NCBI RefSeq assembly: GCF_003544855.1
Contig: NZ_CP032101.1
Location: forward strand, 2,232,001 to 2,296,000
Source of the DNA: Malaciobacter marinus
Lineage (GTDB): Bacteria > Campylobacterota > Campylobacteria > Campylobacterales > Arcobacteraceae
DNA: 64,000 bases
Direction: 5' to 3'
The first letter of the stretch is position 1. Every line of letters begins with the position of its first letter. Below are positions 1 to 64,000 of the stretch, in pieces. The notes beneath the pieces were generated by a model. That model was not told the origin of the DNA and searched no databases. It was given only the letters and a program-made list of their open reading frames with translations. The position numbers were made by a program, and so were the translations under genes.

Positions 1-26
1 TACTTAAAACCAAACCTATTATATTT

Positions 27-575
27 TTAATTTTCATTTTTCTGCCTTTGTACTTCTTTGTTCAAATTAGAAATTTCTTTTGCCAATGATTTAATTTCTT
101 CATCATCCATTTGAGAAACCAAATATTTCATAAGCTCATTGACTTTTGTTTTATTTTTATAAGCTTTAATCATATTTGTAATCTCTTTTTCACTTTTTTG
201 TATAAGTGATGGACCAATTACCCCATTTGCATAATCATCGTGGCAAGCAGAACATTTAACAATATAATTTTTACTTAATGTTTTTGCAAGTATTCTATTA
301 TTCAAGTTTTCGTAACTATTTCTAATAGTAGATAATGCACCTATTTCTTTTGTTAAATCTGTTTCAACTCCATCTGGTGAAACTTTAATTTTTTTATTAC
401 CATCTAAATCATAAGTTATAAAAGGATTTTCATTTTTGATTTTATCTTTTCCTTCTATTATCTTTATTTTTGGAGTATTATTATTTTTTATTTTCTTATC
501 ATCTATGTCTTTTTTATCTTCACATCCGGTAAAAATAATTAAAATAGTTGAAAATATTAGTAAAACTTTTTTCAT
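27..575 (-). CDS. nosC1: NosC1-like monoheme cytochrome c lipoprotein
   Basis: This 182-residue protein has a lipoprotein signal (hydrophobic residues 4-16, then T-G-C at 16-18) and one heme c motif, C-S-A-C-H, near residue 109, so it should be a membrane-anchored periplasmic cytochrome. It is the last visible gene of the nos operon and overlaps the NosG gene by four bases. In the epsilonproteobacterial nos order (Z, B, D, G, C1, C2, H, F, Y, L) this is the nosC1 position, where a monoheme cytochrome is thought to carry quinol-derived electrons to NosZ. The residues between the lipobox and the heme domain are Lys/Asn-rich and probably a linker. The rest of the operon should lie left of the window. 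Confidence 0.75.
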   Translation of the reverse strand: MKKVLLIFSTILIIFTGCEDKKDIDDKKIKNNNTPKIKIIEGKDKIKNENPFITYDLDGNKKIKVSPDGVETDLTKEIGALSTIRNSYENLNNRILAKTLSKNYIVKCSACHDDYANGVIGPSLIQKSEKEITNMIKAYKNKTKVNELMKYLVSQMDDEEIKSLAKEISNLNKEVQRQKNEN

Positions 576-1285
576 CCATAAATCTCCTCATAAGTTGCTC
601 TTGGTACAATTACTATTGCCGATTCTTCACTTGTAGGACAAAGTTCTTCGCATACACCACATCCTACACATTCATTCATTACTTTAGGAAACCATTTTCC
701 TTCATTATTTTGTTTCATTTGTATTGCTTTTTCTTTTTCAGGATATGGACACATATCTGCACAAATTGTGCATACTTTACCAACATATGTTTTTAATTTT
801 TCAAGCACTTTTGCTTCTCTCTCATTTTTATTTGAATGAGATAAAATTCTTGAAATATCTGTTTTTTGAATTTTTTTATTTAATAATGCAAAACATTTAT
901 TAGGATTTTTTAAAATAGCCATTCCCATTTCTACTTCTTCTGCCTTCGTAATATCATGATTTAAAGAACCGCTTGGACAAGCAAGTACACAAGGAAGTAA
1001 ATCACATAGATAGCATCCTCTTTCCCTTGCATTTATATGTGGAGTTCCATTACTATTACCATTATTAATATCTAAAAGCGAAAGACTATGATATGGACAT
1101 ACTTGAACACATTGTCCACATTTTATACAAGTAGATAAAAAATCTTTTTCATTTATTGCTCCTGGAGGTCTTAGAAAAAGTTTTCCTGCTTCTAATTTTG
1201 GTAATATATATGTTCCTGTTATGAAAAATGAACTAAAAAAAACTGTTCCTACTCCATACTTTACAAAATCTCTTCTATTTTTCAT
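572..1285 (-). CDS. nosG: NosG, periplasmic 4x[4Fe-4S] ferredoxin-like protein
   Basis: This 237-residue protein begins with a twin-arginine signal (N-R-R-D-F-V-K) and carries several 4Fe-4S cysteine motifs: C-I-K-C-G-Q-C-V-Q-V-C-P, C-Y-L-C-D-L-L-P-C-V-L-A-C-P, C-T-I-C-A-D-M-C-P and C-V-G-C-G-V-C-E-E-L-C-P. The pattern is that of the NapG/NosG family, which passes electrons from menaquinol towards periplasmic reductases; inside a nos operon NosG is the best reading. It overlaps nosD by 11 bases and nosC1 by four, so the three are translationally coupled. NapG is the alternative from sequence alone, but no nap genes are present. Confidence 0.85.
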   Translation of the reverse strand: MKNRRDFVKYGVGTVFFSSFFITGTYILPKLEAGKLFLRPPGAINEKDFLSTCIKCGQCVQVCPYHSLSLLDINNGNSNGTPHINARERGCYLCDLLPCVLACPSGSLNHDITKAEEVEMGMAILKNPNKCFALLNKKIQKTDISRILSHSNKNEREAKVLEKLKTYVGKVCTICADMCPYPEKEKAIQMKQNNEGKWFPKVMNECVGCGVCEELCPTSEESAIVIVPRATYEEIYG

Positions 1286-2504
1286 TTTGTTTAAATCTCC
1301 ATTGCATTAAAGGTTCTTTATCAGTTGCTAACAAATCAGGCTCAGAAAAAGGTGCAATTTTTGCTAAAAAATTCAATAAATCAATAATCACAGAACCATA
1401 AAAGAATTTTACACTAGGATTATATAACCATAATTTATCAGCATATACATAATGTTGAAAAGGTATATCTCCTACATTATCTTTATTTCTATCAAAGCCT
1501 TCATATTCATCCCAATAATTTCTTTTCCACATATTAAGATTTAGTTTATTTCTAGGAGAATCATTAACAATCATTTCCATATTCCCTTTAATGATATTTT
1601 TTTCAAAAATACTTTTTTCTCTTAAAGCCTGAAATTGTATTCCACTAGAGTTATATAAAATTTTATTCTTCTTATATATATTTGTAGTTCCAGGTTGAAA
1701 AGGAGATTGATCTATATAAATTCCTCTTGCATTATAAATAATATCATTATCTATTAATGTAAAATTCGAGCTATCTTTCATACCAACACCTACTCCAAAA
1801 GATCCTATAGAATTTCTTATAGTATTTCCAATAGCAGTTGTTCCAGAACTATACATAAAAAAAATCCCTACTGAACTATATTCAAATAAATTATTTTTAA
1901 CTAAATTTCTACCTGCATACATAAAATGCAATGAATATCTATTATAACTTCCATGATTTTTTTCAATAATATTACCACTTGAATACCAAACAACAAAATC
2001 TCTTGTTTTATATAACTCATTTGACAAGATTTGATTATCATGAGAATACCAAAGCCTTATTCCATCACCTCTTAAACCTAAATCTTGTTTTTTAGAAGTA
2101 ATATAGTTATCCATAATTAAAGATCTATTTACTTTTTGAAAATCTATTCCAAATAAACAATCTAAAATATTATTATTTTCTATTTTTATATTATTGACAT
2201 TTTTTGCAACAATTGCACTATCTATTTTTTCATGACTATTTCCACTTGCCTTAATTGTCAAATTTTTTAAAGTTACATTTGAACTAAGAATAGAAACAAC
2301 TGTTCCTTTACTTTCTCCTACTATTACTGCATTTTTATTAAGACCATCAATTGTCAAAGGTTTATCAATTACGATATTTCCATAATAATTTCCTTCTTCT
2401 AATTGAATTATTGATCCACTTGAAGCTTCATTTATAGCTTCTTGTAATGGTGAAGAATAAGAAGACGTTATAAAAAGTAATAAAATTAAAATTATTTGTT
2501 TCAT
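1275..2504 (-). CDS. nosD: NosD, periplasmic copper-site maturation protein
   Basis: This 409-residue protein has a Sec signal peptide (residues 1-17) followed by many repeats of the type N-N-x-I / G-I-x-x, as in right-handed beta-helix (pectate-lyase-like, NosD/CASH) proteins. NosD is required to assemble the Cu-S cluster of nitrous oxide reductase and normally works with the ABC transporter NosFY, which would lie to the left outside the window. The gene lies four bases behind nosB and overlaps nosG. The length is usual for NosD. Confidence 0.9.
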   Translation of the reverse strand: MKQIILILLLFITSSYSSPLQEAINEASSGSIIQLEEGNYYGNIVIDKPLTIDGLNKNAVIVGESKGTVVSILSSNVTLKNLTIKASGNSHEKIDSAIVAKNVNNIKIENNNILDCLFGIDFQKVNRSLIMDNYITSKKQDLGLRGDGIRLWYSHDNQILSNELYKTRDFVVWYSSGNIIEKNHGSYNRYSLHFMYAGRNLVKNNLFEYSSVGIFFMYSSGTTAIGNTIRNSIGSFGVGVGMKDSSNFTLIDNDIIYNARGIYIDQSPFQPGTTNIYKKNKILYNSSGIQFQALREKSIFEKNIIKGNMEMIVNDSPRNKLNLNMWKRNYWDEYEGFDRNKDNVGDIPFQHYVYADKLWLYNPSVKFFYGSVIIDLLNFLAKIAPFSEPDLLATDKEPLMQWRFKQNEK

Positions 2505-2508
2505 AACA

Positions 2509-3273
2509 TTATTTACTTTTCAATTCTTTTTTCTTTGAAAAAATTGCTAAAATACTTAAAATACTAACTATTATTAAAATATAAAATCCAATAGATGGAT
2601 ATGAATGGGTAGTAAACTGTGCAACTTTTCCATCACCAAAAACTGTTGGCATAAATGGTTTAATAGTAAATGCACCCCATTCTTGCATATTATGTCCATA
2701 CCAATAAAGCCAACCTGCATAATCTATTAAAAAAGCAAATGGTAATACTGAAGGAATTGCCATTAAAAACCACGAATATTTATTTTTCGTATATAAATAT
2801 GCAATCATCATTAATGTTAAAATTAAAAAGAAATAAGGAACAATTTTTCTTTCAAACTTTCCTCCATGTTCCATAGGATACATTCCAATATAGTGATTTA
2901 TAGTGTTCATTTCTTGGACATCACCACTATATCCATCAAAGTGAAAAAATACAGGTATTCCATCAGGAAAAGCATCTTTTGGATAATTTGGCGCTTCTAA
3001 AGAGACTTTCCATATGGGAATACTTGCTACTCCTACTTCTGCTCTTGTTTCTAACATCTTTTCTAAAGATTCATTTGCACCTTTTGGCAAGTTAGGACTT
3101 TCATATTGAAATCCTTTATAAAGATTCCAAACATTATAAGAATATGAAGGAATAGCATTAATATTGTGAGTTTTAATTTTATTCATTACTCCATTAAAAC
3201 CAATGACTGGAACTGTAAAACAAAAAGTTATTAAAGCTAAAGCTAAAATAGTGAAAATTTGATATTTTTTCAT
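2509..3273 (-). CDS. nosB: NosB-like membrane protein of the nos operon
   Basis: This 254-residue protein has a membrane segment at residues 7-27, a periplasmic stretch of about 110 residues and three further membrane segments (about 145-163, 168-190 and 225-245). It sits directly after nosZ, where epsilonproteobacteria carry nosB, a membrane protein of uncertain role specific to clade II nos clusters. The identification depends mostly on position and topology, as no catalytic motif is visible. A strong hairpin separates it from nosZ. Confidence 0.7.
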   Translation of the reverse strand: MKKYQIFTILALALITFCFTVPVIGFNGVMNKIKTHNINAIPSYSYNVWNLYKGFQYESPNLPKGANESLEKMLETRAEVGVASIPIWKVSLEAPNYPKDAFPDGIPVFFHFDGYSGDVQEMNTINHYIGMYPMEHGGKFERKIVPYFFLILTLMMIAYLYTKNKYSWFLMAIPSVLPFAFLIDYAGWLYWYGHNMQEWGAFTIKPFMPTVFGDGKVAQFTTHSYPSIGFYILIIVSILSILAIFSKKKELKSK

Positions 3274-3300
3274 TTATATCTCCTAATATTATAATTTAAA

Positions 3301-3328
3301 TAAACAGTAAGAAATTTCTTACTGTTTA
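3301..3328 (-). terminator. Intercistronic hairpin between nosZ and nosB
   Basis: A perfect 28-base palindrome starts five bases after the nosZ stop codon. It can fold as an 11-base stem (TAAACAGTAAG with its complement) around a 6-base A/T loop. In the nosZ direction the 3' flank is TTATTTAAATT, not a clean U-tract. It could be a leaky terminator or a 3' mRNA stabiliser that keeps nosZ expression above that of the maturation genes. Confidence 0.6.
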
Positions 3329-3333
3329 TTATT

Positions 3334-5931
3334 TTATTGATTTAAATGTGCATTTTCATCTATCCACTTTAAGTATTCAATAATATTTTTAACTTCTTTC
3401 GGTTTCATATTTTGATTAGGCATTCTTAAATTAAATGCTTTAATCATTGCATCCATATATGGATTATCATAATACTCTTCAGGGTTCAAAATAAATTTAT
3501 ATAAAAACTCCTCTGCATTTTCATGTCTTAATAATGCTCCAGTTAAATCTGGTCCAGAACTTACTTTTCCAATAACATGGCAACCATTACAACCACCTCT
3601 TAAATAAGCTTCTTCACCTTTTCTTGCATTTTTACTCATTTTTGTAGATAATTCTTTTACTAATAAGTTCTTAGCTCTTAACCCTGCATCTGCAGTTTTA
3701 ACCATATATTGCCAAATTTGATTTTCCCAAAGAATTGCAGTATTTAAATCTCCATCTTTATAAGCTTTATTTGCTTTTGCTTTTTCTTCTTTGATTTTCC
3801 CATATTGATTTAGAGCATCTTTAACTAATGCTTTAATTTCTGGATATTTTTCATATCCTTTTTCTTTTAAAAACTTAACAACACTTTGTATAACAGCATC
3901 AGTAGCTTTATTTGTAGCTAAGATTTTTTTATACTCTTTTTTAAGTTCAGCAGGAGACATTTTTGCTACTTTTGCGGCTTTATAGTCTGGATACTCTTTT
4001 TTATCATCTTTTACAGTCAAATACCCCATCATTTCTAAGTGTAGTGCAGAACAAAACTCTGTACAATAATAAGGAAATACACCTTCTTGATCAGCTTTAA
4101 ATGTAACAGAAGAAGTTTTGCCAGGTTCAACAGAAGCATGTACATTTAATCCTGAAACACCAAAAGCATGAGTTTCATCAGTTGCTCTTTCTAAATTTGT
4201 TACATAAATTGTTACTTCATCACCTTTTTTTACTGTAATATGCTCTGGATTTAAATGACTTCTAATAGCAGTCATATAAACTTTAACTTTATTACCATCT
4301 CTTTCAATTCTTTCTTGCCCAGCAAGCGTAGCTCCTTCATGAACTTCACCTGTTCTACTATTAGTACCCATTTTGTCATATGTTTTACTAGGATTTATTT
4401 TACTTGCATGAATAGATACAACATCATGTGGTTCTCCAAGTCCAATCGGCATATCATAAATTAAATCCATTTTATCACCTTGTAAATCAATTAATTGGTG
4501 ATTTTGAGGATGAAGTGGTCCAACAGGCAAAAATCTATCAATTGAAAGTTTATTTAATGCAATACCATATTCACCTTTTGGTTTACTAGATTTTCCTTCC
4601 ATCGTATCTAAATGTCCAATATTATAATGTACATTTACTCTATCTAAAACTTTTAAGTTTTTATAATCCCATTTAACAATTTGTGAATCTACATATAAAG
4701 AAGTATAAATTATTCCTTCTTCTTTATCATATGAGTTATGTAAAGGGCCAAGTCCTAACTCAAGTTGTCCATGTAAAGTTTTTTTCATATCTAAAATAGG
4801 AATTCCAAAAGGATCTTTTCCTACAAACTCTTTTTTATCAATCAATTTTTTAATTTTTTCAAAATCATAAACTGAAACATGAGTATCAAGTTTTCCTCCA
4901 ACAACTATATATTTACCATCTGGTGAAACATCAACACCATGTGGTGATTTTGGTTCTGGAATTAAAAATAAGGCACCAGCTTTTACAGCTGCTTCAATTG
5001 TTACAACTCTATGATTATTAATTATTTTAGTATTCTTAGGATTTTTTGCTAATTTTTCTAATAGTTGCCAATTATACACATGCATATAATCTGTATCATG
5101 TCTACTCATTCCTGCTTCAAAAGGAGGTAAACCTTTTTCAATACCACCTGTGTACATTTCTGAATTGAAACTATTTGTGAAAGCCCAACCCATTGATACA
5201 CCTTTACCTGCATCACTTAAATCTTGCATATAAGGAGGTAGCTCTAATGTAAAAGAATCTTTTTCATTAATCTTTCCCTTATCATAATCAAACTTCCATA
5301 AAGTAACTCCACCTCTGTATTTTTCTTCATATGCTTCAATTGGAACCCACTCATTTTCAAAAGGCGCAGCATATTGTGCAGCATCAACTATATATTCTGT
5401 ATTTGGAGTTACAAAACTTCCTCCATGTGTACTTCTTAGCACTGGATTTACTACTATTTGTGTAGTTTCAAAGTCATGCAGATTTATAACTGCAACTCTA
5501 GGATTTGCTTTATCATTAATAAATAAATAATCCCCAACATACTCTCCATTTTTTTCACTAAAATTTGGATGATGAGTATCTCCCCATTTTATTTCCTGTC
5601 CTCTAATATAACCACTTTCAAGAATTTTTTTTGATTCATTATCAAAACCATATCCTTGCCAAGGTTCAGGAGTAAAAACTCCAATATATTTTAAAATTCT
5701 CATAGAAGGTACACCATATACAAGTACCTGACCAGATTGTCCTCCCGAACTAAATACATAATACTCATCTTTCATCCCTGTTGGAGTATACGTTTTAGCA
5801 GCAGCTAGTACATCCCTTTCTGTCAATCCCCTATCTTTCATTATTTGCTGCAAATCTTTTGTAGCGGCAAAACTTGATGAAATCAGAAAGACTGAAAGAA
5901 AGACTATGCTTTTACGAATTTTTGATAGCAT
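3334..5931 (-). CDS. nosZ: Clade II nitrous oxide reductase with C-terminal cytochrome c
   Basis: This 865-residue periplasmic enzyme reduces N2O to N2. A Sec signal peptide (about 1-22), not a Tat one, and a C-terminal heme c domain (C-N-G-C-H) mark the clade II (atypical) form. The beta-propeller carries the His-containing motifs expected for CuZ ligands (D-T-H-H, R-S-T-H-G-G, S-P-H-G-V-D, G-H-L-D-T, P-L-H-P-Q-N-H). The cupredoxin domain has the CuA motif Y-Y-C-T-E-F-C-S-A-L-H-L-E-M-M-G. The GGGGATG before the ATG serves as ribosome binding site. It is the first gene of the nos operon, behind a candidate FNR-type promoter. All expected domains are present and unbroken. Confidence 0.97.
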   Translation of the reverse strand: MLSKIRKSIVFLSVFLISSSFAATKDLQQIMKDRGLTERDVLAAAKTYTPTGMKDEYYVFSSGGQSGQVLVYGVPSMRILKYIGVFTPEPWQGYGFDNESKKILESGYIRGQEIKWGDTHHPNFSEKNGEYVGDYLFINDKANPRVAVINLHDFETTQIVVNPVLRSTHGGSFVTPNTEYIVDAAQYAAPFENEWVPIEAYEEKYRGGVTLWKFDYDKGKINEKDSFTLELPPYMQDLSDAGKGVSMGWAFTNSFNSEMYTGGIEKGLPPFEAGMSRHDTDYMHVYNWQLLEKLAKNPKNTKIINNHRVVTIEAAVKAGALFLIPEPKSPHGVDVSPDGKYIVVGGKLDTHVSVYDFEKIKKLIDKKEFVGKDPFGIPILDMKKTLHGQLELGLGPLHNSYDKEEGIIYTSLYVDSQIVKWDYKNLKVLDRVNVHYNIGHLDTMEGKSSKPKGEYGIALNKLSIDRFLPVGPLHPQNHQLIDLQGDKMDLIYDMPIGLGEPHDVVSIHASKINPSKTYDKMGTNSRTGEVHEGATLAGQERIERDGNKVKVYMTAIRSHLNPEHITVKKGDEVTIYVTNLERATDETHAFGVSGLNVHASVEPGKTSSVTFKADQEGVFPYYCTEFCSALHLEMMGYLTVKDDKKEYPDYKAAKVAKMSPAELKKEYKKILATNKATDAVIQSVVKFLKEKGYEKYPEIKALVKDALNQYGKIKEEKAKANKAYKDGDLNTAILWENQIWQYMVKTADAGLRAKNLLVKELSTKMSKNARKGEEAYLRGGCNGCHVIGKVSSGPDLTGALLRHENAEEFLYKFILNPEEYYDNPYMDAMIKAFNLRMPNQNMKPKEVKNIIEYLKWIDENAHLNQ

Positions 5932-6015
5932 TTCATCCCCTTAATAATAATTCTATTAAAGCTCTAATATTAATTATTTTCAAAATTAACATTTAATTAA
6001 CTCTAATATGGTTGA

Positions 6016-6057
6016 ATTATAATTTTAAAAGATTTTTTTTTCATTGACAGATATCAT
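6016..6057 (-). promoter_or_regulatory. Candidate FNR/CRP-family class II promoter of nosZ
   Basis: On the minus strand ATGAT-ATCT-GTCAA (6044-6057) resembles the FNR consensus TTGAT-N4-ATCAA, with one mismatch in each half. A perfect -10 hexamer TATAAT (6016-6021) follows. The distance from the dyad centre to the -10 puts the site at about -41.5 from the expected start, the class II activator position, and no good -35 is present. Anaerobic or nitrogen-oxide control of nosZ by a CRP/FNR-family protein would fit. The motif and spacing are seen; binding is inferred. The rest of the 292-base gap (5932-6223) is AT-rich with no gene found. Confidence 0.5.
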
Positions 6058-6202
6058 TAAATTAAACTTAATTTTATGATTTAAAGTATAAATAAAATTT
6101 ATACTTATTGTAAAAAGGAGAATTCTTCGTACTTATAATATCGAAAATACTATTTATTATATTAATATTTTATAATTATTATTAGTCTAGAATATAATGT
6201 AA

Positions 6203-6223
6203 AAGTAACCAAGTGGGTTACTT
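6203..6223 (-). terminator. Terminator-like hairpin after the cytochrome bd operon
   Basis: AAGTAACC (6203-6210) pairs perfectly with GGTTACTT (6216-6223) around a 5-base loop, directly after the stop codon of the NifX-domain gene. TTTTACATT follows in the direction of transcription. Confidence 0.6.
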
Positions 6224-6655
6224 CTACACAAAAACAAAAGAGTTTTTGTTTTTATTTGAATTATTATGATTATGTAAGTGTTTATGCTCATGTGAATGAT
6301 GAGTTCCATTGTGATTTTCTATAATCTCTTGAAGTTTCTGTTCACTTAACTTTTCAAGTGTTGAAGTTTTAATTTTATTTAAAATCTCAATAGTTTCAAC
6401 TCTATTATCACCTGCATAATAAAACTCAAAATTGTTTTTTTGTGCAAGTTTATATGGATTTCTTCCAATATCTTTTATAATTAATTTTTTTACATTATTT
6501 TCTAAAAGCCACTGCATTACACTTCTACCACAAGTATTTTCGTTTCTTTTGATATTTAAATTTTCTCCATCATAAAAAGCAAAATATTTTGCTTTACAAA
6601 ATGATGGAGCAACTGCGCTGTTCTCTTTTGCTGTTTTTAAGGGGAATGCATACAT
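6224..6655 (-). CDS. NifX/NifB-type cofactor-binding domain protein with His-rich tail
   Basis: The product is 143 residues. The ATG at 6655 is chosen because GAGGAG lies 8 bases before it; an upstream in-frame TTG at 6673 would put the ribosome binding site inside the gene. Residues 1-105 look like the dinitrogenase iron-molybdenum cofactor biosynthesis fold (NifX / NifB C-terminal / NafY family). The tail is an unusual His/Asn-rich stretch (H-H-S-H-E-H-K-H-L-H-N-H), a likely metal-binding segment. It is the last gene of the cyd operon, one base after the CydX-like ORF. No nitrogenase genes are visible. The divergent regulator carries the same domain, suggesting a shared ligand, perhaps an iron-sulfur or metal cofactor; that is inference. 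Confidence 0.65.
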   Translation of the reverse strand: MYAFPLKTAKENSAVAPSFCKAKYFAFYDGENLNIKRNENTCGRSVMQWLLENNVKKLIIKDIGRNPYKLAQKNNFEFYYAGDNRVETIEILNKIKTSTLEKLSEQKLQEIIENHNGTHHSHEHKHLHNHNNSNKNKNSFVFV

Positions 6656-6656
6656 T

Positions 6657-6764
6657 TTAAAACTCCTCGTCAAATTTTTGTGCGTTTTTAAAACAAAATC
6701 TATATGCTATATATATTACAAATGGCCATACACTAAGCCAAATCAATGAACTTGTATAATCCAT
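6657..6764 (-). CDS. CydX-like 35-residue membrane peptide
   Basis: A short ORF of 35 codons encodes a peptide with one membrane helix (about residues 6-24, from S-L-I-W-L-S-V-W-P to A-Y-R-F) and a charged C-terminus (K-F-D-E-E-F). The start is supported by a strong ribosome binding site, AGGAGG, which overlaps the TAG stop of cydB. Its own stop is one base before the next gene. Position right after cydB, length and topology match CydX/CbdX accessory subunits of cytochrome bd oxidases, though I cannot align it with E. coli CydX by eye. The ORF is well supported; the CydX role is inferred. Confidence 0.65.
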   Translation of the reverse strand: MDYTSSLIWLSVWPFVIYIAYRFCFKNAQKFDEEF

Positions 6765-6773
6765 ATTTACCTC

Positions 6774-7907
6774 CTAGTAATTGTGTGCATCTTTTGATGT
6801 TATTTCTTTTTTTGTTATTTTTACTTTATCCATTTGATACCATGCATATGTAATATAAGCAAGTACAAAAGGTACCATAAGTGAAACATAACTCATCACA
6901 AGTAAGGTATATTCACTTCCTGAACTATTCTCAATAGTCAATGAACTTTGTAAATTATAAACTGATGGATAATAAGAAGTTCCATTAAAACCTACATTTA
7001 AAAACAGTGCCATTACTGTTAAAACTATTCCAACTCCTCCTGTTTTTATACAACAACTTTTTTGCTTTTCAACAGTATTAAAAACAGAAATAATTACAAG
7101 TATAATTCCCAATGTAAAAATAATTCCTACAAAAGGCATATCTAAAAAATTATTCAAATATTTATATTTTTCTATAAAAACATGCCCATTTTCATCATAA
7201 GCAAACCCACTTCTTGTAAAAAGCATATATAAAAAATTTAAGAAAAATACTAAAAATATTATCATGTCAATTTTTATAGAATTAACACTTCTTTTTCTAA
7301 TCAAATTATTATCAATATTATTAATAAAATACATAGCACCACTAATTCGTACTAAAAATAAAAGTGAGATTCCTAAAAGTATATTAAAAGGATTGCCTAA
7401 AGCTTCCAGACCTCTTAAACTGTTTTGCCAAAATGAGAAGTTTCTTTCATCAATAAAAAACTCTGAACCGCTAAAAAATGTAGCAATAGCAACGCCTAAT
7501 AAAAATACTCCTAAACTTCCATTTATATATAAAAATGTTTCATATGTTTTTTGCCCAAAAAAGTTATTTGGTTTTGTTCTAAACTCATAACTAACAGCTT
7601 GAATAATAAAACAAAAAAGTATTCCCATCCAAACCCAGTATGCTCCACCAAAACTAGTAGAATAAAATAAAGGAAAAGCAGCAAATAAAGCTCCACCAAA
7701 TAAGACTAAAGTAGTAAACCCTAATTCCCATTTTCTACCTAGTGAATTAACTAACATTGTTTTTAAAATCTCATCATCTTTTGATATTTTTCCAAGTAGA
7801 GTTTGTCCTCCTTGAATAAACATCATAAAAGCAAAAAGTCCACCAAGTAGTGAAATTATTATCCACCAATACTGTTGAAGTTGTAAATATGTTAAGCTTT
7901 CAAACAT
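6774..7907 (-). CDS. cydB: Cytochrome bd quinol oxidase subunit II
   Basis: This 377-residue integral membrane protein has eight to nine hydrophobic segments and the typical start of CydB (L-Q-Q-Y-W-W-I-I-I-S-L-L-G-G-L-F-A-F-M). With CydA it forms the high-affinity quinol:O2 oxidoreductase used under low oxygen or nitrosative stress. Its ATG overlaps the cydA stop (TAATG), and its TAG stop lies inside the ribosome binding site of the CydX-like ORF, so the operon is tightly coupled. Confidence 0.93.
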   Translation of the reverse strand: MFESLTYLQLQQYWWIIISLLGGLFAFMMFIQGGQTLLGKISKDDEILKTMLVNSLGRKWELGFTTLVLFGGALFAAFPLFYSTSFGGAYWVWMGILFCFIIQAVSYEFRTKPNNFFGQKTYETFLYINGSLGVFLLGVAIATFFSGSEFFIDERNFSFWQNSLRGLEALGNPFNILLGISLLFLVRISGAMYFINNIDNNLIRKRSVNSIKIDMIIFLVFFLNFLYMLFTRSGFAYDENGHVFIEKYKYLNNFLDMPFVGIIFTLGIILVIISVFNTVEKQKSCCIKTGGVGIVLTVMALFLNVGFNGTSYYPSVYNLQSSLTIENSSGSEYTLLVMSYVSLMVPFVLAYITYAWYQMDKVKITKKEITSKDAHNY

Positions 7908-9433
7908 TAGTGACCTCCATTTGGACCAATTTTTATCTGTTTTGCCATAATTTTTAATTCAGCAATTAATAAAGCTGTAAATAAAAAAGCAAACAAGAAA
8001 AAAGTAATCTGTACATTTGTTGTTGCAATATTAGTTGCCGCAATTCCTACAGGCATCAAATCTTGAATCGCCCAAGGTTGTCTTCCAACTTCTGCTACAA
8101 TCCATCCAGCTTCTGCTGCTATGTATCCTAAAGGAATAGAAAAAACACTTGCATATAACCAAAATTTTTGTTTTGTAATATCTTTTTTTAAAAGTAAAAA
8201 TAAAATTACTGCAAAAAGTAATATAAACCATCCACCAAGTGCTACCATTATATGAAATGAATAAAAGGTAAGTGCAATAGGAGGAATAATATCAGTTGGT
8301 TTATCTAAGTAACCATAACCAAAATAGTTCACATAACTTTCTAAAACAAGTTTTGCATCATTTGCTTTTTTAGTGTTACCCTCTTTTTCATACTTTTTAT
8401 ACTGTTTAAAAGCTTCAAGGGCTATTTTACCTTTTGCTATTTTCTCTTTAGCACTTTCAATATTATATTTTTCATTTCCATAAACCAAATCTTTTAATCC
8501 AGGAACAAATGCATTTGGATTATGGTAACCTAAAAGTGAAAGTGCATAAGGTATCTCCATCTCAAAATGAAAAGTATCTTCATTATTATCAACACTTTTT
8601 TTACTATTTAAAATACCAATTGCAACAATTCCAGCGTCCTCTTTTCCCTCATAAAGTCCTTCCATTGCTGCAAGTTTTACAGGCTGTTTCAAAGCAACTT
8701 GATGTGCTGATTCATCTCCACTTAAAGCTAAAAAAAGAGATACTATAAGTCCAAAAGTAGCTGCTATTAGCATAGAACTTTTAGCAAATGCAATTTCTCT
8801 TTTTTTAAGTAAAAACCAAGCACTAATACCTACTACAAAAAGGGCTCCAATTACATATCCACTTCCAACAGTATGCAAAAATTTGCTAACTGCAACAGGA
8901 GATAAAGCAACATCCCAAAAATTTGCCATTTCGTTTCTAACTGTATCTATGTTAAATTTCATTCCAACTGGATATTGCATCCATCCATTTGCAACCAAAA
9001 TCCAAAAAGCACTTAAATTTGAACCAATAGCAACTAACCAAGTTGATAATAGATGAAAACCTTTTGATACTTTATTCCATCCAAAAAACATAACTGCAAA
9101 AAATGTTGATTCCATAAAAAATGCTAAAATTCCCTCAATAGCTAAAGGTGCACCAAAAATATCTCCAACAAACCAACTATAATTTGCCCAGTTTGTACCA
9201 AATTCAAACTCCATAATGATACCAGTGGCAACTCCAATTGCAAAATTTATAGCAAATAAAGTCATCCAAAACTTAGTCATTTTTTTATACTTTTCTTGTT
9301 TAGTTTTAACATAAATAGTCTCCATTATTGCAATAATAAAAGACAAACCTAAAGTTAAAGGAACAAACAAGAAGTGATAAATTGCAGTTAGTGCAAACTG
9401 GGCTCTGGACCAATCTACTAAACTATCTTCCAT
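7907..9433 (-). CDS. cydA: Cytochrome bd quinol oxidase subunit I
   Basis: This 508-residue multi-pass protein starts with the family pattern (W-S-R-A-Q-F-A-L-T-A-I-Y-H-F) containing the N-terminal heme-ligand His. It has the conserved G-R-Q-P-W motif near the C-terminus and a long quinol-binding (Q) loop between Q-P-V-K-L-A-A-M-E-G and P-P-I-A-L-T-F-Y. That loop is about as long as in E. coli CydA, which favours the CydA over the CioA type. The start is preceded by AAAGGAG and adjoins the stop of the DUF4492 gene. Confidence 0.93.
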   Translation of the reverse strand: MEDSLVDWSRAQFALTAIYHFLFVPLTLGLSFIIAIMETIYVKTKQEKYKKMTKFWMTLFAINFAIGVATGIIMEFEFGTNWANYSWFVGDIFGAPLAIEGILAFFMESTFFAVMFFGWNKVSKGFHLLSTWLVAIGSNLSAFWILVANGWMQYPVGMKFNIDTVRNEMANFWDVALSPVAVSKFLHTVGSGYVIGALFVVGISAWFLLKKREIAFAKSSMLIAATFGLIVSLFLALSGDESAHQVALKQPVKLAAMEGLYEGKEDAGIVAIGILNSKKSVDNNEDTFHFEMEIPYALSLLGYHNPNAFVPGLKDLVYGNEKYNIESAKEKIAKGKIALEAFKQYKKYEKEGNTKKANDAKLVLESYVNYFGYGYLDKPTDIIPPIALTFYSFHIMVALGGWFILLFAVILFLLLKKDITKQKFWLYASVFSIPLGYIAAEAGWIVAEVGRQPWAIQDLMPVGIAATNIATTNVQITFFLFAFLFTALLIAELKIMAKQIKIGPNGGH

Positions 9434-9646
9434 TTAATCTCCTTTTGTCATGTTTTTAAAAACAAAATTTTGTTTTTGTTTTTCTGTTTTATATTCACTT
9501 TTAAAACTTTTGTCATAAACAAAGATATTTAATATAACTAAAATAGTAATCAATTTTATAATTACTATTTTCCATAAACTCTTTCCTACAGTTAAGTTTC
9601 TAAAGCCATCATAATATAAGTTGTAAATCGATTTTAAATAGTTCAT
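9434..9646 (-). CDS. DUF4492 family protein leading the cyd operon
   Basis: This 70-residue protein has one membrane helix (about 25-45) and looks like the DUF4492 family, which sits upstream of cydA in Campylobacterota and Bacteroidetes and is presumed to aid the bd oxidase. The ATG at 9646 has GGAG five bases upstream. The longer in-frame start at 9667 is rejected: it lies inside the operator palindrome, at about the expected transcription start. The C-terminal end (M-T-K-G-D) encodes the AAAGGAG ribosome binding site of cydA. Its biochemical role is unknown. Confidence 0.75.
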   Translation of the reverse strand: MNYLKSIYNLYYDGFRNLTVGKSLWKIVIIKLITILVILNIFVYDKSFKSEYKTEKQKQNFVFKNMTKGD

Positions 9647-9660
9647 ATAATCTCCAATAT

Positions 9661-9674
9661 TGAACATATGTTCA
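9661..9674. promoter_or_regulatory. Operator palindrome 1 of the cyd operon
   Basis: TGAACATATGTTCA is a perfect 14-base palindrome located just downstream of the cyd -10 element, at about the transcription start. A related box lies 31 bases (about three helical turns) away. The divergent DUF134 regulator is the obvious candidate to bind both; this is inferred from position. Confidence 0.65.
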
Positions 9675-9676
9675 TA

Positions 9677-9705
9677 ATTTTACTACTTTTTTGAACATAT
9701 GTCAA
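9677..9705 (-). promoter_or_regulatory. Sigma-70-type promoter of the cyd operon
   Basis: Read on the minus strand, TTGACA (9700-9705) and TAAAAT (9677-9682) are separated by 17 bases, an almost ideal housekeeping promoter reading towards the DUF4492-cydAB operon. Operator box 2 overlaps the -35 and operator 1 follows the -10, an arrangement that fits repression. Confidence 0.7.
9692..9705. promoter_or_regulatory. Operator palindrome 2 of the cyd operon
   Basis: TGAACATATGTCAA matches palindrome 1 except at two bases near one end, where it is fused to the -35 hexamer TTGACA. The pairing of an ideal and an imperfect site suggests cooperative binding by a dimeric regulator. Confidence 0.55.
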
Positions 9706-9767
9706 GTATAAAAGTGCTAAATTATTATATTTATGATAAAATATCTTTTTTAATTATAAGGAATTAA

Positions 9768-10355
9768 ATGGCTAGAGACAAAAATCAAAGAGAGTTAAAC
9801 TTCAAACCACTTTTTAAAAATTTTGGGCAAAATGAAATTGAAAACAACAATGAAATAGCCTTGCTTCACGAGGAGATTGAGGCAATTTATCTTATAGATT
9901 TACTTGGACTTTATCAAGAAGAAGCAGCACAAAAAATGAATGTATCAAGACCTACTTTATCAAGAATCATAAGAAATGCTAGACATAAAGTTGCAAATAG
10001 TCTAATTGGTGGTGCAAAACTACATATTCATGATCAAAAAGATAACTATACAGTTGCAATTTGTAGTGATGTTGAAGAGAAACTAATCAACAACACATCA
10101 CAAGGAAAATATATTTTAATTTTTGAAATAAAAGAAAAAAGTTATAAATTATTAAAAAGTTTAGAAAATCCTGTTTTTTTTCAAAAACAAAAACCAGGTA
10201 TGGCCTTACCAAAACTTTTTGTTGAAAATAATGTAAACTTCTTTTTAGCAAATGAAATTGGTGCTGGATTAAAAAACTCTTTACTATCAAAAGGTATTTA
10301 TACTATTTTAAAAAAGAAAATAAAATTTGATGATTTATCAAATATTCCAATCTAA
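9768..10355 (+). CDS. DUF134 DNA-binding regulator fused to a NifX-type domain
   Basis: This 195-residue protein has an N-terminal DUF134-like helix-turn-helix (residues 1-90; sigma-70-region-4-like stretch Y-Q-E-E-A-A-Q-K-M-N-V-S-R-P-T-L-S-R-I). A C-terminal domain (about 98-190) resembles the dinitrogenase iron-molybdenum cofactor family. It is divergent from the cyd operon, with two palindromes between them. The last gene of that operon carries the same kind of domain. I infer a repressor of cytochrome bd whose C-terminal domain senses a metal, cofactor or redox ligand. It is followed within 8 bases by the Nudix gene, so the two probably share a transcript. Confidence 0.8.
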   Translation: MARDKNQRELNFKPLFKNFGQNEIENNNEIALLHEEIEAIYLIDLLGLYQEEAAQKMNVSRPTLSRIIRNARHKVANSLIGGAKLHIHDQKDNYTVAICSDVEEKLINNTSQGKYILIFEIKEKSYKLLKSLENPVFFQKQKPGMALPKLFVENNVNFFLANEIGAGLKNSLLSKGIYTILKKKIKFDDLSNIPI

Positions 10356-10363
10356 GAGAAATT

Positions 10364-10798
10364 ATGAATAATTTTGAAAATAAAATAAAAACACCACATA
10401 TTGCTACTGATGGAATTATTAAAATTTTCGATGATAAAGAGAATTTTAAAGGTATTGTTTTAATAACAAGAAAAAATCCTCCTTTAGGACTTGCATTACC
10501 AGGAGGTTTTGTTGACATTGGTGAAAAAGTCGAAGATGCTTTAAAAAGAGAGATGAAAGAAGAAGTAAACTTAGATGTAAGTATTTTAAAACTTTTAGGA
10601 ATATATTCAGATCCAAAAAGAGATGAAAGATTCCATTGTGTTTCATGCAGTTACATTTGTAAAGCATATGGTAAGCCAATTGCAGCAGATGATGCAAAAA
10701 GTGCAAAGATTTATAGCTTAAATGAAATTCCTTTTGATAAACTAGTGTTTGACCATAAACAAATAGTAAAAGATTTTATAAAATATGAGGAAATTTAA
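10364..10798 (+). CDS. Nudix hydrolase
   Basis: This 144-residue single-domain protein contains a Nudix box from G-G-F-V-D-I-G-E through R-E-M-K-E-E-V-N-L (about residues 46-70). The usual Gly after E-E-x is Asn here. The preceding sequence P-P-L-G-L-A-L-P-G-G resembles ADP-ribose/NADH-pyrophosphatase-like Nudix enzymes, but the substrate cannot be read from sequence. It lies between the DUF134 regulator and a histidine kinase; the kinase start codon follows its stop directly (TAAGTG). Confidence 0.85.
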   Translation: MNNFENKIKTPHIATDGIIKIFDDKENFKGIVLITRKNPPLGLALPGGFVDIGEKVEDALKREMKEEVNLDVSILKLLGIYSDPKRDERFHCVSCSYICKAYGKPIAADDAKSAKIYSLNEIPFDKLVFDHKQIVKDFIKYEEI

Positions 10799-12334
10799 GT
10801 GATAGAAGAAACAGAAATTTCTTTGGATTGTTTAAGTAGTTTAATTTTTAATGCAAATGATATAATTTTTATTACAGATTTAGATTCAAAAAAAGTTGTA
10901 TACGCAAATAATTTATTTTTAGAAAAATTTGAATACACAAAAGATGAGTTAGTACATTTAGATATTTCAGATATTAGAAAGCAAAAAGAAAACAAACCTT
11001 TTAATACTTTAAAAAAAGAGTTAGAAACGACAAAAAGTAGTATTACATATGCTAAATATTTTTCAAAATCAGGTAATAAATACTCCTTAGAATCAAGTAA
11101 TAAACTTCAAAAAATAAACAATAAAAACTATTTAGTAAGCATAGCAAGAGAAATAACAGAAAAACTAGAGAAAGAGTTTTTAATAAAAAAAGAACTAAAT
11201 ATAAAAATAGCTGAAATTGAAAATCAAAAAATATTTTTAAATACTTTACTAAAAAACAATCCAACAGCAATCTTTTATAAAAATATTCATGGAAAATATT
11301 TAGGTTGCAACAAAGCTTGGGAAAAATTAACAGGAATCAAAGAAGATGAAGTATTGGGAAAATCGGTTTTTGATATAGCTCCTAAAGATATTGCAAAAAT
11401 TTATTTTGAAGAAGATAAAAAAGTATTTTCCCTTGAAGAGAGTCCTCAAATATATCAAGCAGAAGTTTACAACAAATCAATTGATAAAAGATTTGATGTT
11501 GTTTTTTATAAATCAGCATATTTTGATGCAAAAGGTGAAGTATTAGGTCTAATTGGAGTTGTTATTGATGTGACACAAGTTATGAAATTAGAAAAAGAGA
11601 AAGAAAAAAAAGAAAAAATCATATACCAACAATCAAAAATGGCAGCAATGGGTGAAATGATAGAGAATATAGCTCACCAATGGAGACAACCCCTTTCAAC
11701 TATGACAGTAAGTGCTAGTGGAATAAAAATGCAAAAAGAGTTTGGAATTTTAAAAGATGAAAGTTTAAGTGAATTTATTGAAGCCATATTAGAATCCTCA
11801 AAGCATCTTTCACAAACAATAGATGATTTTAGGAATTTTTTCAAAACTACAAAATATGAAGAAATTTTTAATATCAAAAATATTTTTAATAAAACACTAG
11901 TTTTACTCTCATCAAAATTTAAAAATAGAAATATCAAAATAGAACAAGATATACAAAGTGTTGAAATAAAATCATTACAAAATGAATTAATACATGTTAT
12001 TTTAAATATATTGAATAATTCAAATGATGCTTTAGAAAAACTTGATATAGAAGAAAAAACTATTTTTATTAAAAGTGAAAAATATTTAACAAACAAATTA
12101 AAAATTGAAATAAGTGACAATGCTGGTGGGATTAATGAAAATATAATATTTAAGATATTTGATCCATACTTTACTACAAAACATCAAAGCCAAGGAACAG
12201 GAATAGGACTTTATATGACTAAAGAGATAGTAAATAAACACTTAAATGGCTCAATAGATGTAAAAAATATAGATTTTAGTTATAAAGAAAAAAATTACAC
12301 AGGAGCAAAGTTTACAATAATACTTCCTATATAA
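10799..12334 (+). CDS. Cytosolic PAS-PAS sensor histidine kinase
   Basis: This 511-residue protein has no membrane segment. It reads as PAS (about 8-120), PAS (about 145-260), a short coiled coil, a HisKA-type helix with phospho-acceptor His293 in the sequence A-H-Q-W-R-Q-P-L, and a HATPase domain (N box I-L-N-N-S-N-D-A-L, G1 D-N-A-G-G-I, F box F-D-P-Y-F-T-T-K, G2 G-T-G-I-G-L-Y). The GTG start has GAGG eight bases upstream. It senses an intracellular signal, perhaps redox state given its neighbours. No response regulator is adjacent, so its partner is unknown. Confidence 0.88.
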   Translation: MIEETEISLDCLSSLIFNANDIIFITDLDSKKVVYANNLFLEKFEYTKDELVHLDISDIRKQKENKPFNTLKKELETTKSSITYAKYFSKSGNKYSLESSNKLQKINNKNYLVSIAREITEKLEKEFLIKKELNIKIAEIENQKIFLNTLLKNNPTAIFYKNIHGKYLGCNKAWEKLTGIKEDEVLGKSVFDIAPKDIAKIYFEEDKKVFSLEESPQIYQAEVYNKSIDKRFDVVFYKSAYFDAKGEVLGLIGVVIDVTQVMKLEKEKEKKEKIIYQQSKMAAMGEMIENIAHQWRQPLSTMTVSASGIKMQKEFGILKDESLSEFIEAILESSKHLSQTIDDFRNFFKTTKYEEIFNIKNIFNKTLVLLSSKFKNRNIKIEQDIQSVEIKSLQNELIHVILNILNNSNDALEKLDIEEKTIFIKSEKYLTNKLKIEISDNAGGINENIIFKIFDPYFTTKHQSQGTGIGLYMTKEIVNKHLNGSIDVKNIDFSYKEKNYTGAKFTIILPI

Positions 12335-12390
12335 ATAAGGTTTATTTAAGTATTTAATACATAGAATCTATACAAAAAATAAGGAAATTC

Positions 12391-12687
12391 ATGGAAAATT
12401 ATGAACAAATAGTAGTTCTTATAATTGTATTTTCAGCTTCATTTATAACTTGGAAGTTAGTAAAAGACTTTTATAAAACAAAAATCCATATGATTTTTGC
12501 TCACTTAATTGCTATTGCAACAGCATCTTTTATGCTACTTTCTACAATGTTTTTATTTATGCCTAAAAACTATGTAAAAGGACAAACTGCCGAAGTAGAA
12601 CTATCATTTATTTCTATCATAATTGTTATAGCAATGGTAGGAATCATATACTTCTTTTTTAAATATATCCCATCTAAAGATAAATAA
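12391..12687 (+). CDS. Small membrane protein of unknown function
   Basis: This 98-residue protein has three predicted membrane helices (about 6-25, 36-57 and 70-90) and a short charged tail. AAGGAA precedes the ATG. It stands between the PAS kinase and the ABC importer and ends in a hairpin. I do not recognise a family. Confidence 0.6.
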   Translation: MENYEQIVVLIIVFSASFITWKLVKDFYKTKIHMIFAHLIAIATASFMLLSTMFLFMPKNYVKGQTAEVELSFISIIIVIAMVGIIYFFFKYIPSKDK

Positions 12688-12700
12688 TATTTATCTTTAG
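12674..12700 (+). terminator. Hairpin at the end of the small membrane protein gene
   Basis: CTAAAGATAAAT (12674-12685) is perfectly complementary to ATTTATCTTTAG (12689-12700) around a 3-base loop. It includes the stop codon and is followed by AACAGG, not a U-tract, so factor-independent termination is uncertain. Confidence 0.45.
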
Positions 12701-12777
12701 AACAGGCATCACATCTATAAGTTAAACTTATATTATACTACATAATTTAATAATTATATTTTATTGATTTATATCAA

Positions 12778-12792
12778 TGATAATTAAAATCA
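12778..12792. promoter_or_regulatory. Fur-box-like sequence before the ABC importer
   Basis: TGATAATTAAAATCA matches the 7-1-7 pattern TGATAAT-N-ATTATCA at 12 of 14 positions, 43 bases before the gene for the substrate-binding protein. It belongs to a series of such boxes in this window. Confidence 0.5.
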
Positions 12793-12834
12793 TTTTCGTT
12801 ATACTTTTGAAAATTTTATAACACAGGAATAAAA

Positions 12835-13809
12835 ATGTATCTTAAAATATTTGTTTTACTCATTATATCATTTCAGATAAGTTTATCAAAAGAAAATAGA
12901 TTGATTATTGCAGGTCCTATTGCAACGGTTTCACACCCATTTTTTCATATAATAAAAACCAATGCATTAAATGATGTAACAAATAATTTAGAATTTAAAC
13001 TTTGGAAAAATCCCGATGAACTAAGAAGTTTAATATTAAATAACAATGTTGACATTATAGCAATACCTACAAATGTTGCTGCAAATTTATATAATAAAAA
13101 ACAAGATATAAAACTACTTGGAGTTTCAATTTGGGGGATACTTGGTTTAATAAGTAGAGATAATAATTTAAAAACACTAAAAGATTTTAAAAACAAAGAA
13201 ATAGTTGTTCCTTTTAGACAAGACATGCCAGATATTGTATTAAAACAGCTTATAAAAAAACAGGGAATGGATATTCACAAGGATTTTAAAATTAGATATG
13301 CAAGTTCTCCTATTGATGCAATGCAAATGCTTATTTTAAGACAAGTTGATCATGCACTACTTGCAGAACCTGCTATATCTATTGCTTTAAGAAAAACAAA
13401 ATCTTTTCCTTTAAAACTTGTTGCTCCTGATTTATATAGAAGTGTAAATCTACAGGAGGAATGGGGGAAAACTTTTAATACAAAAGAACAAGTTCCTCAA
13501 GCAGGAATTGCTATACTTGGGAAACTATCAAATAATAAATATTTAATAAAAAGATTTGAACAAGAGTATATAAAATCTCTTAACTGGTATAAAAATAATC
13601 CTAAAAAAGCTTCAAAATTAACTGTTGCAAATTTAAAAATGCTTGAAGAAAAAGGTTTAACTGATTCTATTAAATATGTAGATATAGAATATAAAAAAGC
13701 AATTGATTCAAAAGATGATATTGAAGAATTTTTCAAAATTTTAATGCAAAGTAATCCCAAACTAATTGGAAGTAAACTTCCAGATTCTAATTTCTACTAT
13801 AAAGATTAA
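12835..13809 (+). CDS. ABC transporter substrate-binding protein, NitT/TauT/SsuA-like
   Basis: This 324-residue periplasmic protein has a signal peptide (residues 1-18) and the two-lobe pattern of nitrate/taurine/sulfonate binding proteins (NMT1-like), e.g. V-D-I-I-A-I-P-T-N-V-A and L-L-A-E-P-A-I-S-I-A. It is the first gene of a four-gene run with its permease, ATPase and an NnrS-family protein, three bases before the permease. The Fur-box-like sequence upstream and the downstream TonB receptor suggest an iron-linked substrate instead of taurine or nitrate. The ligand is unknown. Confidence 0.8.
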   Translation: MYLKIFVLLIISFQISLSKENRLIIAGPIATVSHPFFHIIKTNALNDVTNNLEFKLWKNPDELRSLILNNNVDIIAIPTNVAANLYNKKQDIKLLGVSIWGILGLISRDNNLKTLKDFKNKEIVVPFRQDMPDIVLKQLIKKQGMDIHKDFKIRYASSPIDAMQMLILRQVDHALLAEPAISIALRKTKSFPLKLVAPDLYRSVNLQEEWGKTFNTKEQVPQAGIAILGKLSNNKYLIKRFEQEYIKSLNWYKNNPKKASKLTVANLKMLEEKGLTDSIKYVDIEYKKAIDSKDDIEEFFKILMQSNPKLIGSKLPDSNFYYKD

Positions 13810-13811
13810 AT

Positions 13812-14594
13812 ATGAAATTTATATTTAAAATATTAAAAGATTTTCCTAAATATCTATTTAGTGGATTAACCTCTATTGCATCTATTTTTTTGTTTATAGC
13901 ACTTTGGGATATGACAAATCAACTTTATGGAACATTAGTATTACCTTCACCTAAAGAGACATTCATAACTTTATATGAGCTTTTAAATGATGAAATAATT
14001 TATGGTGAAATAAAATTGACTATTTATAGAGCATTTTATGGTTTTTTTTTATCCTTAATTATTGGAACAATACTTGGAGTATTAGCAGGTTTTTTTGCAA
14101 CTGCATCTATTATGAGTAGACCAATTGTTACTATTTTAGTAGGAATGCCTCCAATTGCTTGGATAGTACTTGCAATGATTTGGTTTGGGATGAGTGATAA
14201 AACTGTTATTTTTACTGTTGTTATAGCATCTTTTCCTATTATATTTGTAGGATCTTTACAAGGTACAAGAACTTTAGATTCAGATTTAAAAGAGATGGCA
14301 CAAAGTTTTAATCTACCTTTTAAAATGAAATTATTTGACATATACTTTCCACACATCTTCTCTTATGTATTTCCTGCTTGGGTTAGTGCTTTAGGAATGA
14401 GTTGGAAAATAGTTGTTATGGCTGAATTACTATCTTCAAATAGTGGTATTGGTGCACAATTAGCAATTGCAAGAAGTTTACTTGATACCCCAACAGCTCT
14501 AGCTTTAGTAATAATAATGATTGGTTCACTTTTATTTATTGAATATATCATATTAGAACCAATTAAAAGAGAGGTTGAATCATGGAGAGACTAG
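13812..14594 (+). CDS. ABC transporter permease, SsuC/TauC-like
   Basis: This 260-residue inner-membrane protein has six hydrophobic segments and the cytoplasmic EAA-loop region (around E-M-A-Q-S-F-N-L-P). The length and pattern (G-M-P-P-I-A-W-I-V-L-A-M-I-W-F-G) fit the BPD_transp_1 permeases of nitrate/sulfonate/taurine importers. It overlaps the ATPase gene by 13 bases, so the two are translationally coupled. Confidence 0.88.
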   Translation: MKFIFKILKDFPKYLFSGLTSIASIFLFIALWDMTNQLYGTLVLPSPKETFITLYELLNDEIIYGEIKLTIYRAFYGFFLSLIIGTILGVLAGFFATASIMSRPIVTILVGMPPIAWIVLAMIWFGMSDKTVIFTVVIASFPIIFVGSLQGTRTLDSDLKEMAQSFNLPFKMKLFDIYFPHIFSYVFPAWVSALGMSWKIVVMAELLSSNSGIGAQLAIARSLLDTPTALALVIIMIGSLLFIEYIILEPIKREVESWRD

Positions 14595-15313
14595 AGGTAA
14601 AAAATTTATCATTCTCTTTTGGAGTAACACAAGTATTAGATGAAATAAACTTTACTTTAAACAAAGGTCATGTTTTATCAATAGTTGGTCCAAGTGGTGG
14701 AGGCAAAAGTACTTTATTGAAATTATGTGCAAATATTTTAAATATTGAGCAAGGAGAGATTAATAACTCTTTTAAATATTGTTCTTTTGCTTTTCAAGAT
14801 ACAAGATTGCTTCCATGGAAAAATGTTATTGACAATATTAGCTTAAGCTTATTAGCAAAAAATATAAATAAAAAAGAAGCATTATTAAAAGCAGAAAATA
14901 TTGCAATTAAAATGGGATTAAAACAAGAAGATTTTGATAAATTTCCAAAAGATTTAAGTGGAGGGATGAAACAAAGAGTTTCATTTGCAAGAGCTTTAGT
15001 TATAAATCCAAAACTTCTATTTTTAGATGAACCATTTTCTGCACTTGATATTGGTTTAAAAAAAGAGTTACAAGAGTATTTAATCAACTTAGTTGAGAAT
15101 GAAAACCTCAGTATATTATTTATTACTCATGATTTAATGGAAGCTGTAAAATTAAGTGATGAGATTTTGGTTTTAGAACCAAATCCAGGAAGAGTAGTTA
15201 AAAGTTTTAAAATAGATGAACAAAAAAGTTTAAGAGATACTAACTTTGTATATAAAACAAGTGCAAAACTTTTAAACAACAAATATATAATTGATACATT
15301 TTTCAAAGGATAA
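14582..15313 (+). CDS. ABC transporter ATPase, SsuB/TauB-like
   Basis: This 243-residue ATPase has Walker A (G-P-S-G-G-G-K-S-T), Q-loop (F-Q-D-T-R-L-L-P-W, typical of the SsuB/TauB group), signature L-S-G-G-M-K-Q-R, Walker B (L-L-F-L-D-E-P) and the H-loop (T-H-D). It energises the importer formed with the two genes before it. The next gene starts three bases after its stop. Confidence 0.92.
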   Translation: MERLEVKNLSFSFGVTQVLDEINFTLNKGHVLSIVGPSGGGKSTLLKLCANILNIEQGEINNSFKYCSFAFQDTRLLPWKNVIDNISLSLLAKNINKKEALLKAENIAIKMGLKQEDFDKFPKDLSGGMKQRVSFARALVINPKLLFLDEPFSALDIGLKKELQEYLINLVENENLSILFITHDLMEAVKLSDEILVLEPNPGRVVKSFKIDEQKSLRDTNFVYKTSAKLLNNKYIIDTFFKG

Positions 15314-15315
15314 TT

Positions 15316-16524
15316 ATGCAAAAAAGTGAACATTATGGAAGTTATCCAAAAAATATTAATCCTCCTATTTATTTAGCATATGCATTTAGAATTTTTTTCC
15401 TAATATTACCATATTACATAGTATTGAATATTATTTTATGGGGATTTGTTTATTCTGGCTATTTAAATCTAAACTTTATGGATGATATATTAACCTGGCA
15501 TATTTATGAGTTTCTATATGGAGTTGGAAGTGCAGGAATATGTGCATTTGTATTAACTGCTGTTCCTGAATTTTTTAAAAAAGAATTACCAGTTGTTGAT
15601 AAGAAGTTACTATATATCTTTATTATGTGGATTTTAGGAAGAGTTAGTTTTTGGTTTATTGATTATATACATATATATATTGTTGCTTTTTTAAACTGCT
15701 TTTTACTTCTTTATACTATTTATTTAGTCTATAAACCTTTTTTTAAAGATAATAATCAAAAACATACTTCAATTTTAATTTGTATAATAACTATATTTTT
15801 AATTCAAGTACTATTTTTTCTATCATATACAAGTTTAATAAATATAAATTCATTTGAAATATTAAAATTTTCATTATCTTTTTTTATGATTTTAATACTA
15901 CTTGTTTTAAGAAGAGTGAACATGGAAACAGTAAATAATTTACTTGAAAAAAAAGATATTAATAAAGTATTTTTAGCAAAATCATTTAGATATAATATCG
16001 CAATATTTACTATTATAATCTTTGCAACAGTTAGTTTATTTTTTCCTAACAATTATGCTCTTACATGGATCGCTTTTGCTTGTAGTTTTGCTATATTATC
16101 TTTACTTAATGATTACTTTATTCAAGAACCATCTATTTTTAAAAGTTATTTAATACTTAGTCTAATATCTCTTATTTTAATAATGAGCTTAGGTTACTTT
16201 TCAATTGGATATGCTTTTTTAATGCAAGAATTTTTTGAAATATCTAATTATATTCATTTTTTAACAACTGGTGCTTTTGGTCTTGCTTTTTATTTAGTAA
16301 TGGTAGTTGTATCATATGTTCATACAGGAAGAGAATTAGTAATTGAAAATAAAGCTTTTTTAGGGGCTTTATTAATCATATTTGCAACTATATTAAGAGT
16401 CTTTTTTGAAAGTCAAAATATATATCTTATTTCCACAATATTTTGGGCAAGTGCATTTTTAATCTATAGTTTTTCATATTCATCATATTTATTAAAAAAA
16501 AGAGTAGATAACCTTCCTGGGTAA
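15316..16524 (+). CDS. NnrS-family membrane protein
   Basis: This 402-residue protein has about twelve membrane segments. Two stretches recall NnrS: W-H-I-Y-E-F-L-Y-G-V-G-S-A with L-T-A-V-P-E-F near residue 55, and L-T-T-G-A-F-G with V-H-T-G-R-E-L near residue 335. NnrS proteins are heme/copper membrane proteins linked to nitric oxide or metal-nitrosyl stress. Here the gene is the last of an ABC importer operon. A role in handling the imported metal compound is possible but unproven. Confidence 0.78.
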   Translation: MQKSEHYGSYPKNINPPIYLAYAFRIFFLILPYYIVLNIILWGFVYSGYLNLNFMDDILTWHIYEFLYGVGSAGICAFVLTAVPEFFKKELPVVDKKLLYIFIMWILGRVSFWFIDYIHIYIVAFLNCFLLLYTIYLVYKPFFKDNNQKHTSILICIITIFLIQVLFFLSYTSLININSFEILKFSLSFFMILILLVLRRVNMETVNNLLEKKDINKVFLAKSFRYNIAIFTIIIFATVSLFFPNNYALTWIAFACSFAILSLLNDYFIQEPSIFKSYLILSLISLILIMSLGYFSIGYAFLMQEFFEISNYIHFLTTGAFGLAFYLVMVVVSYVHTGRELVIENKAFLGALLIIFATILRVFFESQNIYLISTIFWASAFLIYSFSYSSYLLKKRVDNLPG

Positions 16525-16540
16525 TCCTACTTTTTTTTTA

Positions 16541-16563
16541 GATAATTATTGATAATAATTATC
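16541..16563. promoter_or_regulatory. Fur-box-like sequence before the TonB receptor
   Basis: An imperfect inverted repeat built from GATAATTATT and GATAATAATTATC lies 29 bases upstream of the receptor ATG. The right part, TGATAATAATTATCA with its flanks (16550-16564), is a perfect 7-1-7 match. It could silence the receptor when iron is plentiful. Confidence 0.7.
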
Positions 16564-16591
16564 ACAATTCATATCATAAAGGTAACATAAA

Positions 16592-18724
16592 ATGAAAAAA
16601 AAATTAGTTTTGTCTTCAATTGTATCTATTTTATTATTACAAAATAGTATAAATGCAAATACAAAAATAGATAGCGTTACAGTAACAACAGCAACTAAAA
16701 CACAAAGAACAATTGATGGAGTAAGTGCTTCAATTCAAGTAATTACACAAAAAGATATTAAAAGGATAAATGCTGAATCATTAAAAGATATCATAAAAAA
16801 ATTATCAGGATTAACAATTCAGTATGGAACATTCCCTAGTGCTAGTTCAAAATCAAAATCTTCCATATCAATTAGAGGTATGAGTGCAAATGGTACTTTA
16901 TTTTTAATTGATGGAAGAAGAATGGCAGGAGAAGTAAAAAATCCTTATGACTTAGATAGAATTCCTGCAAGTTCAATACAAAGAATAGAGATAGTAAAAG
17001 GCCCAATGTCTACACTTTATGGAGCAGATGCTTTAGGTGGAGTAATTAATATTATTACAAAAAAACCTACAGAAGATGTTCAAGTTGATTTTTCAGTAAG
17101 ATATGGACAAAATAAAGATGGTGATGCAAAAAATAAAAATGCATCATTTTCATTAAGAGGTAAAAAAGATAAATTACTTTATTCAATATATGCAAATAGC
17201 ACAAACACTACACCATATACACAAAAAGAAAAAGCAAATGTACTAGTAAATCAAATAGGAGGACCTAATCATGGAAGTAAACAAAAACCATCAAACCTTA
17301 CACCAGGAACTCCTTCTTATGCATTAAGTGGTCTAAATGATATATATAATCATGATGTTACATATAAAGAAGATAGTCAAACTTATACCGTTGGTGGAAG
17401 ATTTGATTATTTAATTAGTGATAATTCAAAAGTTGGTTTAGATATTAATTACTTTGATGAAACAAGAGATGGTTCATACGTGGGATACTTTCACCCATCA
17501 AATATAAGTCCAGCACCTGGCAAAAAAATTCCAGTTTTTAATATTCCAGTTAATTCAAAAGATGAAAATGAAAGATTAGATTTAGGTTTTGATTTTGAAA
17601 CTAATATTAATGAAGATTTAATTTTAAAATTAAGAGCATATAGAAGTTATTATGAAAAAAGAAATACAACAACAGCAAAATATTTTAAACAAATGGGATA
17701 TGATAGTAAATCTCAATCAGCAAGTAATGGAATGAATGCAAATGTTGAAATTTTCACATATGAAGCTTTAATTAATTATATAGTAAATGATTCTCACTTA
17801 CTAACAGCAGGAGTTGAAAAAAGAGATGAAGAAAGAGAAGCTAGTGTATTTACAAATAGTACTGATATGAGTATAAAAAAAGTAGATTATAAAGCTATTT
17901 ATTTACAAGATGAATGGAAAATAAATGAAACTTTAAATGCGACACTTGGACTTAGATATGATAAAGTATCTAATGCAGAAAATAAAACAACATTTAAAGT
18001 AGGTCTTGTAAAAAATTTCTCTAAAGAATTAAATTTAAGAACTAACTTTGCACAAGGATATAGAACACCAGATATTAGAGAGATGTATATTAACAAACAA
18101 ACACCAAATGGTTTACAACAAGGTGCTGATGTAGCTGGATATGATTTAAAACCAGAGTTTACAAACTCTTATGAAATAGGAATTTTTGGAGAGTATAAAG
18201 ACTTAAGATATAGTAGTTCTATATTTTTAAATGATATTGATGATAGAATTTCACAAGTTTTAAAATCTAATGGTACTAGTAGCTATTATACTTTTGAAAA
18301 TGTTAGTAGTGCTCAAACAAAAGGATTTGAACTAGATTTAACATATGATATTTTAAGTAATTTAAGTACTACTTTAAGTTACACCGAACTTCAAACTAAG
18401 AATAAAGATACAAATAAAGATTTGGAATTTAACCCAAAGAGAACTATCAATTTAAGTTTTGAATATCTTCCTACAGATAATTTTGTTCTTATTTTAAGTA
18501 GTAGACACATAGGAAAACAATACTATCAAGAAAATATAAATAATACTAAAAAAGATAAATATACAAATAATTACACTCTTTTTGATTTAAGTGCAAACTA
18601 TAAAATTAACAAAAATAGTGAATTCTTTTTTGGAGTTGATAATATCTTCGATAAAGAAGTAAATGACGTAATTGGTTCAAATATTGGTACTTTTTTCTAC
18701 ACTGGTATGAAATTTATCTTCTAA
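16592..18724 (+). CDS. TonB-dependent outer-membrane receptor, CirA/FepA-like
   Basis: This 710-residue protein has a signal peptide (residues 1-22), a plug domain (about 35-165, with I-S-I-R-G-M, L-I-D-G-R-R and the hallmark A-D-A-L-G-G-V-I-N-I-I-T-K-K) and a C-terminal beta-barrel ending in Phe (K-F-I-F). The TonB box is probably around D-S-V-T-V-T. Such receptors bind ferric siderophores, colicins or heme. No heme-receptor F-R-A-P/N-P-N-L signature was seen, so a siderophore or another metal chelate is more likely. A Fur-like box stands just upstream, and the ABC importer before it may serve the same substrate. Confidence 0.9.
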   Translation: MKKKLVLSSIVSILLLQNSINANTKIDSVTVTTATKTQRTIDGVSASIQVITQKDIKRINAESLKDIIKKLSGLTIQYGTFPSASSKSKSSISIRGMSANGTLFLIDGRRMAGEVKNPYDLDRIPASSIQRIEIVKGPMSTLYGADALGGVINIITKKPTEDVQVDFSVRYGQNKDGDAKNKNASFSLRGKKDKLLYSIYANSTNTTPYTQKEKANVLVNQIGGPNHGSKQKPSNLTPGTPSYALSGLNDIYNHDVTYKEDSQTYTVGGRFDYLISDNSKVGLDINYFDETRDGSYVGYFHPSNISPAPGKKIPVFNIPVNSKDENERLDLGFDFETNINEDLILKLRAYRSYYEKRNTTTAKYFKQMGYDSKSQSASNGMNANVEIFTYEALINYIVNDSHLLTAGVEKRDEEREASVFTNSTDMSIKKVDYKAIYLQDEWKINETLNATLGLRYDKVSNAENKTTFKVGLVKNFSKELNLRTNFAQGYRTPDIREMYINKQTPNGLQQGADVAGYDLKPEFTNSYEIGIFGEYKDLRYSSSIFLNDIDDRISQVLKSNGTSSYYTFENVSSAQTKGFELDLTYDILSNLSTTLSYTELQTKNKDTNKDLEFNPKRTINLSFEYLPTDNFVLILSSRHIGKQYYQENINNTKKDKYTNNYTLFDLSANYKINKNSEFFFGVDNIFDKEVNDVIGSNIGTFFYTGMKFIF

Positions 18725-18748
18725 TTAATAATCTTGTAAGCTTAAACC

Positions 18749-18763
18749 TGATAATAATTTACA
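18749..18763. promoter_or_regulatory. Weak Fur-box-like sequence before the 75-residue acidic protein
   Basis: TGATAATAATTTACA has a perfect left half and two mismatches in the right half of the 7-1-7 pattern, 23 bases before the next ATG. Confidence 0.4.
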
Positions 18764-18785
18764 CAAATTTTTTACAAGGGATTAC

Positions 18786-19013
18786 ATGGAAGACTTTTTT
18801 ATAATACGATTAGGCGAGGACGAATATAGCAATCATTTAGAATATGATGAGATGGCTATTGAGTATTGTGTTGATATTTTAGATATTCCTGAAGATAAAA
18901 TTGAGGGCGTAAATATTTTAAATGACCATAAAATTGAGTTAACACTTCAAGATTTAGAAAAAGAAGATGTTACAGAAGATTGGTATGTTAATCTTCATAA
19001 AATTAGTGATTAA
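18786..19013 (+). CDS. Small acidic protein of unknown function
   Basis: This 75-residue protein is strongly acidic (many Asp/Glu, e.g. L-G-E-D-E-Y and L-E-K-E-D-V-T-E-D-W) and has no signal peptide, membrane segment or Cys pair (one Cys). ACAAGGGATTAC precedes the ATG. It sits alone between the TonB receptor and the porin, behind a weak Fur-like box, and ends in a strong terminator. It is probably a cytosolic, iron-responsive protein; I recognise no family. Confidence 0.6.
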   Translation: MEDFFIIRLGEDEYSNHLEYDEMAIEYCVDILDIPEDKIEGVNILNDHKIELTLQDLEKEDVTEDWYVNLHKISD

Positions 19014-19040
19014 ATGCAACTAAGTTGCATTTAATCTTTT
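19008..19040 (+). terminator. Rho-independent terminator
   Basis: GATTAAATGCAAC (19008-19020) pairs perfectly with GTTGCATTTAATC (19024-19036) around loop TAA and is followed by TTTTATT. The stop codon of the acidic protein lies within the left arm. Confidence 0.85.
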
Positions 19041-19078
19041 ATTCTCTACTATTTCTATCAACTATTATTAAATAATAG

Positions 19079-19093
19079 TGATAACAACTATCA
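19079..19093. promoter_or_regulatory. Fur-box-like sequence before the porin
   Basis: TGATAACAACTATCA matches the 7-1-7 pattern at 12 of 14 positions, 85 bases before the porin start. Confidence 0.5.
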
Positions 19094-19177
19094 ATATAAG
19101 CTTATATTAATAATAATTCTCGTAATATTTTATCGCGCGAATTAGTTCTTCTAATAACACACACATAAGGAAAAATA

Positions 19178-20323
19178 ATGAAAAGACAATTAAGTTTAAT
19201 TGCTAGTGCCGCAATTTTAAGTGCAAGTTCTGTTTATGCAGATTCAAATTCTATTGATGAAGCTTTTAAAAATGGGAAAATAAGTGGAGATGTATCAGTA
19301 CACTATGAAACATGGGATAGAAATAATGGAGAAGAAGATAGTAGTTTTTCAACTCCATCTGTTGGATTAAAATTTGAAACTGACTCATTTAAAGGTTTCT
19401 CTGCTGCTGTAGGATTTAGAGGGAATACACAAACTTCTGAAAAAAACCATAACGATTATGAAGATACAATGGCAGAAGATGGTTCAGTAACAGAAGCATA
19501 TCTTCACTATGAAAATGATATTTTTGCCCTAAGAGCTGGTAGACAAGAGATTGATTTAGAGTGGTTAGGAGATTATAATGATGGTGTTGTTGGTATCTTA
19601 AAAGCAATTCCATACACTACTTTAACTGCAGGATACACAAATAGACAAGCTGAAATTACTTTAGATACACATGATGATTTTTCAAGATTTGAAAATAAAA
19701 AAGGTAATAATACAGAAGCATATGTAATTGATGCAAAAGTTGAACCTTTAAAAGGTTTAGTATTTAATCCATACTTTTATACAGCAGATGATATTGCTGA
19801 TTATTATGGTTTAAAAGCTGATTATGATACTGATTTATTTGGTTTAACTGCTCACTATGCAGCTTCAAATGAGGATAATCCAAGTGGCGTAGAAAAAATG
19901 GAAGATGGAAGTATTTATAATTTAGAAGGTAGATTAAATATTGACTCTTTTACTTTAAAAGCTGGATATATTAAAACAGATAGTGACGGAGCAATTGGTT
20001 CAATGGATTCATTAGGTGATAATATTGACCCAACAGAAGAGTTAGGTGATGCAGTTTATGGAACAGATGCAAAATCTTACTACTTTGGTGTAGGTTATAC
20101 ATATAATGCTTTAGAGCTTTCTGCACTTTACACACATGCAGATCATAATGTAGACTCAAGAAGCGTAGATGACAAAGAGATTACATTAGCAGCTGCTTAT
20201 GCTTTTACAGAGCAACTTGGTGCTGAACTTATCTATTCTGATGCAAACATTGATAAAAACTCTGATTTAAATGAAGGTGAAGACTTCAATAAGTTTGTTG
20301 CAAACATCACTTATAGTTTCTAA
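19178..20323 (+). CDS. Outer-membrane porin-like beta-barrel
   Basis: This 381-residue protein has a signal peptide ending V-Y-A-D (about residue 21), then alternating amphipathic strands rich in Tyr, Gly and Asp, ending in the outer-membrane signature Y-S-F. The pattern (L-R-A-G-R-Q-E-I near residue 115) is like Opr/OprD-type and Campylobacterota porins. It is a monocistronic gene with a Fur-like box before it and a terminator after it, so its expression may follow iron supply. The substrate is not readable. Confidence 0.82.
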   Translation: MKRQLSLIASAAILSASSVYADSNSIDEAFKNGKISGDVSVHYETWDRNNGEEDSSFSTPSVGLKFETDSFKGFSAAVGFRGNTQTSEKNHNDYEDTMAEDGSVTEAYLHYENDIFALRAGRQEIDLEWLGDYNDGVVGILKAIPYTTLTAGYTNRQAEITLDTHDDFSRFENKKGNNTEAYVIDAKVEPLKGLVFNPYFYTADDIADYYGLKADYDTDLFGLTAHYAASNEDNPSGVEKMEDGSIYNLEGRLNIDSFTLKAGYIKTDSDGAIGSMDSLGDNIDPTEELGDAVYGTDAKSYYFGVGYTYNALELSALYTHADHNVDSRSVDDKEITLAAAYAFTEQLGAELIYSDANIDKNSDLNEGEDFNKFVANITYSF

Positions 20324-20350
20324 TATTCACTAAAAAATTAATATAACACT

Positions 20351-20387
20351 AAAAAAGGGATTGAGATTTTCTCAGTCCCTTTTTTTA
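20351..20387 (+). terminator. Rho-independent terminator of the porin gene
   Basis: AAAAAAGGGATTGAGA and TCTCAGTCCCTTTTTTT form a long stem with one T-G wobble pair and a short T loop, ending in a T-run. Confidence 0.9.
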
Positions 20388-20399
20388 TTTTAAATATTT

Positions 20400-20414
20400 T
20401 GATAATAACTATCA
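20400..20414. promoter_or_regulatory. Fur box 1 before the DUF2325/flavodoxin operon
   Basis: TGATAATAACTATCA differs from the 7-1-7 pattern by one base. Confidence 0.65.
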
Positions 20415-20452
20415 ATATTAAACTAGATTTAAGATTTTCTCATGTATTATTT

Positions 20453-20467
20453 TAATAATGATTATCA
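20453..20467. promoter_or_regulatory. Fur box 2 before the DUF2325/flavodoxin operon
   Basis: TAATAATGATTATCA differs from the 7-1-7 pattern by one base and lies 53 bases from box 1 and 15 bases before the ATG of the 21-residue ORF. Two boxes suggest tight control. Confidence 0.65.
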
Positions 20468-20482
20468 TTAAAGGAATGGGAA

Positions 20483-20548
20483 ATGAAAACTACTTATGTT
20501 TTAAAAAATAAAGATGAACTAATAAAACCTACTGGGTGTACTTGTTAA
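20483..20548 (+). CDS. 21-residue peptide ending Cys-Thr-Cys
   Basis: A tiny ORF with AAAGGAATGGGAA before the ATG encodes M-K-T-T-Y-V-L-K-N-K-D-E-L-I-K-P-T-G-C-T-C. It ends 15 bases before the DUF2325 gene and directly follows Fur box 2, so it is the first ORF of the operon. The C-terminal G-C-T-C could bind a metal or be modified. It could also be a translated leader that tunes the downstream genes. I do not recognise it. Support is the ribosome binding site, position and distinctive C-terminus. Confidence 0.45.
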   Translation: MKTTYVLKNKDELIKPTGCTC

Positions 20549-20563
20549 AAAAGGGAAGAACAA

Positions 20564-20890
20564 ATGAGTGTATTAATTATAGGCGGAGATAAGATTTCAC
20601 ATATATCAAATATGTTAGAAGATTTAGGTGCTAAAACAATCAAACATTGGGATGCAAGAAAAAAATCATCTGCTCCTAAGAAAAAAGTTCCTCAAGACAC
20701 AGATTGTATCATAATGTTAACATCATTTTTAAATCACAATACAATGCTTAAGTATAAAAGTGAAGCAAAGAAAAAAAATATTCCTTTTATATGTGCAAAA
20801 AGAAGTGTAAATTGCGTATATGATGAGTATGTTAAAATCATGGGAATAAAAAATTGTGCTGATTGTTATGCAAATTGTGGATTTAAATAA
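20564..20890 (+). CDS. DUF2325 domain protein
   Basis: This 108-residue protein matches the DUF2325 pattern (V-L-I-I-G-G-D-K-I near the N-terminus, H-W-D-A-R, D-C-I-I-M-L-T-S-F-L-N-H near residue 48). It also has a Cys-rich end (N-C-A-D-C-Y-A-N-C). The function of the family is unknown. Its stop overlaps the next start (TAATG). The two Fur-like boxes and the flavodoxin in the same run tie it to iron limitation. Confidence 0.8.
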   Translation: MSVLIIGGDKISHISNMLEDLGAKTIKHWDARKKSSAPKKKVPQDTDCIIMLTSFLNHNTMLKYKSEAKKKNIPFICAKRSVNCVYDEYVKIMGIKNCADCYANCGFK

Positions 20891-21660
20891 TGAGCAATAC
20901 AAATAGATTTAGTTTTAATGAAAGCTTTTTAGGATTTATTGATAACTGTGAATTACTTCCAAAAGATTTTGACGAATTTACATCAACATTAAGACATAGG
21001 CAATTATTTTTAGCACTTTGTAATAATATGTTAGATACATCATGTAAATTCTCAAAATATGAACAAAAAAGATTAAGACAATTTTCTTTAAAAGAAGCTT
21101 TTCATCAAAAAATAAAATCTTTACTTCCAAATAAAATACCTTTTAATAAAAAACAAATTAAAAGATTTAATTTTTGTAAAGATTCAACTAAAATAATAAA
21201 CTCTTATAAAATAAAGAAATCAATCTTGATTGTCACATCAAATAAAAAAATATTAGATGTAGCAAAATTGATATCTTTGTGTTATGTAAATAATAAAATG
21301 CAGTTTATTTTAGATAAAAACTTACTTTTTCATGAATTTGTTTTACATAAAATAAAAAAATTACATAAAGACAAAACAGTAAAAGATCATGGAGACTCAA
21401 TTTCAATTACAGGTAAAGATGTAAATGCATTAAAGATTTATACTTCATGGAAAAACATACAAAAAAACAAACCTGATATAAAAGATGAACTAGAATATGC
21501 AATAAAAAGTATTAAAAAAGAAAACTATTCTCAAGTTTATTTAGTATATCCAAAAGCAAATGACTTTAAACGTCATATACCAGTTTATGTAGATGAGTTA
21601 AAAAATAAAGCGTATGTAATTAAAGCAATTCCATACTCGTTGAGATCAACAATTAGATAA
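20890..21660 (+). CDS. Unknown protein in the Fur-flanked flavodoxin operon
   Basis: This 256-residue, Lys-rich cytosolic protein has no signal peptide or membrane segment. Residues 1-110 are predicted helical (e.g. L-R-H-R-Q-L-F-L-A-L-C-N-N-M-L). Residues 110-256 look alpha/beta (I-L-I-V-T-S-N-K-K-I; Y-S-Q-V-Y-L-V-Y-P-K-A). I recognise no family. It overlaps DUF2325 by one base and precedes flavodoxin by 20 bases. The co-transcription suggests a partner of DUF2325 in iron-limited cells. Confidence 0.65.
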   Translation: MSNTNRFSFNESFLGFIDNCELLPKDFDEFTSTLRHRQLFLALCNNMLDTSCKFSKYEQKRLRQFSLKEAFHQKIKSLLPNKIPFNKKQIKRFNFCKDSTKIINSYKIKKSILIVTSNKKILDVAKLISLCYVNNKMQFILDKNLLFHEFVLHKIKKLHKDKTVKDHGDSISITGKDVNALKIYTSWKNIQKNKPDIKDELEYAIKSIKKENYSQVYLVYPKANDFKRHIPVYVDELKNKAYVIKAIPYSLRSTIR

Positions 21661-21680
21661 TATAAGGAGAATAACAAAAT

Positions 21681-22178
21681 ATGGCAACAGCACTATTTTT
21701 TGCAAGTAGCACAGGAAACACAGAAGAAGTAGCACAAAAAATCGCAGATAATTTAGGCAATATTGAAATGTTTAATATTTGTGATGAAGATATTCAAAAA
21801 ATAAATAAATTTGATAAAATTATTTTAGGTACATCTACGTGGGGTGAAGGAGAGTTACAAGATGACTGGGATGAGATATGGGAAGATTTTTGTGAACTTG
21901 ATTTAAGTGGTAAAACAGTAGCTTTATTTGGTCTTGGTGACCAAGATGGTTATGGTGATGAATTTTGTGATGCTTTAGGTATTATGTACGAACAAGTAAA
22001 AAAAGCAAATGCAAATATTATTGGTTTTACATCAACTCAAGATTATGATTTTGAATACTCAAAAGCTCAAATTGATGATGAGTTTGCAGGCTTAGTAATT
22101 GATGAAGATAATCAAGATGACCTAACAGATGAAAGAATCAAAACTTGGGTTGAAAAAATAAAAGCTGATATTTTATAA
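21681..22178 (+). CDS. Flavodoxin (iron-responsive copy)
   Basis: This 165-residue protein has the FMN phosphate loop (S-S-T-G-N-T-E-E-V) at residues 9-17, the isoalloxazine loop T-W-G-E-G-E-L-Q-D-D-W around residue 56 and the G-L-G-D-Q-D-G-Y segment near 92. It is a long-chain flavodoxin that can replace ferredoxin as electron carrier when iron is scarce, which fits its place at the end of a Fur-box-preceded operon. AAGGAG precedes the ATG. It is the first of three flavodoxin genes in the window. Confidence 0.93.
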   Translation: MATALFFASSTGNTEEVAQKIADNLGNIEMFNICDEDIQKINKFDKIILGTSTWGEGELQDDWDEIWEDFCELDLSGKTVALFGLGDQDGYGDEFCDALGIMYEQVKKANANIIGFTSTQDYDFEYSKAQIDDEFAGLVIDEDNQDDLTDERIKTWVEKIKADIL

Positions 22179-22179
22179 T

Positions 22180-22203
22180 GTAGTCTTGAAAAATCAAGAC
22201 TAC
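22180..22203. terminator. Bidirectional terminator between flavodoxin and ttrA
   Basis: GTAGTCTTGA (22180-22189) pairs perfectly with TCAAGACTAC (22194-22203) around AAAA, with A/T-rich flanks, between two convergent genes. Confidence 0.75.
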
Positions 22204-22212
22204 TTAAAAAAA

Positions 22213-25200
22213 TCAAACTTTTGATATCTTTACAGGTATTGCTTGTCTAGCATTTGAACCAACAACAAAATCACTTAATGTAGCTAATTTTCTAGACTTA
22301 TCTAAAAGTCCAAGTTTATTAATATTTACACCACTTTTTCTTGCAATTCTAGCTTCAAAAGTTTTATCATTTATTTTTACTTCAACTGCACCTTCTGCAT
22401 CTCTACCTAATCCATGTTCAATTCCTATGCATTCTGGATATATTCCATTTCTATATCTTAGCATTCCTGTTACAACTCCATCTTCAGATGATATCTTGAC
22501 CATATCTCCATGTCTTAAAGAGTTCTTTTTTGCTGTTTTAGGATTCATATCAATATAAGTTGAAAACCTGATCTCTTGCATTTTTGTACTTGAGGCAGTA
22601 CTTTGTGAAAGTACATTTGATTTATAACTAAAAGCAAGTATTGGGTATTTTTGTTTTGGATATACCTTATTTAAAAACTCACCATTATTTAATCTGGCTA
22701 GATAAAATCTTGGTGTTCCATGAAATCTTTCTCCTGTCATTGAGTGAAAAGAAGTTCCAACTGTTTGATTATAGATATTTATCATATTTTCATATTTATG
22801 AACTAATTTATTTTTTATATATCCATCTTCTTTATTTTCAAATCTTCCACCTCTTGCCATAATATATGCAGTTTTTCTCCAATTTTCACCACAAATATCT
22901 TTTAAAGTTTTTACGTATGGTTCTAAATTTGCTAAAGATATCTCTTTATCACTTATATTTGGAACACCACTTTTATCTAATGCAATATTTTCAAAAGCTC
23001 TAATATAAAAATCTTTTGCCGCATTTAAAGGGTATTTTTTTCCATCTTTTCCTAATATTGCATTTTTACCAAAACTAGGAAGATTTAATTTTTTTCCAAG
23101 TTCTATCATAAAACTATCCATACAAATGGGTTCTCCATTTTTAAAAGTAGCTTGTTTTGGTTTTATTGTAGGGAATCTTAATGTATTAATTTTTGTTTGA
23201 TGACCTGCCCATGCACTTGTAATTCCCCATGTCTCATAAATAACTGAATCAGGTACAATATAATCTGCATATTGAGATGTTTCGTTTATAAAAGGATCAA
23301 TTGCAATAATTAAGGGAATAGAAGTTTTTGGATTTTCTAAAAGTTTTTTAATATTTTGCATTCCGCTTTGTCCATAAATGAAGTTTGCATTCCAACTAAT
23401 AAGTGCTTTTAATTTATATGGATAATCATTTGCACTATTTGCTACTATCTCTGATTCTAATGCATTCGTAAATGGATACCAAGTATCTTTTGCAGGATAT
23501 GGGTTTTTACCTTGAGACAATTTTTGTTTATACTCAGCTGTTTTTTCATATGCAACTCTTGTTTTATCAATTCTATAGCCTTTTGGTTTTATTTTACCAT
23601 CATATGAAATTAAATTATATTTTGAACCTTTGAAGTCTTTATATCTTCCTCCTCCAGCACTCATGCCACCTTTATAATTTAAGTTACCAATCATAGCACC
23701 TAACATCATGATTGCATATGTTGTGTAAAAGCCTGTAGTGTGCATTGTACCACCATGACAATCAACTGCAGCCTTTCTTCCATGAGAAGTGAATTCTCTT
23801 GCTGTTTGAATTATCTTATCTTTACTAATTCCACACTCATTTGAAAAAAACTCTAGATCATATTCAAATGCATTCTCTTTTAATAAAGTCATAGCACTTT
23901 TAACCTTATATGTTTTATTTTTGTATAAAACTATATCATCAACAAAAAGTTTTGCTTGTTTTACAATAGAAGCCTCTTTTAAAACTCCATCTTTTTCATC
24001 TATAACTAACTCTTTATTATCGATTTTTAAAACTTTAGAATTGTCATCTTTATCTTGAATAATTAAATGTGTAGCATTTGTAAAAGAAGCTTCTTTTAAA
24101 CTAGTTTGAGCCTCTTTTGAAGGTATACTTAAATATTTTTCATTATAAAGATTCTCTTTAATTATTACTTGCAAAAGTCCCATTGCAAAAGCTAAATCAC
24201 CTCCTGGAAGAATTGGAATCCATTCACTTTTGTCTCCAACTGCTATATTATCAGAGTTTGTAAGCATTGGCGCTATAGTAACACATTTTAAGTTTTCATT
24301 TACTCTTCCTTTTGTAAGTAGTTTTGCTTGTCTTTTAAAAGGATTTCCTGCTTGTCCAGGTGCTGTTCCAAAAGTTAATAAATACTCACAATACTCAAAA
24401 TCTGGTTTTAAATGTGGATATTTTTTAAAATCACCTAAGTATGCAGCTTCTCCTGAACGCATCGATAAACCACAAATCGAAGTATGTCCTTGGTAATTAA
24501 CTGTTCCAAAAGCATTTCTAAATCTATGTACCATAAAGGCTTTTCTTCCTTCATCTCCTGTTCCTAAAATACATAATTGATTTGCTTTAGGTCCCATTTC
24601 TGGATTTGATTGTTTTAATGGCGTTTTTAAATCTCTAATTGAAGATAATCCTTCAACTTCTCCTTCACCAAAAAGATTTCCACCTTTTGTTACTTCCTCA
24701 AGTAATTGCTCAATCTCAATTTCAATCCATTTATTTTCACCTCTTTTTCCTACTCTTTTTAAAGGTTTTAAAACTCTTAATTTATCATTGATTTTATCAA
24801 AGACTACATTTCCCCTTGCACATGCAGTTGATCTATACAATGAACTTAATTTTGAATCTTTTGATAATACTTTAAAGCTTTCACTTAATGGTGTATTAAA
24901 ATCAAGCCAAGGATCACTTGATAGTGGGCTATAAGGATTTCCTGTAACTTTAACTACTTCTTCTTTTTTATTATCAACTTTAACTCTTACTCCACAATGT
25001 GTTGTACAACCATTACAAACACTTGTTCTAATAGAAAAATTATCATTCTTTATAAATTTATTTGTAACTTTTCCTTCTGTTAATAATGAATTAGTATATA
25101 TCGGATCATCAACAGCTTTTCCATTTCTGCTCATTGTAACTGCTGTTTTTAAGGTATCTTTATATCCTGCTACTGCTGCTGTTGTAGCAACAGCTGATGT

Positions 25201-25233
25201 ACCTAATAAAAAGTTTCTTCTATTTTTATTCAT
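22213..25233 (-). CDS. ttrA: Tetrathionate-reductase-like molybdopterin catalytic subunit
   Basis: This 1006-residue protein has a Tat signal (N-R-R-N-F-L-L-G), an N-terminal 4Fe-4S site (Cys73, Cys76, Cys80 and a likely Cys138) and a molybdopterin oxidoreductase body. The segment G-H-T-S-I-C-G-L-S offers a Cys as molybdenum ligand. The length is close to Salmonella TtrA (about 1020) and longer than PsrA/PhsA or ArrA. The gene order B, C, A matches ttr operons. It should reduce tetrathionate to thiosulfate, or a related sulfur or oxyanion substrate, in the periplasm. Arsenate- or polysulfide-reductase relatives remain possible; a phylogeny would settle it. It overlaps ttrC by eight bases. Confidence 0.72.
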   Translation of the reverse strand: MNKNRRNFLLGTSAVATTAAVAGYKDTLKTAVTMSRNGKAVDDPIYTNSLLTEGKVTNKFIKNDNFSIRTSVCNGCTTHCGVRVKVDNKKEEVVKVTGNPYSPLSSDPWLDFNTPLSESFKVLSKDSKLSSLYRSTACARGNVVFDKINDKLRVLKPLKRVGKRGENKWIEIEIEQLLEEVTKGGNLFGEGEVEGLSSIRDLKTPLKQSNPEMGPKANQLCILGTGDEGRKAFMVHRFRNAFGTVNYQGHTSICGLSMRSGEAAYLGDFKKYPHLKPDFEYCEYLLTFGTAPGQAGNPFKRQAKLLTKGRVNENLKCVTIAPMLTNSDNIAVGDKSEWIPILPGGDLAFAMGLLQVIIKENLYNEKYLSIPSKEAQTSLKEASFTNATHLIIQDKDDNSKVLKIDNKELVIDEKDGVLKEASIVKQAKLFVDDIVLYKNKTYKVKSAMTLLKENAFEYDLEFFSNECGISKDKIIQTAREFTSHGRKAAVDCHGGTMHTTGFYTTYAIMMLGAMIGNLNYKGGMSAGGGRYKDFKGSKYNLISYDGKIKPKGYRIDKTRVAYEKTAEYKQKLSQGKNPYPAKDTWYPFTNALESEIVANSANDYPYKLKALISWNANFIYGQSGMQNIKKLLENPKTSIPLIIAIDPFINETSQYADYIVPDSVIYETWGITSAWAGHQTKINTLRFPTIKPKQATFKNGEPICMDSFMIELGKKLNLPSFGKNAILGKDGKKYPLNAAKDFYIRAFENIALDKSGVPNISDKEISLANLEPYVKTLKDICGENWRKTAYIMARGGRFENKEDGYIKNKLVHKYENMINIYNQTVGTSFHSMTGERFHGTPRFYLARLNNGEFLNKVYPKQKYPILAFSYKSNVLSQSTASSTKMQEIRFSTYIDMNPKTAKKNSLRHGDMVKISSEDGVVTGMLRYRNGIYPECIGIEHGLGRDAEGAVEVKINDKTFEARIARKSGVNINKLGLLDKSRKLATLSDFVVGSNARQAIPVKISKV

Positions 25234-26404
25234 TTTCTAATCCTTTATTTTTGTAGTGTTCACTCATCTCTTCATCCCAAGGAAAAAATGCAGTCACTAA
25301 ACATACAAGTGCAATAAATAACATCCAATTAGCTAAAACAGCTGTTATACTTCCCTGTCCTAATAAATGTGGTGTATATTCTAAAAAACCAGGAGTACTT
25401 CTTGGAATCGTTTGTCCACCAATTACTGTATTCCATCTAAATAACCAAACTCCAATTGCAACAACAATACCTGTAATAAATACAAGAGGAAAATTATTTC
25501 TAAGTTTAGTAAAGCCAATAATCATAGGAATTAATAAGCATAATATATATTCAACATACAATGTCATCTCAAAGTGTATTGTAAAAAACTCTACTAAGTA
25601 ATTTTTAGGGTCGTTTCCAAAGGCTATTGCAAAGCTTAACCATAATGCTCTAATTACTAAATCAATTACAATAAACCAAGCTAGGAGTTTTGCAAGTTCT
25701 GCAATAATTGAACCATCAACTCTTTTTTGTTCTGTAAAAAACTTTTGAAAAATAGGAATTAACACAAGTAATAAACCCGTACCTGAAACCATAGCAGAAG
25801 CTAAAAAAAGTATAGGCATAAGTGGTGTACTCCATAAAGAGTTTGCATGAACTGCACCTAAAATATATCCAGTATATCCATGAACACAAAGTGCAAGAGG
25901 TATCCCTACTGCTCCTAAAATAAATCCTAAATGATGATCTTTTTTACTTTCTTCTTCATTTATTTGTTTTCTTCCTAAAGTTAATATTAAGTAGAATCTT
26001 TTCTTTATTCCACTACTATTATGCATCCTTTTTACAAAAAATGGTCTATACAATACTAATGCTTCAAAAAATATCAATATGGGATAGGCTATTAGTAGCA
26101 ATACACCCCATTTCATAGGTGAAGTTGGAAAGTTTTCCCAGCCATTTAAAAAGAAATTCATTACTCTTCCTGGTTGAGTTAAATCATCTATTAAATTCAT
26201 TGGTGCTGCAATTAATAAAACTAATGCCATTAAAAGTGAAAACCCAGCAATTGGTTTATATTTTTCCATACCAAACACATGAGCAAAACTTGAAATAATA
26301 AAAGCAGCCGCAGAACTTCCTGTAAACCAAAAATAGTTTGGTACATCTATACCCCAAACTCTATCAGGAGTTACCGCTGATAATGTAGTAATTAGTGTAT
26401 CCAT
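25226..26404 (-). CDS. ttrC: NrfD/TtrC-type quinol-oxidising membrane subunit
   Basis: This 392-residue integral membrane protein has about nine hydrophobic segments in the NrfD/PsrC family pattern (N-Y-F-W-F-T-G-S-S-A-A-A-F near residue 25). It should anchor the A and B subunits and take electrons from menaquinol. It overlaps both neighbours (1 base with ttrB, 8 with ttrA). It is longer than Salmonella TtrC (about 340 residues). Confidence 0.82.
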   Translation of the reverse strand: MDTLITTLSAVTPDRVWGIDVPNYFWFTGSSAAAFIISSFAHVFGMEKYKPIAGFSLLMALVLLIAAPMNLIDDLTQPGRVMNFFLNGWENFPTSPMKWGVLLLIAYPILIFFEALVLYRPFFVKRMHNSSGIKKRFYLILTLGRKQINEEESKKDHHLGFILGAVGIPLALCVHGYTGYILGAVHANSLWSTPLMPILFLASAMVSGTGLLLVLIPIFQKFFTEQKRVDGSIIAELAKLLAWFIVIDLVIRALWLSFAIAFGNDPKNYLVEFFTIHFEMTLYVEYILCLLIPMIIGFTKLRNNFPLVFITGIVVAIGVWLFRWNTVIGGQTIPRSTPGFLEYTPHLLGQGSITAVLANWMLFIALVCLVTAFFPWDEEMSEHYKNKGLENE

Positions 26405-27186
26405 TATTTATCTCCTCTTTGTGTTGCCCACTCTTTTGGTTTTAAACCAATAACTTCTCTCATCATATCGTCTAAACTTACTGTTGCATTCAATAAATTC
26501 TCAACTCTTCCATCTAAACCTATATAAAAAACTTGTGGTTTTGTTCCTTGTTCATTTTTAAGTACAGTTGTAGGAAAATTTGCTAATAATTTTGATATTT
26601 CTGAATTTTTATCTTTTAAATCACCAAAAATCCTTGCTCCACCAACACATGTTTCAACACATGCAGGTAAAAGACCTTCGTCAACTCTATGGGCACAAAA
26701 AGTACACTTATCAATAACTTTTGTCTCTTTATTCATAAATCTTTTATCATAGGGGCAGGCATTTTCACAATATCCACATCCCCAACACACTTCACTATCT
26801 ACTACAACAATTCCGTCTTCCCTTTTAAAAGTAGCTCCTGTTGGACATACAGGAACACAAGCGGGATCATCACAATGGTTACATAACTGTGGTAAAAAAC
26901 TTTTTCTTACATTTGGAAATTCTCCAATTTCCATTTCTGTAACAAACGTTCTATTTTGTCCATTTGGTACACTATTTTCTACCATACAAGCAGAAGTACA
27001 AGCTTGACAACCAATACATTGTCTTAAATCAATAATCATTGAATATTGTTTTAATTTATTTCCAATATATCTTGAATCTTTCGCATCTCGACCGGGATTT
27101 TGTAAAGTAAAGGCATTTGCAGATGTACCTGCTGCAACAAGTGTTGCAAACCCACCTTTTATAAATTCTCTTTTGGATTTGTCCAT
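26404..27186 (-). CDS. ttrB: TtrB-like 4x[4Fe-4S] electron-transfer subunit
   Basis: This 260-residue protein contains four ferredoxin-type Cys groups (C-I-G-C-Q-A-C-T-S-A-C; C-N-H-C-D-D-P-A-C-V-P-V-C-P; C-W-G-C-G-Y-C-E-N-A-C-P; C-T-F-C-A-H with C-V-E-T-C). Its N-terminus, S-K-R-E-F-I-K-G-G with a following hydrophobic stretch and A-N-A, is a Tat signal with Lys-Arg in place of Arg-Arg. Salmonella TtrB is known for the same rare KR signal, which supports the ttr assignment. AAGGAG precedes the ATG. It passes electrons from TtrC to TtrA. Confidence 0.82.
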   Translation of the reverse strand: MDKSKREFIKGGFATLVAAGTSANAFTLQNPGRDAKDSRYIGNKLKQYSMIIDLRQCIGCQACTSACMVENSVPNGQNRTFVTEMEIGEFPNVRKSFLPQLCNHCDDPACVPVCPTGATFKREDGIVVVDSEVCWGCGYCENACPYDKRFMNKETKVIDKCTFCAHRVDEGLLPACVETCVGGARIFGDLKDKNSEISKLLANFPTTVLKNEQGTKPQVFYIGLDGRVENLLNATVSLDDMMREVIGLKPKEWATQRGDK

Positions 27187-27215
27187 AATATAGCTCCTTA
27201 AAATACTAAGTAAGG

Positions 27216-27231
27216 AACTATAACTATAACT
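27216..27231. promoter_or_regulatory. Tandem 6-base repeat upstream of ttrB
   Basis: AACTATAACTATAACT (AACTAT repeated 2.7 times) lies in the 83-base gap between the kinase gene and ttrB. OmpR-type regulators bind direct repeats, so this could be the site of the adjacent regulator. The repeat is seen; its role is inferred. Confidence 0.35.
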
Positions 27232-27269
27232 TGTGTGAGATTAGGGAGAATAATTTAATTTATAAATTT

Positions 27270-28973
27270 TTATAAGATTATTTCAAAACAAACGCCATTT
27301 TTATTATTTGAAACACTTAAAGAACCATTCATACTTTTTTCTATAATATTTTTACTCATATATAAACCTATTCCTGTTCCACTACTTGCATGTTTTGTAG
27401 TAACATAGGGTTCAAAAACCTTTTCAATAGGAGTTAAATTTATACCTCCTGCATTATCACAAAGAACTATCTTTGAGTTTTTATCTTCTTTAGAGATAGT
27501 AACTGTAATTATGGGATTGGCTATCTGTTTTTCAATAAAAGCATCTTTTGAATTACTTAATATATTTAATATAACTTGAGAAAACTCACTTTCATAACCA
27601 TTGATTAAAACTTCATCTTCAAATTTTAGATTGACTTTTATATTATAGTTTTCAAAACTTGAACTGATTAAAGATAAAGCACTTTGAACACTTTTATAAG
27701 GACTAAAAAAATCTTTTTGTTTATTTGGTTTAAAGAAATTCCTAAAATCATCTATTGTTTTAGACATAAATTCTATTTGTTCTTGGGATTGGTGTATTGA
27801 TTCTCTTAATTCTTTTAATGTTAACTTTCCTCTTTCATACTTTAGCTCAACTAAAACAAGGAGACTACTTAATTGAGTTAAAGGTTGTCTCCATTGATGT
27901 GCAATACTACCTATCATCTCTCCCATTGAAGCAAGTTTACTTTGATGAACTAATATTCTTTCTTTTTCCTTTGCTTCATTTTCTTTTTTAATTTTTAAAG
28001 CTACTTCTTGCTCTACTTTTTTTTCTAAATTTTTATTTAATAAGGATAACTCTTCTTGACTCTTTTCTAAATTACTATTACTAAGTTCTAATCTATCAAT
28101 TAAAACTTTAAACCCATAATGTAAAACAATTAAAGAGATAGTTCCCAAAATACTAAGTAAGAAAAAAGCTTTTAAAACAGTAAATGAAAGCCTTTCTTGC
28201 CCTGAAGTTATATCTTGAAAAAATATAATTTCAATTTTTTTATTATGATTATCTTTTAATAATGATATTCTATGTGTTGAATAAAGCTTATTATCCAATT
28301 CAAAATTAGTCTTTAAACTCTTTTTATTTCTATTTAAATGATTTTTTAAACTTGAATTTTTAAATTTTTCTAGAAAAAGTAATTGATTATCAAAAAGAAT
28401 ATAAGATTCAATATTTGCTAAATGATATATTTCAGATAGAAAAAATAGTGGGTCAATAAAAAATACTAAATAGCCTTTTTTATTTATTGATTCTATACTT
28501 ACTTTAAAATTTAAATCTTTTTTATTGTTTATGATAAAATTTAAATCCTTATTTATTTGTATATTTAAAGATGGTTTTTTTCCTAAATATGTGATTAGTT
28601 TTTTATTGTGATCATAAAAAGCCATTGTTTTTAAATAGTTATTTTCATTACTTAATATTTCCCATCGTTTTTTTGATAGTTCAAAAAGTCTTTTCTTATT
28701 ATTTAATTCTAAAGATTTTTCTATTTCAAAAGAGTTTAAATTAGCTAATCCTCTATTCTTATAAAATTTTTTTATTCTATAAATAGACTCCTTGTAAATT
28801 GAATTTAACTTTTTTTCATACTCATGTTGACTCTCATTTATAAACTCTTTAGTTGTTGAGTATTGTAAATATATAAAGAATAAAGATAAAATAAAAAACA
28901 TTCCAAGTACTAAAACAATAGTTTTTGTTTTAGTTGATGTATTATCATGAAGTGAATTAATATCAAATTTCAA
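27270..28973 (-). CDS. Membrane sensor histidine kinase next to ttr
   Basis: This 567-residue kinase has membrane helices at about 18-37 and 268-290 enclosing a periplasmic Cache-like sensor of about 230 residues. A coiled coil follows, then the HisKA-type helix with His359 (A-H-Q-W-R-Q-P-L) and a HATPase domain (I-L-N-S-x-x-D-A-F, D-N-A-G-G-I, F-E-P-Y-V-T-T-K, G-T-G-I-G-L-Y-M). It lacks the PhnD-like sensor of Salmonella TtrS, but holds the same genomic position in R-S-B-C-A order. It probably senses the substrate of the reductase or a related sulfur compound. It overlaps the response regulator gene by 11 bases. Confidence 0.88.
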   Translation of the reverse strand: MKFDINSLHDNTSTKTKTIVLVLGMFFILSLFFIYLQYSTTKEFINESQHEYEKKLNSIYKESIYRIKKFYKNRGLANLNSFEIEKSLELNNKKRLFELSKKRWEILSNENNYLKTMAFYDHNKKLITYLGKKPSLNIQINKDLNFIINNKKDLNFKVSIESINKKGYLVFFIDPLFFLSEIYHLANIESYILFDNQLLFLEKFKNSSLKNHLNRNKKSLKTNFELDNKLYSTHRISLLKDNHNKKIEIIFFQDITSGQERLSFTVLKAFFLLSILGTISLIVLHYGFKVLIDRLELSNSNLEKSQEELSLLNKNLEKKVEQEVALKIKKENEAKEKERILVHQSKLASMGEMIGSIAHQWRQPLTQLSSLLVLVELKYERGKLTLKELRESIHQSQEQIEFMSKTIDDFRNFFKPNKQKDFFSPYKSVQSALSLISSSFENYNIKVNLKFEDEVLINGYESEFSQVILNILSNSKDAFIEKQIANPIITVTISKEDKNSKIVLCDNAGGINLTPIEKVFEPYVTTKHASSGTGIGLYMSKNIIEKSMNGSLSVSNNKNGVCFEIIL

Positions 28974-29655
28974 GTTTATACCCTACCCCAAAAATATTTT
29001 TTATGCTATCTTTTCCAATTATTTTTCTTAACTCTTTTATTATTGCTTTTATTGCATCCTTTGTTGGAATACTTCCTTCACTCCATAAATAATCAAAAAT
29101 CTCTTCATATGTAACAACTTCATTTACTTTACTTATTAAATACTCTAACATTTTAGTCTCATTTTTTGATAGTGTTTTTATTTTTCCAGATACTTCAAAT
29201 GTTTTTAAAAAAGGATCATAAACTCCATTATCAATTTTAATTTTTGCTTTGTAATTATTTATTTCTAATGCTGCACTTAACAAACCCTCAATAATTGTTT
29301 TTTTTGAAAATGGTTTGATTAAAAATTTACAAATTTTTTGTTCAATAGCACGCCACAAGTACTCTTGCTCAGTATGTGCACTTAAAATAATCACAGGAAC
29401 CTTTTTATTATCTTCTCTAATTTTTGTCACAACATCAATTCCATCCAATTTTGGCATACAAATATCTAAAATAACAACATCTGGTTTATTATAGTAATAG
29501 TAATCTAAAGCTTCTTGTCCATCATTTACACTAATTACTTCACTAAAAAATAGTTCTAATATTTGTATTACATTTTTTTGTATTCCCTCTTCATCTTCTG
29601 CATATAAAACTTTTTTGTTAGATAATAAATTTAAAAGATATTCTTCTTTTTGCAT
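28963..29655 (-). CDS. OmpR-type response regulator next to ttr
   Basis: This 230-residue protein has a receiver domain (V-L-Y-A-E-D-E-E-G; phospho-acceptor Asp in V-V-I-L-D-I-C-M-P; C-K-F-L-I-K-P-F) and a winged-helix DNA-binding domain (about 140-228, ending F-G-V-G-Y-K-L-E). Salmonella TtrR is a LuxR/FixJ-type regulator, so this is a different family in the equivalent position. It overlaps the kinase gene and probably activates ttrBCA. Confidence 0.9.
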   Translation of the reverse strand: MQKEEYLLNLLSNKKVLYAEDEEGIQKNVIQILELFFSEVISVNDGQEALDYYYYNKPDVVILDICMPKLDGIDVVTKIREDNKKVPVIILSAHTEQEYLWRAIEQKICKFLIKPFSKKTIIEGLLSAALEINNYKAKIKIDNGVYDPFLKTFEVSGKIKTLSKNETKMLEYLISKVNEVVTYEEIFDYLWSEGSIPTKDAIKAIIKELRKIIGKDSIKNIFGVGYKLEI

Positions 29656-29794
29656 TTAAACCTCAATATTATTTATTTATTACAATAATACATAATCAAA
29701 ATAAAACTTTTCATAAAGCTTTATTTATTTATGCTGTTTTTAAACTTTTTATTCTAAGATATAGTATTAAATTATTTAAAGCAAAGGAGTTACT

Positions 29795-30304
29795 ATGACA
29801 TGTGCAATATTCTATGCAAGTAAAAGTGGATACGCAAAAGAGGTGGCAAATAAAATATCTTTTGCTTTAGATGAAATAAGAGTTTTTGATATAGGTGTTA
29901 CAGGAAGTGAGTATATTTCTGATTATAAGCACATAATTTTTGGAATACCAACTTGGGATCATGGTCAAATGCAAAAAGATTGGCAAAAAATATGGGATGA
30001 TTTTAAACATATAGATTTTAAAGGAAAAACTGTTGCAATTTTTGGTTTAGGAGATCAAAAAAAATATCCTGATGAATTTGCTGATGCAATGAGATATGTT
30101 TATGATGATTTGACTAAAAGTGGTGCAACTATTGTTGGCTTTACATCAACGCAAGGATATCAATTTAATCAATCAAAAGCAGTAGTCGATGATAAATTTG
30201 TAGGTTTAGTTATTGATGAACAAAATCAACCAGAATTAACAAATATAAGAATAAAAAATTGGACAGATGAGATAAAAGCAGATATTTTGCATGCTACATC
30301 TTAA
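29795..30304 (+). CDS. Divergent flavodoxin paralogue
   Basis: This 169-residue flavodoxin-like protein has an altered FMN phosphate loop, S-K-S-G-Y-A-K-E-V instead of S-S-T-G-N-T-E-E-V. Its isoalloxazine loop reads T-W-D-H-G-Q-M-Q-K-D-W instead of T-W-G-E-G-E-L-Q-D-D-W. The C-terminal core (V-V-D-D-K-F-V-G-L-V-I-D-E) is well kept. It has its own AAGGAG ribosome binding site and sits between the ttr regulator (divergent) and a canonical flavodoxin. It may bind FMN differently, have a shifted potential or serve a dedicated partner. Confidence 0.88.
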   Translation: MTCAIFYASKSGYAKEVANKISFALDEIRVFDIGVTGSEYISDYKHIIFGIPTWDHGQMQKDWQKIWDDFKHIDFKGKTVAIFGLGDQKKYPDEFADAMRYVYDDLTKSGATIVGFTSTQGYQFNQSKAVVDDKFVGLVIDEQNQPELTNIRIKNWTDEIKADILHATS

Positions 30305-30406
30305 TTTTTTATTAACAAATTCGACACTTATTTCAAATAAGACTATTTTTATCCTATTTTAATAAAATTGTGATTATAATTTCACAAAATATTAAAAGGA
30401 TATATT

Positions 30407-30910
30407 ATGGCAACTGCAATATTTTATGCAAGTAGCACAGGAAATACAGAAGAAATCGCAAGTAAGATTATTGATAAATTAGGCTTAGAGGATTCATATA
30501 ACATAACAGATAATCAAGAAGATGTAAAAAAAATCGCTGATTATGATAAAGTAGTAATTGCTACTTCAACTTGGGGTGATGGTGATTTACAAGATGATTG
30601 GGATGAAGCATGGGATGAGTTTCAAAAAATTGACTTTTCAAATAAAACTGTAGCTTTAGTAGCATTAGGTGATCAAGAAGGTTATGATGATACTTTCGTA
30701 AATTCACTTGGGACAATGTATGAACAAGTTTCAAAACAAGGTGCAAATGTTATTGGGTTTACATCAACAAATGGATATGAATTTGAGGAATCAACTGCTG
30801 TACAAGATGATAAATTTGTAGGTTTAGTTATTGATGAAGATAATCAAGATGATTTAACTGATGAAAGAATTGATAATTGGAGCGAACAAATTAAAGCAGA
30901 CATACTTTAA
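30407..30910 (+). CDS. Flavodoxin
   Basis: This 167-residue long-chain flavodoxin has the canonical phosphate loop S-S-T-G-N-T-E-E-I, T-W-G-D-G-D-L-Q-D-D-W and the acidic end D-E-D-N-Q-D-D-L. It is close to the copy at 21681. It is probably the main flavodoxin, an electron carrier for pyruvate and 2-oxoglutarate:acceptor oxidoreductases in Campylobacterota. It converges on fur across a terminator. Confidence 0.92.
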   Translation: MATAIFYASSTGNTEEIASKIIDKLGLEDSYNITDNQEDVKKIADYDKVVIATSTWGDGDLQDDWDEAWDEFQKIDFSNKTVALVALGDQEGYDDTFVNSLGTMYEQVSKQGANVIGFTSTNGYEFEESTAVQDDKFVGLVIDEDNQDDLTDERIDNWSEQIKADIL

Positions 30911-30911
30911 A

Positions 30912-30939
30912 TATTAAGGAGTTTTTATTCTCCTTAATA
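30912..30939. terminator. Bidirectional terminator between flavodoxin and fur
   Basis: TATTAAGGAG (30912-30921) pairs perfectly with CTCCTTAATA (30930-30939) around an 8-base T-rich loop between the convergent genes. Confidence 0.75.
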
Positions 30940-30946
30940 GTTTAAC

Positions 30947-31399
30947 TTATTTTTCTTCTTGACAATCTTTACAAGTTCCATATAGTTGCATTGAGTGGCT
31001 TGTAATTTTAAATTTATTTTTCTTTGCAATTCTATCTTGTCTTTTTTCTATTTCATCATCTAAAAACTCTACAATTTTGCCACATGAAGTACAAATCAAA
31101 TGGTCATGGTGAGATTTTGCGTTACTTTCGTATTTTTTACCTTCTGTTCCAAAAGCAATAGATGTTATTAGATTCACTTCTTCTAAAAATCCCAAAGCTC
31201 TATATACTGTAGCGATACCAATATTTGAATCTGAATATTTAGTTTTGATTTGATTATAAACATCTTCAGCACTTAAATGGTCTTCTGCATTAATAAGAAT
31301 ATCTAAAACAATCTCTCTTTGTTCAGTATATTTCAAACCTTTTTGTTTTACTATTCTTTTAAGCTCTTCTATTACTTCTTCATTATTATTGTTTGTCAT
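30947..31399 (-). CDS. fur: Ferric uptake regulator Fur
   Basis: This 150-residue protein has the N-terminal winged helix (G-L-K-Y-T-E-Q-R-E-I; G-I-A-T-V-Y-R-A-L) and metal sites H-H-D-H-L-I-C-T-S-C with a C-terminal C-K-D-C. Its sequence recalls C. jejuni Fur along its whole length (Q-G-L-K-Y-T, S-I-A-F-G-T-E-G-K-K-Y-E). It is the likely repressor acting on the TGATAAT-type boxes in this window. A second paralogue lies at 40448. Confidence 0.92.
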   Translation of the reverse strand: MTNNNNEEVIEELKRIVKQKGLKYTEQREIVLDILINAEDHLSAEDVYNQIKTKYSDSNIGIATVYRALGFLEEVNLITSIAFGTEGKKYESNAKSHHDHLICTSCGKIVEFLDDEIEKRQDRIAKKNKFKITSHSMQLYGTCKDCQEEK

Positions 31400-31483
31400 T
31401 AAAATACGCCCTTAAAATTTTATAAATAATTATAGTATATCTAAAGTTAACAAAAATTTCAACTTAACTTTTATAAGAAAATT

Positions 31484-31693
31484 TTATTTTTCTTTCAGTT
31501 TTTTCTTTTTTTTATCTGGTTGGTAAAGTAGATGGTGCCATAAAGCAAATCCACAAAAGGCTGCTCCTGCAACAATATGGGTCTTTTTTGCAACTTTATT
31601 TTTCATAAACATAGAAGTTACAACAGTTGCCCCAAGAGTCGCAGTCATTCCAATTTTAGCAACTTCTTTTTTTACTTCTTGATCAAATTCCAT
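31484..31693 (-). CDS. Small membrane protein of the iron island
   Basis: This 69-residue protein has two hydrophobic stretches (about 12-30 and 38-55) rich in Gly, Ala and Thr, a W-H-H-L-L segment and a very basic tail (K-K-K-K-K-L-K-E-K). Its ATG lies inside the end of the preceding 42-residue ORF (10-base overlap) with AAAGGA before it. It is in a short operon behind a perfect Fur box, downstream of the P1B-ATPase operon. It may be a membrane component of the same iron system. No family recognised. Confidence 0.6.
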   Translation of the reverse strand: MEFDQEVKKEVAKIGMTATLGATVVTSMFMKNKVAKKTHIVAGAAFCGFALWHHLLYQPDKKKKKLKEK

Positions 31694-31811
31694 TTCCTTT
31701 TTTCCTTCTTTGTCGTCTTTGTCTTCTTTGGATTGTTTTTTTTGTTCCTTTTAAAGTCTCGTATGTTAACGCTACTGTTAAAGCAGTAGCCAAAGGTAAA
31801 ATGAAAGGCAT
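31683..31811 (-). CDS. 42-residue membrane peptide with Arg-rich tail
   Basis: A short ORF with AAGGAG seven bases before its ATG encodes a peptide with a hydrophobic N-terminal half (P-F-I-L-P-L-A-T-A-L-T-V-A-L) and an extremely basic C-terminal half (Q-R-R-Q-R-R-Q-R-R-K-K). A perfect Fur box lies 12 bases upstream, and it overlaps the next gene. It could be an inner-membrane peptide whose tail binds acidic lipid, nucleic acid or a partner. No family recognised. Confidence 0.55.
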   Translation of the reverse strand: MPFILPLATALTVALTYETLKGTKKTIQRRQRRQRRKKGNGI

Positions 31812-31823
31812 AATTTCTCCTTA

Positions 31824-31838
31824 TGATAATAATTATCA
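31824..31838. promoter_or_regulatory. Perfect Fur box before the two small membrane proteins
   Basis: TGATAATAATTATCA is an exact 7-1-7 match to TGATAAT-N-ATTATCA. Confidence 0.8.
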
Positions 31839-31869
31839 ATATTTTACCTATTTTCCCTTTAAATAAAAC

Positions 31870-31884
31870 TGATATTAATTATCA
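31870..31884. promoter_or_regulatory. Second Fur-box-like sequence
   Basis: TGATATTAATTATCA has one mismatch to the 7-1-7 pattern and lies 46 bases from the perfect box, just after the end of the P1B ATPase gene. Confidence 0.6.
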
Positions 31885-31894
31885 TAATAAATAT

Positions 31895-34009
31895 TTACCT
31901 TTTTACTTTTACCCCACGTATTGAATTTAAAAGTAAACCTATTGTAGTACCATTATGTAATACTGCTGTAACTATAGGAGAAAATGCACCAATAGTTGCT
32001 CCTGCTAAAATTCCTGAGTTTATTCCAACTGTTGCTTTAAAATTGGTATTAATTAAACTCATAGTTTTATTTGCCAACTCTTTTGCTTCAACTACTGCAT
32101 CAATATCATCTTTTAATAAGCTAACATCAGCAGTCGCTTTTGCAATATCTGCACCTTTACTCATAGAAATACCTACATTTGCAGAGATTAATGCAGGTGC
32201 ATCATTTATACCATCACCTACAAAAGCAACATTTCTTCCTTGCTCTTTCATCTTCTTAACAATTGAAGCTTTATCAGTTGGTAAAAGTTCTGAATAAACC
32301 TCATCAATGCCTAATTCTTTTGCAACTTGTTGTGCTTTTTTATCAACATCACCTGTTAACATTACCATATGCTTTACGCCCAATTTTCTCAACTTTTCAA
32401 TTGATTGTTTTGAGTTATCTCTTATTTTATCACTTAAAGCAATTGTTCCTAAAAGTTTATTATCAAAACCAACATAAAGTAAAGTTTTTCCTTCATCTAA
32501 ACTTTTGTTTATTCTATCTTGATATTTAGAAAAATCTATTTTTTCATCATCTTCTAAAAAATGTCTACTACCAATAACAACATTTTTCTCATCAACTTCT
32601 GTTTTTACTCCATGGGCAACTATAAACTCAACTTCTTCATGGTGCATATGAACAAACCCTCTTTGTTTAGCTGCTTTTACAACTGCTTCTGCAACTGGAT
32701 GAAAATAGTGTTCTTCCGTACTTGCAGTAAGATTAAGTAACTCTTCTTCTGTCCACTCTTCATCATAAGGATCAACTTCTATTACTTCTAAATCGCCTTG
32801 AGTTAAAGTTCCTGTTTTATCAAAAATAAAAGTATCAACATTTGATAAGGCTTCAATAGATTTAGCACCTTTAATCATAATTCCTTCATGCCCAGCTTTA
32901 GAAATAGTTGATTTAAAAGCAACCGGAGTAGCAAGTTTTAAAGCACAAGAGTAATCAGCTTGTAAAATTGAAGCTACTCTTTCAAAATCTTTAGTAACTA
33001 CATATGATAAACCAGCTAATCCTAAAGTAACAGGAACTAATTTATCTGCTAATCTTGTAGCTTTTAGTTGAATTGATGACTTTTCATTTAATGAACTTTC
33101 AATATAGTGTTTTATTCTTTGTGTTGCTGTATTAGCTCCAACATGCTCAGCCCATATTTTAAGTCTACCCTCTTCTAAAACTGTTCCAGATATAACTCTA
33201 TCACCTCTTGCTTTTTTCACAGGCTCAGCTTCACCTGTCATAGAAACTTGGTTTACACTTGCATCACCATTAACAATATGTCCATCAACAGGTACCGTAC
33301 TTCCTGCTGAAACAATAACTATATCGCCAATTTGTATATCTTCTGTTTTAACTAATACTTCAACTTTTTTACCATCTTTAACTTTTTCAATCCAAGCTTC
33401 TTTTACATTTGGCTTTGCAAGCTCTTTTAATAAATCATCACTTTTATGAACTGTTGTTTCTTCTATATATTCACCAAGCTCTAACATTGCATTTGTTGAA
33501 TTAGCAGCTAAATAATCTCTTCTAAATACAGAAATACCAACAGCAGCACTTTCTAATACTTTTGAAGTTAATCCAAGTTCAAAAAACTCTTTTGTTCCCT
33601 CAATAAGCATAGGTGTAGCAGCAGCAGTAGTAACAGTTGCTTTAGTAAAATTGCTTTTAATAAATCTTTCTGCAACTAAGGCAGAACTAGCTCTTAATAC
33701 ACCATTTAAGCTTGGTTTTTCATCACTAATACAATTTACACAAACTGCATTGTTTTCACAATTAGTTGATAGTAAATCATCCAGTGTAAGTTCTTGCAAT
33801 GTTTTTTCTATAACATTAGCAACACTTTTACTTATACTAAAAATTACACTTGTAGCCTTTTTATTTACACGAACACTTTCAACTCCATCAATATTTTTTA
33901 AATATGAAGTTAAGATATTCTCATCAATATACTCTTCTTTTAATAAAGAGTATTTATATCTTAATCTAGTTGGTGTTTCATGTACTTTTACAAAACTATT
34001 ATTACTCAT
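31895..34009 (-). CDS. P1B-type metal ATPase with noncanonical SCA motif, FezB-like candidate
   Basis: This 704-residue P-type ATPase has the TGE loop (258-260), D-K-T-G-T at 397-401 and the G-D-G-I-N-D-A-P hinge. The metal-site helix reads Y-S-C-A-L-K-L-A-T-P (353-362), without the Pro of the CPC/CPH/SPC motifs. The N-terminal 75 residues look like a ferredoxin-fold, HMA-like domain with T-R-L-R-Y-K-Y but no C-x-x-C; a Cys group (84, 90, 93) follows. Non-CPx P1B ATPases of this kind (P1B-6) include FezB, which loads iron into ferrosomes. With a ferritin-like protein, small membrane proteins and feoAB nearby, iron is the likeliest cargo. Export or detoxification of another metal is the alternative. 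Confidence 0.82.
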   Translation of the reverse strand: MSNNSFVKVHETPTRLRYKYSLLKEEYIDENILTSYLKNIDGVESVRVNKKATSVIFSISKSVANVIEKTLQELTLDDLLSTNCENNAVCVNCISDEKPSLNGVLRASSALVAERFIKSNFTKATVTTAAATPMLIEGTKEFFELGLTSKVLESAAVGISVFRRDYLAANSTNAMLELGEYIEETTVHKSDDLLKELAKPNVKEAWIEKVKDGKKVEVLVKTEDIQIGDIVIVSAGSTVPVDGHIVNGDASVNQVSMTGEAEPVKKARGDRVISGTVLEEGRLKIWAEHVGANTATQRIKHYIESSLNEKSSIQLKATRLADKLVPVTLGLAGLSYVVTKDFERVASILQADYSCALKLATPVAFKSTISKAGHEGIMIKGAKSIEALSNVDTFIFDKTGTLTQGDLEVIEVDPYDEEWTEEELLNLTASTEEHYFHPVAEAVVKAAKQRGFVHMHHEEVEFIVAHGVKTEVDEKNVVIGSRHFLEDDEKIDFSKYQDRINKSLDEGKTLLYVGFDNKLLGTIALSDKIRDNSKQSIEKLRKLGVKHMVMLTGDVDKKAQQVAKELGIDEVYSELLPTDKASIVKKMKEQGRNVAFVGDGINDAPALISANVGISMSKGADIAKATADVSLLKDDIDAVVEAKELANKTMSLINTNFKATVGINSGILAGATIGAFSPIVTAVLHNGTTIGLLLNSIRGVKVKR

Positions 34010-34018
34010 ATATTATCT

Positions 34019-34360
34019 TTATTCTTGATTTGTTTCCATAGCAGCTTTAGCATCTTCCATTCTCTCTTTCATCTCTTCCATTCCAGCTTGAAAAAGTTCA
34101 CTTCCTTTTGATACTGCTTTCATTATATTTTCTTGTGCATCTTTATTTGTTAGAAGATAAGTTACAGCTGCACCAATTAATGCACCTTTTACAAAATCAC
34201 CGCTATTAAATCCTGTATTAATTCCTTGGTTTTGTACTGGAATATTAGGATTTATGTATGGATTTTGATTTAGGTTTACTCCTTGTTGGTTTGTTCTACT
34301 ATTTTCAATATTCATATCATACATATTTTGATTGTTCATTTGATTATTCATATTATTCAT
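34019..34360 (-). CDS. Asn-rich small membrane protein with YtxH-like core
   Basis: This 113-residue protein starts with an Asn/Met/Gln-rich, low-complexity segment of about 50 residues (M-N-N-M-N-N-Q-M-N-N-Q-N-M). Then come one membrane helix with small residues (V-K-G-A-L-I-G-A-A-V-T-Y-L-L, about 58-72) and a charged amphipathic helix (about 80-110). The core resembles YtxH/DUF5132-type proteins. It overlaps the upstream gene by eight bases and ends nine bases before the ATPase start, so it is probably co-expressed with it. It may be an ATPase partner or scaffold. Confidence 0.65.
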   Translation of the reverse strand: MNNMNNQMNNQNMYDMNIENSRTNQQGVNLNQNPYINPNIPVQNQGINTGFNSGDFVKGALIGAAVTYLLTNKDAQENIMKAVSKGSELFQAGMEEMKERMEDAKAAMETNQE

Positions 34361-34730
34361 TGATTCCCTCTTCTAAAAAATTTTCATCACAACTACTATT
34401 TTCAAGCTGTTCATATTTGTTATTTAATTTATCATCAATAACTTCAACAGCATAAATTCCAGCCATACCAACACTAAAAGCTGTTAATGCTTTTAAAAAT
34501 CCACCTTGTTGACCAATATGATTTGCAGTTGCTATTGCTGTTCCTGTTGCTATTGCACCTTGAGCTGTCTTTTTTACAGTATCTTGAATAGCTTCATTTG
34601 AAGATAATTTCTTCTCTTTTGCTTTTTTGTAGTTAATAGTTCCAGATACAACTGCACTTGCAACTGCACCACTTACAATATGACCCATAATATTTCTTGG
34701 TTCACCTGTATTAATTAAGCCATTTTGCAT
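34353..34730 (-). CDS. Gly/Ala-rich two-helix membrane protein
   Basis: This 125-residue protein has Gly/Ala-rich hydrophobic stretches at about 15-32 (I-V-S-G-A-V-A-S-A-V-V-S-G) and 57-105 (A-Q-G-A-I-A-T-G-T-A-I-A-T-A; A-F-S-V-G-M-A-G-I-Y-A-V). The tail is acidic (S-C-D-E-N-F-L-E-E-G). Glycine-zipper helices like these occur in proteins that pack densely in membranes, including magnetosome and ferrosome proteins; no specific homology is claimed. Its start overlaps the upstream gene by one base. Confidence 0.65.
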   Translation of the reverse strand: MQNGLINTGEPRNIMGHIVSGAVASAVVSGTINYKKAKEKKLSSNEAIQDTVKKTAQGAIATGTAIATANHIGQQGGFLKALTAFSVGMAGIYAVEVIDDKLNNKYEQLENSSCDENFLEEGINE

Positions 34731-34996
34731 TATTCATTTTCCTTTTTTTCTATTTTTTCAACTTGAGCTTCTTCTAATTTCTTTGCTTCTTTTTTCTCTT
34801 TAATACACTCTTTAGTAGCCTCAATTGTACTTTTTACTTCATCTGCTGTTTCTTTACCTTGTTCAATTGTTGAATTTGTAAACTCTTTAGATTTTCCAAG
34901 TAACTCTTTTGTTTTAGTTTTTAACTTATCACTATTTTTATAAGCAAAAACTGCCCCTGCTCCAATTGCTAATCCAGCTATAAATGGTAATGCCAT
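34730..34996 (-). CDS. YtxH/DUF5132-like membrane-anchored helical protein
   Basis: This 88-residue protein has an N-terminal Gly-rich membrane helix (L-P-F-I-A-G-L-A-I-G-A-G-A-V-F-A-Y) followed by a long charged helix of about 65 residues rich in Lys and Glu. Similar single-helix proteins accompany P1B ATPases elsewhere (for example the PacL-type partners of mycobacterial CtpC), so an ATPase-scaffolding role is plausible. It lies between the ferritin-like gene (3-base gap) and the Gly-rich membrane protein. AAGGAG precedes the start. Confidence 0.65.
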   Translation of the reverse strand: MALPFIAGLAIGAGAVFAYKNSDKLKTKTKELLGKSKEFTNSTIEQGKETADEVKSTIEATKECIKEKKEAKKLEEAQVEKIEKKENE

Positions 34997-34999
34997 AAT

Positions 35000-35671
35000 T
35001 TACTCCTTGTTTTCTTGATAATTATTTATAAATGCAACTAATGCTGCTCCTAAACCTGCTCCACTTACCATTGAAATATTTAATTTAGAAAATAATTCAG
35101 TTAGTTTGTTTTGATCCATATTACCAGAAGCTATATCTTCTAAAAGCATTTGATATTCACTTGCTTTTGACATCATATCTTCCACACTATTTAAACTACT
35201 ACTTTGATTTATGCCATTGTAGTGATTTAAAACACATTTTCTAAAAGCAGGAAGATGATTGTTATATGATGCTGCTTGTAGTTTATAAAGTGTATCTTTT
35301 ATATCACTTTGTGTTGTATGTAAAATTAAATGATCATACATTGCAACATTATTTATTTCACTTGCAACTCCTAACTCACAACACTCAATATAAGTTTTTG
35401 GAACTTGCACTTTTAATGCCCAGTCATTAACTGGTACTTCTACATTATATTTTTGTAAAAGAGGCATCAATGCACTATAGTGAACTGCTTCTGCTTCTTT
35501 TATATTTACAAAAGGGTGTATTGCACCAAATTTTTCAATAATTTTACTATACGTTTCATATGCTTTAAACTCATCATATACAGCAATTCTTAAAACTTGT
35601 GCTTCAATAGATTGTTCACTATTTACATCAACTTTTTGGGATATTAAAATATCCTCATCATAATTTACCAC
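35000..35671 (-). CDS. DUF2202-like ferritin-like diiron protein
   Basis: This 223-residue protein has a four-helix pattern with apparent diiron ligands: an early Glu in Y-D-E-F-K-A-Y-E-T-Y, E-A-E-A-V-H-Y-S-A-L, a Glu in E-I-N-N-V-A-M-Y-D-H and a His in N-N-H-L-P-A-F. This is the layout of DUF2202 in the ferritin-like superfamily. No signal peptide was seen. The GTG start has a near-perfect ribosome binding site (GGAGGTGAT) and overlaps the upstream gene by one base. It could oxidise Fe(II) or handle iron for the membrane system. The C-terminal Gly-rich segment (V-S-G-A-G-L-G-A-A-L-V-A-F) may touch the membrane. Confidence 0.8.
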   Translation of the reverse strand: MVNYDEDILISQKVDVNSEQSIEAQVLRIAVYDEFKAYETYSKIIEKFGAIHPFVNIKEAEAVHYSALMPLLQKYNVEVPVNDWALKVQVPKTYIECCELGVASEINNVAMYDHLILHTTQSDIKDTLYKLQAASYNNHLPAFRKCVLNHYNGINQSSSLNSVEDMMSKASEYQMLLEDIASGNMDQNKLTELFSKLNISMVSGAGLGAALVAFINNYQENKE

Positions 35672-35991
35672 TACATCACCTCCTTTGCAAGATTGTTTAT
35701 TATTTTTGTAATTTCATCTAAATTTCTTTTATTTATCAAGTCTTCCCAAACCTCAGGTTTAAAAATATTTGCATCATATGTGATTGTAACAGAAGCAATA
35801 ACTTTATTTACTTTTATATTTTTAATTCCTTTAATCTTATTTGGAATTTGCTCAATATCTTCTATTGATATGTTACTATTTTCATTTTTGATTTTTGGGT
35901 TTACTCTTACTCTTAATCTTCCAGGAGAGTGAGCAACAATAGTAAAATAACTTGCTATTTTTATAATATCTTCAGTTTTTATCAAAATCAT
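35671..35991 (-). CDS. HMA-like domain protein with GRLRVR motif
   Basis: This 106-residue protein has the motif A-H-S-P-G-R-L-R-V-R-V (20-30) followed by a ferredoxin-like alpha/beta pattern with I-K-N-I-K-V-N and S-V-T-I-T-Y-D. It resembles the N-terminal domain of the P1B ATPase in this operon and the cysteine-free HMA-like domains that accompany non-CPx ATPases. It is the first gene of the operon. The ATG at 35991 lies only one base after AAAGG; a TTG two codons later is better spaced and may be the real start. It is probably a cytosolic regulator or partner of the ATPase. Confidence 0.7.
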   Translation of the reverse strand: MILIKTEDIIKIASYFTIVAHSPGRLRVRVNPKIKNENSNISIEDIEQIPNKIKGIKNIKVNKVIASVTITYDANIFKPEVWEDLINKRNLDEITKIINNLAKEVM

Positions 35992-36083
35992 CCTTTAATA
36001 TTGTAGTTTTGCCAAATTAAATTTAAGCTTACCTTAATGTAAATCAGCACTCATTATCAAAATTAAGCCCAAAATGAGAATGG

Positions 36084-37913
36084 CTATTTAAAACAAACTC
36101 TATTTCTTCCACTATTTTTTGCTTCATATAGTGCTTCATCTGCTCTTTTATAAACATCTTGATAACTCTCACCTTTTATGCAAAAAGTAGTTCCAAGACT
36201 AATAGTAAGATTAACCAAAGCATCATCATAAATAAATCTTTTATGTTCTACTTTTTCTTTTAATCTATTTGCAATATTTATTATATTATTACTACTATTA
36301 TCATTTATTAAAACGATAAACTCTTTTCCTCCAAATCTACCTAAAATGTCCTTTTTAGGTAGAATGTTTTTTATAAGTTTAGTTAAATCTTTTAAAACAC
36401 AATCTCCAATAAAATGTCCATATGTATCGTTTATATTTTTAAAATAATCTATATCAAATATAATTAAACAAAAACTTTTAATCTCCAACCAACAATTTAG
36501 CATTGTTGTAATTGTATTTTTGTTATAAACTTGAGTTAATTCATCCATTGAAGCTTTTTGTTCTAAATGACAAATCTTTTCATTATATTTTGAAACATCA
36601 TCCATACATATAAGATATTTTTGCATATCAAGTTTTTGAACATCAAAAGTAAAATATTTAAGTTCATCTTCTATTTTTAATTTTGCTGGTTTTTCATATG
36701 AATCATATTTTTTCGCAATGTTTACTAAATTATCTTGTGTTTTATTATCCAATAGTGCTATATTTGTTAGAAATTCATCTTTTGATTTAAATATATCTAC
36801 AAATTTTTTATTTGTAGTATGAATATCTTTTCCATCAGTAATTAATATAATATTCTTTTGTGTGTCTAAAACTGATTGTAAAAAATCTCTTTGTTTTTTT
36901 AAATTTTCATGTTGCTTTAGATTTATTGAATATAGCATTTGGTTTATCTTTTTTGATAAGTATGTTATTTCATCATTATAATCAAGATTTATTTTTAACT
37001 TTAAACTACTTGATTTAGAGATATTTTTTATAATATTTGTTATATTTTTTATTCTTTTTGCAAAAAGTTTATCAATAAAAAAATATACTGCAATAATAAG
37101 AAGTATAAAAGTTACTATAAAAATATAAAATATGGTTTTATTATTTTTATTAATTTGGACAAAATAGTCTCTATTCATCTTCATTCTTATATAAAATTTA
37201 CTATCATTTAATTGATCAATTAATTCTAAATAAGTAAATAAGGTATGATTATTTGCTCTATTAATATCATAAGAGATTAGATTTGAATCAACCTTTAATT
37301 GTTTTTTCTTAGTTAAAGTATGAGAAGGAAGAAAAGATATATATTGATGTGTTATCTTACTTAATTCTGATAAAAACAAAGAATCCAAGCTTCTTCCAAC
37401 AAAAACATATCCTAGAAATTTATTATTTTTAAATACTTTTTCAATGGTAAATAGTATTTTCTCATAATCTAAAGTGATAAAATTTACTCTGTTTTTATCT
37501 AAGTAAATATCAATTTTTTTTGTTTTAAAAAAAGTTTTTACTGCATTTGGAATAGATACAAACTCATCTGAATTTATATCATATACATTTCCATAAATAA
37601 AATCTTTGTTTTTATCAAATAGAAAAAAATGTGTATATTTATCTTTGATAAAGTTTATTTTATTTGTTTTATTCTTTTTTTCTTCAAGTATCTTTAAAAT
37701 ATTGTCGTTTATAGAGTGTTCATAAGCTATATTTTGTAAAAAAAAAGATTTTGATTTAAGTGCTTCAAAAAAAGTTTCAGTACTCTTTTTTATTTGTTTA
37801 TCTTCAAACTCTATTGTACTATTTTCACTCTGCTTTAATATACTAAAAATGCATATTGCTAAAAATAGACATATAAGTGTAAAAAATATTGATATTTTTG
37901 AAGTAATATTCAT
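36084..37913 (-). CDS. Membrane diguanylate cyclase with GGKEF active site
   Basis: This 609-residue protein has membrane helices at about 7-25 and 262-283 enclosing a Cache-like periplasmic sensor. A HAMP-like linker, a PAS-like region (about 345-440) and a C-terminal GGDEF domain follow. The active-site motif at 528-532 is G-G-K-E-F, with Lys where Asp or Glu is usual; the surrounding motifs (D-I-D-Y-F-K-N-I-N-D-T-Y-G-H; R-A-D-E-A-L-Y-E-A-K) are intact. It should make, or have lost the ability to make, cyclic di-GMP. It lies 92 bases before the iron operon on the same strand, behind the feo promoters, with no obvious link to iron. Confidence 0.88.
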   Translation of the reverse strand: MNITSKISIFFTLICLFLAICIFSILKQSENSTIEFEDKQIKKSTETFFEALKSKSFFLQNIAYEHSINDNILKILEEKKNKTNKINFIKDKYTHFFLFDKNKDFIYGNVYDINSDEFVSIPNAVKTFFKTKKIDIYLDKNRVNFITLDYEKILFTIEKVFKNNKFLGYVFVGRSLDSLFLSELSKITHQYISFLPSHTLTKKKQLKVDSNLISYDINRANNHTLFTYLELIDQLNDSKFYIRMKMNRDYFVQINKNNKTIFYIFIVTFILLIIAVYFFIDKLFAKRIKNITNIIKNISKSSSLKLKINLDYNDEITYLSKKINQMLYSINLKQHENLKKQRDFLQSVLDTQKNIILITDGKDIHTTNKKFVDIFKSKDEFLTNIALLDNKTQDNLVNIAKKYDSYEKPAKLKIEDELKYFTFDVQKLDMQKYLICMDDVSKYNEKICHLEQKASMDELTQVYNKNTITTMLNCWLEIKSFCLIIFDIDYFKNINDTYGHFIGDCVLKDLTKLIKNILPKKDILGRFGGKEFIVLINDNSSNNIINIANRLKEKVEHKRFIYDDALVNLTISLGTTFCIKGESYQDVYKRADEALYEAKNSGRNRVCFK

Positions 37914-37968
37914 ATTTGACTCTTTTTATAAATTTTGGAAGTATATAATGTTTTAGTTTAAAACTTAA

Positions 37969-37983
37969 TGATAATAATTCTCA
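37969..37983. promoter_or_regulatory. Fur box 1 upstream of feoAB
   Basis: TGATAATAATTCTCA matches the 7-1-7 pattern with one mismatch, in the 180-base gap between the GGDEF gene and feoA. Confidence 0.65.
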
Positions 37984-38011
37984 TTATATAAGTTATCATG
38001 CATCTAAAATT

Positions 38012-38026
38012 TGAAAATTATTATCA
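38012..38026. promoter_or_regulatory. Fur box 2 upstream of feoAB
   Basis: TGAAAATTATTATCA matches the 7-1-7 pattern with one mismatch, 43 bases from box 1 and 67 bases before the feoA ATG. A pair of boxes fits a strongly iron-repressed feo operon. Confidence 0.65.
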
Positions 38027-38093
38027 TTATTAAGTAATATTAAATTTTAAGTTTATTATAATTTTGTCTCACATTAATATATAAGGATATTTT

Positions 38094-38333
38094 ATGAAAT
38101 TAAGTGAATTAAGCAAAGGTGATATAGCAACAATTAAAAATATAAATTGTGATAGTGCTTTAAAAAATAGATTTTACTCTTTTGGAATAATAAAAGGTTC
38201 AAAAATAACTATTGAAGAAGTAACTATGGCAAAAAGTACTATTGAAATAAAAATAAATAATACTAAAGTTGCAATAAGATTAATAGAAGCAGAAAAAATT
38301 GAGGTCGAGAATGAACACAAACAAAATAATTAA
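38094..38333 (+). CDS. feoA: FeoA ferrous iron transport accessory protein
   Basis: This 79-residue cytosolic SH3-like protein has the FeoA pattern (M-K-L-S-E-L-S-K-G-D near the start; F-Y-S-F-G-I-I-K-G-S; I-E-I-K-I-N-N-T-K-V-A-I-R). It overlaps feoB by 23 bases. FeoA supports Fe(II) uptake by FeoB. Confidence 0.92.
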   Translation: MKLSELSKGDIATIKNINCDSALKNRFYSFGIIKGSKITIEEVTMAKSTIEIKINNTKVAIRLIEAEKIEVENEHKQNN

Positions 38334-40419
38334 AGTTGCATTAGTTGGACAACCAAATGTTGGTAAGAGTATGCTTATCAACTCAATTTCAAATGCAAGA
38401 TTAAAAGTTGGTAATTTTTCAGGAGTAACAGTTGCAAAAGAGCAAGTAATTTTAAAATATAAAGATTATACAATTGAAATAGTTGATTTACCAGGCTCAT
38501 ACTCTTTAAATGAATATACGCAAGAAGAAAAAGTTACAAAAAACTTCTTAAATAATAGTGAATATGACATTATATTAAATGTTACTGATTCAACAAATTT
38601 AGAAAGAAACTTATACTTAACATCAGAACTATTAGCATTAGATAAAAAAATGATAATCGCTTTAAATATGAATGATGAAGCAATAAAAGAAGATATATTT
38701 ATTGATGAAGTACAATTAAGTAAAATCCTTGGAAAACCTTGTATAAAAACAAGTGCTACAACAAAACAAGGTATAGATAAACTAATCAAAGAAATAGTAA
38801 AAAAACATGAAAGTGAAAAACTATCTACAAAATTAATTTTCTCAAATGTTATAGAAGAAGAGATTGCAAATATTATTGGCTTTTTCAATGATAGTGGATT
38901 TAAATGTAAAAATAGTTTTAGACAAATAGCTATAAAACTTCTAAAAGAAGACAAAGAGACTTATAAATTTTTTCATGATGAACCAATATGGACAAAACTA
39001 CAACCTATTTTAAATAGTGCATTTGAACATATCGCTCTTCATTATGATACAAAAAATGTAGAAGATATTTTCAATGAAGAAAAATTCTCTTTTGCAAAAG
39101 GTGCTGTTACTGAAACTGTTACAGTAAAAACTCATGTGGAAAAAACATTAACAGAGAAAATAGACTCAGTTTTAATCCATAAAGTATTTGGTTTACCTAT
39201 TTTCTTATTTTTAATGTGGGGATTATTTCAATTGACTTTTGAAGTAGGAAATATTCCTATGGATATCATAGATGCATTTTTTGCAAATCTAATTGACAAT
39301 ACAAAAGAAGTATTAGGAGATAATCAATTATCCTCAATAATTGCAGATGGTGCAATTGCAGGTGTTGGTGCTGTTGTTTTATTTATTCCAAATATTGTAA
39401 TATTATTTTTTGGTATTGCATTACTTGAAACAACAGGATACATGAGTAGAGTTGCTTTCTTACTTGATGGTTTCTTCCACAAATTTGGACTTCATGGAAA
39501 ATCATTTATTCCTTTAGTAACTGGTTTTGGTTGTTCAGTTCCAGCTTATATGGCAGCAAGAACCCTTAAAAATGAAAGAGATAGATTACTTACACTATTT
39601 ATTATAGGATTTATGTCTTGTGGAGCAAGACTTCCTATTTATGTACTTTTTACAGGTGCATTTTTTAGTGAAAGCAATGCTGGTAATGTTCTATTTTTAA
39701 TATATATTGGTGGAGCAATATTAGGATTAATTGCAGCAAAAGTTTTAAAAATATTAGTATTTAAAAGTGAAGATGAACCTTTTGTAATGGAGATGCCAAA
39801 ATACAGATTACCATCATTTAAACTAATCTGGCATACAGTTTCAAACCAAGCTATGATGTATCTTAAAAAAGCAGGTACATTTATTCTTGCAGCATCACTT
39901 CTAATTTGGGTTGCTAGTAATTATCCAAAACATTTAGATGTAGAAGAGACTTACAATCAAAAAATTGAATTAGCTTTAAGTGATGAAGAAAAACTAGCTT
40001 TAGAAAATGAACTTGCTTTATATAATCTTGAGAACTCTTATTTAGGTTATGTTGGGAAATTTTCAGAACCATTATTTGCTCCTTTAGGATTTGATTGGAA
40101 AATGTCAGTAGCACTTGAGACTGGACTTGCAGCAAAAGAGATTGTAGTTTCAACTTTAGGTATTTTATATGGTTTAGGTGAAGAAAATGATGAAAACTCA
40201 AAAGGTTTAGTTGAAAAAATAAGAGCAAATATTCCATTTGCATCAGGTATTGCATTTATTGTATTTGTAATGATTTATTTACCTTGCCTTGCAGCAACAA
40301 TGGTTTTTGCAAGAGAAGCTGGTGGATGGAAATATTTAGTATATTTATTTGTATTTACAACAGGTACTGCTTGGGTGTTATCATTTATTACTTATAATGT
40401 AATATTACTATTAACTTAA
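38311..40419 (+). CDS. feoB: FeoB ferrous iron transporter
   Basis: This 702-residue protein has an N-terminal G-domain (G-Q-P-N-V-G-K-S, D-L-P-G-S-Y-S-L, N-M-N-D) and a C-terminal membrane part. The latter has the Gate segments (G-F-G-C-S-V-P-A-Y-M and F-M-S-C-G-A-R-L-P-I-Y) whose cysteines are conserved. The ATG at 38311 has GAGG ten bases upstream; an in-frame TTG twelve bases earlier has no better site. It is the main Fe(II) importer and likely supplies the iron handled by the adjacent storage candidate. Confidence 0.95.
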   Translation: MNTNKIIKVALVGQPNVGKSMLINSISNARLKVGNFSGVTVAKEQVILKYKDYTIEIVDLPGSYSLNEYTQEEKVTKNFLNNSEYDIILNVTDSTNLERNLYLTSELLALDKKMIIALNMNDEAIKEDIFIDEVQLSKILGKPCIKTSATTKQGIDKLIKEIVKKHESEKLSTKLIFSNVIEEEIANIIGFFNDSGFKCKNSFRQIAIKLLKEDKETYKFFHDEPIWTKLQPILNSAFEHIALHYDTKNVEDIFNEEKFSFAKGAVTETVTVKTHVEKTLTEKIDSVLIHKVFGLPIFLFLMWGLFQLTFEVGNIPMDIIDAFFANLIDNTKEVLGDNQLSSIIADGAIAGVGAVVLFIPNIVILFFGIALLETTGYMSRVAFLLDGFFHKFGLHGKSFIPLVTGFGCSVPAYMAARTLKNERDRLLTLFIIGFMSCGARLPIYVLFTGAFFSESNAGNVLFLIYIGGAILGLIAAKVLKILVFKSEDEPFVMEMPKYRLPSFKLIWHTVSNQAMMYLKKAGTFILAASLLIWVASNYPKHLDVEETYNQKIELALSDEEKLALENELALYNLENSYLGYVGKFSEPLFAPLGFDWKMSVALETGLAAKEIVVSTLGILYGLGEENDENSKGLVEKIRANIPFASGIAFIVFVMIYLPCLAATMVFAREAGGWKYLVYLFVFTTGTAWVLSFITYNVILLLT

Positions 40420-40420
40420 G

Positions 40421-40450
40421 TAAAAGCATAAGAGAAATCTTATGCTTTTA
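40421..40450. terminator. Bidirectional terminator between feoB and the second fur gene
   Basis: TAAAAGCATAAGA (40421-40433) pairs perfectly with TCTTATGCTTTTA (40438-40450) around a GAAA tetraloop. A- and T-runs on the two sides suit both convergent genes. Confidence 0.88.
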
Positions 40451-40894
40451 TTGACACTTCTCACATACTCCATAGATTGTCATAATATGATCATTTAAAT
40501 AAAAGTTGTTATCTTTTGCAACTTTTATTTGTTGTTTTTCTATTACCTCATCATTAAATTCTAAAATTTTATTACATGAAGTACAAATCATATGATCATG
40601 ATGTAAAGATAGATTTAACTCATACCTTTTAGCTCCATCACCAATATCCAATGAGTTAACTATGTTCAGTTCTTCAAAAAACTTAACAGTTCTATAAACT
40701 GTAGCTATCCCCATATCTACTTTATATTCACTTTTTGCAATATTTGCAATTTGTTCTGCACTTAAATGTTCATCATTAAAATACAAAATCTTTAAAATAT
40801 AATCCTTTTGTATTGAGTTTTTAAAGCCCAATTTTGAAACTGTATTTTTAAAGTTTTCTAAAAAAGATTCGAAACTTTCTTCATATTTTTGCAC
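40448..40894 (-). CDS. Second Fur-family regulator
   Basis: This 148-residue Fur-family protein has a winged helix (G-I-A-T-V-Y-R-T-V) and metal-site motifs H-H-D-H-M-I-C-T-S-C and C-E-K-C. It is Fur-like, not PerR-like, but its DNA-recognition region differs from the first Fur (N-S-I-Q-K-D-Y-I-L instead of Y-T-E-Q-R-E-I-V-L). It starts with GTG overlapping the stop of a 43-residue membrane ORF by one base, and converges on feoAB. A Fur-like box in front of the operon suggests auto- or cross-regulation. It may serve as a second iron-level sensor; Zur is the alternative. Confidence 0.82.
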   Translation of the reverse strand: MQKYEESFESFLENFKNTVSKLGFKNSIQKDYILKILYFNDEHLSAEQIANIAKSEYKVDMGIATVYRTVKFFEELNIVNSLDIGDGAKRYELNLSLHHDHMICTSCNKILEFNDEVIEKQQIKVAKDNNFYLNDHIMTIYGVCEKCQ

Positions 40895-41025
40895 TATACT
40901 ATTCCTTTTATAACTATTATTCCTATACTAATTATCAAAGCAACTGTATATGGTATCCAAAGATTTCTATGTATTTTTAAGTTTCTCTTATATAAAAACC
41001 CTTCTTTTGGGTAATTCTTCTTCAT
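40894..41025 (-). CDS. 43-residue single-helix membrane peptide before the second fur
   Basis: A short ORF with AAGGA before its ATG encodes a basic N-terminal half (K-K-N-Y-P-K-E-G-F-L-Y-K-R-N-L-K) and a C-terminal membrane helix (W-I-P-Y-T-V-A-L-I-I-S-I-G-I-I-V-I). Its TAG stop overlaps the GTG start of the Fur paralogue. The tight coupling and the Fur-like box upstream suggest a functional peptide, not just a leader. No family recognised. Confidence 0.55.
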   Translation of the reverse strand: MKKNYPKEGFLYKRNLKIHRNLWIPYTVALIISIGIIVIKGIV

Positions 41026-41090
41026 AATATTCCTTAATAATTAGTATCAATATTATAATATTACATAATCTATACTTAATGAATTATTAA

Positions 41091-41105
41091 TGATAATAAT
41101 TATCG
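41091..41105. promoter_or_regulatory. Fur box between the divergent second-fur operon and the 41163 gene
   Basis: TGATAATAATTATCG matches the 7-1-7 pattern with one mismatch and lies 66 and 58 bases from the two divergent starts. A weaker copy (TAATAATTAGTATCA) is at about 41036-41050. Confidence 0.7.
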
Positions 41106-41162
41106 TTTTAATATATAATTAAGTTTACTTAATATAATATTTCTTTAATATAAGGAGCAAAG

Positions 41163-41579
41163 ATGTTTAATATTAGTTTAGCCCTAGTAGGTCAAGTAGC
41201 TAGAACAGCAGCATTTGGGGCCATTGCAACTAAAGTAGTTGATACATTTATTCTTTCAAAAGTAAACAATAAAATCGATCAAAAAAGATGGATAAGACAA
41301 GCAAAGCTTGAAGCATTTGCAAAACTATCACAAGAGATACTATCTATTGATTTAAAAAACTTAAAAGATGAAAATATAAGAAATATAAAAGAGTATAGTG
41401 CAAAAACAATTCTTCTTTTAGAAGATAGAATTCTAATAAAAAGAATTGAAGATTATTTAAATAACTTAATAAATCTAGATAAAACTGCCCATGATAGTAG
41501 TAAAAACATGGTATGTATAGTAGATAAAAAAGGAATAGATTTAGTTATGTGTTTAAATAAAAATTTGAAAAAAGTATAA
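41163..41579 (+). CDS. Unknown membrane-associated protein behind a Fur box
   Basis: This 138-residue protein has an Ala-rich hydrophobic N-terminal segment (about 8-31: G-Q-V-A-R-T-A-A-F-G-A-I-A-T-K-V-V-D), then a Lys/Glu-rich, mostly helical body with no known motif. AAGGAG precedes the ATG. The N-terminal segment recalls the small Gly/Ala-rich proteins of the nearby P1B-ATPase operon in composition, not in clear alignment. It is monocistronic, with a Fur box upstream and a hairpin downstream. A component of the iron system is a reasonable guess only. Confidence 0.6.
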   Translation: MFNISLALVGQVARTAAFGAIATKVVDTFILSKVNNKIDQKRWIRQAKLEAFAKLSQEILSIDLKNLKDENIRNIKEYSAKTILLLEDRILIKRIEDYLNNLINLDKTAHDSSKNMVCIVDKKGIDLVMCLNKNLKKV

Positions 41580-41598
41580 TTACTTTATTTCAAATTTT
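41560..41598. terminator. Bidirectional hairpin between convergent genes
   Basis: AAAATTTGAAA-AAAGTA pairs with TACTTTATTTCAAATTTT around loop TAAT, with one bulged base. It spans both stop codons. Confidence 0.6.
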
Positions 41599-41915
41599 GT
41601 TTCATAAACTTTATCTTGATCTTTTACTTTAAAAGTCCAAATACCTTTTTTTCTTCCATCTACATACCTAAAATCATAAATTGAACCATGCCCAGCAGGT
41701 ATAGTCATCTCTCGACTTCTTGATATTTCCTCATCTGGATCAATCCAAATAAAAGTAACATTTTTATCAAATTCAACTCTTTCTTGAATATATTTACAAA
41801 TTATAGAATTTTCATCTTTTAAAATAACGCAATCTACGTTTTCTATCTCTTCTTGTTCACTAGCAATTGCAAATGAAAAAAGAGATATAAATAATACAAC
41901 AATAAACTTTTTCAT
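41580..41915 (-). CDS. Periplasmic protein of unknown function
   Basis: This 111-residue protein has a signal peptide (residues 1-18, cleavage near I-A-S-E) and a small predicted beta-rich domain with two Cys (about 29 and 40, in V-D-C-V-I-L and I-I-C-K-Y) that may form a disulfide. It lies three bases after a small membrane protein, at the 3' end of the trpA-bpt run. No family recognised. Confidence 0.6.
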   Translation of the reverse strand: MKKFIVVLFISLFSFAIASEQEEIENVDCVILKDENSIICKYIQERVEFDKNVTFIWIDPDEEISRSREMTIPAGHGSIYDFRYVDGRKKGIWTFKVKDQDKVYETKFEIK

Positions 41916-41918
41916 AAT

Positions 41919-42134
41919 CTATTCCTTTTCTTCTTGTACATCCATATACTTAAAAAGTAAGTATTTAATTGGTGCATAAAATGTTGTCATTGACACTATG
42001 GCTATAATTAATTGAACTATTTTAAATAAAGAGTTAGTCTCTTCAAGAAAAAATAAACTTATATAATGACTAGCTAAAAGTGATATTACTGCTGTAATAG
42101 TAATAGCTATTAATGCAACTACATTATAACTCAT
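41919..42134 (-). CDS. Small two-helix membrane protein
   Basis: The product is about 71 residues, with membrane helices at about 6-24 and 37-58 and an acidic tail (V-Q-E-E-K-E). The ATG at 42134 is preferred (GGGAAAAAT upstream, 11-base overlap with bpt), but an in-frame ATG at 42152 is possible. Function unknown. Confidence 0.55.
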   Translation of the reverse strand: MSYNVVALIAITITAVISLLASHYISLFFLEETNSLFKIVQLIIAIVSMTTFYAPIKYLLFKYMDVQEEKE

Positions 42135-42861
42135 ATTTTTCCCAAATTGCATCTTCTTTTAAAGAAGCCCTATTTTTTAATATTTCAAAAGGTTTATAAT
42201 TAACTTTATATCCCATTGAAAAATGATCTTTTATCCAATACCCCAAATAAATATAAGGTATTTCTAACTCTTTTGCTATTTTTATTTGTGCTAAAATAGA
42301 AAATTTACCTAAAGACAAATCTGCATATTCATGATCATAAAAACAATAAATTGAAGAAATAGATTCAGGCAAAATATCAACTAATGCAACTGCAACTAAC
42401 TCTTCACCTTTAAAATATAAAAACTCTTTTGTAAACTTATCTTTTCCCTCAACATAAGACCTTGAATAATCATCAGGACTTATTGGAAAATAAGGCCATT
42501 GTTTTTTATCATGCATAAACTTATGATATTTATCATAAAGCTTCAAATGATCTAAACTTATACTTGGTGTTTGTATATAAAGCTTTGTATCTTTATTTTT
42601 ATTTATTACTCTTTTTTCAGATTTAGAAAATTTATAATTTTTAACATCAATTCTCATACTTATACACTTTGTACAAGTTTTACACTCTGGAACAAAGTGC
42701 ATTTTTCCAAATCTTCTCCAACCATGCTCTAACATATTTTGATAATCTTCAACGGTACAGTGGTTTATGTACCTATATCTCATATCAGATATCTCATTAT
42801 TAAAATAAGAACACTCTCTATTCTCTTCTACAAACTCTAAGTCTTCATTTATAATTTGCAT
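42124..42861 (-). CDS. bpt: Aspartate/glutamate leucyltransferase (Bpt/Ate1 family)
   Basis: This 245-residue protein has the ATE family pattern: N-terminal C-x(n)-Y-R (E-C-S-Y-F; M-R-Y-R-Y-I), the C-T-K-C-I-S-M-R-I segment near residue 62 and the C-terminal acetyltransferase-like part (Y-L-G-Y-W-I). Bpt adds Leu to proteins starting with Asp or Glu, making them ClpS-ClpA substrates. clpS, clpA and aat are all within 11 kb. It follows trpA by three bases. Confidence 0.9.
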   Translation of the reverse strand: MQIINEDLEFVEENRECSYFNNEISDMRYRYINHCTVEDYQNMLEHGWRRFGKMHFVPECKTCTKCISMRIDVKNYKFSKSEKRVINKNKDTKLYIQTPSISLDHLKLYDKYHKFMHDKKQWPYFPISPDDYSRSYVEGKDKFTKEFLYFKGEELVAVALVDILPESISSIYCFYDHEYADLSLGKFSILAQIKIAKELEIPYIYLGYWIKDHFSMGYKVNYKPFEILKNRASLKEDAIWEKYEL

Positions 42862-42864
42862 TAA

Positions 42865-43605
42865 CTACCCGTTGATTTTCTCTTTTATCTCTTTTGAAAT
42901 TTTACATATTTTATCAATTTTTTCATTATATGACAACGAATCATCAATTATATGTTTTACAAAAGCACTTCCTACGATTACGCCATCAACTCCAACTGAT
43001 TTCTCTTTACATGTGTTTTCATCAACACCAAATCCAACATATAAAGGAGTTTTTGTATTCTCTTTTACAGTTTTAATAACTTGTGTTAAATCTTCACTTT
43101 TACCACTTCCTGTAATACCTGCATAAGCTACCATATATATAAATTTTGTAGCATTTTTAACTACTTGTGCAATTCTTTCTTTACTATGAGTTGGAGAGAC
43201 AAATGTAATAATAGATTGTTCATATTTTTTTGCTAACTCTTGATAAATAAAAGTCTCTTCAAAAGGTAAATCAGGAATAATTTCACCTGTAATACCAAAC
43301 TCTTTTGCTTTTTTAAAAAACTCTTCAATTCCATAATGATAAAATGGATTTAAATATCCCATCCATAATGTATCCATTTGTGGGGCTATCTTTGATGAGA
43401 CTTCAAATAAGTCTTTTAATTTAAATCCGTTTTTCAAAGCTAAAAGATTTGCTTTTTCTATAACAGGGCCATCTGCAACAGGATCTGAAAAAGGAATACC
43501 TAATTCTAATATATCAACACCTGATTCTTTCATATTTAATGCTAAGTCTATTGTAAAATTATTGTCAGGATAACTGGCTGTTATATAACCTACAAGTTTT
43601 TTCAA
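42865..43605 (-). CDS. trpA: Tryptophan synthase alpha subunit
   Basis: This 246-residue TIM-barrel protein has the TrpA signatures: L-E-L-G-I-P-F-S-D-P-V-A-D-G-P-V-I (catalytic Glu), I-P-D-L-P-F-E-E (catalytic Asp), and V-G-F-G-V and V-I-V-G-S-A-F-V (phosphate-binding loops). It cleaves indole-3-glycerol phosphate to indole. trpB is not adjacent. It begins the trpA-bpt run, divergent from panB. Confidence 0.95.
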   Translation of the reverse strand: MKKLVGYITASYPDNNFTIDLALNMKESGVDILELGIPFSDPVADGPVIEKANLLALKNGFKLKDLFEVSSKIAPQMDTLWMGYLNPFYHYGIEEFFKKAKEFGITGEIIPDLPFEETFIYQELAKKYEQSIITFVSPTHSKERIAQVVKNATKFIYMVAYAGITGSGKSEDLTQVIKTVKENTKTPLYVGFGVDENTCKEKSVGVDGVIVGSAFVKHIIDDSLSYNEKIDKICKISKEIKEKING

Positions 43606-43709
43606 AATAAAATCCTATATTTAATTAATTTGGATATAATAGTAACATATTATAACAAGGTTATAGATTAATATTAAAAAAATAAAACTTGATTTTAAGG
43701 AAGATTTAT

Positions 43710-44519
43710 ATGAGTATAATTAAAAATGATTTTGAAAAAATGTCAATTACTAAAATATTAAAAACTAAAAATAATAAAAAACTAACAATGATTACAGCTT
43801 ATGACGCACTTTTTGCAAATTTGTTTGATGAACTTGCAGATATGATACTTGTAGGTGATAGTTTAAATATGAGCTTTGCAGGAAAACCTGATACATTAAG
43901 TGCAACACTAGAACAGATGATTTACCATGCAAATGCCGTTTGTGCAGGTGCACCAAAAGCTTTTGTTATTTTAGATATGCCTTTTGGAACTTACACAAAT
44001 AAAGACATAGCACTTAAAAATGCAGTTAAGATTTATCAAGAAACAAATATAGCAGCTGTAAAAGTTGAAGGTGGAGAAGACAGAGCTGATATTGTAAAAC
44101 ATCTAACATCAAACTCAATTGCTGTTATGGGACATATTGGACTTATGCCACAATATGTTAGAAGTGAGGGTGGATACAAAGTAAGAGGTAAAACTAAAGA
44201 AGACGAAGAACAACTTATTCGTGATGCTATTGCTATTGAAAAAGCAGGAGCATTTGCAATTGTTGTTGAGGGTGTTTTAAGCAGTGTTGCAAAAAAAATC
44301 ACAGATGCAGTAAATGTTCCAGTTATTGGAATTGGTGCTGGAAATGTAACTGATGGTCAAGTTTTAGTTTGGTCAGATATGTTAGGTTTTTTCAACGAGT
44401 TTAAACCAAAATTTGTTAGAAGATATTTAGATGGCGCAACACTTGTAAAAGATGCAGTTTTACAATATAGAAATGATGTACAAACAACACAATTTCCATC
44501 AAAAGATGAAGAGTATTAA
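43710..44519 (+). CDS. panB: 3-methyl-2-oxobutanoate hydroxymethyltransferase
   Basis: This 269-residue enzyme has the KPHMT pattern (T-A-Y-D-A-L-F-A; M-I-L-V-G-D-S-L-N-M; D-M-P-F-G-T-Y; K-V-E-G-G; G-H-I-G-L-M-P-Q; I-G-I-G-A-G) for the first step of pantothenate synthesis. The ATG at 43710 has AAGGAAG upstream; an upstream TTG at 43689 is rejected. A -10-like TATAAT at 43635-43640 lies in the gap to trpA. Confidence 0.93.
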   Translation: MSIIKNDFEKMSITKILKTKNNKKLTMITAYDALFANLFDELADMILVGDSLNMSFAGKPDTLSATLEQMIYHANAVCAGAPKAFVILDMPFGTYTNKDIALKNAVKIYQETNIAAVKVEGGEDRADIVKHLTSNSIAVMGHIGLMPQYVRSEGGYKVRGKTKEDEEQLIRDAIAIEKAGAFAIVVEGVLSSVAKKITDAVNVPVIGIGAGNVTDGQVLVWSDMLGFFNEFKPKFVRRYLDGATLVKDAVLQYRNDVQTTQFPSKDEEY

Positions 44520-44537
44520 AAGTTTAGGAAAATAATA

Positions 44538-45563
44538 GTGGAAAGATTAGTAGAAGTTGAACAAATATCATTTGAAGAAGATAAAAGTGAAGTAAACTTA
44601 AGACCCTCTTCTTGGGATGATTACATCGGACAAGAAAAAATTAAAAAAAATTTAAAAGTTTTTATTGAAGCTAGTAAAAAAAGAGAAGAAGCACTTGATC
44701 ATATACTTTTTTATGGGCCTCCAGGTCTTGGTAAAACTACGCTTTCTTATCTTATTTCTAATGAAATGAATTCAAATATAAAAATCACAGCAGGTCCTAT
44801 GATTGAAAAAAGTGGTGACCTAGCTGCCATTTTAACAAACTTAGAAGAAGGTGATATTTTATTTATTGATGAAATACATAGACTAAGTCCAGCAGTTGAA
44901 GAGATTTTGTATCCAGCAATGGAAGATTATAGACTTGATATTATTATTGGAAGTGGTCCAGCTGCACAAACTGTAAAAATTGATTTACCAAGATTTACAC
45001 TTATTGGAGCTACAACAAGAGCTGGAATGTTAAGTAATCCTTTAAGAGAAAGATTTGGGATGCATTTTAGAATGCAGTTTTATGACAACGAAGAATTAGC
45101 AAAAATCATTCAAAAAGCTTCTGTTAAACTAAATAAAATTTGTGCAGATGATGCTGCTTTAGAAATATCAAGAAGAAGTAGAGGAACACCAAGAGTTGCC
45201 TTAAGACTTTTAAGAAGAGTAAGAGACTTTGCAGAAGTAGAGAATGAAGAAACTATTATAAAACAAAGATGTAATTATGCTTTAGATGAACTAGGCGTAA
45301 ATGATAGTGGATTTGATGAAATGGATATAAATTTACTTGAACTTCTTGTATCAAATAAAGGTAAGCCTATGGGATTATCTACAATAGCAGCTGCACTTAG
45401 TGAAGATGAGGGAACAATTGAAGATGCAATTGAACCATATTTACTTGCAAATGGCTTTATAGAAAGAACTGCAAGAGGAAGAGTAGCTAGTGTAAAAACA
45501 TATGAAATGTTTAGATTATCATACCCAGAAACTGAAAAGGTACAAAAGGAGTCTTTGTTTTGA
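44538..45563 (+). CDS. ruvB: Holliday junction branch migration helicase RuvB
   Basis: This 341-residue AAA+ protein has Walker A (G-P-P-G-L-G-K-T-T), Walker B (L-F-I-D-E-I-H-R-L), sensor G-A-T-T-R-A-G-M-L and the C-terminal winged helix ([14 protein letters not shown]). It starts with GTG and overlaps the next gene by four bases. Confidence 0.96.
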
Positions 45564-46594
45564 AGCCACAGCATTTTTTGATTGCTATTGCTATTGCTAT
45601 TTTATTTTTTTTATTTCAACTTTTCAATCCATTTTTAAAAGCAATATTTGTAGCTTTACTTTTAACAGTAGCTACTAATACTTTAGATTTATTTATTACA
45701 CATAGAGTAAAAAGCCAAACTATCTCAGCAATAATTATGACAATAATACTTGCACTAATATTTTTTGTTCCTGTTATGTACTGTATTTTTTCATTTGCTA
45801 ATTACATAAATCAATTAGATCAACAAGCTTTGATGAAAAATTACTCACAAATAGAAACTTGGATATTAAATATTCCAAAAGAGTATGAGTTTTTTAAACA
45901 ACAACTAATTTTGATTCTTGAAAAAATAGATATTGCAGAAAGTATAAAAAACATACTCTCAATTGGAGCATATTTAGGTAAGAATTCTGCTTCATTTATG
46001 ATAGATATGTTTATGATACTTATATTTTATTTCTTTTTTACACTTTATGGAACAAGTCTTTCACACTATATAAAAGATATTCTTCCTTTGAAAAAAGAAG
46101 ACTCAATTACACTATTTTATGAATCTTCAAATGTAATGAGTATTGTTTTATACTCAATACTTGTGACTGCAATATTTGAGGGTATGCTATTTGGCTTTTT
46201 TATATCAGTATATGGTTACAATGGATTTTTATTAGGTGTTTTATATGGTTTTGCTTCATTAGTTCCAGTAGTTGGTGGTATAATAATGTGGCTTCCAATA
46301 GCTTTATATGAAATATATTTAGGTGATTTTTATGATGCTATAATCATTAGTGCTTATTCAATAATCATCATATCAGTAGTAGCTGATACATTTATTAAGC
46401 CTATAATTATAAAATATATAAATCAAAAAGTAGTAAAAACTCCAAGTAAAATAAATGAATTATTGATTTTCTTCTCAATTGTTGCAGGATTATCAACATT
46501 TGGCTTTTGGGGAATGATTATAGGTCCTGCAATGGTTACTTTTTTTATCTCAATAGTTCAATTATTAAAAAAGTATAGTAATGATATGTTATAA
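45560..46594 (+). CDS. AI-2E family membrane protein
   Basis: This 344-residue protein has about eight membrane helices and the conserved AI-2E/PerM end ([25 protein letters not shown]). The substrate of the family members varies (quorum signals, ions). It begins with TTG inside the end of ruvB. Confidence 0.85.
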
Positions 46595-46617
46595 TCAAAA
46601 AAATTTAAAAAAGTGGT

Positions 46618-47466
46618 GTGTTTATGCAAATTGATTTAAAAGAATTAAAACAAGTAACAGTATTATATGTTGAAGATGATGAAGTTATTAGAGCACAAAC
46701 ACTTTCTGTATTTGAAAAAATCTTCAAAAAAGTGTATGTAGGAAAAGATGGACATCAAGGAATAAACTTATTTAATAATCACCAAGATGAATTAGATGTG
46801 ATTGTTACAGATTTAAATATGCCAAAGATGACAGGGCTTGAACTAGCAGAAGAAGTACATAAAGTATCAAAATATATCCCAGTAATTTTCACAACTGCTT
46901 TTACAGATGAAGAATCACTTATAAAAGCAATCACATTAAATATAGATAGTTATGTAACAAAACCTTTAAAAATACAAGATTTAACTGCAACAATTTTAAA
47001 AAGTGTTAAAAACTCAAAAGAGAATAGAAATTTATATAAAACAACAAAAGCTTTAGCAAATGAGATGCTAAGTACAAAAAAAGATTATGGACAACTAAAA
47101 GACAATTGTGAATTATTAGAAAAAGAAGTATCTTTTTATAAATTCTTAGCAGAACATTTTATAGCATCAATAAAACTAGATAAATTTGGAATAATAGAAA
47201 ATATATCAAACCAATTTAGCAATATTTATAAGTACTCTTTAATGGATTTAAAAAATAAACCTATAAACTCAATAACACCAAATGCAGCTAATATTCAGAA
47301 AAAAATGTTAGAAGCTTTAAAAGTAAAAGAAGCAGTAGGATTTAATGAAAAGTTCATTACAGCAGACAATGAAGAATTAGAGTTTCATAATATTTTATAT
47401 CCACTTTATGAAAATAAAGACAATTATGCAAGTGGATATATGCTTTATCAATCATTGGAAAGATGA
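46618..47466 (+). CDS. Response regulator receiver with PAS-like output
   Basis: This 282-residue protein has a receiver domain (V-E-D-D at the start; phospho-acceptor Asp in V-I-V-T-D-L-N-M-P; S-Y-V-T-K-P-L), a helical linker (about 130-170) and a PAS-like domain (about 175-280). No DNA-binding or enzymatic output was found, so it may relay phosphate or control a partner by contact. The GTG start may be replaced by the ATG six bases later. It could be the partner of one of the orphan kinases here. Confidence 0.83.
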   Translation: MFMQIDLKELKQVTVLYVEDDEVIRAQTLSVFEKIFKKVYVGKDGHQGINLFNNHQDELDVIVTDLNMPKMTGLELAEEVHKVSKYIPVIFTTAFTDEESLIKAITLNIDSYVTKPLKIQDLTATILKSVKNSKENRNLYKTTKALANEMLSTKKDYGQLKDNCELLEKEVSFYKFLAEHFIASIKLDKFGIIENISNQFSNIYKYSLMDLKNKPINSITPNAANIQKKMLEALKVKEAVGFNEKFITADNEELEFHNILYPLYENKDNYASGYMLYQSLER

Positions 47467-47481
47467 GTTAATTACTCATCT
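47461..47481. terminator. Bidirectional hairpin between convergent genes
   Basis: AGATGAGT pairs perfectly with ACTCATCT around TAATT, spanning both stop codons. Confidence 0.5.
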
Positions 47482-48221
47482 TCACCACTAATAGTACTTC
47501 CTTTATATGTCATAATCCCATAATCTAAATTTGATACACACTTAAAACCTAAATCATACATAACTTTTTGACAATATGCACTTCTACTACCACTTAAACA
47601 ATAAACAATCACAGGTTTTTCTTTTTGATTTTGCAATTGTTCGATACTTTGATAAAATGAAGTAGTTGGAACTAAATAATCACACCCTTTAATTCTTTGT
47701 CCTACCCACTCCATCCACTCTCTTGTATCAACTAAATTAAAATCAATATATTTTAATGTTCTAGCTTCAAGAAGTGATTCTAACTCATCAGCATCAATTT
47801 GTTCTTTTTTCAAAAGCACTTCACACTCTTGTTTAGTAAGACCTCTTGAATGAGTGTGAGTAACCTCGCTAACCTCATTTTTGACAGCCTCATTTTGAGC
47901 AAATTCAGGAGTACAAAAAATCCCACAGTGGCACTTTCCATCCCTTGGTATCTCAACTTCAAGTGCAGGTTTACATGGGCAAAGTCTATTATCTGCTTCT
48001 TTTTGTTCTTGCTTTGTTTGACCTATTACCATAAAACAAGGACAGAATCTTTTTCCATATATCATCTTATTTCTACTAAGCCCTTGCTGAACAGATTCAT
48101 TTACATCATTTTCAGGATTATAAACAAAACCAAACCTATCTAAAACTTTGTCTGTAAACTGCTTTGTCAATTCAAACTGAGTTTGGAATTCAGTAGAGTT
48201 CATATCAATCTTTTTAATCAT
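47472..48221 (-). CDS. Ferredoxin-thioredoxin-reductase-like beta domain fused to rhodanese
   Basis: In this 249-residue protein, residues 1-110 have seven cysteines in the pattern C60-P-C62, C81-P-C83, C97-H-C99 and C103, which is the FTR catalytic beta-chain signature (4Fe-4S cluster plus redox disulfide). Residues about 155-245 form a rhodanese domain with Cys208 in V-I-V-Y-C-L-S-G-S-R-S. FTR normally reduces thioredoxins with ferredoxin electrons, and rhodanese transfers sulfane sulfur. The fusion suggests reduction of a persulfide or release of sulfide, or a redox switch on sulfur transfer. No FTR alpha chain was seen nearby. Confidence 0.85.
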   Translation of the reverse strand: MIKKIDMNSTEFQTQFELTKQFTDKVLDRFGFVYNPENDVNESVQQGLSRNKMIYGKRFCPCFMVIGQTKQEQKEADNRLCPCKPALEVEIPRDGKCHCGIFCTPEFAQNEAVKNEVSEVTHTHSRGLTKQECEVLLKKEQIDADELESLLEARTLKYIDFNLVDTREWMEWVGQRIKGCDYLVPTTSFYQSIEQLQNQKEKPVIVYCLSGSRSAYCQKVMYDLGFKCVSNLDYGIMTYKGSTISGEDE

Positions 48222-48322
48222 TATTTACCTTAAATACATAATTTTTGCGTATTATAAGTAAAAGTTTTTTTAATCTATTTAAAAGAGCTTATTATAAGTT
48301 TTTCTTAACTTATATTTAATCA

Positions 48323-48406
48323 AAACCCAAATTTATTCAAGTCATTCCATACCACATGCTTCAATCAAAACTCAATTTTCGGAAACCCGAATTCATTCGG
48401 GTCATT
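48323..48406. repeat. Two related 24-base repeats in the aat downstream gap
   Basis: AAACCCAAATTTATTCAAG with TCATT (48323-48346) recurs 60 bases later as AAACCCGAATTCATTCGGG with TCATT (48383-48406). The second copy forms a CCCGAA-TTCA-TTCGGG hairpin and the first is a decayed version. The rest of the 229-base gap (48222-48450) is AT-rich with no gene found. Confidence 0.55.
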
Positions 48407-48450
48407 TTCTATATATTATATATTGTGGTTGAAAAATCACTTATAATATT

Positions 48451-49119
48451 TTAAAACTTTGGAAAGTTTTCTATGGATTTTGCTAACTTATCTAAGAACT
48501 CATCTCTACTGATACATTTTGCACCAAGTGATTGTAAGTGTTCTGTTGGGGTTTGGCAGTCAAGTAGGCTAAAACCTTTTTGCTTTAATCTTTGTACTAA
48601 GTGATATAAAGCAACTTTTGATGCATCACTTTTTTTTGCGAACATTGATTCGCCACAAAACATATCACCAATTACTAAGCCATATCCACCGCCTACAAGT
48701 TCACCCTCATAATAACTTTCAAAAGAGTGTGCATATCCAATTTCATGCAGATGTGTATAAGCTTGTATTAATTCATCTTGAAGCCATGTACCATCTTGTG
48801 TAGGTCTAAATATATTTTTACACTCTATCATTACTTGTGTAAAGTTCTCATCAAATTTTACTTCAAATTTTTCTTTTTTTATTGCTTTTGCTAAACTTTT
48901 AGATACTTTAAATTCATCTAATTCCATTACTAATCTTGGATTTGGACTCCACCAAAGTATAGGTTCATCTTCATTGTACCAAGGAAAAATTCCATTTGCA
49001 TATGCACTAATCAATCTTTTAGCAGATAAATCACCACCATATGCCAAAATACCTTCATTGCAAGCTAATCTTGGGTTTGGAAAAGTATAAATATCATCAG
49101 TTAAAGGAAATATTCTCAC
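48451..49119 (-). CDS. aat: Leucyl/phenylalanyl-tRNA-protein transferase
   Basis: This 222-residue protein has the Aat pattern (G-I-L-A-Y-G-G-D-L; A-Y-A-N-G-I-F-P-W-Y; W-W-S-P-N-P-R; G-E-L-V-G-G-x-Y-G; F-C-G-E-S-M-F). It adds Leu or Phe to N-terminal Arg/Lys proteins and so marks them for ClpS-ClpAP. It belongs with bpt, clpS and clpA in this region. Confidence 0.95.
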   Translation of the reverse strand: MRIFPLTDDIYTFPNPRLACNEGILAYGGDLSAKRLISAYANGIFPWYNEDEPILWWSPNPRLVMELDEFKVSKSLAKAIKKEKFEVKFDENFTQVMIECKNIFRPTQDGTWLQDELIQAYTHLHEIGYAHSFESYYEGELVGGGYGLVIGDMFCGESMFAKKSDASKVALYHLVQRLKQKGFSLLDCQTPTEHLQSLGAKCISRDEFLDKLAKSIENFPKF

Positions 49120-49155
49120 AAAAATCCTTATTGTTTTTTTGTGATTATAACAAGG

Positions 49156-50004
49156 CTATCTAAATAGATATCTTAATATATTCTCTTGCATTTTATTTGC
49201 TTGTGCCATAGCAAACATGCCAGCTTGTACTAAGATATTTAATCTACTAAATTCAGCTGCTTCTTTTGCATAATCAACATCTCGAATAACAGATTCACTT
49301 GCTTTTAGATTTGTTTTTAAAGTTATCATATATCTAACAGAAGACTCTAGTTGATTTTGAGTAGAACCAAATTCAGACCTAAAAGTATTTAATGTAGTTA
49401 GTGAGTTATCAATATCATCAAGCCAATCTCTAGCAACAGTTATATCTAAACTATTTGCTCCTAGATTTTTCAAGGTATCCAATCCTAAACCAATTGTATT
49501 TGATTGTACACCTTTAAGCTCTATTGTATTAGCAGCTTTTTCACCTATTTGAAAAACTTTATCACTGGAAATATCTGTATTTGAGTGATTGTTTTGTAAA
49601 AGATAGTTTCCATTGTAGTTTGTTTGAGAAGCAATATTATCTAATTGTCCTAAAAGTTTTGAAATATCTTTTCTTATAGCTTCTCTTCCTGCATCAGTTG
49701 TAGTATCTGTTGAAGCTTGCATAAGCTTTGTTTTTACAATATCAATAATATTTGATTGTTCAGCCATTGCTTTATCAGCTATTTGGGTCATTGCTATTGC
49801 AGAGTTTGCATTTTCAATACTTTGTTGGACTGAACTTGCTTGTGTTCTTAATTTATCAGCAATTGCAAGTCCAGAGGGATCATCACTTGCACTATTTATT
49901 CTAAGTCCTGTTGATAGTCTTCTTAAAGATTCAGATAAGAGTTTGCTATTATTACTATAGCTTTCATAAGCAATTAAGCCAGCTACATTTGTATATAATC
50001 GCAT
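49156..50004 (-). CDS. Short flagellin
   Basis: This 282-residue flagellin has conserved N-terminal D0/D1 (L-S-T-G-L-R-I-N-S-A-S-D-D-P-S-G-L-A-I-A-D) and C-terminal D1/D0 (E-A-A-E-F-S-R-L-N-I-L-V-Q-A-G), with almost no variable D2/D3 domain. The very end is R-Y-L-F-R, unlike the usual L-L-x. AAGGAG precedes the ATG. It follows the cytochrome c lipoprotein gene by only 27 bases on the same strand, so its promoter must overlap that gene, or the two are co-transcribed. The fla copy (A/B) cannot be told. Confidence 0.9.
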   Translation of the reverse strand: MRLYTNVAGLIAYESYSNNSKLLSESLRRLSTGLRINSASDDPSGLAIADKLRTQASSVQQSIENANSAIAMTQIADKAMAEQSNIIDIVKTKLMQASTDTTTDAGREAIRKDISKLLGQLDNIASQTNYNGNYLLQNNHSNTDISSDKVFQIGEKAANTIELKGVQSNTIGLGLDTLKNLGANSLDITVARDWLDDIDNSLTTLNTFRSEFGSTQNQLESSVRYMITLKTNLKASESVIRDVDYAKEAAEFSRLNILVQAGMFAMAQANKMQENILRYLFR

Positions 50005-50031
50005 AGCAAACTCCTTTTTAAGTTAGTCGTA

Positions 50032-50646
50032 TTATAAAGTAGATATATACTCTGCTAAAGCTTCAATCTCTGTTTCATTTAGTGATAGAACTTGGCTTTT
50101 CATAACACCTTTTAATGCTTTTCCATAAGTATCATTTTTATATCCATTTAATACATCAATAGTTTTTTGTTTATCCCAACCTTGAATAACTTCAGATTTT
50201 CCAAGTGCTTTTATTTCTCCATTTTGTCCATGACATCCAGCACACTTTAAAAATAGTTGTTGTCCTTGATTTGAGCTACTACTTTTCATTATATCATCAA
50301 TACTTTTCTCAATTTTTTCTGTTTTATCTTCTACTTCTTTTTTTACTTGTTTTGTTATTTCATCACTTTTTTTCACAATATCACTTGTTACTTTTGATGC
50401 ATCTTCTCCAACTTCTTTTGATGTTTTTTCTATTATTTCACCTATTTGTTTAGAAGCCTCACCAACTTTATTTGAAATATTAGCACTTGCATCTTTAATC
50501 TTATTTACTAATTCATCATTTGAATTACTTACTTCTTTTTGTGTCTTTTCTACATTTGAAGATGTTGTTTTCTCTTCTTCTGTTTTTTCTTGACAGCCTG
50601 TAAGTAACAAAATCGCCACAAACGAACTAATTAATGCACTTTTCAT
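50032..50646 (-). CDS. Lipoprotein c-type cytochrome with long helical linker
   Basis: This 204-residue protein has a lipobox (L-L-L-T-G-C at 14-19), a long Lys/Glu/Ser-rich coiled-coil-like linker (about 20-125) and a C-terminal class I cytochrome c domain with C-A-G-C-H near residue 137 and an axial Met in V-M-K-S-Q-V. The architecture is that of a membrane-tethered electron shuttle able to reach across the periplasm. The partner oxidase or reductase cannot be read from the context. Confidence 0.82.
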   Translation of the reverse strand: MKSALISSFVAILLLTGCQEKTEEEKTTSSNVEKTQKEVSNSNDELVNKIKDASANISNKVGEASKQIGEIIEKTSKEVGEDASKVTSDIVKKSDEITKQVKKEVEDKTEKIEKSIDDIMKSSSSNQGQQLFLKCAGCHGQNGEIKALGKSEVIQGWDKQKTIDVLNGYKNDTYGKALKGVMKSQVLSLNETEIEALAEYISTL

Positions 50647-50735
50647 AAAATAACCTCTTTTTATAATAATGTTTATATTATCCTATAATTTTATTAAAAT
50701 CAGTTTAAAAACCATTTCTAAAAATTAGTTTAATG

Positions 50736-52937
50736 CTATAAATATTTAAATGTAAAATCATCTTTTACAAAATCAATTTTAACTTCGCCACCTTTTTTAA
50801 GTTTTCCAAATAATATTTCATCTGTTAACTTATCTTTAATTTTCTCACTAATTACTCTATTTAAAGGTCTTGCACCCATAGTTTTATCATATCCTAATAC
50901 TGCAAGTTCTTTTTTAGCTTTTGCACTAATAGTGATTTTAACTTTTTTCTCAACTAATTTTGCCTCTAAATCTTCTATGAATTTACCTGCAATTTTTGCA
51001 ACAATATCTAAACTTAAAGCTTCAAATGTAATAGTAGCATCAAGTCTATTTCTAAACTCAGGTGCAAAAAATTTATTTATTGCTTTATCTTCATTTAGGT
51101 TATCATCTTTAGCAAATCCCATAACATTTGCTTCACTAGAACCTAAGTTTGATGTCATAATTAATATTACATTTTGAAAATCTGCTTTATTTCCATTGTT
51201 ATCTGTCAACTCAGCATTGTCCATAACTTGTAAAAGTACTGACATTAAATCAGGATGAGCTTTTTCAATTTCATCAAGTAAAAGTACACAATGTGGATGT
51301 TTTCTAATTGCTTCTGTTAATAAACCACCATTTTCAAAGCCAACATACCCAGCAGGTGCACCAATAAGTCTAGAAATTGTATGAGCTTCCATATACTCAC
51401 TCATATCGAATCTTTCAAAATGAATTCCTAATTGATTTGATAATTCACGGGCAACTTCTGTTTTACCAACACCTGTTGGACCTGTAAATAAGAAGTTTCC
51501 AATAGGTTTTTTATCAAGCCCTAAACCAGCTTTATTTCTTTTTATTGATTTTACAATTGAAGAAACTGCATTATTTTGACCAAATACTCTTTTTTGCATA
51601 TTTTTTTCTAAAGATTTAAGTAACGATAAATCAGATTTAGTTGCTGATTTTGGAGGGATATGCGCCATTTTTGCAATAGTATTTTCAATATCTTCTTTTG
51701 TTATATTTGAAGCTTTTTTTGCTTTTTCTTTTTGTATTTTTTTAAGTGAACCTACCTCATCAATTACGTCAATAGCACTATCAGGTAAAAATCTATCATT
51801 TATAAACTTTTTACTTAACTCAACTGCTAATTCTATTGAAGGTTTACTATATTTCACCCCATGAAACTCTTCATATTTTGATTTTAATCCCTCTAAGATT
51901 ATTACAGCATCTTCGATTGAAGGCTCATTTATATCAACTTTTGCAAATCTTCTACTTAGTGCTTTATCTTTTGAAAAATCATTTCTAAACTCAGCAAAAG
52001 TTGTAGCTCCAATACATCTTAGTTTTCCATTTGCAAGCATTGGTTTTAAGATATTTGATGCATCCATAGCACTTCCACCAACACTTCCAGCTCCAACAAT
52101 AGTATGAATTTCATCTATAAATAAAACTGCATTATCTATTTGTGAAATCTCTTTTAATAGTGATTTTAATTTCTTTTCAAAATCACCTCTATATTTAGTT
52201 CCTGCAAGTAATGAACCCAAATCAAGTGAATATAACTTTGCTTTATCTAGGCTTGATGGTACATTTTCATTTGCAATTTCAAGGGCAAGTCCCTCTGCAA
52301 TTGCAGTTTTACCAACACCTGGTTCTCCAACTAATATAGGATTGTTTTTCTTTCTTCTACTTAAAACTTGAACAACTCTTGAAATCTCATTTTCTCTTCC
52401 AATTACTGGGTCAATCTCACCTTTTTTTGCAAGAGCTACTAATTCAACACTATTTTTTTCAAGTACACTTGAAGAAGATTTTTCATCACTTGTTTCTTCT
52501 AAATCATCTATTGAACTATTGTGTGAAATCTCTTCTAATATATCAACTTTTTGAACACCATTTGATTTTAAAAGATATGATGAGTATGAATTTTCATCTT
52601 TTATTATTGAAACAAACATATCCTCAACTCCAGCATCTCTTTTGCCACTTGCTTGAGTGTGTGCAACCATATACTCTATTGTTTGACTCAAACTTATACT
52701 CTCTATTGGTTCATCTTCAATATTCTCTGGTAATACAGGTGTATTTTCATCTATGTATTTTTTTGTTTTTTCAAACAAATCATCTGTATTTAATCCTAAA
52801 TTTGTCAATAAGTTCTCAATAACCTCATCATGTAAAGTCATTAAAAAAATATGTTCCAATGTCAAATATTCATGCCTACTAGTTTTTGCATAGCTTACAG
52901 CTTGTGCAAATATGCTTCTTAATTCATTGCTAATCAT
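50736..52937 (-). CDS. clpA: ClpA, ATPase of the ClpAP protease
   Basis: This 733-residue protein has the N-domain (1-145), AAA-1 (G-E-P-G-V-G-K-T; L-F-I-D-E-I-H) and AAA-2 (G-P-T-G-V-G-K-T; L-L-L-D-E-I-E-K-A). The likely ClpP-contact loop reads V-M-G-F where E. coli has S-I-G-L. It unfolds ClpS-delivered N-degron substrates. It begins nine bases after clpS. Confidence 0.95.
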   Translation of the reverse strand: MISNELRSIFAQAVSYAKTSRHEYLTLEHIFLMTLHDEVIENLLTNLGLNTDDLFEKTKKYIDENTPVLPENIEDEPIESISLSQTIEYMVAHTQASGKRDAGVEDMFVSIIKDENSYSSYLLKSNGVQKVDILEEISHNSSIDDLEETSDEKSSSSVLEKNSVELVALAKKGEIDPVIGRENEISRVVQVLSRRKKNNPILVGEPGVGKTAIAEGLALEIANENVPSSLDKAKLYSLDLGSLLAGTKYRGDFEKKLKSLLKEISQIDNAVLFIDEIHTIVGAGSVGGSAMDASNILKPMLANGKLRCIGATTFAEFRNDFSKDKALSRRFAKVDINEPSIEDAVIILEGLKSKYEEFHGVKYSKPSIELAVELSKKFINDRFLPDSAIDVIDEVGSLKKIQKEKAKKASNITKEDIENTIAKMAHIPPKSATKSDLSLLKSLEKNMQKRVFGQNNAVSSIVKSIKRNKAGLGLDKKPIGNFLFTGPTGVGKTEVARELSNQLGIHFERFDMSEYMEAHTISRLIGAPAGYVGFENGGLLTEAIRKHPHCVLLLDEIEKAHPDLMSVLLQVMDNAELTDNNGNKADFQNVILIMTSNLGSSEANVMGFAKDDNLNEDKAINKFFAPEFRNRLDATITFEALSLDIVAKIAGKFIEDLEAKLVEKKVKITISAKAKKELAVLGYDKTMGARPLNRVISEKIKDKLTDEILFGKLKKGGEVKIDFVKDDFTFKYL

Positions 52938-52946
52938 AATAAATTC

Positions 52947-53246
52947 CTATTCTTTTTCCATTAAAGCTTTTAAAGGAAAGCCCTTTTCTCTTGCCATTTT
53001 GGTAACTTGTGCAACTTTTGTAGCAGCAATTTCATGGGTATAAACTCCACATAAAGCTTTTCCTTTATTATGTATAGTTAACATAATTTGTGCTGCTTCT
53101 TCTTGACCTTTTCTAAAAACTTTTACTAAAACATCTATTACAAAATCCATTGTAGAGTAATCATCATTTAATAAAAATACTTTATACTTCTTTGGTTCTT
53201 CCAATTGTATATCATTATCTAACTCTACTTCAAATTCATTAGCCAC
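52947..53246 (-). CDS. clpS: ClpS, N-degron adaptor
   Basis: This 99-residue protein has the ClpS core ([26 protein letters not shown]), including the residues that bind N-terminal Leu, Phe, Tyr and Trp. It forms an operon with clpA. Confidence 0.96.
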
Positions 53247-53306
53247 TTCAAACCTTTTTTCGATAAAATATTAAATATAAAATATTATACCAAAAAAGAA
53301 ATTACA

Positions 53307-53939
53307 ATGATAAAAGATAAAAATTACTATTTAAATAAAAGTTTATTTATAAGTGCAACAAATACAGATGTAGGGAAAACTTATGCATGTAAAAAATTTG
53401 CAAAGTTTTTAAGCAGTTTAGGTCTAAAGGTAGGATACTTCAAACCTTTTGAAACAGGGGTAAAAGATAAACCTCTTGATGGTAGTGCTATGCTTGAGTT
53501 AGTAAAAAGCTTAAATAATGAGTTTAATTTTGATATTAATGATGTGGTTCCATATCAGTTCGAACTTCCAGCAGCCCCATATGTAGCAAAAAAAGATGTT
53601 GTTCTTGATTTTGATTTTTTAATAAAAAAGAAAAAAGAGCTAGAACAAAAGTGTGATGTACTTATAATTGAAGGAGCAGGTGGACTTATGGTTCCAATTG
53701 ATAAAGATATTTTTATAATTGATTTAATAAAGAAGTTTCAAGCCCATGCAATACTTATAACTCCTAGTAAACTTGGATGTATCAATGATACTTTATTAAG
53801 TATAAATGCTTTAAAACAAAAAAATATAGATTTTGATTTTTACATAAATTTATATGAAGATAAAGATAGTTTCAATGAAGTCTCTTTACCATTTTTAAAA
53901 GAGTATTTTCCTAAGTTAAACTATCTAATGGAAGTTTAA
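53307..53939 (+). CDS. bioD: Dethiobiotin synthetase
   Basis: This 210-residue protein has the P-loop (S-A-T-N-T-D-V-G-K-T-Y), the K-P-F-E-T-G motif and E-G-A-G-G-L-M-V-P, all typical of BioD. It makes dethiobiotin from DAPA, CO2 and ATP. It is divergent from clpS and overlaps the 3' end of the convergent kinase gene by 29 bases. No other bio gene is in the window. Confidence 0.93.
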   Translation: MIKDKNYYLNKSLFISATNTDVGKTYACKKFAKFLSSLGLKVGYFKPFETGVKDKPLDGSAMLELVKSLNNEFNFDINDVVPYQFELPAAPYVAKKDVVLDFDFLIKKKKELEQKCDVLIIEGAGGLMVPIDKDIFIIDLIKKFQAHAILITPSKLGCINDTLLSINALKQKNIDFDFYINLYEDKDSFNEVSLPFLKEYFPKLNYLMEV

Positions 53940-55890
53940 TTTCAAAACAAGCACCAAGATACTCTTTTTCTTTGTGCTTGAAGTTTTTATTTTTGACTTT
54001 AATTGTTCCATTTAGATGTTTTACAATTATTTCTCTTGTCATATAAAGACCTATTCCTGTCCCTTGACTTTGGTGTTTTGTAGTGAAATATGGTTCAAAA
54101 ATTTTATCCATAATTTTTTCATCTATTCCACCACCATTATCTTGAATAGTTATAAATACAAAACTACCTTTTATAAAATTTTTCATAATAATCAATCTGT
54201 TTTTAGAACTATTTTGAGTTAAAGCATCTTTTGCATTTGTCAAAATATTTAATATACTTTGTGTTAATTCATTTTGTATTGTATTTAGCTCTACATCTTC
54301 AAATTCATAAACTACTTCTATAAAATTATTTTTAAAAGCTGAATTCATTATATTTATATCTTTTTTTATAAGTTTTACTAAAGAGAATTTCTCTTTTTCT
54401 TTAGTAGGTTTAAAAAAACTTCTAAAATCTTCAATAGTATGAGATAAATATTGTGTAGTATCAACTATAATTTCCAAATCTTTTTTTAACTCTTCTTTGC
54501 TTGCAAGTTCATAATCAATCTTTATTGACATTCCACTTGCTGCTGTACTTATTGTACTTAAAGGTTGTCTCCATTGATGAGCTATATTTCCTATCATTTC
54601 ACCCATTGATGCCATTTTTGATTGATTAAATAACATCTGGTCTTTTTTTCTATTTTTTAAAACCTCTTCATCAACCTTATCTTTTAGTCTCATATTTAGT
54701 TTTTCTAATTCTTCTGTTTTCTCATTTACTTTGCTTTCTAGTGTTGCATTCATATTTTTTAAAGCACATTTTTGACTTTCAATATTTGTTTTATATTTTT
54801 TAAAAATCATTTCAATTTTTTTTGAAAGAAGCAATGTTAAAAGTGAACCAAATAAAATCACTAAAAAAGCTATTTTTATACTATTGTTTAAAAACTTATC
54901 TTCTTCATTTTTTTTAGTACCTAAAACATCAATTATGCTATTTTCTAAATTTCTTAAATCAATACTTGTTAAAATAACCCAATTCCAATCTTTTATTAAT
55001 TTATACGCAATTAATTTTTCATAATTCTTTGTCCAATAAAAATTAATCTTTTCAAAATCTTTTAAATTAAACTTTCTTTCTATATGTAACTTTAAATCAG
55101 TAAGAACAAAATTTTCTAATTTTGTTCTTGTTATATTTTTCAAATCTTTATTATATATTACAATTGTTTGTTTTGAACTATTTTTTATAAACTCTACTCT
55201 ATTAACAACTTCTTCTTTTATTTGCTTGTCAATGTCACTTTTATATTTACCATATCCTACAAACCAATTAAAAGGTTCAAATTTTTTTATATAAGAAATT
55301 TTTTCGTATTTTATTGAAGAGTTTGGCTTTTTAAAAAGATATTGAATAAAGCCCTCATTTAATTTACGAAAAGTTTTTCTATACTTTTGTAAAAAATTTT
55401 GATGTTCTTTACTTTCAATATCTATTATATTTTGATGTTCAAGTTTTTTGTTTATTGGATATAAATAAGGAATAATAGTTTTTTTTCTATCTTCTAAAAC
55501 AAAATAATATGTATCATTTTCAAATCTAATTTGTGTTAAACTTTGTATTAAATCTTTTTTAATTTCTTTATTTGAGGCTATTCCTGTATATGTATTATAT
55601 TTATTTAAAATAATATCATAAGCCATTTCTACTCTTTTTTTTATTTTTTCATTCATAATTTGTTTTTGAGTAGTTTTTTTATACTTAATATAATCATCCA
55701 TAGTAGTTAATTTTTGAGATAGTTTGTTTTTTTCTTCAAGTATAAGTTTTTCTTTCAATCTTGAAATATCTTCATTGAATTTTTTTTCTGTACTTCGCAC
55801 TTGTGTATAAGTAACTAAAGTTGTTAATAATATAATTAATATAATTGGAGTAAATATTATTAATTTAGATAAGTTTTTTTCTTGGAACAT
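53911..55890 (-). CDS. Cache-type membrane sensor histidine kinase
   Basis: This 659-residue kinase has membrane helices at about 11-27 and 345-362 enclosing a long periplasmic region. The latter looks like one or two Cache domains (Y-T-G-I-A-S-N-K-E; F-N-W-F-V-G-Y-G-K-Y; W-N-W-V-I-L-T-S-I). A coiled coil follows, then a HisKA-type helix with His438 (A-H-Q-W-R-Q-P-L) and a HATPase domain (D-N-G-G-G-I; F-E-P-Y-F-T-T-K; G-T-G-I-G-L-Y). It is close in its kinase core to the kinase at 10799. No regulator is adjacent. It probably senses a small periplasmic ligand. Confidence 0.88.
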   Translation of the reverse strand: MFQEKNLSKLIIFTPIILIILLTTLVTYTQVRSTEKKFNEDISRLKEKLILEEKNKLSQKLTTMDDYIKYKKTTQKQIMNEKIKKRVEMAYDIILNKYNTYTGIASNKEIKKDLIQSLTQIRFENDTYYFVLEDRKKTIIPYLYPINKKLEHQNIIDIESKEHQNFLQKYRKTFRKLNEGFIQYLFKKPNSSIKYEKISYIKKFEPFNWFVGYGKYKSDIDKQIKEEVVNRVEFIKNSSKQTIVIYNKDLKNITRTKLENFVLTDLKLHIERKFNLKDFEKINFYWTKNYEKLIAYKLIKDWNWVILTSIDLRNLENSIIDVLGTKKNEEDKFLNNSIKIAFLVILFGSLLTLLLSKKIEMIFKKYKTNIESQKCALKNMNATLESKVNEKTEELEKLNMRLKDKVDEEVLKNRKKDQMLFNQSKMASMGEMIGNIAHQWRQPLSTISTAASGMSIKIDYELASKEELKKDLEIIVDTTQYLSHTIEDFRSFFKPTKEKEKFSLVKLIKKDINIMNSAFKNNFIEVVYEFEDVELNTIQNELTQSILNILTNAKDALTQNSSKNRLIIMKNFIKGSFVFITIQDNGGGIDEKIMDKIFEPYFTTKHQSQGTGIGLYMTREIIVKHLNGTIKVKNKNFKHKEKEYLGACFEIKLPLDSLT

Positions 55891-55908
55891 AATAAAAAAA
55901 GTGCTTAG

Positions 55909-57090
55909 TTATAGCCATTGTAAAACCTTTTTATAGTAAAAAGCAACTAAAATAAAAACTGATGAAATAATATAAGTAATTATATCAAGAGAAGTTAAAC
56001 TTGCCATTAAACCTATAAAAATTGTCGTAACAACATTTGAAAGCATAAAAACCATATCATTATATGAAATAACTCTTCCTAGATATTTTTCTTCGCAATT
56101 TTCTTGCAAAAGTGCATATGTATATGACCAAATAACTGTTGTAAAAAATCCAGTAAAAAAAAGTCCTATAAGAGCATAATAAAAATTAAATTGAAAGGTA
56201 GCCCATAAAGCAATAGCAAGACCTTGAAATATTAAAATATAAAAAAATGTATTCTTATTTGCAAATCGTCCTAAAAAATATGGTCCAATCATCAAAGCAA
56301 ATGCTCTTATTGCATTTGAAATTCCAATAGATAAGGGTACAGCAATTACATATTTGTACTCATTTTTTGCAAGTAAGGTTACAAGTGCATCAAAAGATGT
56401 TAATCCTACACTTGCATGCAAAAGTATCAAATGAACTAAAATTTTATTACTTTTTATATATATAAATCCATCTTTTATTATTGTAAAAAATTTATCTGTA
56501 ATCATTGAGTCTTTAATAACAAAATTTATCTTTGCAAAAACAACAATAGCTAATAAAAAGAATAAAGAATCAATTATTATAGCAGGTTTTGCACCAATAT
56601 AATTAACAACAACTCCACTTACAGCCATTCCAAATGCATAACAAAAAGACCAAATTATTGAGTGTATTTCATTTGCTTTTTGTAAAGCAGGACCTTTGAC
56701 AAGTTTTGCAAGAAGTGACATTTCTGTTGAAAAAAACATAGAAGCACTACTCATTCTAATAAAAATAAAAATAAGCAAAAGCCAAATTTGTTCTTTACTA
56801 TCAATTAATAAAAAACTCAATGTCATTAAAAACTCAATCATAAGCAAAAATAACATCAAAGGTTTTATTTTAAACCTATCAATTATGGCTCCTGAAAATG
56901 GTGCAATTAATACAGCTGGAAGAAAATGCATAGCAGTAACCACTGAGATTGCCAAAGCTGATGAACCAAAGTTCACAAGCATTGTATAAATTGCTACATT
57001 TGAAAACCATGCACCAAAATAAGATATAAATTGAACAAGAGATAAATCTCTTATTACTTTGTGTTCTTTAAAAAGTTTACGGTAATTCAA
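55909..57090 (-). CDS. MFS transporter, EntS-like group
   Basis: This 393-residue protein has twelve membrane helices and an MFS motif (P-F-S-G-A-I-I-D-R-F) between helices 2 and 3. The start (V-I-R-D-L-S-L-V-Q-F-I-S-Y-F-G-A-W-F) resembles the MFS_3/enterobactin exporter-like group. It overlaps the upstream molybdoenzyme gene by 14 bases. The substrate is unknown. Confidence 0.85.
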   Translation of the reverse strand: MNYRKLFKEHKVIRDLSLVQFISYFGAWFSNVAIYTMLVNFGSSALAISVVTAMHFLPAVLIAPFSGAIIDRFKIKPLMLFLLMIEFLMTLSFLLIDSKEQIWLLLIFIFIRMSSASMFFSTEMSLLAKLVKGPALQKANEIHSIIWSFCYAFGMAVSGVVVNYIGAKPAIIIDSLFFLLAIVVFAKINFVIKDSMITDKFFTIIKDGFIYIKSNKILVHLILLHASVGLTSFDALVTLLAKNEYKYVIAVPLSIGISNAIRAFALMIGPYFLGRFANKNTFFYILIFQGLAIALWATFQFNFYYALIGLFFTGFFTTVIWSYTYALLQENCEEKYLGRVISYNDMVFMLSNVVTTIFIGLMASLTSLDIITYIISSVFILVAFYYKKVLQWL

Positions 57091-58786
57091 TAGATACTAA
57101 GACCTCTTGATACATAGCACTATGAGATGTCTCATCGCTTTTATATGGAGTTAAATAGTTTGCCTTTTTATTTCCTGCATAACATAAAACACAATTAGGT
57201 TTTACATCTTGTGTTAATTTAACTTCAAAACTTGCTTCTCCATATTTTGAACGAAGTTTAACTTTGCTCCCATCTTTTAGGTTTGTTTTGGGATTCAAAT
57301 ATAAATAATTATCAATTTTAAAAGATGAATTAAGACTTCTTTTTTGTTTTGCTGTTATAAAATAGTATTCATTTTCTAATTTTTGTTCATACAAATGCTC
57401 AATTTCTATATCATCAATAAACTCAAAATTATCAAATACATACTCTTTTGCTTTTGAACTCTTATAATAATCTAAAACTTCTTTTTCATCTTTTAAACCA
57501 TCAAAATTAAAAGTTTCATATAAATATTTTGTTAAGTCATATTCACTAATGGTATCTTTTGATGGTTCATTGATTTTATTTGAAACAGATTTATATTGGT
57601 GACCATATGAAAGTCTAATATCCTCTTTTTCTAAAAAAGAACAAGATGGTATTATCAAATCTGCATATTCACATGTGTCATTATAAGTTGTTCCCATAAA
57701 AACAACAAAACTATTTTTTAAACCATTGATAACTCTTTTTGTATTAGGAGCGCTTACAACGGGATTTGCACCTTGAATAAATACAAACTCGTATTCTGCA
57801 AAGTCAACTTCACTCACATCTTCTTTTATTAAACTATTTGTTGTATCAAATTGACTTTCATAGCCATATGTAGAGTTACTTAAATACCAAACTCCACTAT
57901 GATGTGAGCTATTATGAAGTCCTAAAAAAGCTGCAAAAGAATCAATACATCTTGTAATATTTGCTCCTTCATAATACTTTTGAACTCCAAGTCCCAAGAC
58001 TAATGCAACTTTTTTATTTTCTATAATTTCAAAAAATCTATTAATATCATCTAAACTAACGCCAGTTGCTTCTTCATAAGATATTATGGGTCTGCTTTTT
58101 GCTAAATCAAAAAAATCTTCACTTGTGTCAAATTTTTCACAAAACTCATCATCTTCCATATCTTGCATATAAGCAAATCTTGTAAGAAGCAATGCAAGTT
58201 CATAATCAGTCTTTGGATTTAAAGATAAGTGCAATTCTGATCTTTTTGCAATATGTGTTTTTATTGGATCTATTGTTATAAATGTTTTATCTTTTACTAA
58301 CTCATACATATGGGAAGAAGTAACAGAAAAATTTCTCCCCCACACAATAATAACATCAGCTTCAAGTAGTTTTTCAATTGGAGGGTTTACAACTTCACCT
58401 CTTGTGGCTTTAATACCAAAACCTCCACCACCATCACATAAACTTCCTTGAGTTAAAGTAGAACCATATTTAGCAAAAAAACTTTTTAAGCTACTTTGCA
58501 TAACACCTAAATTTCCACTTCCTTTATAAAATAAACTATTATTTGCATTAACATTTTTAAGTTTTTCTACTAAGATATTTAAAGATTCTTCTAATGTAAT
58601 TTTTCTATTATTATAAAGAGGTGTTTGTAAATAATCAGCTTTTAGGCATGCAATAAAATTAGAACATAACTTTCCATCAGTTGGAAAATGTCCTTTGTTC
58701 CCTCTAATTTTACCATCAACTACAATAGCTTCACATGTATCATAGCAATCAAGTGGGCATGCGATTGTTTTATTATTTGAATTCAA
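57077..58786 (-). CDS. Molybdopterin oxidoreductase (formate-dehydrogenase/assimilatory type)
   Basis: This 569-residue cytosolic protein has an N-terminal C-P-L-D-C-Y-D-T-C and a later Cys (K-L-C-S-N-F) for a 4Fe-4S cluster, and a molybdopterin body with S-L-C-D-G-G-G-G where the Mo ligand is expected. It has no Tat signal. At about 570 residues it is short for the family but ends in a complete-looking molydopterin-binding C-terminal domain (V-L-C-Y-A-G-N-K-K-A-N-Y-L). The substrate is unknown. It overlaps both the adaptor-like gene upstream and the MFS gene downstream. Confidence 0.82.
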   Translation of the reverse strand: MNSNNKTIACPLDCYDTCEAIVVDGKIRGNKGHFPTDGKLCSNFIACLKADYLQTPLYNNRKITLEESLNILVEKLKNVNANNSLFYKGSGNLGVMQSSLKSFFAKYGSTLTQGSLCDGGGGFGIKATRGEVVNPPIEKLLEADVIIVWGRNFSVTSSHMYELVKDKTFITIDPIKTHIAKRSELHLSLNPKTDYELALLLTRFAYMQDMEDDEFCEKFDTSEDFFDLAKSRPIISYEEATGVSLDDINRFFEIIENKKVALVLGLGVQKYYEGANITRCIDSFAAFLGLHNSSHHSGVWYLSNSTYGYESQFDTTNSLIKEDVSEVDFAEYEFVFIQGANPVVSAPNTKRVINGLKNSFVVFMGTTYNDTCEYADLIIPSCSFLEKEDIRLSYGHQYKSVSNKINEPSKDTISEYDLTKYLYETFNFDGLKDEKEVLDYYKSSKAKEYVFDNFEFIDDIEIEHLYEQKLENEYYFITAKQKRSLNSSFKIDNYLYLNPKTNLKDGSKVKLRSKYGEASFEVKLTQDVKPNCVLCYAGNKKANYLTPYKSDETSHSAMYQEVLVSIELP

Positions 58787-59480
58787 CTTTTACTAGCCTT
58801 GAAAATTTTTTTACATTACTTAAATGAAGTTCAATTTTATATGATGATATATGTTCACTATCTGCAACATCATATATTTTAGCAATTTTTATATCACTTT
58901 TTTTATCATCAATATATATATCTTTTGATTTAATTCTTTCAATATCATCTATGGGAACAAAAATCTCAAGTTTTCCTTTACTTAAATCTTTTGCTTCATA
59001 AAGTAGTGTTCCAGGAGTCACATAATCATCTTTTTTTACATTTATATTGTAAATATAATTATTTTTCTCTATTAGCTTTTTATTTTTAATACTATCTTTT
59101 AAATTAGCAATTTTTATTTTTATATCTGCTTTTGTTGTTTGTAAATTTATTACTTTTAATTTTTGATTATCTTTTTCAAAATCTGACTTTGAAGATACCC
59201 TTTTCATTCTTCCATAATTTTTATTTTCTATTTCAATCATGCTATTTACAGATTCTAATTTATTTTGTGTTTGTTTTAAATCAATTCTATCAACATAAGA
59301 ATCAAGTTCAATTATCAAAGAATTATTTGCTTTTTTCCCTTCAATATCTTCATTTGAAAATATTACTTTACCACTCACATTTGATTTTATTTTATAACTA
59401 TTGATTGGTTCAAGTTTTGCATAAAAAACTGAAGCAAAAACAAAGTTTGCACTAATAAAAAATACTAATAAGTATCTCAT
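58773..59480 (-). CDS. Periplasmic adaptor-like (HlyD/RND-type) protein
   Basis: This 235-residue protein has a signal peptide (residues 1-17) and a biotinyl-lipoyl-like barrel (K-I-K-S-N-V-S-G-K-V; V-K-K-D-D-Y-V-T-P-G-T-L-L-Y) flanking an alpha hairpin (about 70-135). It resembles membrane-fusion proteins but is shorter than most (usually 330 or more) and lacks the membrane-proximal domain. It overlaps BatD by four bases and the molybdoenzyme by 14. No RND pump or TolC gene is present, so its partner is unknown. Confidence 0.68.
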   Translation of the reverse strand: MRYLLVFFISANFVFASVFYAKLEPINSYKIKSNVSGKVIFSNEDIEGKKANNSLIIELDSYVDRIDLKQTQNKLESVNSMIEIENKNYGRMKRVSSKSDFEKDNQKLKVINLQTTKADIKIKIANLKDSIKNKKLIEKNNYIYNINVKKDDYVTPGTLLYEAKDLSKGKLEIFVPIDDIERIKSKDIYIDDKKSDIKIAKIYDVADSEHISSYKIELHLSNVKKFSRLVKVEFK

Positions 59481-60937
59481 TTTTTTCCTTTTTCTATTTG
59501 CTTTACAAGTGAATATATATCTTTTTTCAAAATTTTAAATTCTTCATTATCTTCAATCTTTTGAAGCTTAAAAATTAGTTCATCTAAACTTTCATCTTTT
59601 TTAATCATAAAAGCTAAGACTTTTATTAATTCATCTGATGTTTTTGAAGTTTTTATTTTTACTAAAAGAGTACTCTCTTTTTGCTTTTTTAATCTTTTAG
59701 TTATAGCATACTTATATAAATAAACTATTAATAATGCAAGAATAAAACCTAAAATAAAAAATACTATTCTATCTTTTATTGAAGTTTTGACAACTTCTTT
59801 TACAATCACATTTTCTTTTTTAGGAGTAATTAATTCTGATTTTTTTTCTTTAGTTTTTTTTACATTTATTTCATAACTATCTGTTTTTTTTCTAACTATT
59901 TGTTTTGTCTTAGCATCAAAATATTTTAACTCTAAGCTTTTAAGTTTTATACTATTTTTAGGAATAATAGAAAAACTTTTTTCATACGTTCCATAGAGTT
60001 TATCATCTTTAATTTCAGTACTAATATCAGCTTTATTTTCAAAGATTTGAGCATCTTTTATATCTAATGTATAATCATTTATATCATCAATATTTCCATA
60101 TCCACTAACTTTAATTTTATAAGATACTGCATCACCTTGATTTATTTGTGTTTTATCAAGAAAAGTTTCTATATCAAAATCTCCCATTAGATTAATGCCT
60201 TGAGGTAATGGCTTTACATCAATTTCTAAGTCATTTGAGTATATCTGTTTTGTTATATAGTTATTATTCATAAAAAAATTACTTGAATTAATATCAAGTA
60301 ATTGCATAGTGATTTTAAAAGGTTCAATTCTTAATTTTCCACTTTTTTGAGCAAATAGTAAAAACTCTAACTCATTTACAACAAAACCACCTTCTTTATA
60401 GTGTTTTGAGTTATCTGTTTGCTTATACCAAAAGTCTTTAAAATTTGCATTTGATATATTTAAATCTTGCACATTTAAATCTTCTTTATATTTAAATTTT
60501 ACTTTTAATTTAAACTCTTGTGCTACATAAACTGAACTTTTAGAACTACTAATTTCAAAATCAGCAAATTTAAAATCACTTTTTTCAATCTTTCTTGATT
60601 TTACTTCTAAACTTTTTGTTTTATACTTTTTTCCATCAATCTCAAATTCAAAACTTGGTAGTATAAACTCTTTATTAGGAAAAAACCTAAATCTTTTAAT
60701 GATTTTCTTTTCTACTTTTGAATTAATTATACTTATTGAGTTTTGAGTAGAAATAGTATCTACCGATTCTTTATTGATATTTTCAATTTTTGGGAAAGTT
60801 ATATCTTTACCTGTTGCAATAATTGAAAATGTATAAGCTTCACCTTTTATAAAAAAAGATTTTGCATCAAGTTTTACATTAGCATAAGCAAAATTAAAAA
60901 AAAGTACTAAAGCTATTATAAATTTAAATATTTTCAT
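59477..60937 (-). CDS. BatD-like protein
   Basis: This 486-residue protein has a signal peptide (1-19), several predicted beta-sandwich repeats and a C-terminal membrane helix (about 390-412) with a charged cytosolic tail. It matches the BatD family (oxygen tolerance / Bat operon), whose role is unclear; BatA, BatB and MoxR partners were not seen nearby. It lies between flhA and the adaptor-like gene. Confidence 0.7.
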   Translation of the reverse strand: MKIFKFIIALVLFFNFAYANVKLDAKSFFIKGEAYTFSIIATGKDITFPKIENINKESVDTISTQNSISIINSKVEKKIIKRFRFFPNKEFILPSFEFEIDGKKYKTKSLEVKSRKIEKSDFKFADFEISSSKSSVYVAQEFKLKVKFKYKEDLNVQDLNISNANFKDFWYKQTDNSKHYKEGGFVVNELEFLLFAQKSGKLRIEPFKITMQLLDINSSNFFMNNNYITKQIYSNDLEIDVKPLPQGINLMGDFDIETFLDKTQINQGDAVSYKIKVSGYGNIDDINDYTLDIKDAQIFENKADISTEIKDDKLYGTYEKSFSIIPKNSIKLKSLELKYFDAKTKQIVRKKTDSYEINVKKTKEKKSELITPKKENVIVKEVVKTSIKDRIVFFILGFILALLIVYLYKYAITKRLKKQKESTLLVKIKTSKTSDELIKVLAFMIKKDESLDELIFKLQKIEDNEEFKILKKDIYSLVKQIEKGKK

Positions 60938-60939
60938 CT

Positions 60940-63057
60940 TTAAAACTCTACTGTTCCCTCAATGGCAAAATTTGCTTGTGAATCAAGTTCAGCATGTGAT
61001 AAGACTGCAACTTGAAGTCCAAATTTTTCATATATTTCAGATACCCTTTTTCTTAAAAGTGGATCAACAACCATTGCAACTTTACCAAATCCTCTTGATT
61101 CAACTTGCTCTATTGTCTCTTTTGTTTTTGTAACTAAATTATTTATTTCTGAAATAGAAAGCATAAGTTGAGAAACTCCATGTTGCTCTTGAAGCTTTCC
61201 TATAAATTGTTGTTCAAGCTCTGGCTTTATAGTTATAATATGAAGTGTTCCATCATTGTCTTTAAATCTTTGTGTTATAAGTCTATAAAGCTTACTTCTT
61301 ACATGTTCAAGTAACACGTCAGGTGCTTTTGTAAACTCTGCAATATCTGCAATTGCTTCAACTATTGTTAACATATCAACAATAGGAATTTTTTCATGTA
61401 GTAAGTCTTTACACACTTTTAACAACGAACCATAAGATGTTACTTTCATCGCTTCTTCTACAACAATTGGGAAATCTTTTTTTAAGCCTTCAATAATATC
61501 CACAATATCTTGTCTTGTAATAATATCTTCTGAATGATTTTTAATTGTTTCTGAAATATGAGTTGAAATAATTGTTGGAGCATCTACAACAGTAAAACCT
61601 TTCATCAATGCTTCTTCTTTTAGTTCAGGTGAAATCCATGTTGCATCTAAATTAAATACAGGTTCTTTTACATGTAAACCTTTTAATTTTTCATTGCCAA
61701 TTCCACCCATAGCAAGAAGCTTCTCTGTTTCAACTCGCCCTTTTACTATTGGAATTCTTTTTAAATATAATTGATACTCATTTTGCGATAAATTTGCATC
61801 ATCAGAGATTCTAATTTGAGGAATAATAAAACCTAAATCAGCAGCAATTGTTTTTCTAATTCCTTTAATTTTATCAAGTAACTCTGAATCACCTTGAACC
61901 AATTGTAAAAGTCTAAAACCAAGTTTTAGTTCTAGTACTTCCATTTTCATAATAGTTTCAATTGCTTGAGCTTCATCAGGTCCTTTTTGTTTTTTCATCT
62001 CTTTTAATTCTTCAACACTTTTTGATGTTTTAGCATCACCTTTTTTAGGTGCATCTGGTTTAAAAAACCTTGTAATTGAGTTATCTTGTTGTTCTTCTAC
62101 CATAAAAATAGTATAACTAGTACCCATCATTAAAAGTCCCATAATAGACAATATTCCAGTTGGAAATCCTGGTATAAATCCAAAAAGAATCATTCCTATA
62201 CCAACAAGCATTAAGGCTTTACTATCTTTTACTAATTGTAAAATTGATTGATTTGCAAATCTATCCTCATCCATATTTGAACGAGTAATAATAATAGCTG
62301 TTGCAGTTGATAAAATAAGAGCAGGAAGTTGCGCTACTAAACCATCTCCAATAGTTAAAATAGTGTAAATCTCTCCACTTTGAGAAACAGTCATATCATG
62401 TTGAAATAGTCCTATTAAAAGTCCACCAATTAAGTTTACTAAAGTAATAATAATACCAGCAACAGCATCACCTTTAACAAACTTTGATGAACCATCCATA
62501 GCTCCATAAAAGTTAGCATCAGAGATCAACTCTTTTCTTCTTATTTGTGCTTCTTTATCATCAATAAACCCAGCATTTAAATCAGCATCAATTGCCATTT
62601 GTTTACCAGGCATTGAATCAAGTGTAAATCTCGCAGTAACCTCAGCAACTCTGGTAGCACCTTTTGTTACAACCATAAAGTTAATTAATACAAGAATAAT
62701 AAAAATGATAATACCAATTACCATATTACCACCAACAACAAAATCACCAAAGGCGGAGATTATTGAACTTACGGCTTCTGGACCGTTATGTCCTTCACTT
62801 AAAATTGATCTTGTAGTTGCAATATTTAAAGACAATCGAAAAAGTGCAAGTATTAAAATAATTGTGGGAAATGTAGTAAGATCAGATGGTCTTTGAATAT
62901 ATAATGAAATCAATAATATAAGTAAAGACAAAGATAAAGATACTACCAAGAAGAAATCTAAAACTCCTTTTGATAAAGGAACAATAATAATCATAAGTAT
63001 AGCAACAAAAAGTGCTACTACAAATAAATCTTTTGACAGTATCTTTCTTATATTCAT
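60940..63057 (-). CDS. flhA: FlhA flagellar export gate protein
   Basis: This 705-residue protein has an eight-helix N-terminal membrane domain with the FHIPEP signature region (R-F-T-L-D-S-M-P-G-K-Q-M-A-I-D-A-D-L-N), a linker and a cytosolic C-terminal domain (about 360-700). It is the core gate of the flagellar type III export apparatus. It follows flgL on the same strand. Confidence 0.96.
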   Translation of the reverse strand: MNIRKILSKDLFVVALFVAILMIIIVPLSKGVLDFFLVVSLSLSLLILLISLYIQRPSDLTTFPTIILILALFRLSLNIATTRSILSEGHNGPEAVSSIISAFGDFVVGGNMVIGIIIFIILVLINFMVVTKGATRVAEVTARFTLDSMPGKQMAIDADLNAGFIDDKEAQIRRKELISDANFYGAMDGSSKFVKGDAVAGIIITLVNLIGGLLIGLFQHDMTVSQSGEIYTILTIGDGLVAQLPALILSTATAIIITRSNMDEDRFANQSILQLVKDSKALMLVGIGMILFGFIPGFPTGILSIMGLLMMGTSYTIFMVEEQQDNSITRFFKPDAPKKGDAKTSKSVEELKEMKKQKGPDEAQAIETIMKMEVLELKLGFRLLQLVQGDSELLDKIKGIRKTIAADLGFIIPQIRISDDANLSQNEYQLYLKRIPIVKGRVETEKLLAMGGIGNEKLKGLHVKEPVFNLDATWISPELKEEALMKGFTVVDAPTIISTHISETIKNHSEDIITRQDIVDIIEGLKKDFPIVVEEAMKVTSYGSLLKVCKDLLHEKIPIVDMLTIVEAIADIAEFTKAPDVLLEHVRSKLYRLITQRFKDNDGTLHIITIKPELEQQFIGKLQEQHGVSQLMLSISEINNLVTKTKETIEQVESRGFGKVAMVVDPLLRKRVSEIYEKFGLQVAVLSHAELDSQANFAIEGTVEF

Positions 63058-63069
63058 TTAAACCTAAAA

Positions 63070-63999
63070 TTATCTAACAAAATTAACTAATGACATTTCA
63101 TTAGCTTTATTTATCGTCGTATAAAGTGATGTATATGTTAATTCTAATGCTTTTGCTTCCATTGCAACTTTTGCAAGATTTGCTCCAGCAGTTTCTTCGT
63201 ACAACACATTATAATGTGTTAATTTCGATGAAACTTTTTCTAATGAAACTTCAAAAATTCTATTTCTAACACCTAAATTAGTATGAGCTGCATTTATAGT
63301 GTCATATGCTGCATTTACATTTTCTAAAGTTTCTCTTAATTTATCCATAGCTTCAGCTTCAGTTACAGGAGTACCAGTTGAATCAACTTGTCTTAAAGCA
63401 TTAATACCTGTATCTAAAATATCGAAAATATTCTCTTTAGCTTCTAAAACTTGCCCAGGAATTGCTACAGGATTAGTTGTTTCATATGTTTTTGGTGTAG
63501 TTGAAGGCAAGATTTCAGTAACTGGCATAGTTTCAGTAGTAGCACCCATTTCAGTATGCTTAACTATTTCAGGAACAGCTGGATTTAAAACCCACTCATT
63601 ACCAGATTCATCTATTATTCTTTGATTTTCACTAAAATTTAATTTTTCTCCAACTGCTGCTTCATCTACAGTGTTCATCATCAAATCAAAGCCAGATACA
63701 CCTCTTTCTCTATAAGAGCCTTCTTCCACAGCAACTTTTTTTAAATATCCATTACCCTCATAAGTAATCTTTCCAGTTACAGGATCTTCAACAAAAGGAG
63801 CTTGACCACCATTTGTTCCACTAAATAAATACTCACCATTTGCTTGTTCATTTGAAAATAAAAGAATACTTTTTTTCATACCCTCAAGATTAATAGCAAT
63901 ACTTTTCTTTGATTCAGCATCCATAGTACCATCAAGTGCTCTTAAAATTTCAGATTTAATTGTTGACATCAAATCTTTAATATCAGCAACTGAAGAGTC
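63070..63999 (-). CDS. flgL: FlgL hook-filament junction protein, 5' end outside the window
   Basis: At least 309 residues are visible; the frame stays open to the right edge, so the start is off the window. The sequence (N-E-Q-A-N-G-E-Y-L-F-S-G-T-N; C-terminal Y-E-E-T-A-G-A-N-L-A-K-V-A-M-E-A-K-A-L-E-L) has the D0/D1 pattern of hook-associated protein 3. A Pro/Thr-rich middle (about 150-185 of the visible part) is likely a variable surface domain. A Met-looking start at 63969 is internal, not the true start. Confidence 0.88.
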   Translation of the reverse strand, partial: DSSVADIKDLMSTIKSEILRALDGTMDAESKKSIAINLEGMKKSILLFSNEQANGEYLFSGTNGGQAPFVEDPVTGKITYEGNGYLKKVAVEEGSYRERGVSGFDLMMNTVDEAAVGEKLNFSENQRIIDESGNEWVLNPAVPEIVKHTEMGATTETMPVTEILPSTTPKTYETTNPVAIPGQVLEAKENIFDILDTGINALRQVDSTGTPVTEAEAMDKLRETLENVNAAYDTINAAHTNLGVRNRIFEVSLEKVSSKLTHYNVLYEETAGANLAKVAMEAKALELTYTSLYTTINKANEMSLVNFVR

Positions 64000-64000
64000 A

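Follow-up and report, generated by a model that had tools for sequence, protein, structure and literature searches.

A candidate ferrosome-like gene cluster in Malaciobacter marinus and other Campylobacterota

Gene content and genomic setting

The window that we analysed comprises 64,000 nucleotides of Malaciobacter marinus (contig NZ_CP032101.1, positions 2,232,001 to 2,296,000). Within it, a close-packed cluster on the minus strand encodes an HMA_2 protein, a ferritin-like DUF2202 protein, two FezA-like small proteins, a MamC-like membrane protein, and a P1B-type ATPase, followed by a second small transcription unit with a 42-aa peptide and a 69-aa membrane protein (Table 1). The initial annotation had described these genes, two of them as small membrane proteins behind a perfect Fur box, with feoAB and two fur genes close by; every one of these features was confirmed.

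Table 1. Features of the cluster and its surroundings (positions within the window)
Feature	Position	Strand	Evidence
HMA_2 (GRLRVR) protein, 106 aa	35671..35991	-	PF19991, 36.6 bits, above cut-off
DUF2202 ferritin-like protein, 223 aa; predicted C-terminal fez-type membrane segment, about residues 165-222	35000..35671	-	PF09968, 23.3 bits (gathering cut-off 22 bits)
FezA-like small protein, 88 aa; N-terminal Gly/Ala-rich membrane segment, then charged tail	34730..34996	-	Profile match to RS-1 FezA
MamC-like two-helix membrane protein, 125 aa	34353..34730	-	NF038051, 1.7e-6, 28.3 bits (equivalog cut-off 100 bits)
Asn-rich FezA/YtxH-like protein, 113 aa	34019..34360	-	Profile matches to RS-1 FezA and Pseudomonadota fez proteins
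FezB, P1B-type ATPase of SCA clade, 704 aa; N-terminal HMA_2-like domain; TM4 ADYSCALKLATP	31895..34009	-	Tree and motif
Fur-box-like site, 1 mismatch, TGATATTAATTATCA (read on + strand)	31870..31884		Fur-box scan
Perfect 7-1-7 Fur box, TGATAATNATTATCA	31824..31838		Fur-box scan
42-aa peptide, one membrane segment, MPFILPLATALT... and basic tail	31683..31811	-	Related peptides in relatives
FezC-type (DUF4405-like) small membrane protein, 69 aa, probable heme-b cytochrome	31484..31693	-	Profile match to RS-1 FezC
feoA	38094-38333		Near cluster
feoB	38299-40419		Near cluster
Two Fur-family genes	30947-31399; 40448-40894		By sequence; near cluster

A survey of the neighborhood, set beforehand as a refuting test, found orthologues of the ATPase (47-100% identity) in 20 of 41 relatives, in the same gene order as in the window. 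This order is conserved across Campylobacterota and partly also in Pseudomonadota. The same genome also encodes two Ferritin-family proteins that score above the cut-off.

Ferrosomes are membrane-bound compartments in which bacteria store iron. They were reportedly defined in Solidesulfovibrio (Desulfovibrio) magneticus RS-1, and a six-gene fez operon is present in S. putrefaciens. The RS-1 genome, which we recognised from 6000 bp matching plasmid pDMC2 at 100%, has an operon that we read as FezA-FezB-FezC.

Phylogenetic position of the ATPase

As first noted, the TM4 sequence of the ATPase is without the CPx proline, and no CPC, SPC, or TPC motif is found there. The protein carries the clade motif D(Y/F)SCA(L/I)KL; D(Y/F)(S/A/C)C at TM4 is common to the rows of the FezB clade, with RS-1 reading VDFSCAIKLSAP. 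A phylogeny against the P1B classes, which had been proposed as a check, placed the ATPase in one clade with the FezB-position ATPase of RS-1 (bootstrap/SH-aLRT 100/99) and not with copper, zinc, or cobalt exporters. It stands apart from all CPx ATPases in the trees, the three CPC-motif exporters of its own genome included, and in a tree of 48 rows the FezB clade with RS-1 received an SH-aLRT of 98. The matches listed in one contig scan, on generic P-type ATPase motifs, are a sample only. Going by what is known of the family with regard to the SCA motif, the transported metal would be iron.

Counterparts of FezA and FezC

Homology profiles were built from Campylobacterota sequences only and searched against 2620 non-Campylobacterota ORFs. 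RS-1 FezA was matched by the profiles of both the Asn-rich protein (2.2e-4) and the 88-aa protein (2.9e-3). These weak matches suggest that a FezA-like membrane protein is present beside fezB; the proteins are short and of low complexity, which makes the homology weak. The Asn-rich profile further retrieved fez proteins of Hahella, Vibrio, Rhodomicrobium, Rhodobacter, and Azospirillum (4e-19 to 2e-13). The initial annotation had taken both this protein and the ferritin-like protein as marks of a distinct version of the cluster. For the Asn-rich protein this is ruled out by its YtxH/FezA-like relatives in other fez clusters; the ferritin-like protein keeps that standing, as described below.

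FezC of RS-1 appears to be split here into two proteins: one is the HMA_2 protein, the other the 69-aa protein encoded behind the Fur box. The former is the predicted counterpart of the N-terminal half of RS-1 FezC, and of the HMA_2 proteins in the Azospirillum and Cereibacter clusters: its profile matched the HMA_2 proteins of the Vibrio cluster at 1.6e-14 and of the Azospirillum cluster at 1.3e-13, and RS-1 FezC weakly, at 0.013. The profile of the 69-aa protein reached RS-1 FezC at 2.9e-6. His39 and His53 of this protein are invariant in all 22 family members, 18 of which match DUF4405 at E up to 0.1; the window protein itself scores 16.3 bits, below the Pfam cut-off of 26.7. FezC is a heme b-binding, DUF4405-like protein (PMC10979944). 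The 69-aa protein is thus probably a heme-b cytochrome and a candidate of the FezC type, which corrects the first reading of the second transcription unit. Seven relatives encode MPF-LPLAT peptides related to the 42-aa peptide, and in an Arcobacter plasmid cluster the peptide is fused in frame with FezC. A family for this peptide obtained by iterated search was rejected as an artefact: the search had drifted into FezC, which the fusion of both in the plasmid ORF probably explains, and the relatives were instead checked by hand.

A ferritin-like protein linked to FezB

Among 397 Campylobacterota genomes, FezB was found in 136 and the DUF2202 protein in 124 of these, always at a spacing of 0.8-2.0 kb from FezB; a DUF2202 cluster protein without FezB was found in none of the 397. 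All 124 genomes with the protein therefore also have FezB. The window protein scores just above the gathering cut-off of PF09968. The DUF2202 sequence profile matched MJ0754 of Methanocaldococcus jannaschii (PDB 3q4n, 1.8e-7), which was also the top fold match (5e-5) of the predicted structure (mean pLDDT 71; about 85-95 over most core helices). The two proteins have in common the fold and the pattern E..H / E / S.N-H (PDB 3q4n, 3q4r). Over the extent of the match, MJ0754 shows no C-terminal fez-type membrane segment such as the window protein has. By this reading of the sequences, the ferritin-like protein is an added, membrane-anchored part of the fez cluster in Campylobacterota.

Of the putative ligand positions, five (E34, E61, H64, E105, H139) are conserved in 17-19 of the 19 DUF2202 sequences. 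The fourth-helix Glu of the usual ExxH pair is missing from the family, with Tyr, Phe, or Asn at position 136, and apparently from MJ0754 too. This missing Glu, the loss of several ligands in the member at locus L040, and the partial conservation of an acidic pair in the loop of the MamC-like family (E/D in 13 of 25, D in 13 of 25) would fit ferrosomes in which the DUF2202 and MamC-like proteins have a purely structural role as scaffolds and carry out no metal chemistry themselves. We regard this as unlikely, yet worth keeping in mind, in light of the conservation of the other five ligand positions.

Resemblance to MamC

MamC shapes the magnets of magnetic bacteria. Like MamC of alphaproteobacterial magnetosomes, the 125-aa protein is predicted to have two membrane helices around a charged loop; it differs in its fez context and in scoring below the equivalog cut-off of NF038051, and we therefore name it MamC-like only. 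NF038051 is matched by 21 of 25 family members. Profile alignment with hhalign, in which MamC was represented by a sequence identified as such solely by its 146.7 bits to NF038051, gave a probability of 95.5% (E 1.4e-8), with the similarity spanning both helices and the loop. Window residues E46 and D50 align with the loop Glu/Asp pair, apparently Glu66 and Asp70, which have been tied to magnetite binding in MamC (PMC6584501). The structure model has low confidence (mean pLDDT 65), and a search against the PDB returned no match to the MamC loop structure. Structure models covered proteins of the window and of related loci.

It is rather doubtful, though conceivable, that this resemblance reflects convergence of two Gly/Ala-rich two-helix membrane proteins without homology. 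The score lies far under the cut-off, short hydrophobic proteins are prone to false profile matches, and the same model also picks up RND-sized proteins, from E 0.002. Against this, the best 13 matches to NF038051 in 41 genomes (1e-7 to 4e-5) all come from fez loci, and the hhalign alignment runs through the polar loop and covers 91 columns, with 29% identity. Likewise, the best match in 385 alphaproteobacterial genomes, among which no MamC scored above the cut-off, is the fez locus of Rhodomicrobium.

Fur boxes

The window contains 39 Fur-box sites with at most three mismatches, against 25.1 expected (sd 4.7), a number reached in none of 100 shuffles. Most of the listed Campylobacterota clusters with FezC have a box with 0-2 mismatches upstream of it, the exceptions being L039, L040, and L041, and several relatives have a second box 45-46 bp from the first. 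At the first transcription unit of the window, no box within three mismatches was found. The fez genes of C. difficile are repressed by Fur (PMC12574912).

Comparison with known fez clusters

FezA, FezB, and FezC of RS-1 each have relatives in the window, and the TM4 motif class and two FezC histidines are shared. The window differs in that an HMA_2 protein and a 69-aa cytochrome domain take the place of a single FezC, and in its additional DUF2202, MamC-like, and second FezA-like proteins. Pseudomonadota clusters (Azospirillum, Cereibacter, Vibrio, Rhodomicrobium, Rhodobacter capsulatus, and Hahella) have HMA_2, MamC-like, YtxH/FezA-like, and FezB genes in a comparable order and the same FezB subclade, but are without the ferritin-like domain; several have instead a Pro/Gly/His-rich protein with a C-terminal segment similar to that of the window DUF2202 protein. 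The six fez genes of Rhodopseudomonas palustris CGA009 are RPA2333-2338 (PMC12016538). The fezAB-type clusters of Clostridia (as in C. difficile) and Methanobrevibacter share the FezB clade and a FezA-like protein with the window; they consist mostly of two genes, and no MamC-like or DUF2202 protein was found in the loci read.

Proposed function

Placement of the ATPase in the FezB clade, the FezA and FezC relatives, and the conserved gene order support the ferrosome-like reading initially proposed. We put the probability that this is a fez cluster working by the full mechanism that follows at about 0.8. When iron runs out, Fur would leave the boxes at the 42-aa/69-aa unit and the cluster would be expressed. 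On the return of iron, FezB, as a member of the P1B-6/FezB group, would pump ferrous iron out of the cytoplasm and into vesicles, which the small Gly-rich FezA-like proteins would help to make, and the HMA_2 protein and the N-terminal domain of FezB may hand over the iron or gate its passage. The 42-aa/69-aa pair would form a small heme-b cytochrome with two histidines, equivalent to the cytochrome half of FezC, moving electrons across the organelle membrane so that iron could be stored after oxidation or released after reduction. The DUF2202 protein, held in the membrane by its C-terminal segment, may oxidise or load iron there at a ferritin-like metal site, and the exposed loop helix of the MamC-like protein may serve as a nucleation site for the iron mineral.

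Alternatively, the cluster might serve iron efflux or detoxification, the ATPase sending excess Fe(II) over the inner membrane to the periplasm with the small proteins as accessories and no organelle. The sequence of FezB is that of a P1B ATPase, a group with many exporters, and the genome keeps ordinary ferritins for storage, so that a second iron store is not strictly needed. We nevertheless consider efflux improbable: to judge by its Fur boxes, the downstream unit would be expressed when iron is short, which is the wrong sign, and relatives with FezA and FezC partners make ferrosomes. An exporter of copper, zinc, or cobalt, despite strong matches of the ATPase to general P1B models (TIGR01525, 505 bits; TIGR01512, above cut-off), is rejected on the TM4 motif and the tree, and fits poorly with the Fur boxes and feo neighbors.

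In the accessible literature, neither granules nor an iron phenotype is reported for any Campylobacterota, and we found no ferrosome paper on the phylum in the open-access literature, the two main ferrosome papers lying outside this scope. The DUF2202 linkage and the MamC likeness go beyond the initial annotation, and may have been mentioned earlier in the ferrosome literature.

About a third of the sampled Campylobacterota genomes appear to carry ferrosome genes. We tentatively suggest, at somewhat less than even odds, that ferrosomes and magnetosomes share a mineral-templating protein, MamC deriving from, or having a common ancestor with, a ferrosome protein, and that the ferrosome of Campylobacterota has a membrane-anchored ferritin-like loading enzyme. 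The strict tie between the ferritin-like protein and the cluster suggests that the organelle has its own chemistry for oxidising or loading iron; if so, ferritin and organelle, the two main bacterial strategies of iron storage, would be joined in one system. The relation to MamC would provide a sequence link from ferrosomes to magnetosomes, and the origin of magnetosome parts from an older iron organelle therefore becomes a directly testable question.

Organization and Fur boxes of the fez cluster

Fez (ferrosome) gene content, homology, phylogeny, linkage and Fur boxes are observed in the window cluster, which starts with the gene of the GRLRVR-motif (HMA_2) protein. Downstream of the ATPase gene, two Fur boxes are followed by genes for a 42-aa peptide and a 69-aa, FezC-type protein. 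The initial annotation had described a perfect Fur box before two small membrane proteins, with feoAB and two fur genes nearby; all were found. Together with flavodoxin-type genes, feoAB and the Fur-family genes round off an iron neighbourhood.

Features of the fez cluster and its surroundings (window positions)
Feature	Position	Strand	Remark
HMA_2 protein	35671-35991	minus	first of six near-gapless genes
DUF2202 protein	35000-35671	minus	second of six
88-aa protein	34730-34996	minus	third of six
125-aa protein	34353-34730	minus	fourth of six
Asn-rich 113-aa protein	34019-34360	minus	fifth of six
P1B ATPase	31895-34009	minus	sixth of six
Fur box, one mismatch	31870-31884		past ATPase gene, ahead of 42-aa/69-aa genes
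Fur box, perfect	31824-31838		past ATPase gene, ahead of 42-aa/69-aa genes
Fur-family genes	30947-31399 and 40448-40894		
feoAB	38094-40419		
Flavodoxin-type genes	29795 and 30407		

Fur boxes with 0-2 mismatches precede the 42-aa/FezC unit in most Campylobacterota clusters listed with a FezC, and are missing in the related loci L039, L040 and L041. The first gene of the window cluster has no Fur site at up to three mismatches; several relatives have a weak site about 71-82 bp upstream of theirs.

Further Fur boxes occur in the window. A perfect one (16550-16564) shortly precedes the gene of a TonB-dependent receptor (16592-18724; PF00593, PF07715). This gene comes after an NnrS gene and adds a further iron-uptake unit to the regulon. 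Two near-perfect boxes (20400-20467) stand upstream of an unassigned 256-aa ORF and then a flavodoxin gene (together 20890-22178); counting those tabulated, the window contains several flavodoxin-like genes. A one-mismatch box (41091-41105) precedes a 138-aa ORF (41163-41579; MFNISLALVGQVARTAAFGAIATKVVDTF...) with a Gly/Ala-rich start, near the second fur gene.

The ATPase is a FezB

The window ATPase is 71% identical to FezB of an Arcobacter plasmid; this identity and the relatives found place the window, part of a 2.92-Mb genome in a single contig, in or near the Arcobacteraceae. As a reference from an organism known for ferrosomes, we chose FezB of Solidesulfovibrio (Desulfovibrio) magneticus RS-1. 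The Desulfovibrionaceae genome G189 was identified as RS-1 because it holds plasmid pDMC2 of that strain (100% match over 6000 bp). Its fez-like locus (86-aa protein, 743-aa ATPase, 146-aa protein) is taken to be the published fez operon, judging by genome position and by the architecture of the 146-aa protein. In this protein an HMA_2-like half is joined to one like DUF4405, in keeping with the description of D. magneticus FezC as DUF4405-like (PMC10979944).

The initial comparison of the ATPase with FezB holds in a tree of 37 P1B ATPases, in which it shares a clade with RS-1 FezB (bootstrap/SH-aLRT 100/99), apart from three further P1B ATPases of its genome, each with CPC; a larger tree of 94 rows sets these three apart as well. 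Two branches make up the clade, Desulfovibrio-Clostridia-Methanobrevibacter and Pseudomonadota-Campylobacterota, the latter including the window ATPase. Common to the clade, with small variations, is D(Y/F)SCA(L/I)KL in TM4, the segment where exporters carry the CPx motif. A sister clade of FezB (loci L132 in genome G045, L095, L080 and L069) contains unassigned P1B-like ATPases whose TM4 sequences (ADYGTGIR and LDFMTGIR, for example) have no Cys.

The 133-kb Arcobacter sp. plasmid p133_LEO_107 (L021; CP134847.1) also bears a fez cluster in the gene order of the window, adjoining a Tn3 transposase and TonB receptors. In the annotation of this plasmid, fezB is divided into two ORFs of 100 and 570 aa, whereas in the sister plasmid CP129951.1 the match is unbroken.

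Relatives of FezA and FezC

Profiles built from Campylobacterota sequences only were searched against 2620 ORFs of other clusters. The 69-aa profile matched RS-1 FezC in its C-terminal half (2.9e-6) and the HMA_2 profile, weakly, in its N-terminal half (0.013), so that RS-1 FezC corresponds to two separate window proteins. RS-1 FezA was reached by the Asn-rich (2.2e-4) and 88-aa (2.9e-3) profiles. The 69-aa protein has two histidines, each invariant in 22 of 22 relatives, RS-1 included. It is probably a small cytochrome, since Desulfurispirillum indicum has a FezC that binds heme b (PMC10979944). A short peptide matching no family (MPF-LPLAT-LT-ALT...RRKKR), encoded between fezB and the 69-aa gene, is conserved in L028-L044; in L021 it is fused to FezC.

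A ferritin-like protein linked to FezB

FezB is present in 136 of 397 Campylobacterota genomes. A DUF2202-type protein occurs in 124, every one FezB-positive, and in none of the 261 FezB-less genomes; its gene and fezB are 806-2019 bp apart (median 986). Outside the phylum, one gammaproteobacterial fez cluster (L048) has it too; the FezB of this cluster nests among those of Campylobacterota, which suggests acquisition by transfer.

Sequence profile and fold both lead from the window protein to MJ0754, a ferritin-like DUF2202 protein. The putative ligands E34, E61, H64, E105 and H139 are retained in 17-19 of 19 DUF2202-type proteins, across which the canonical fourth-helix Glu is not kept. The metal chemistry may not be universal, because L040, from the Campylobacterota family f10, has lost several putative ligands. 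In this family, many small genomes, mostly about 1.6-2.2 Mb (G033, G692 and G771, for example), have fezB together with a DUF2202-type protein that is more diverged.

At its C-terminus, the DUF2202 protein resembles over 45-60 residues the C-terminal part of a Pro/Gly/His-rich protein in a comparable position in Cereibacter (3.6e-4); the match to the Rhodobacter counterpart (0.11) is below significance. The resemblance is suggestive of one anchor bearing differing N-terminal domains in different lineages.

Probable relation of the 125-aa protein to MamC

The 125-aa protein matches the NCBIfam MamC model (1.7e-6), as do 21 of 25 relatives encoded in fez clusters of Campylobacterota and Pseudomonadota (best 8.8e-9). 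The match is specific: in 41 whole genomes the top 13 hits are all fez loci, with background beginning near 0.002 (~1030-aa proteins, probably RND pumps), and the best hit in 385 alphaproteobacterial genomes is the Rhodomicrobium fez locus. Alignment of the family by hhalign with a MamC sequence, validated by its score of 146.7 bits against the model, gave a probability of 95.5 (E 1.4e-8, 91 columns). In the alignment, E46 and D50 of the window protein lie opposite a loop Glu and Asp of MamC; judged by spacing, these MamC residues appear to be Glu66/Asp70, which have been linked to magnetite binding (PMC6584501). Of 25 family members, 13 have E or D at position 46; at position 50, 13 have D and 7 have N. 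Common descent of the two proteins is likely, and a shared role possible.

Proposed function

The window system is of the known ferrosome kind, in a new composition. FezB would transport iron and an organelle would form, with the cytochrome candidate transferring electrons, the DUF2202 protein loading iron and the MamC-like protein providing nucleation. Outside the main ferrosome papers (Grant 2022, Pi 2023), none of the open papers found mentions fez clusters in Campylobacterota, their DUF2202 protein or a likeness to MamC. The chief new points are the strict linkage of a ferritin-like (DUF2202) protein to FezB and the relation to MamC.
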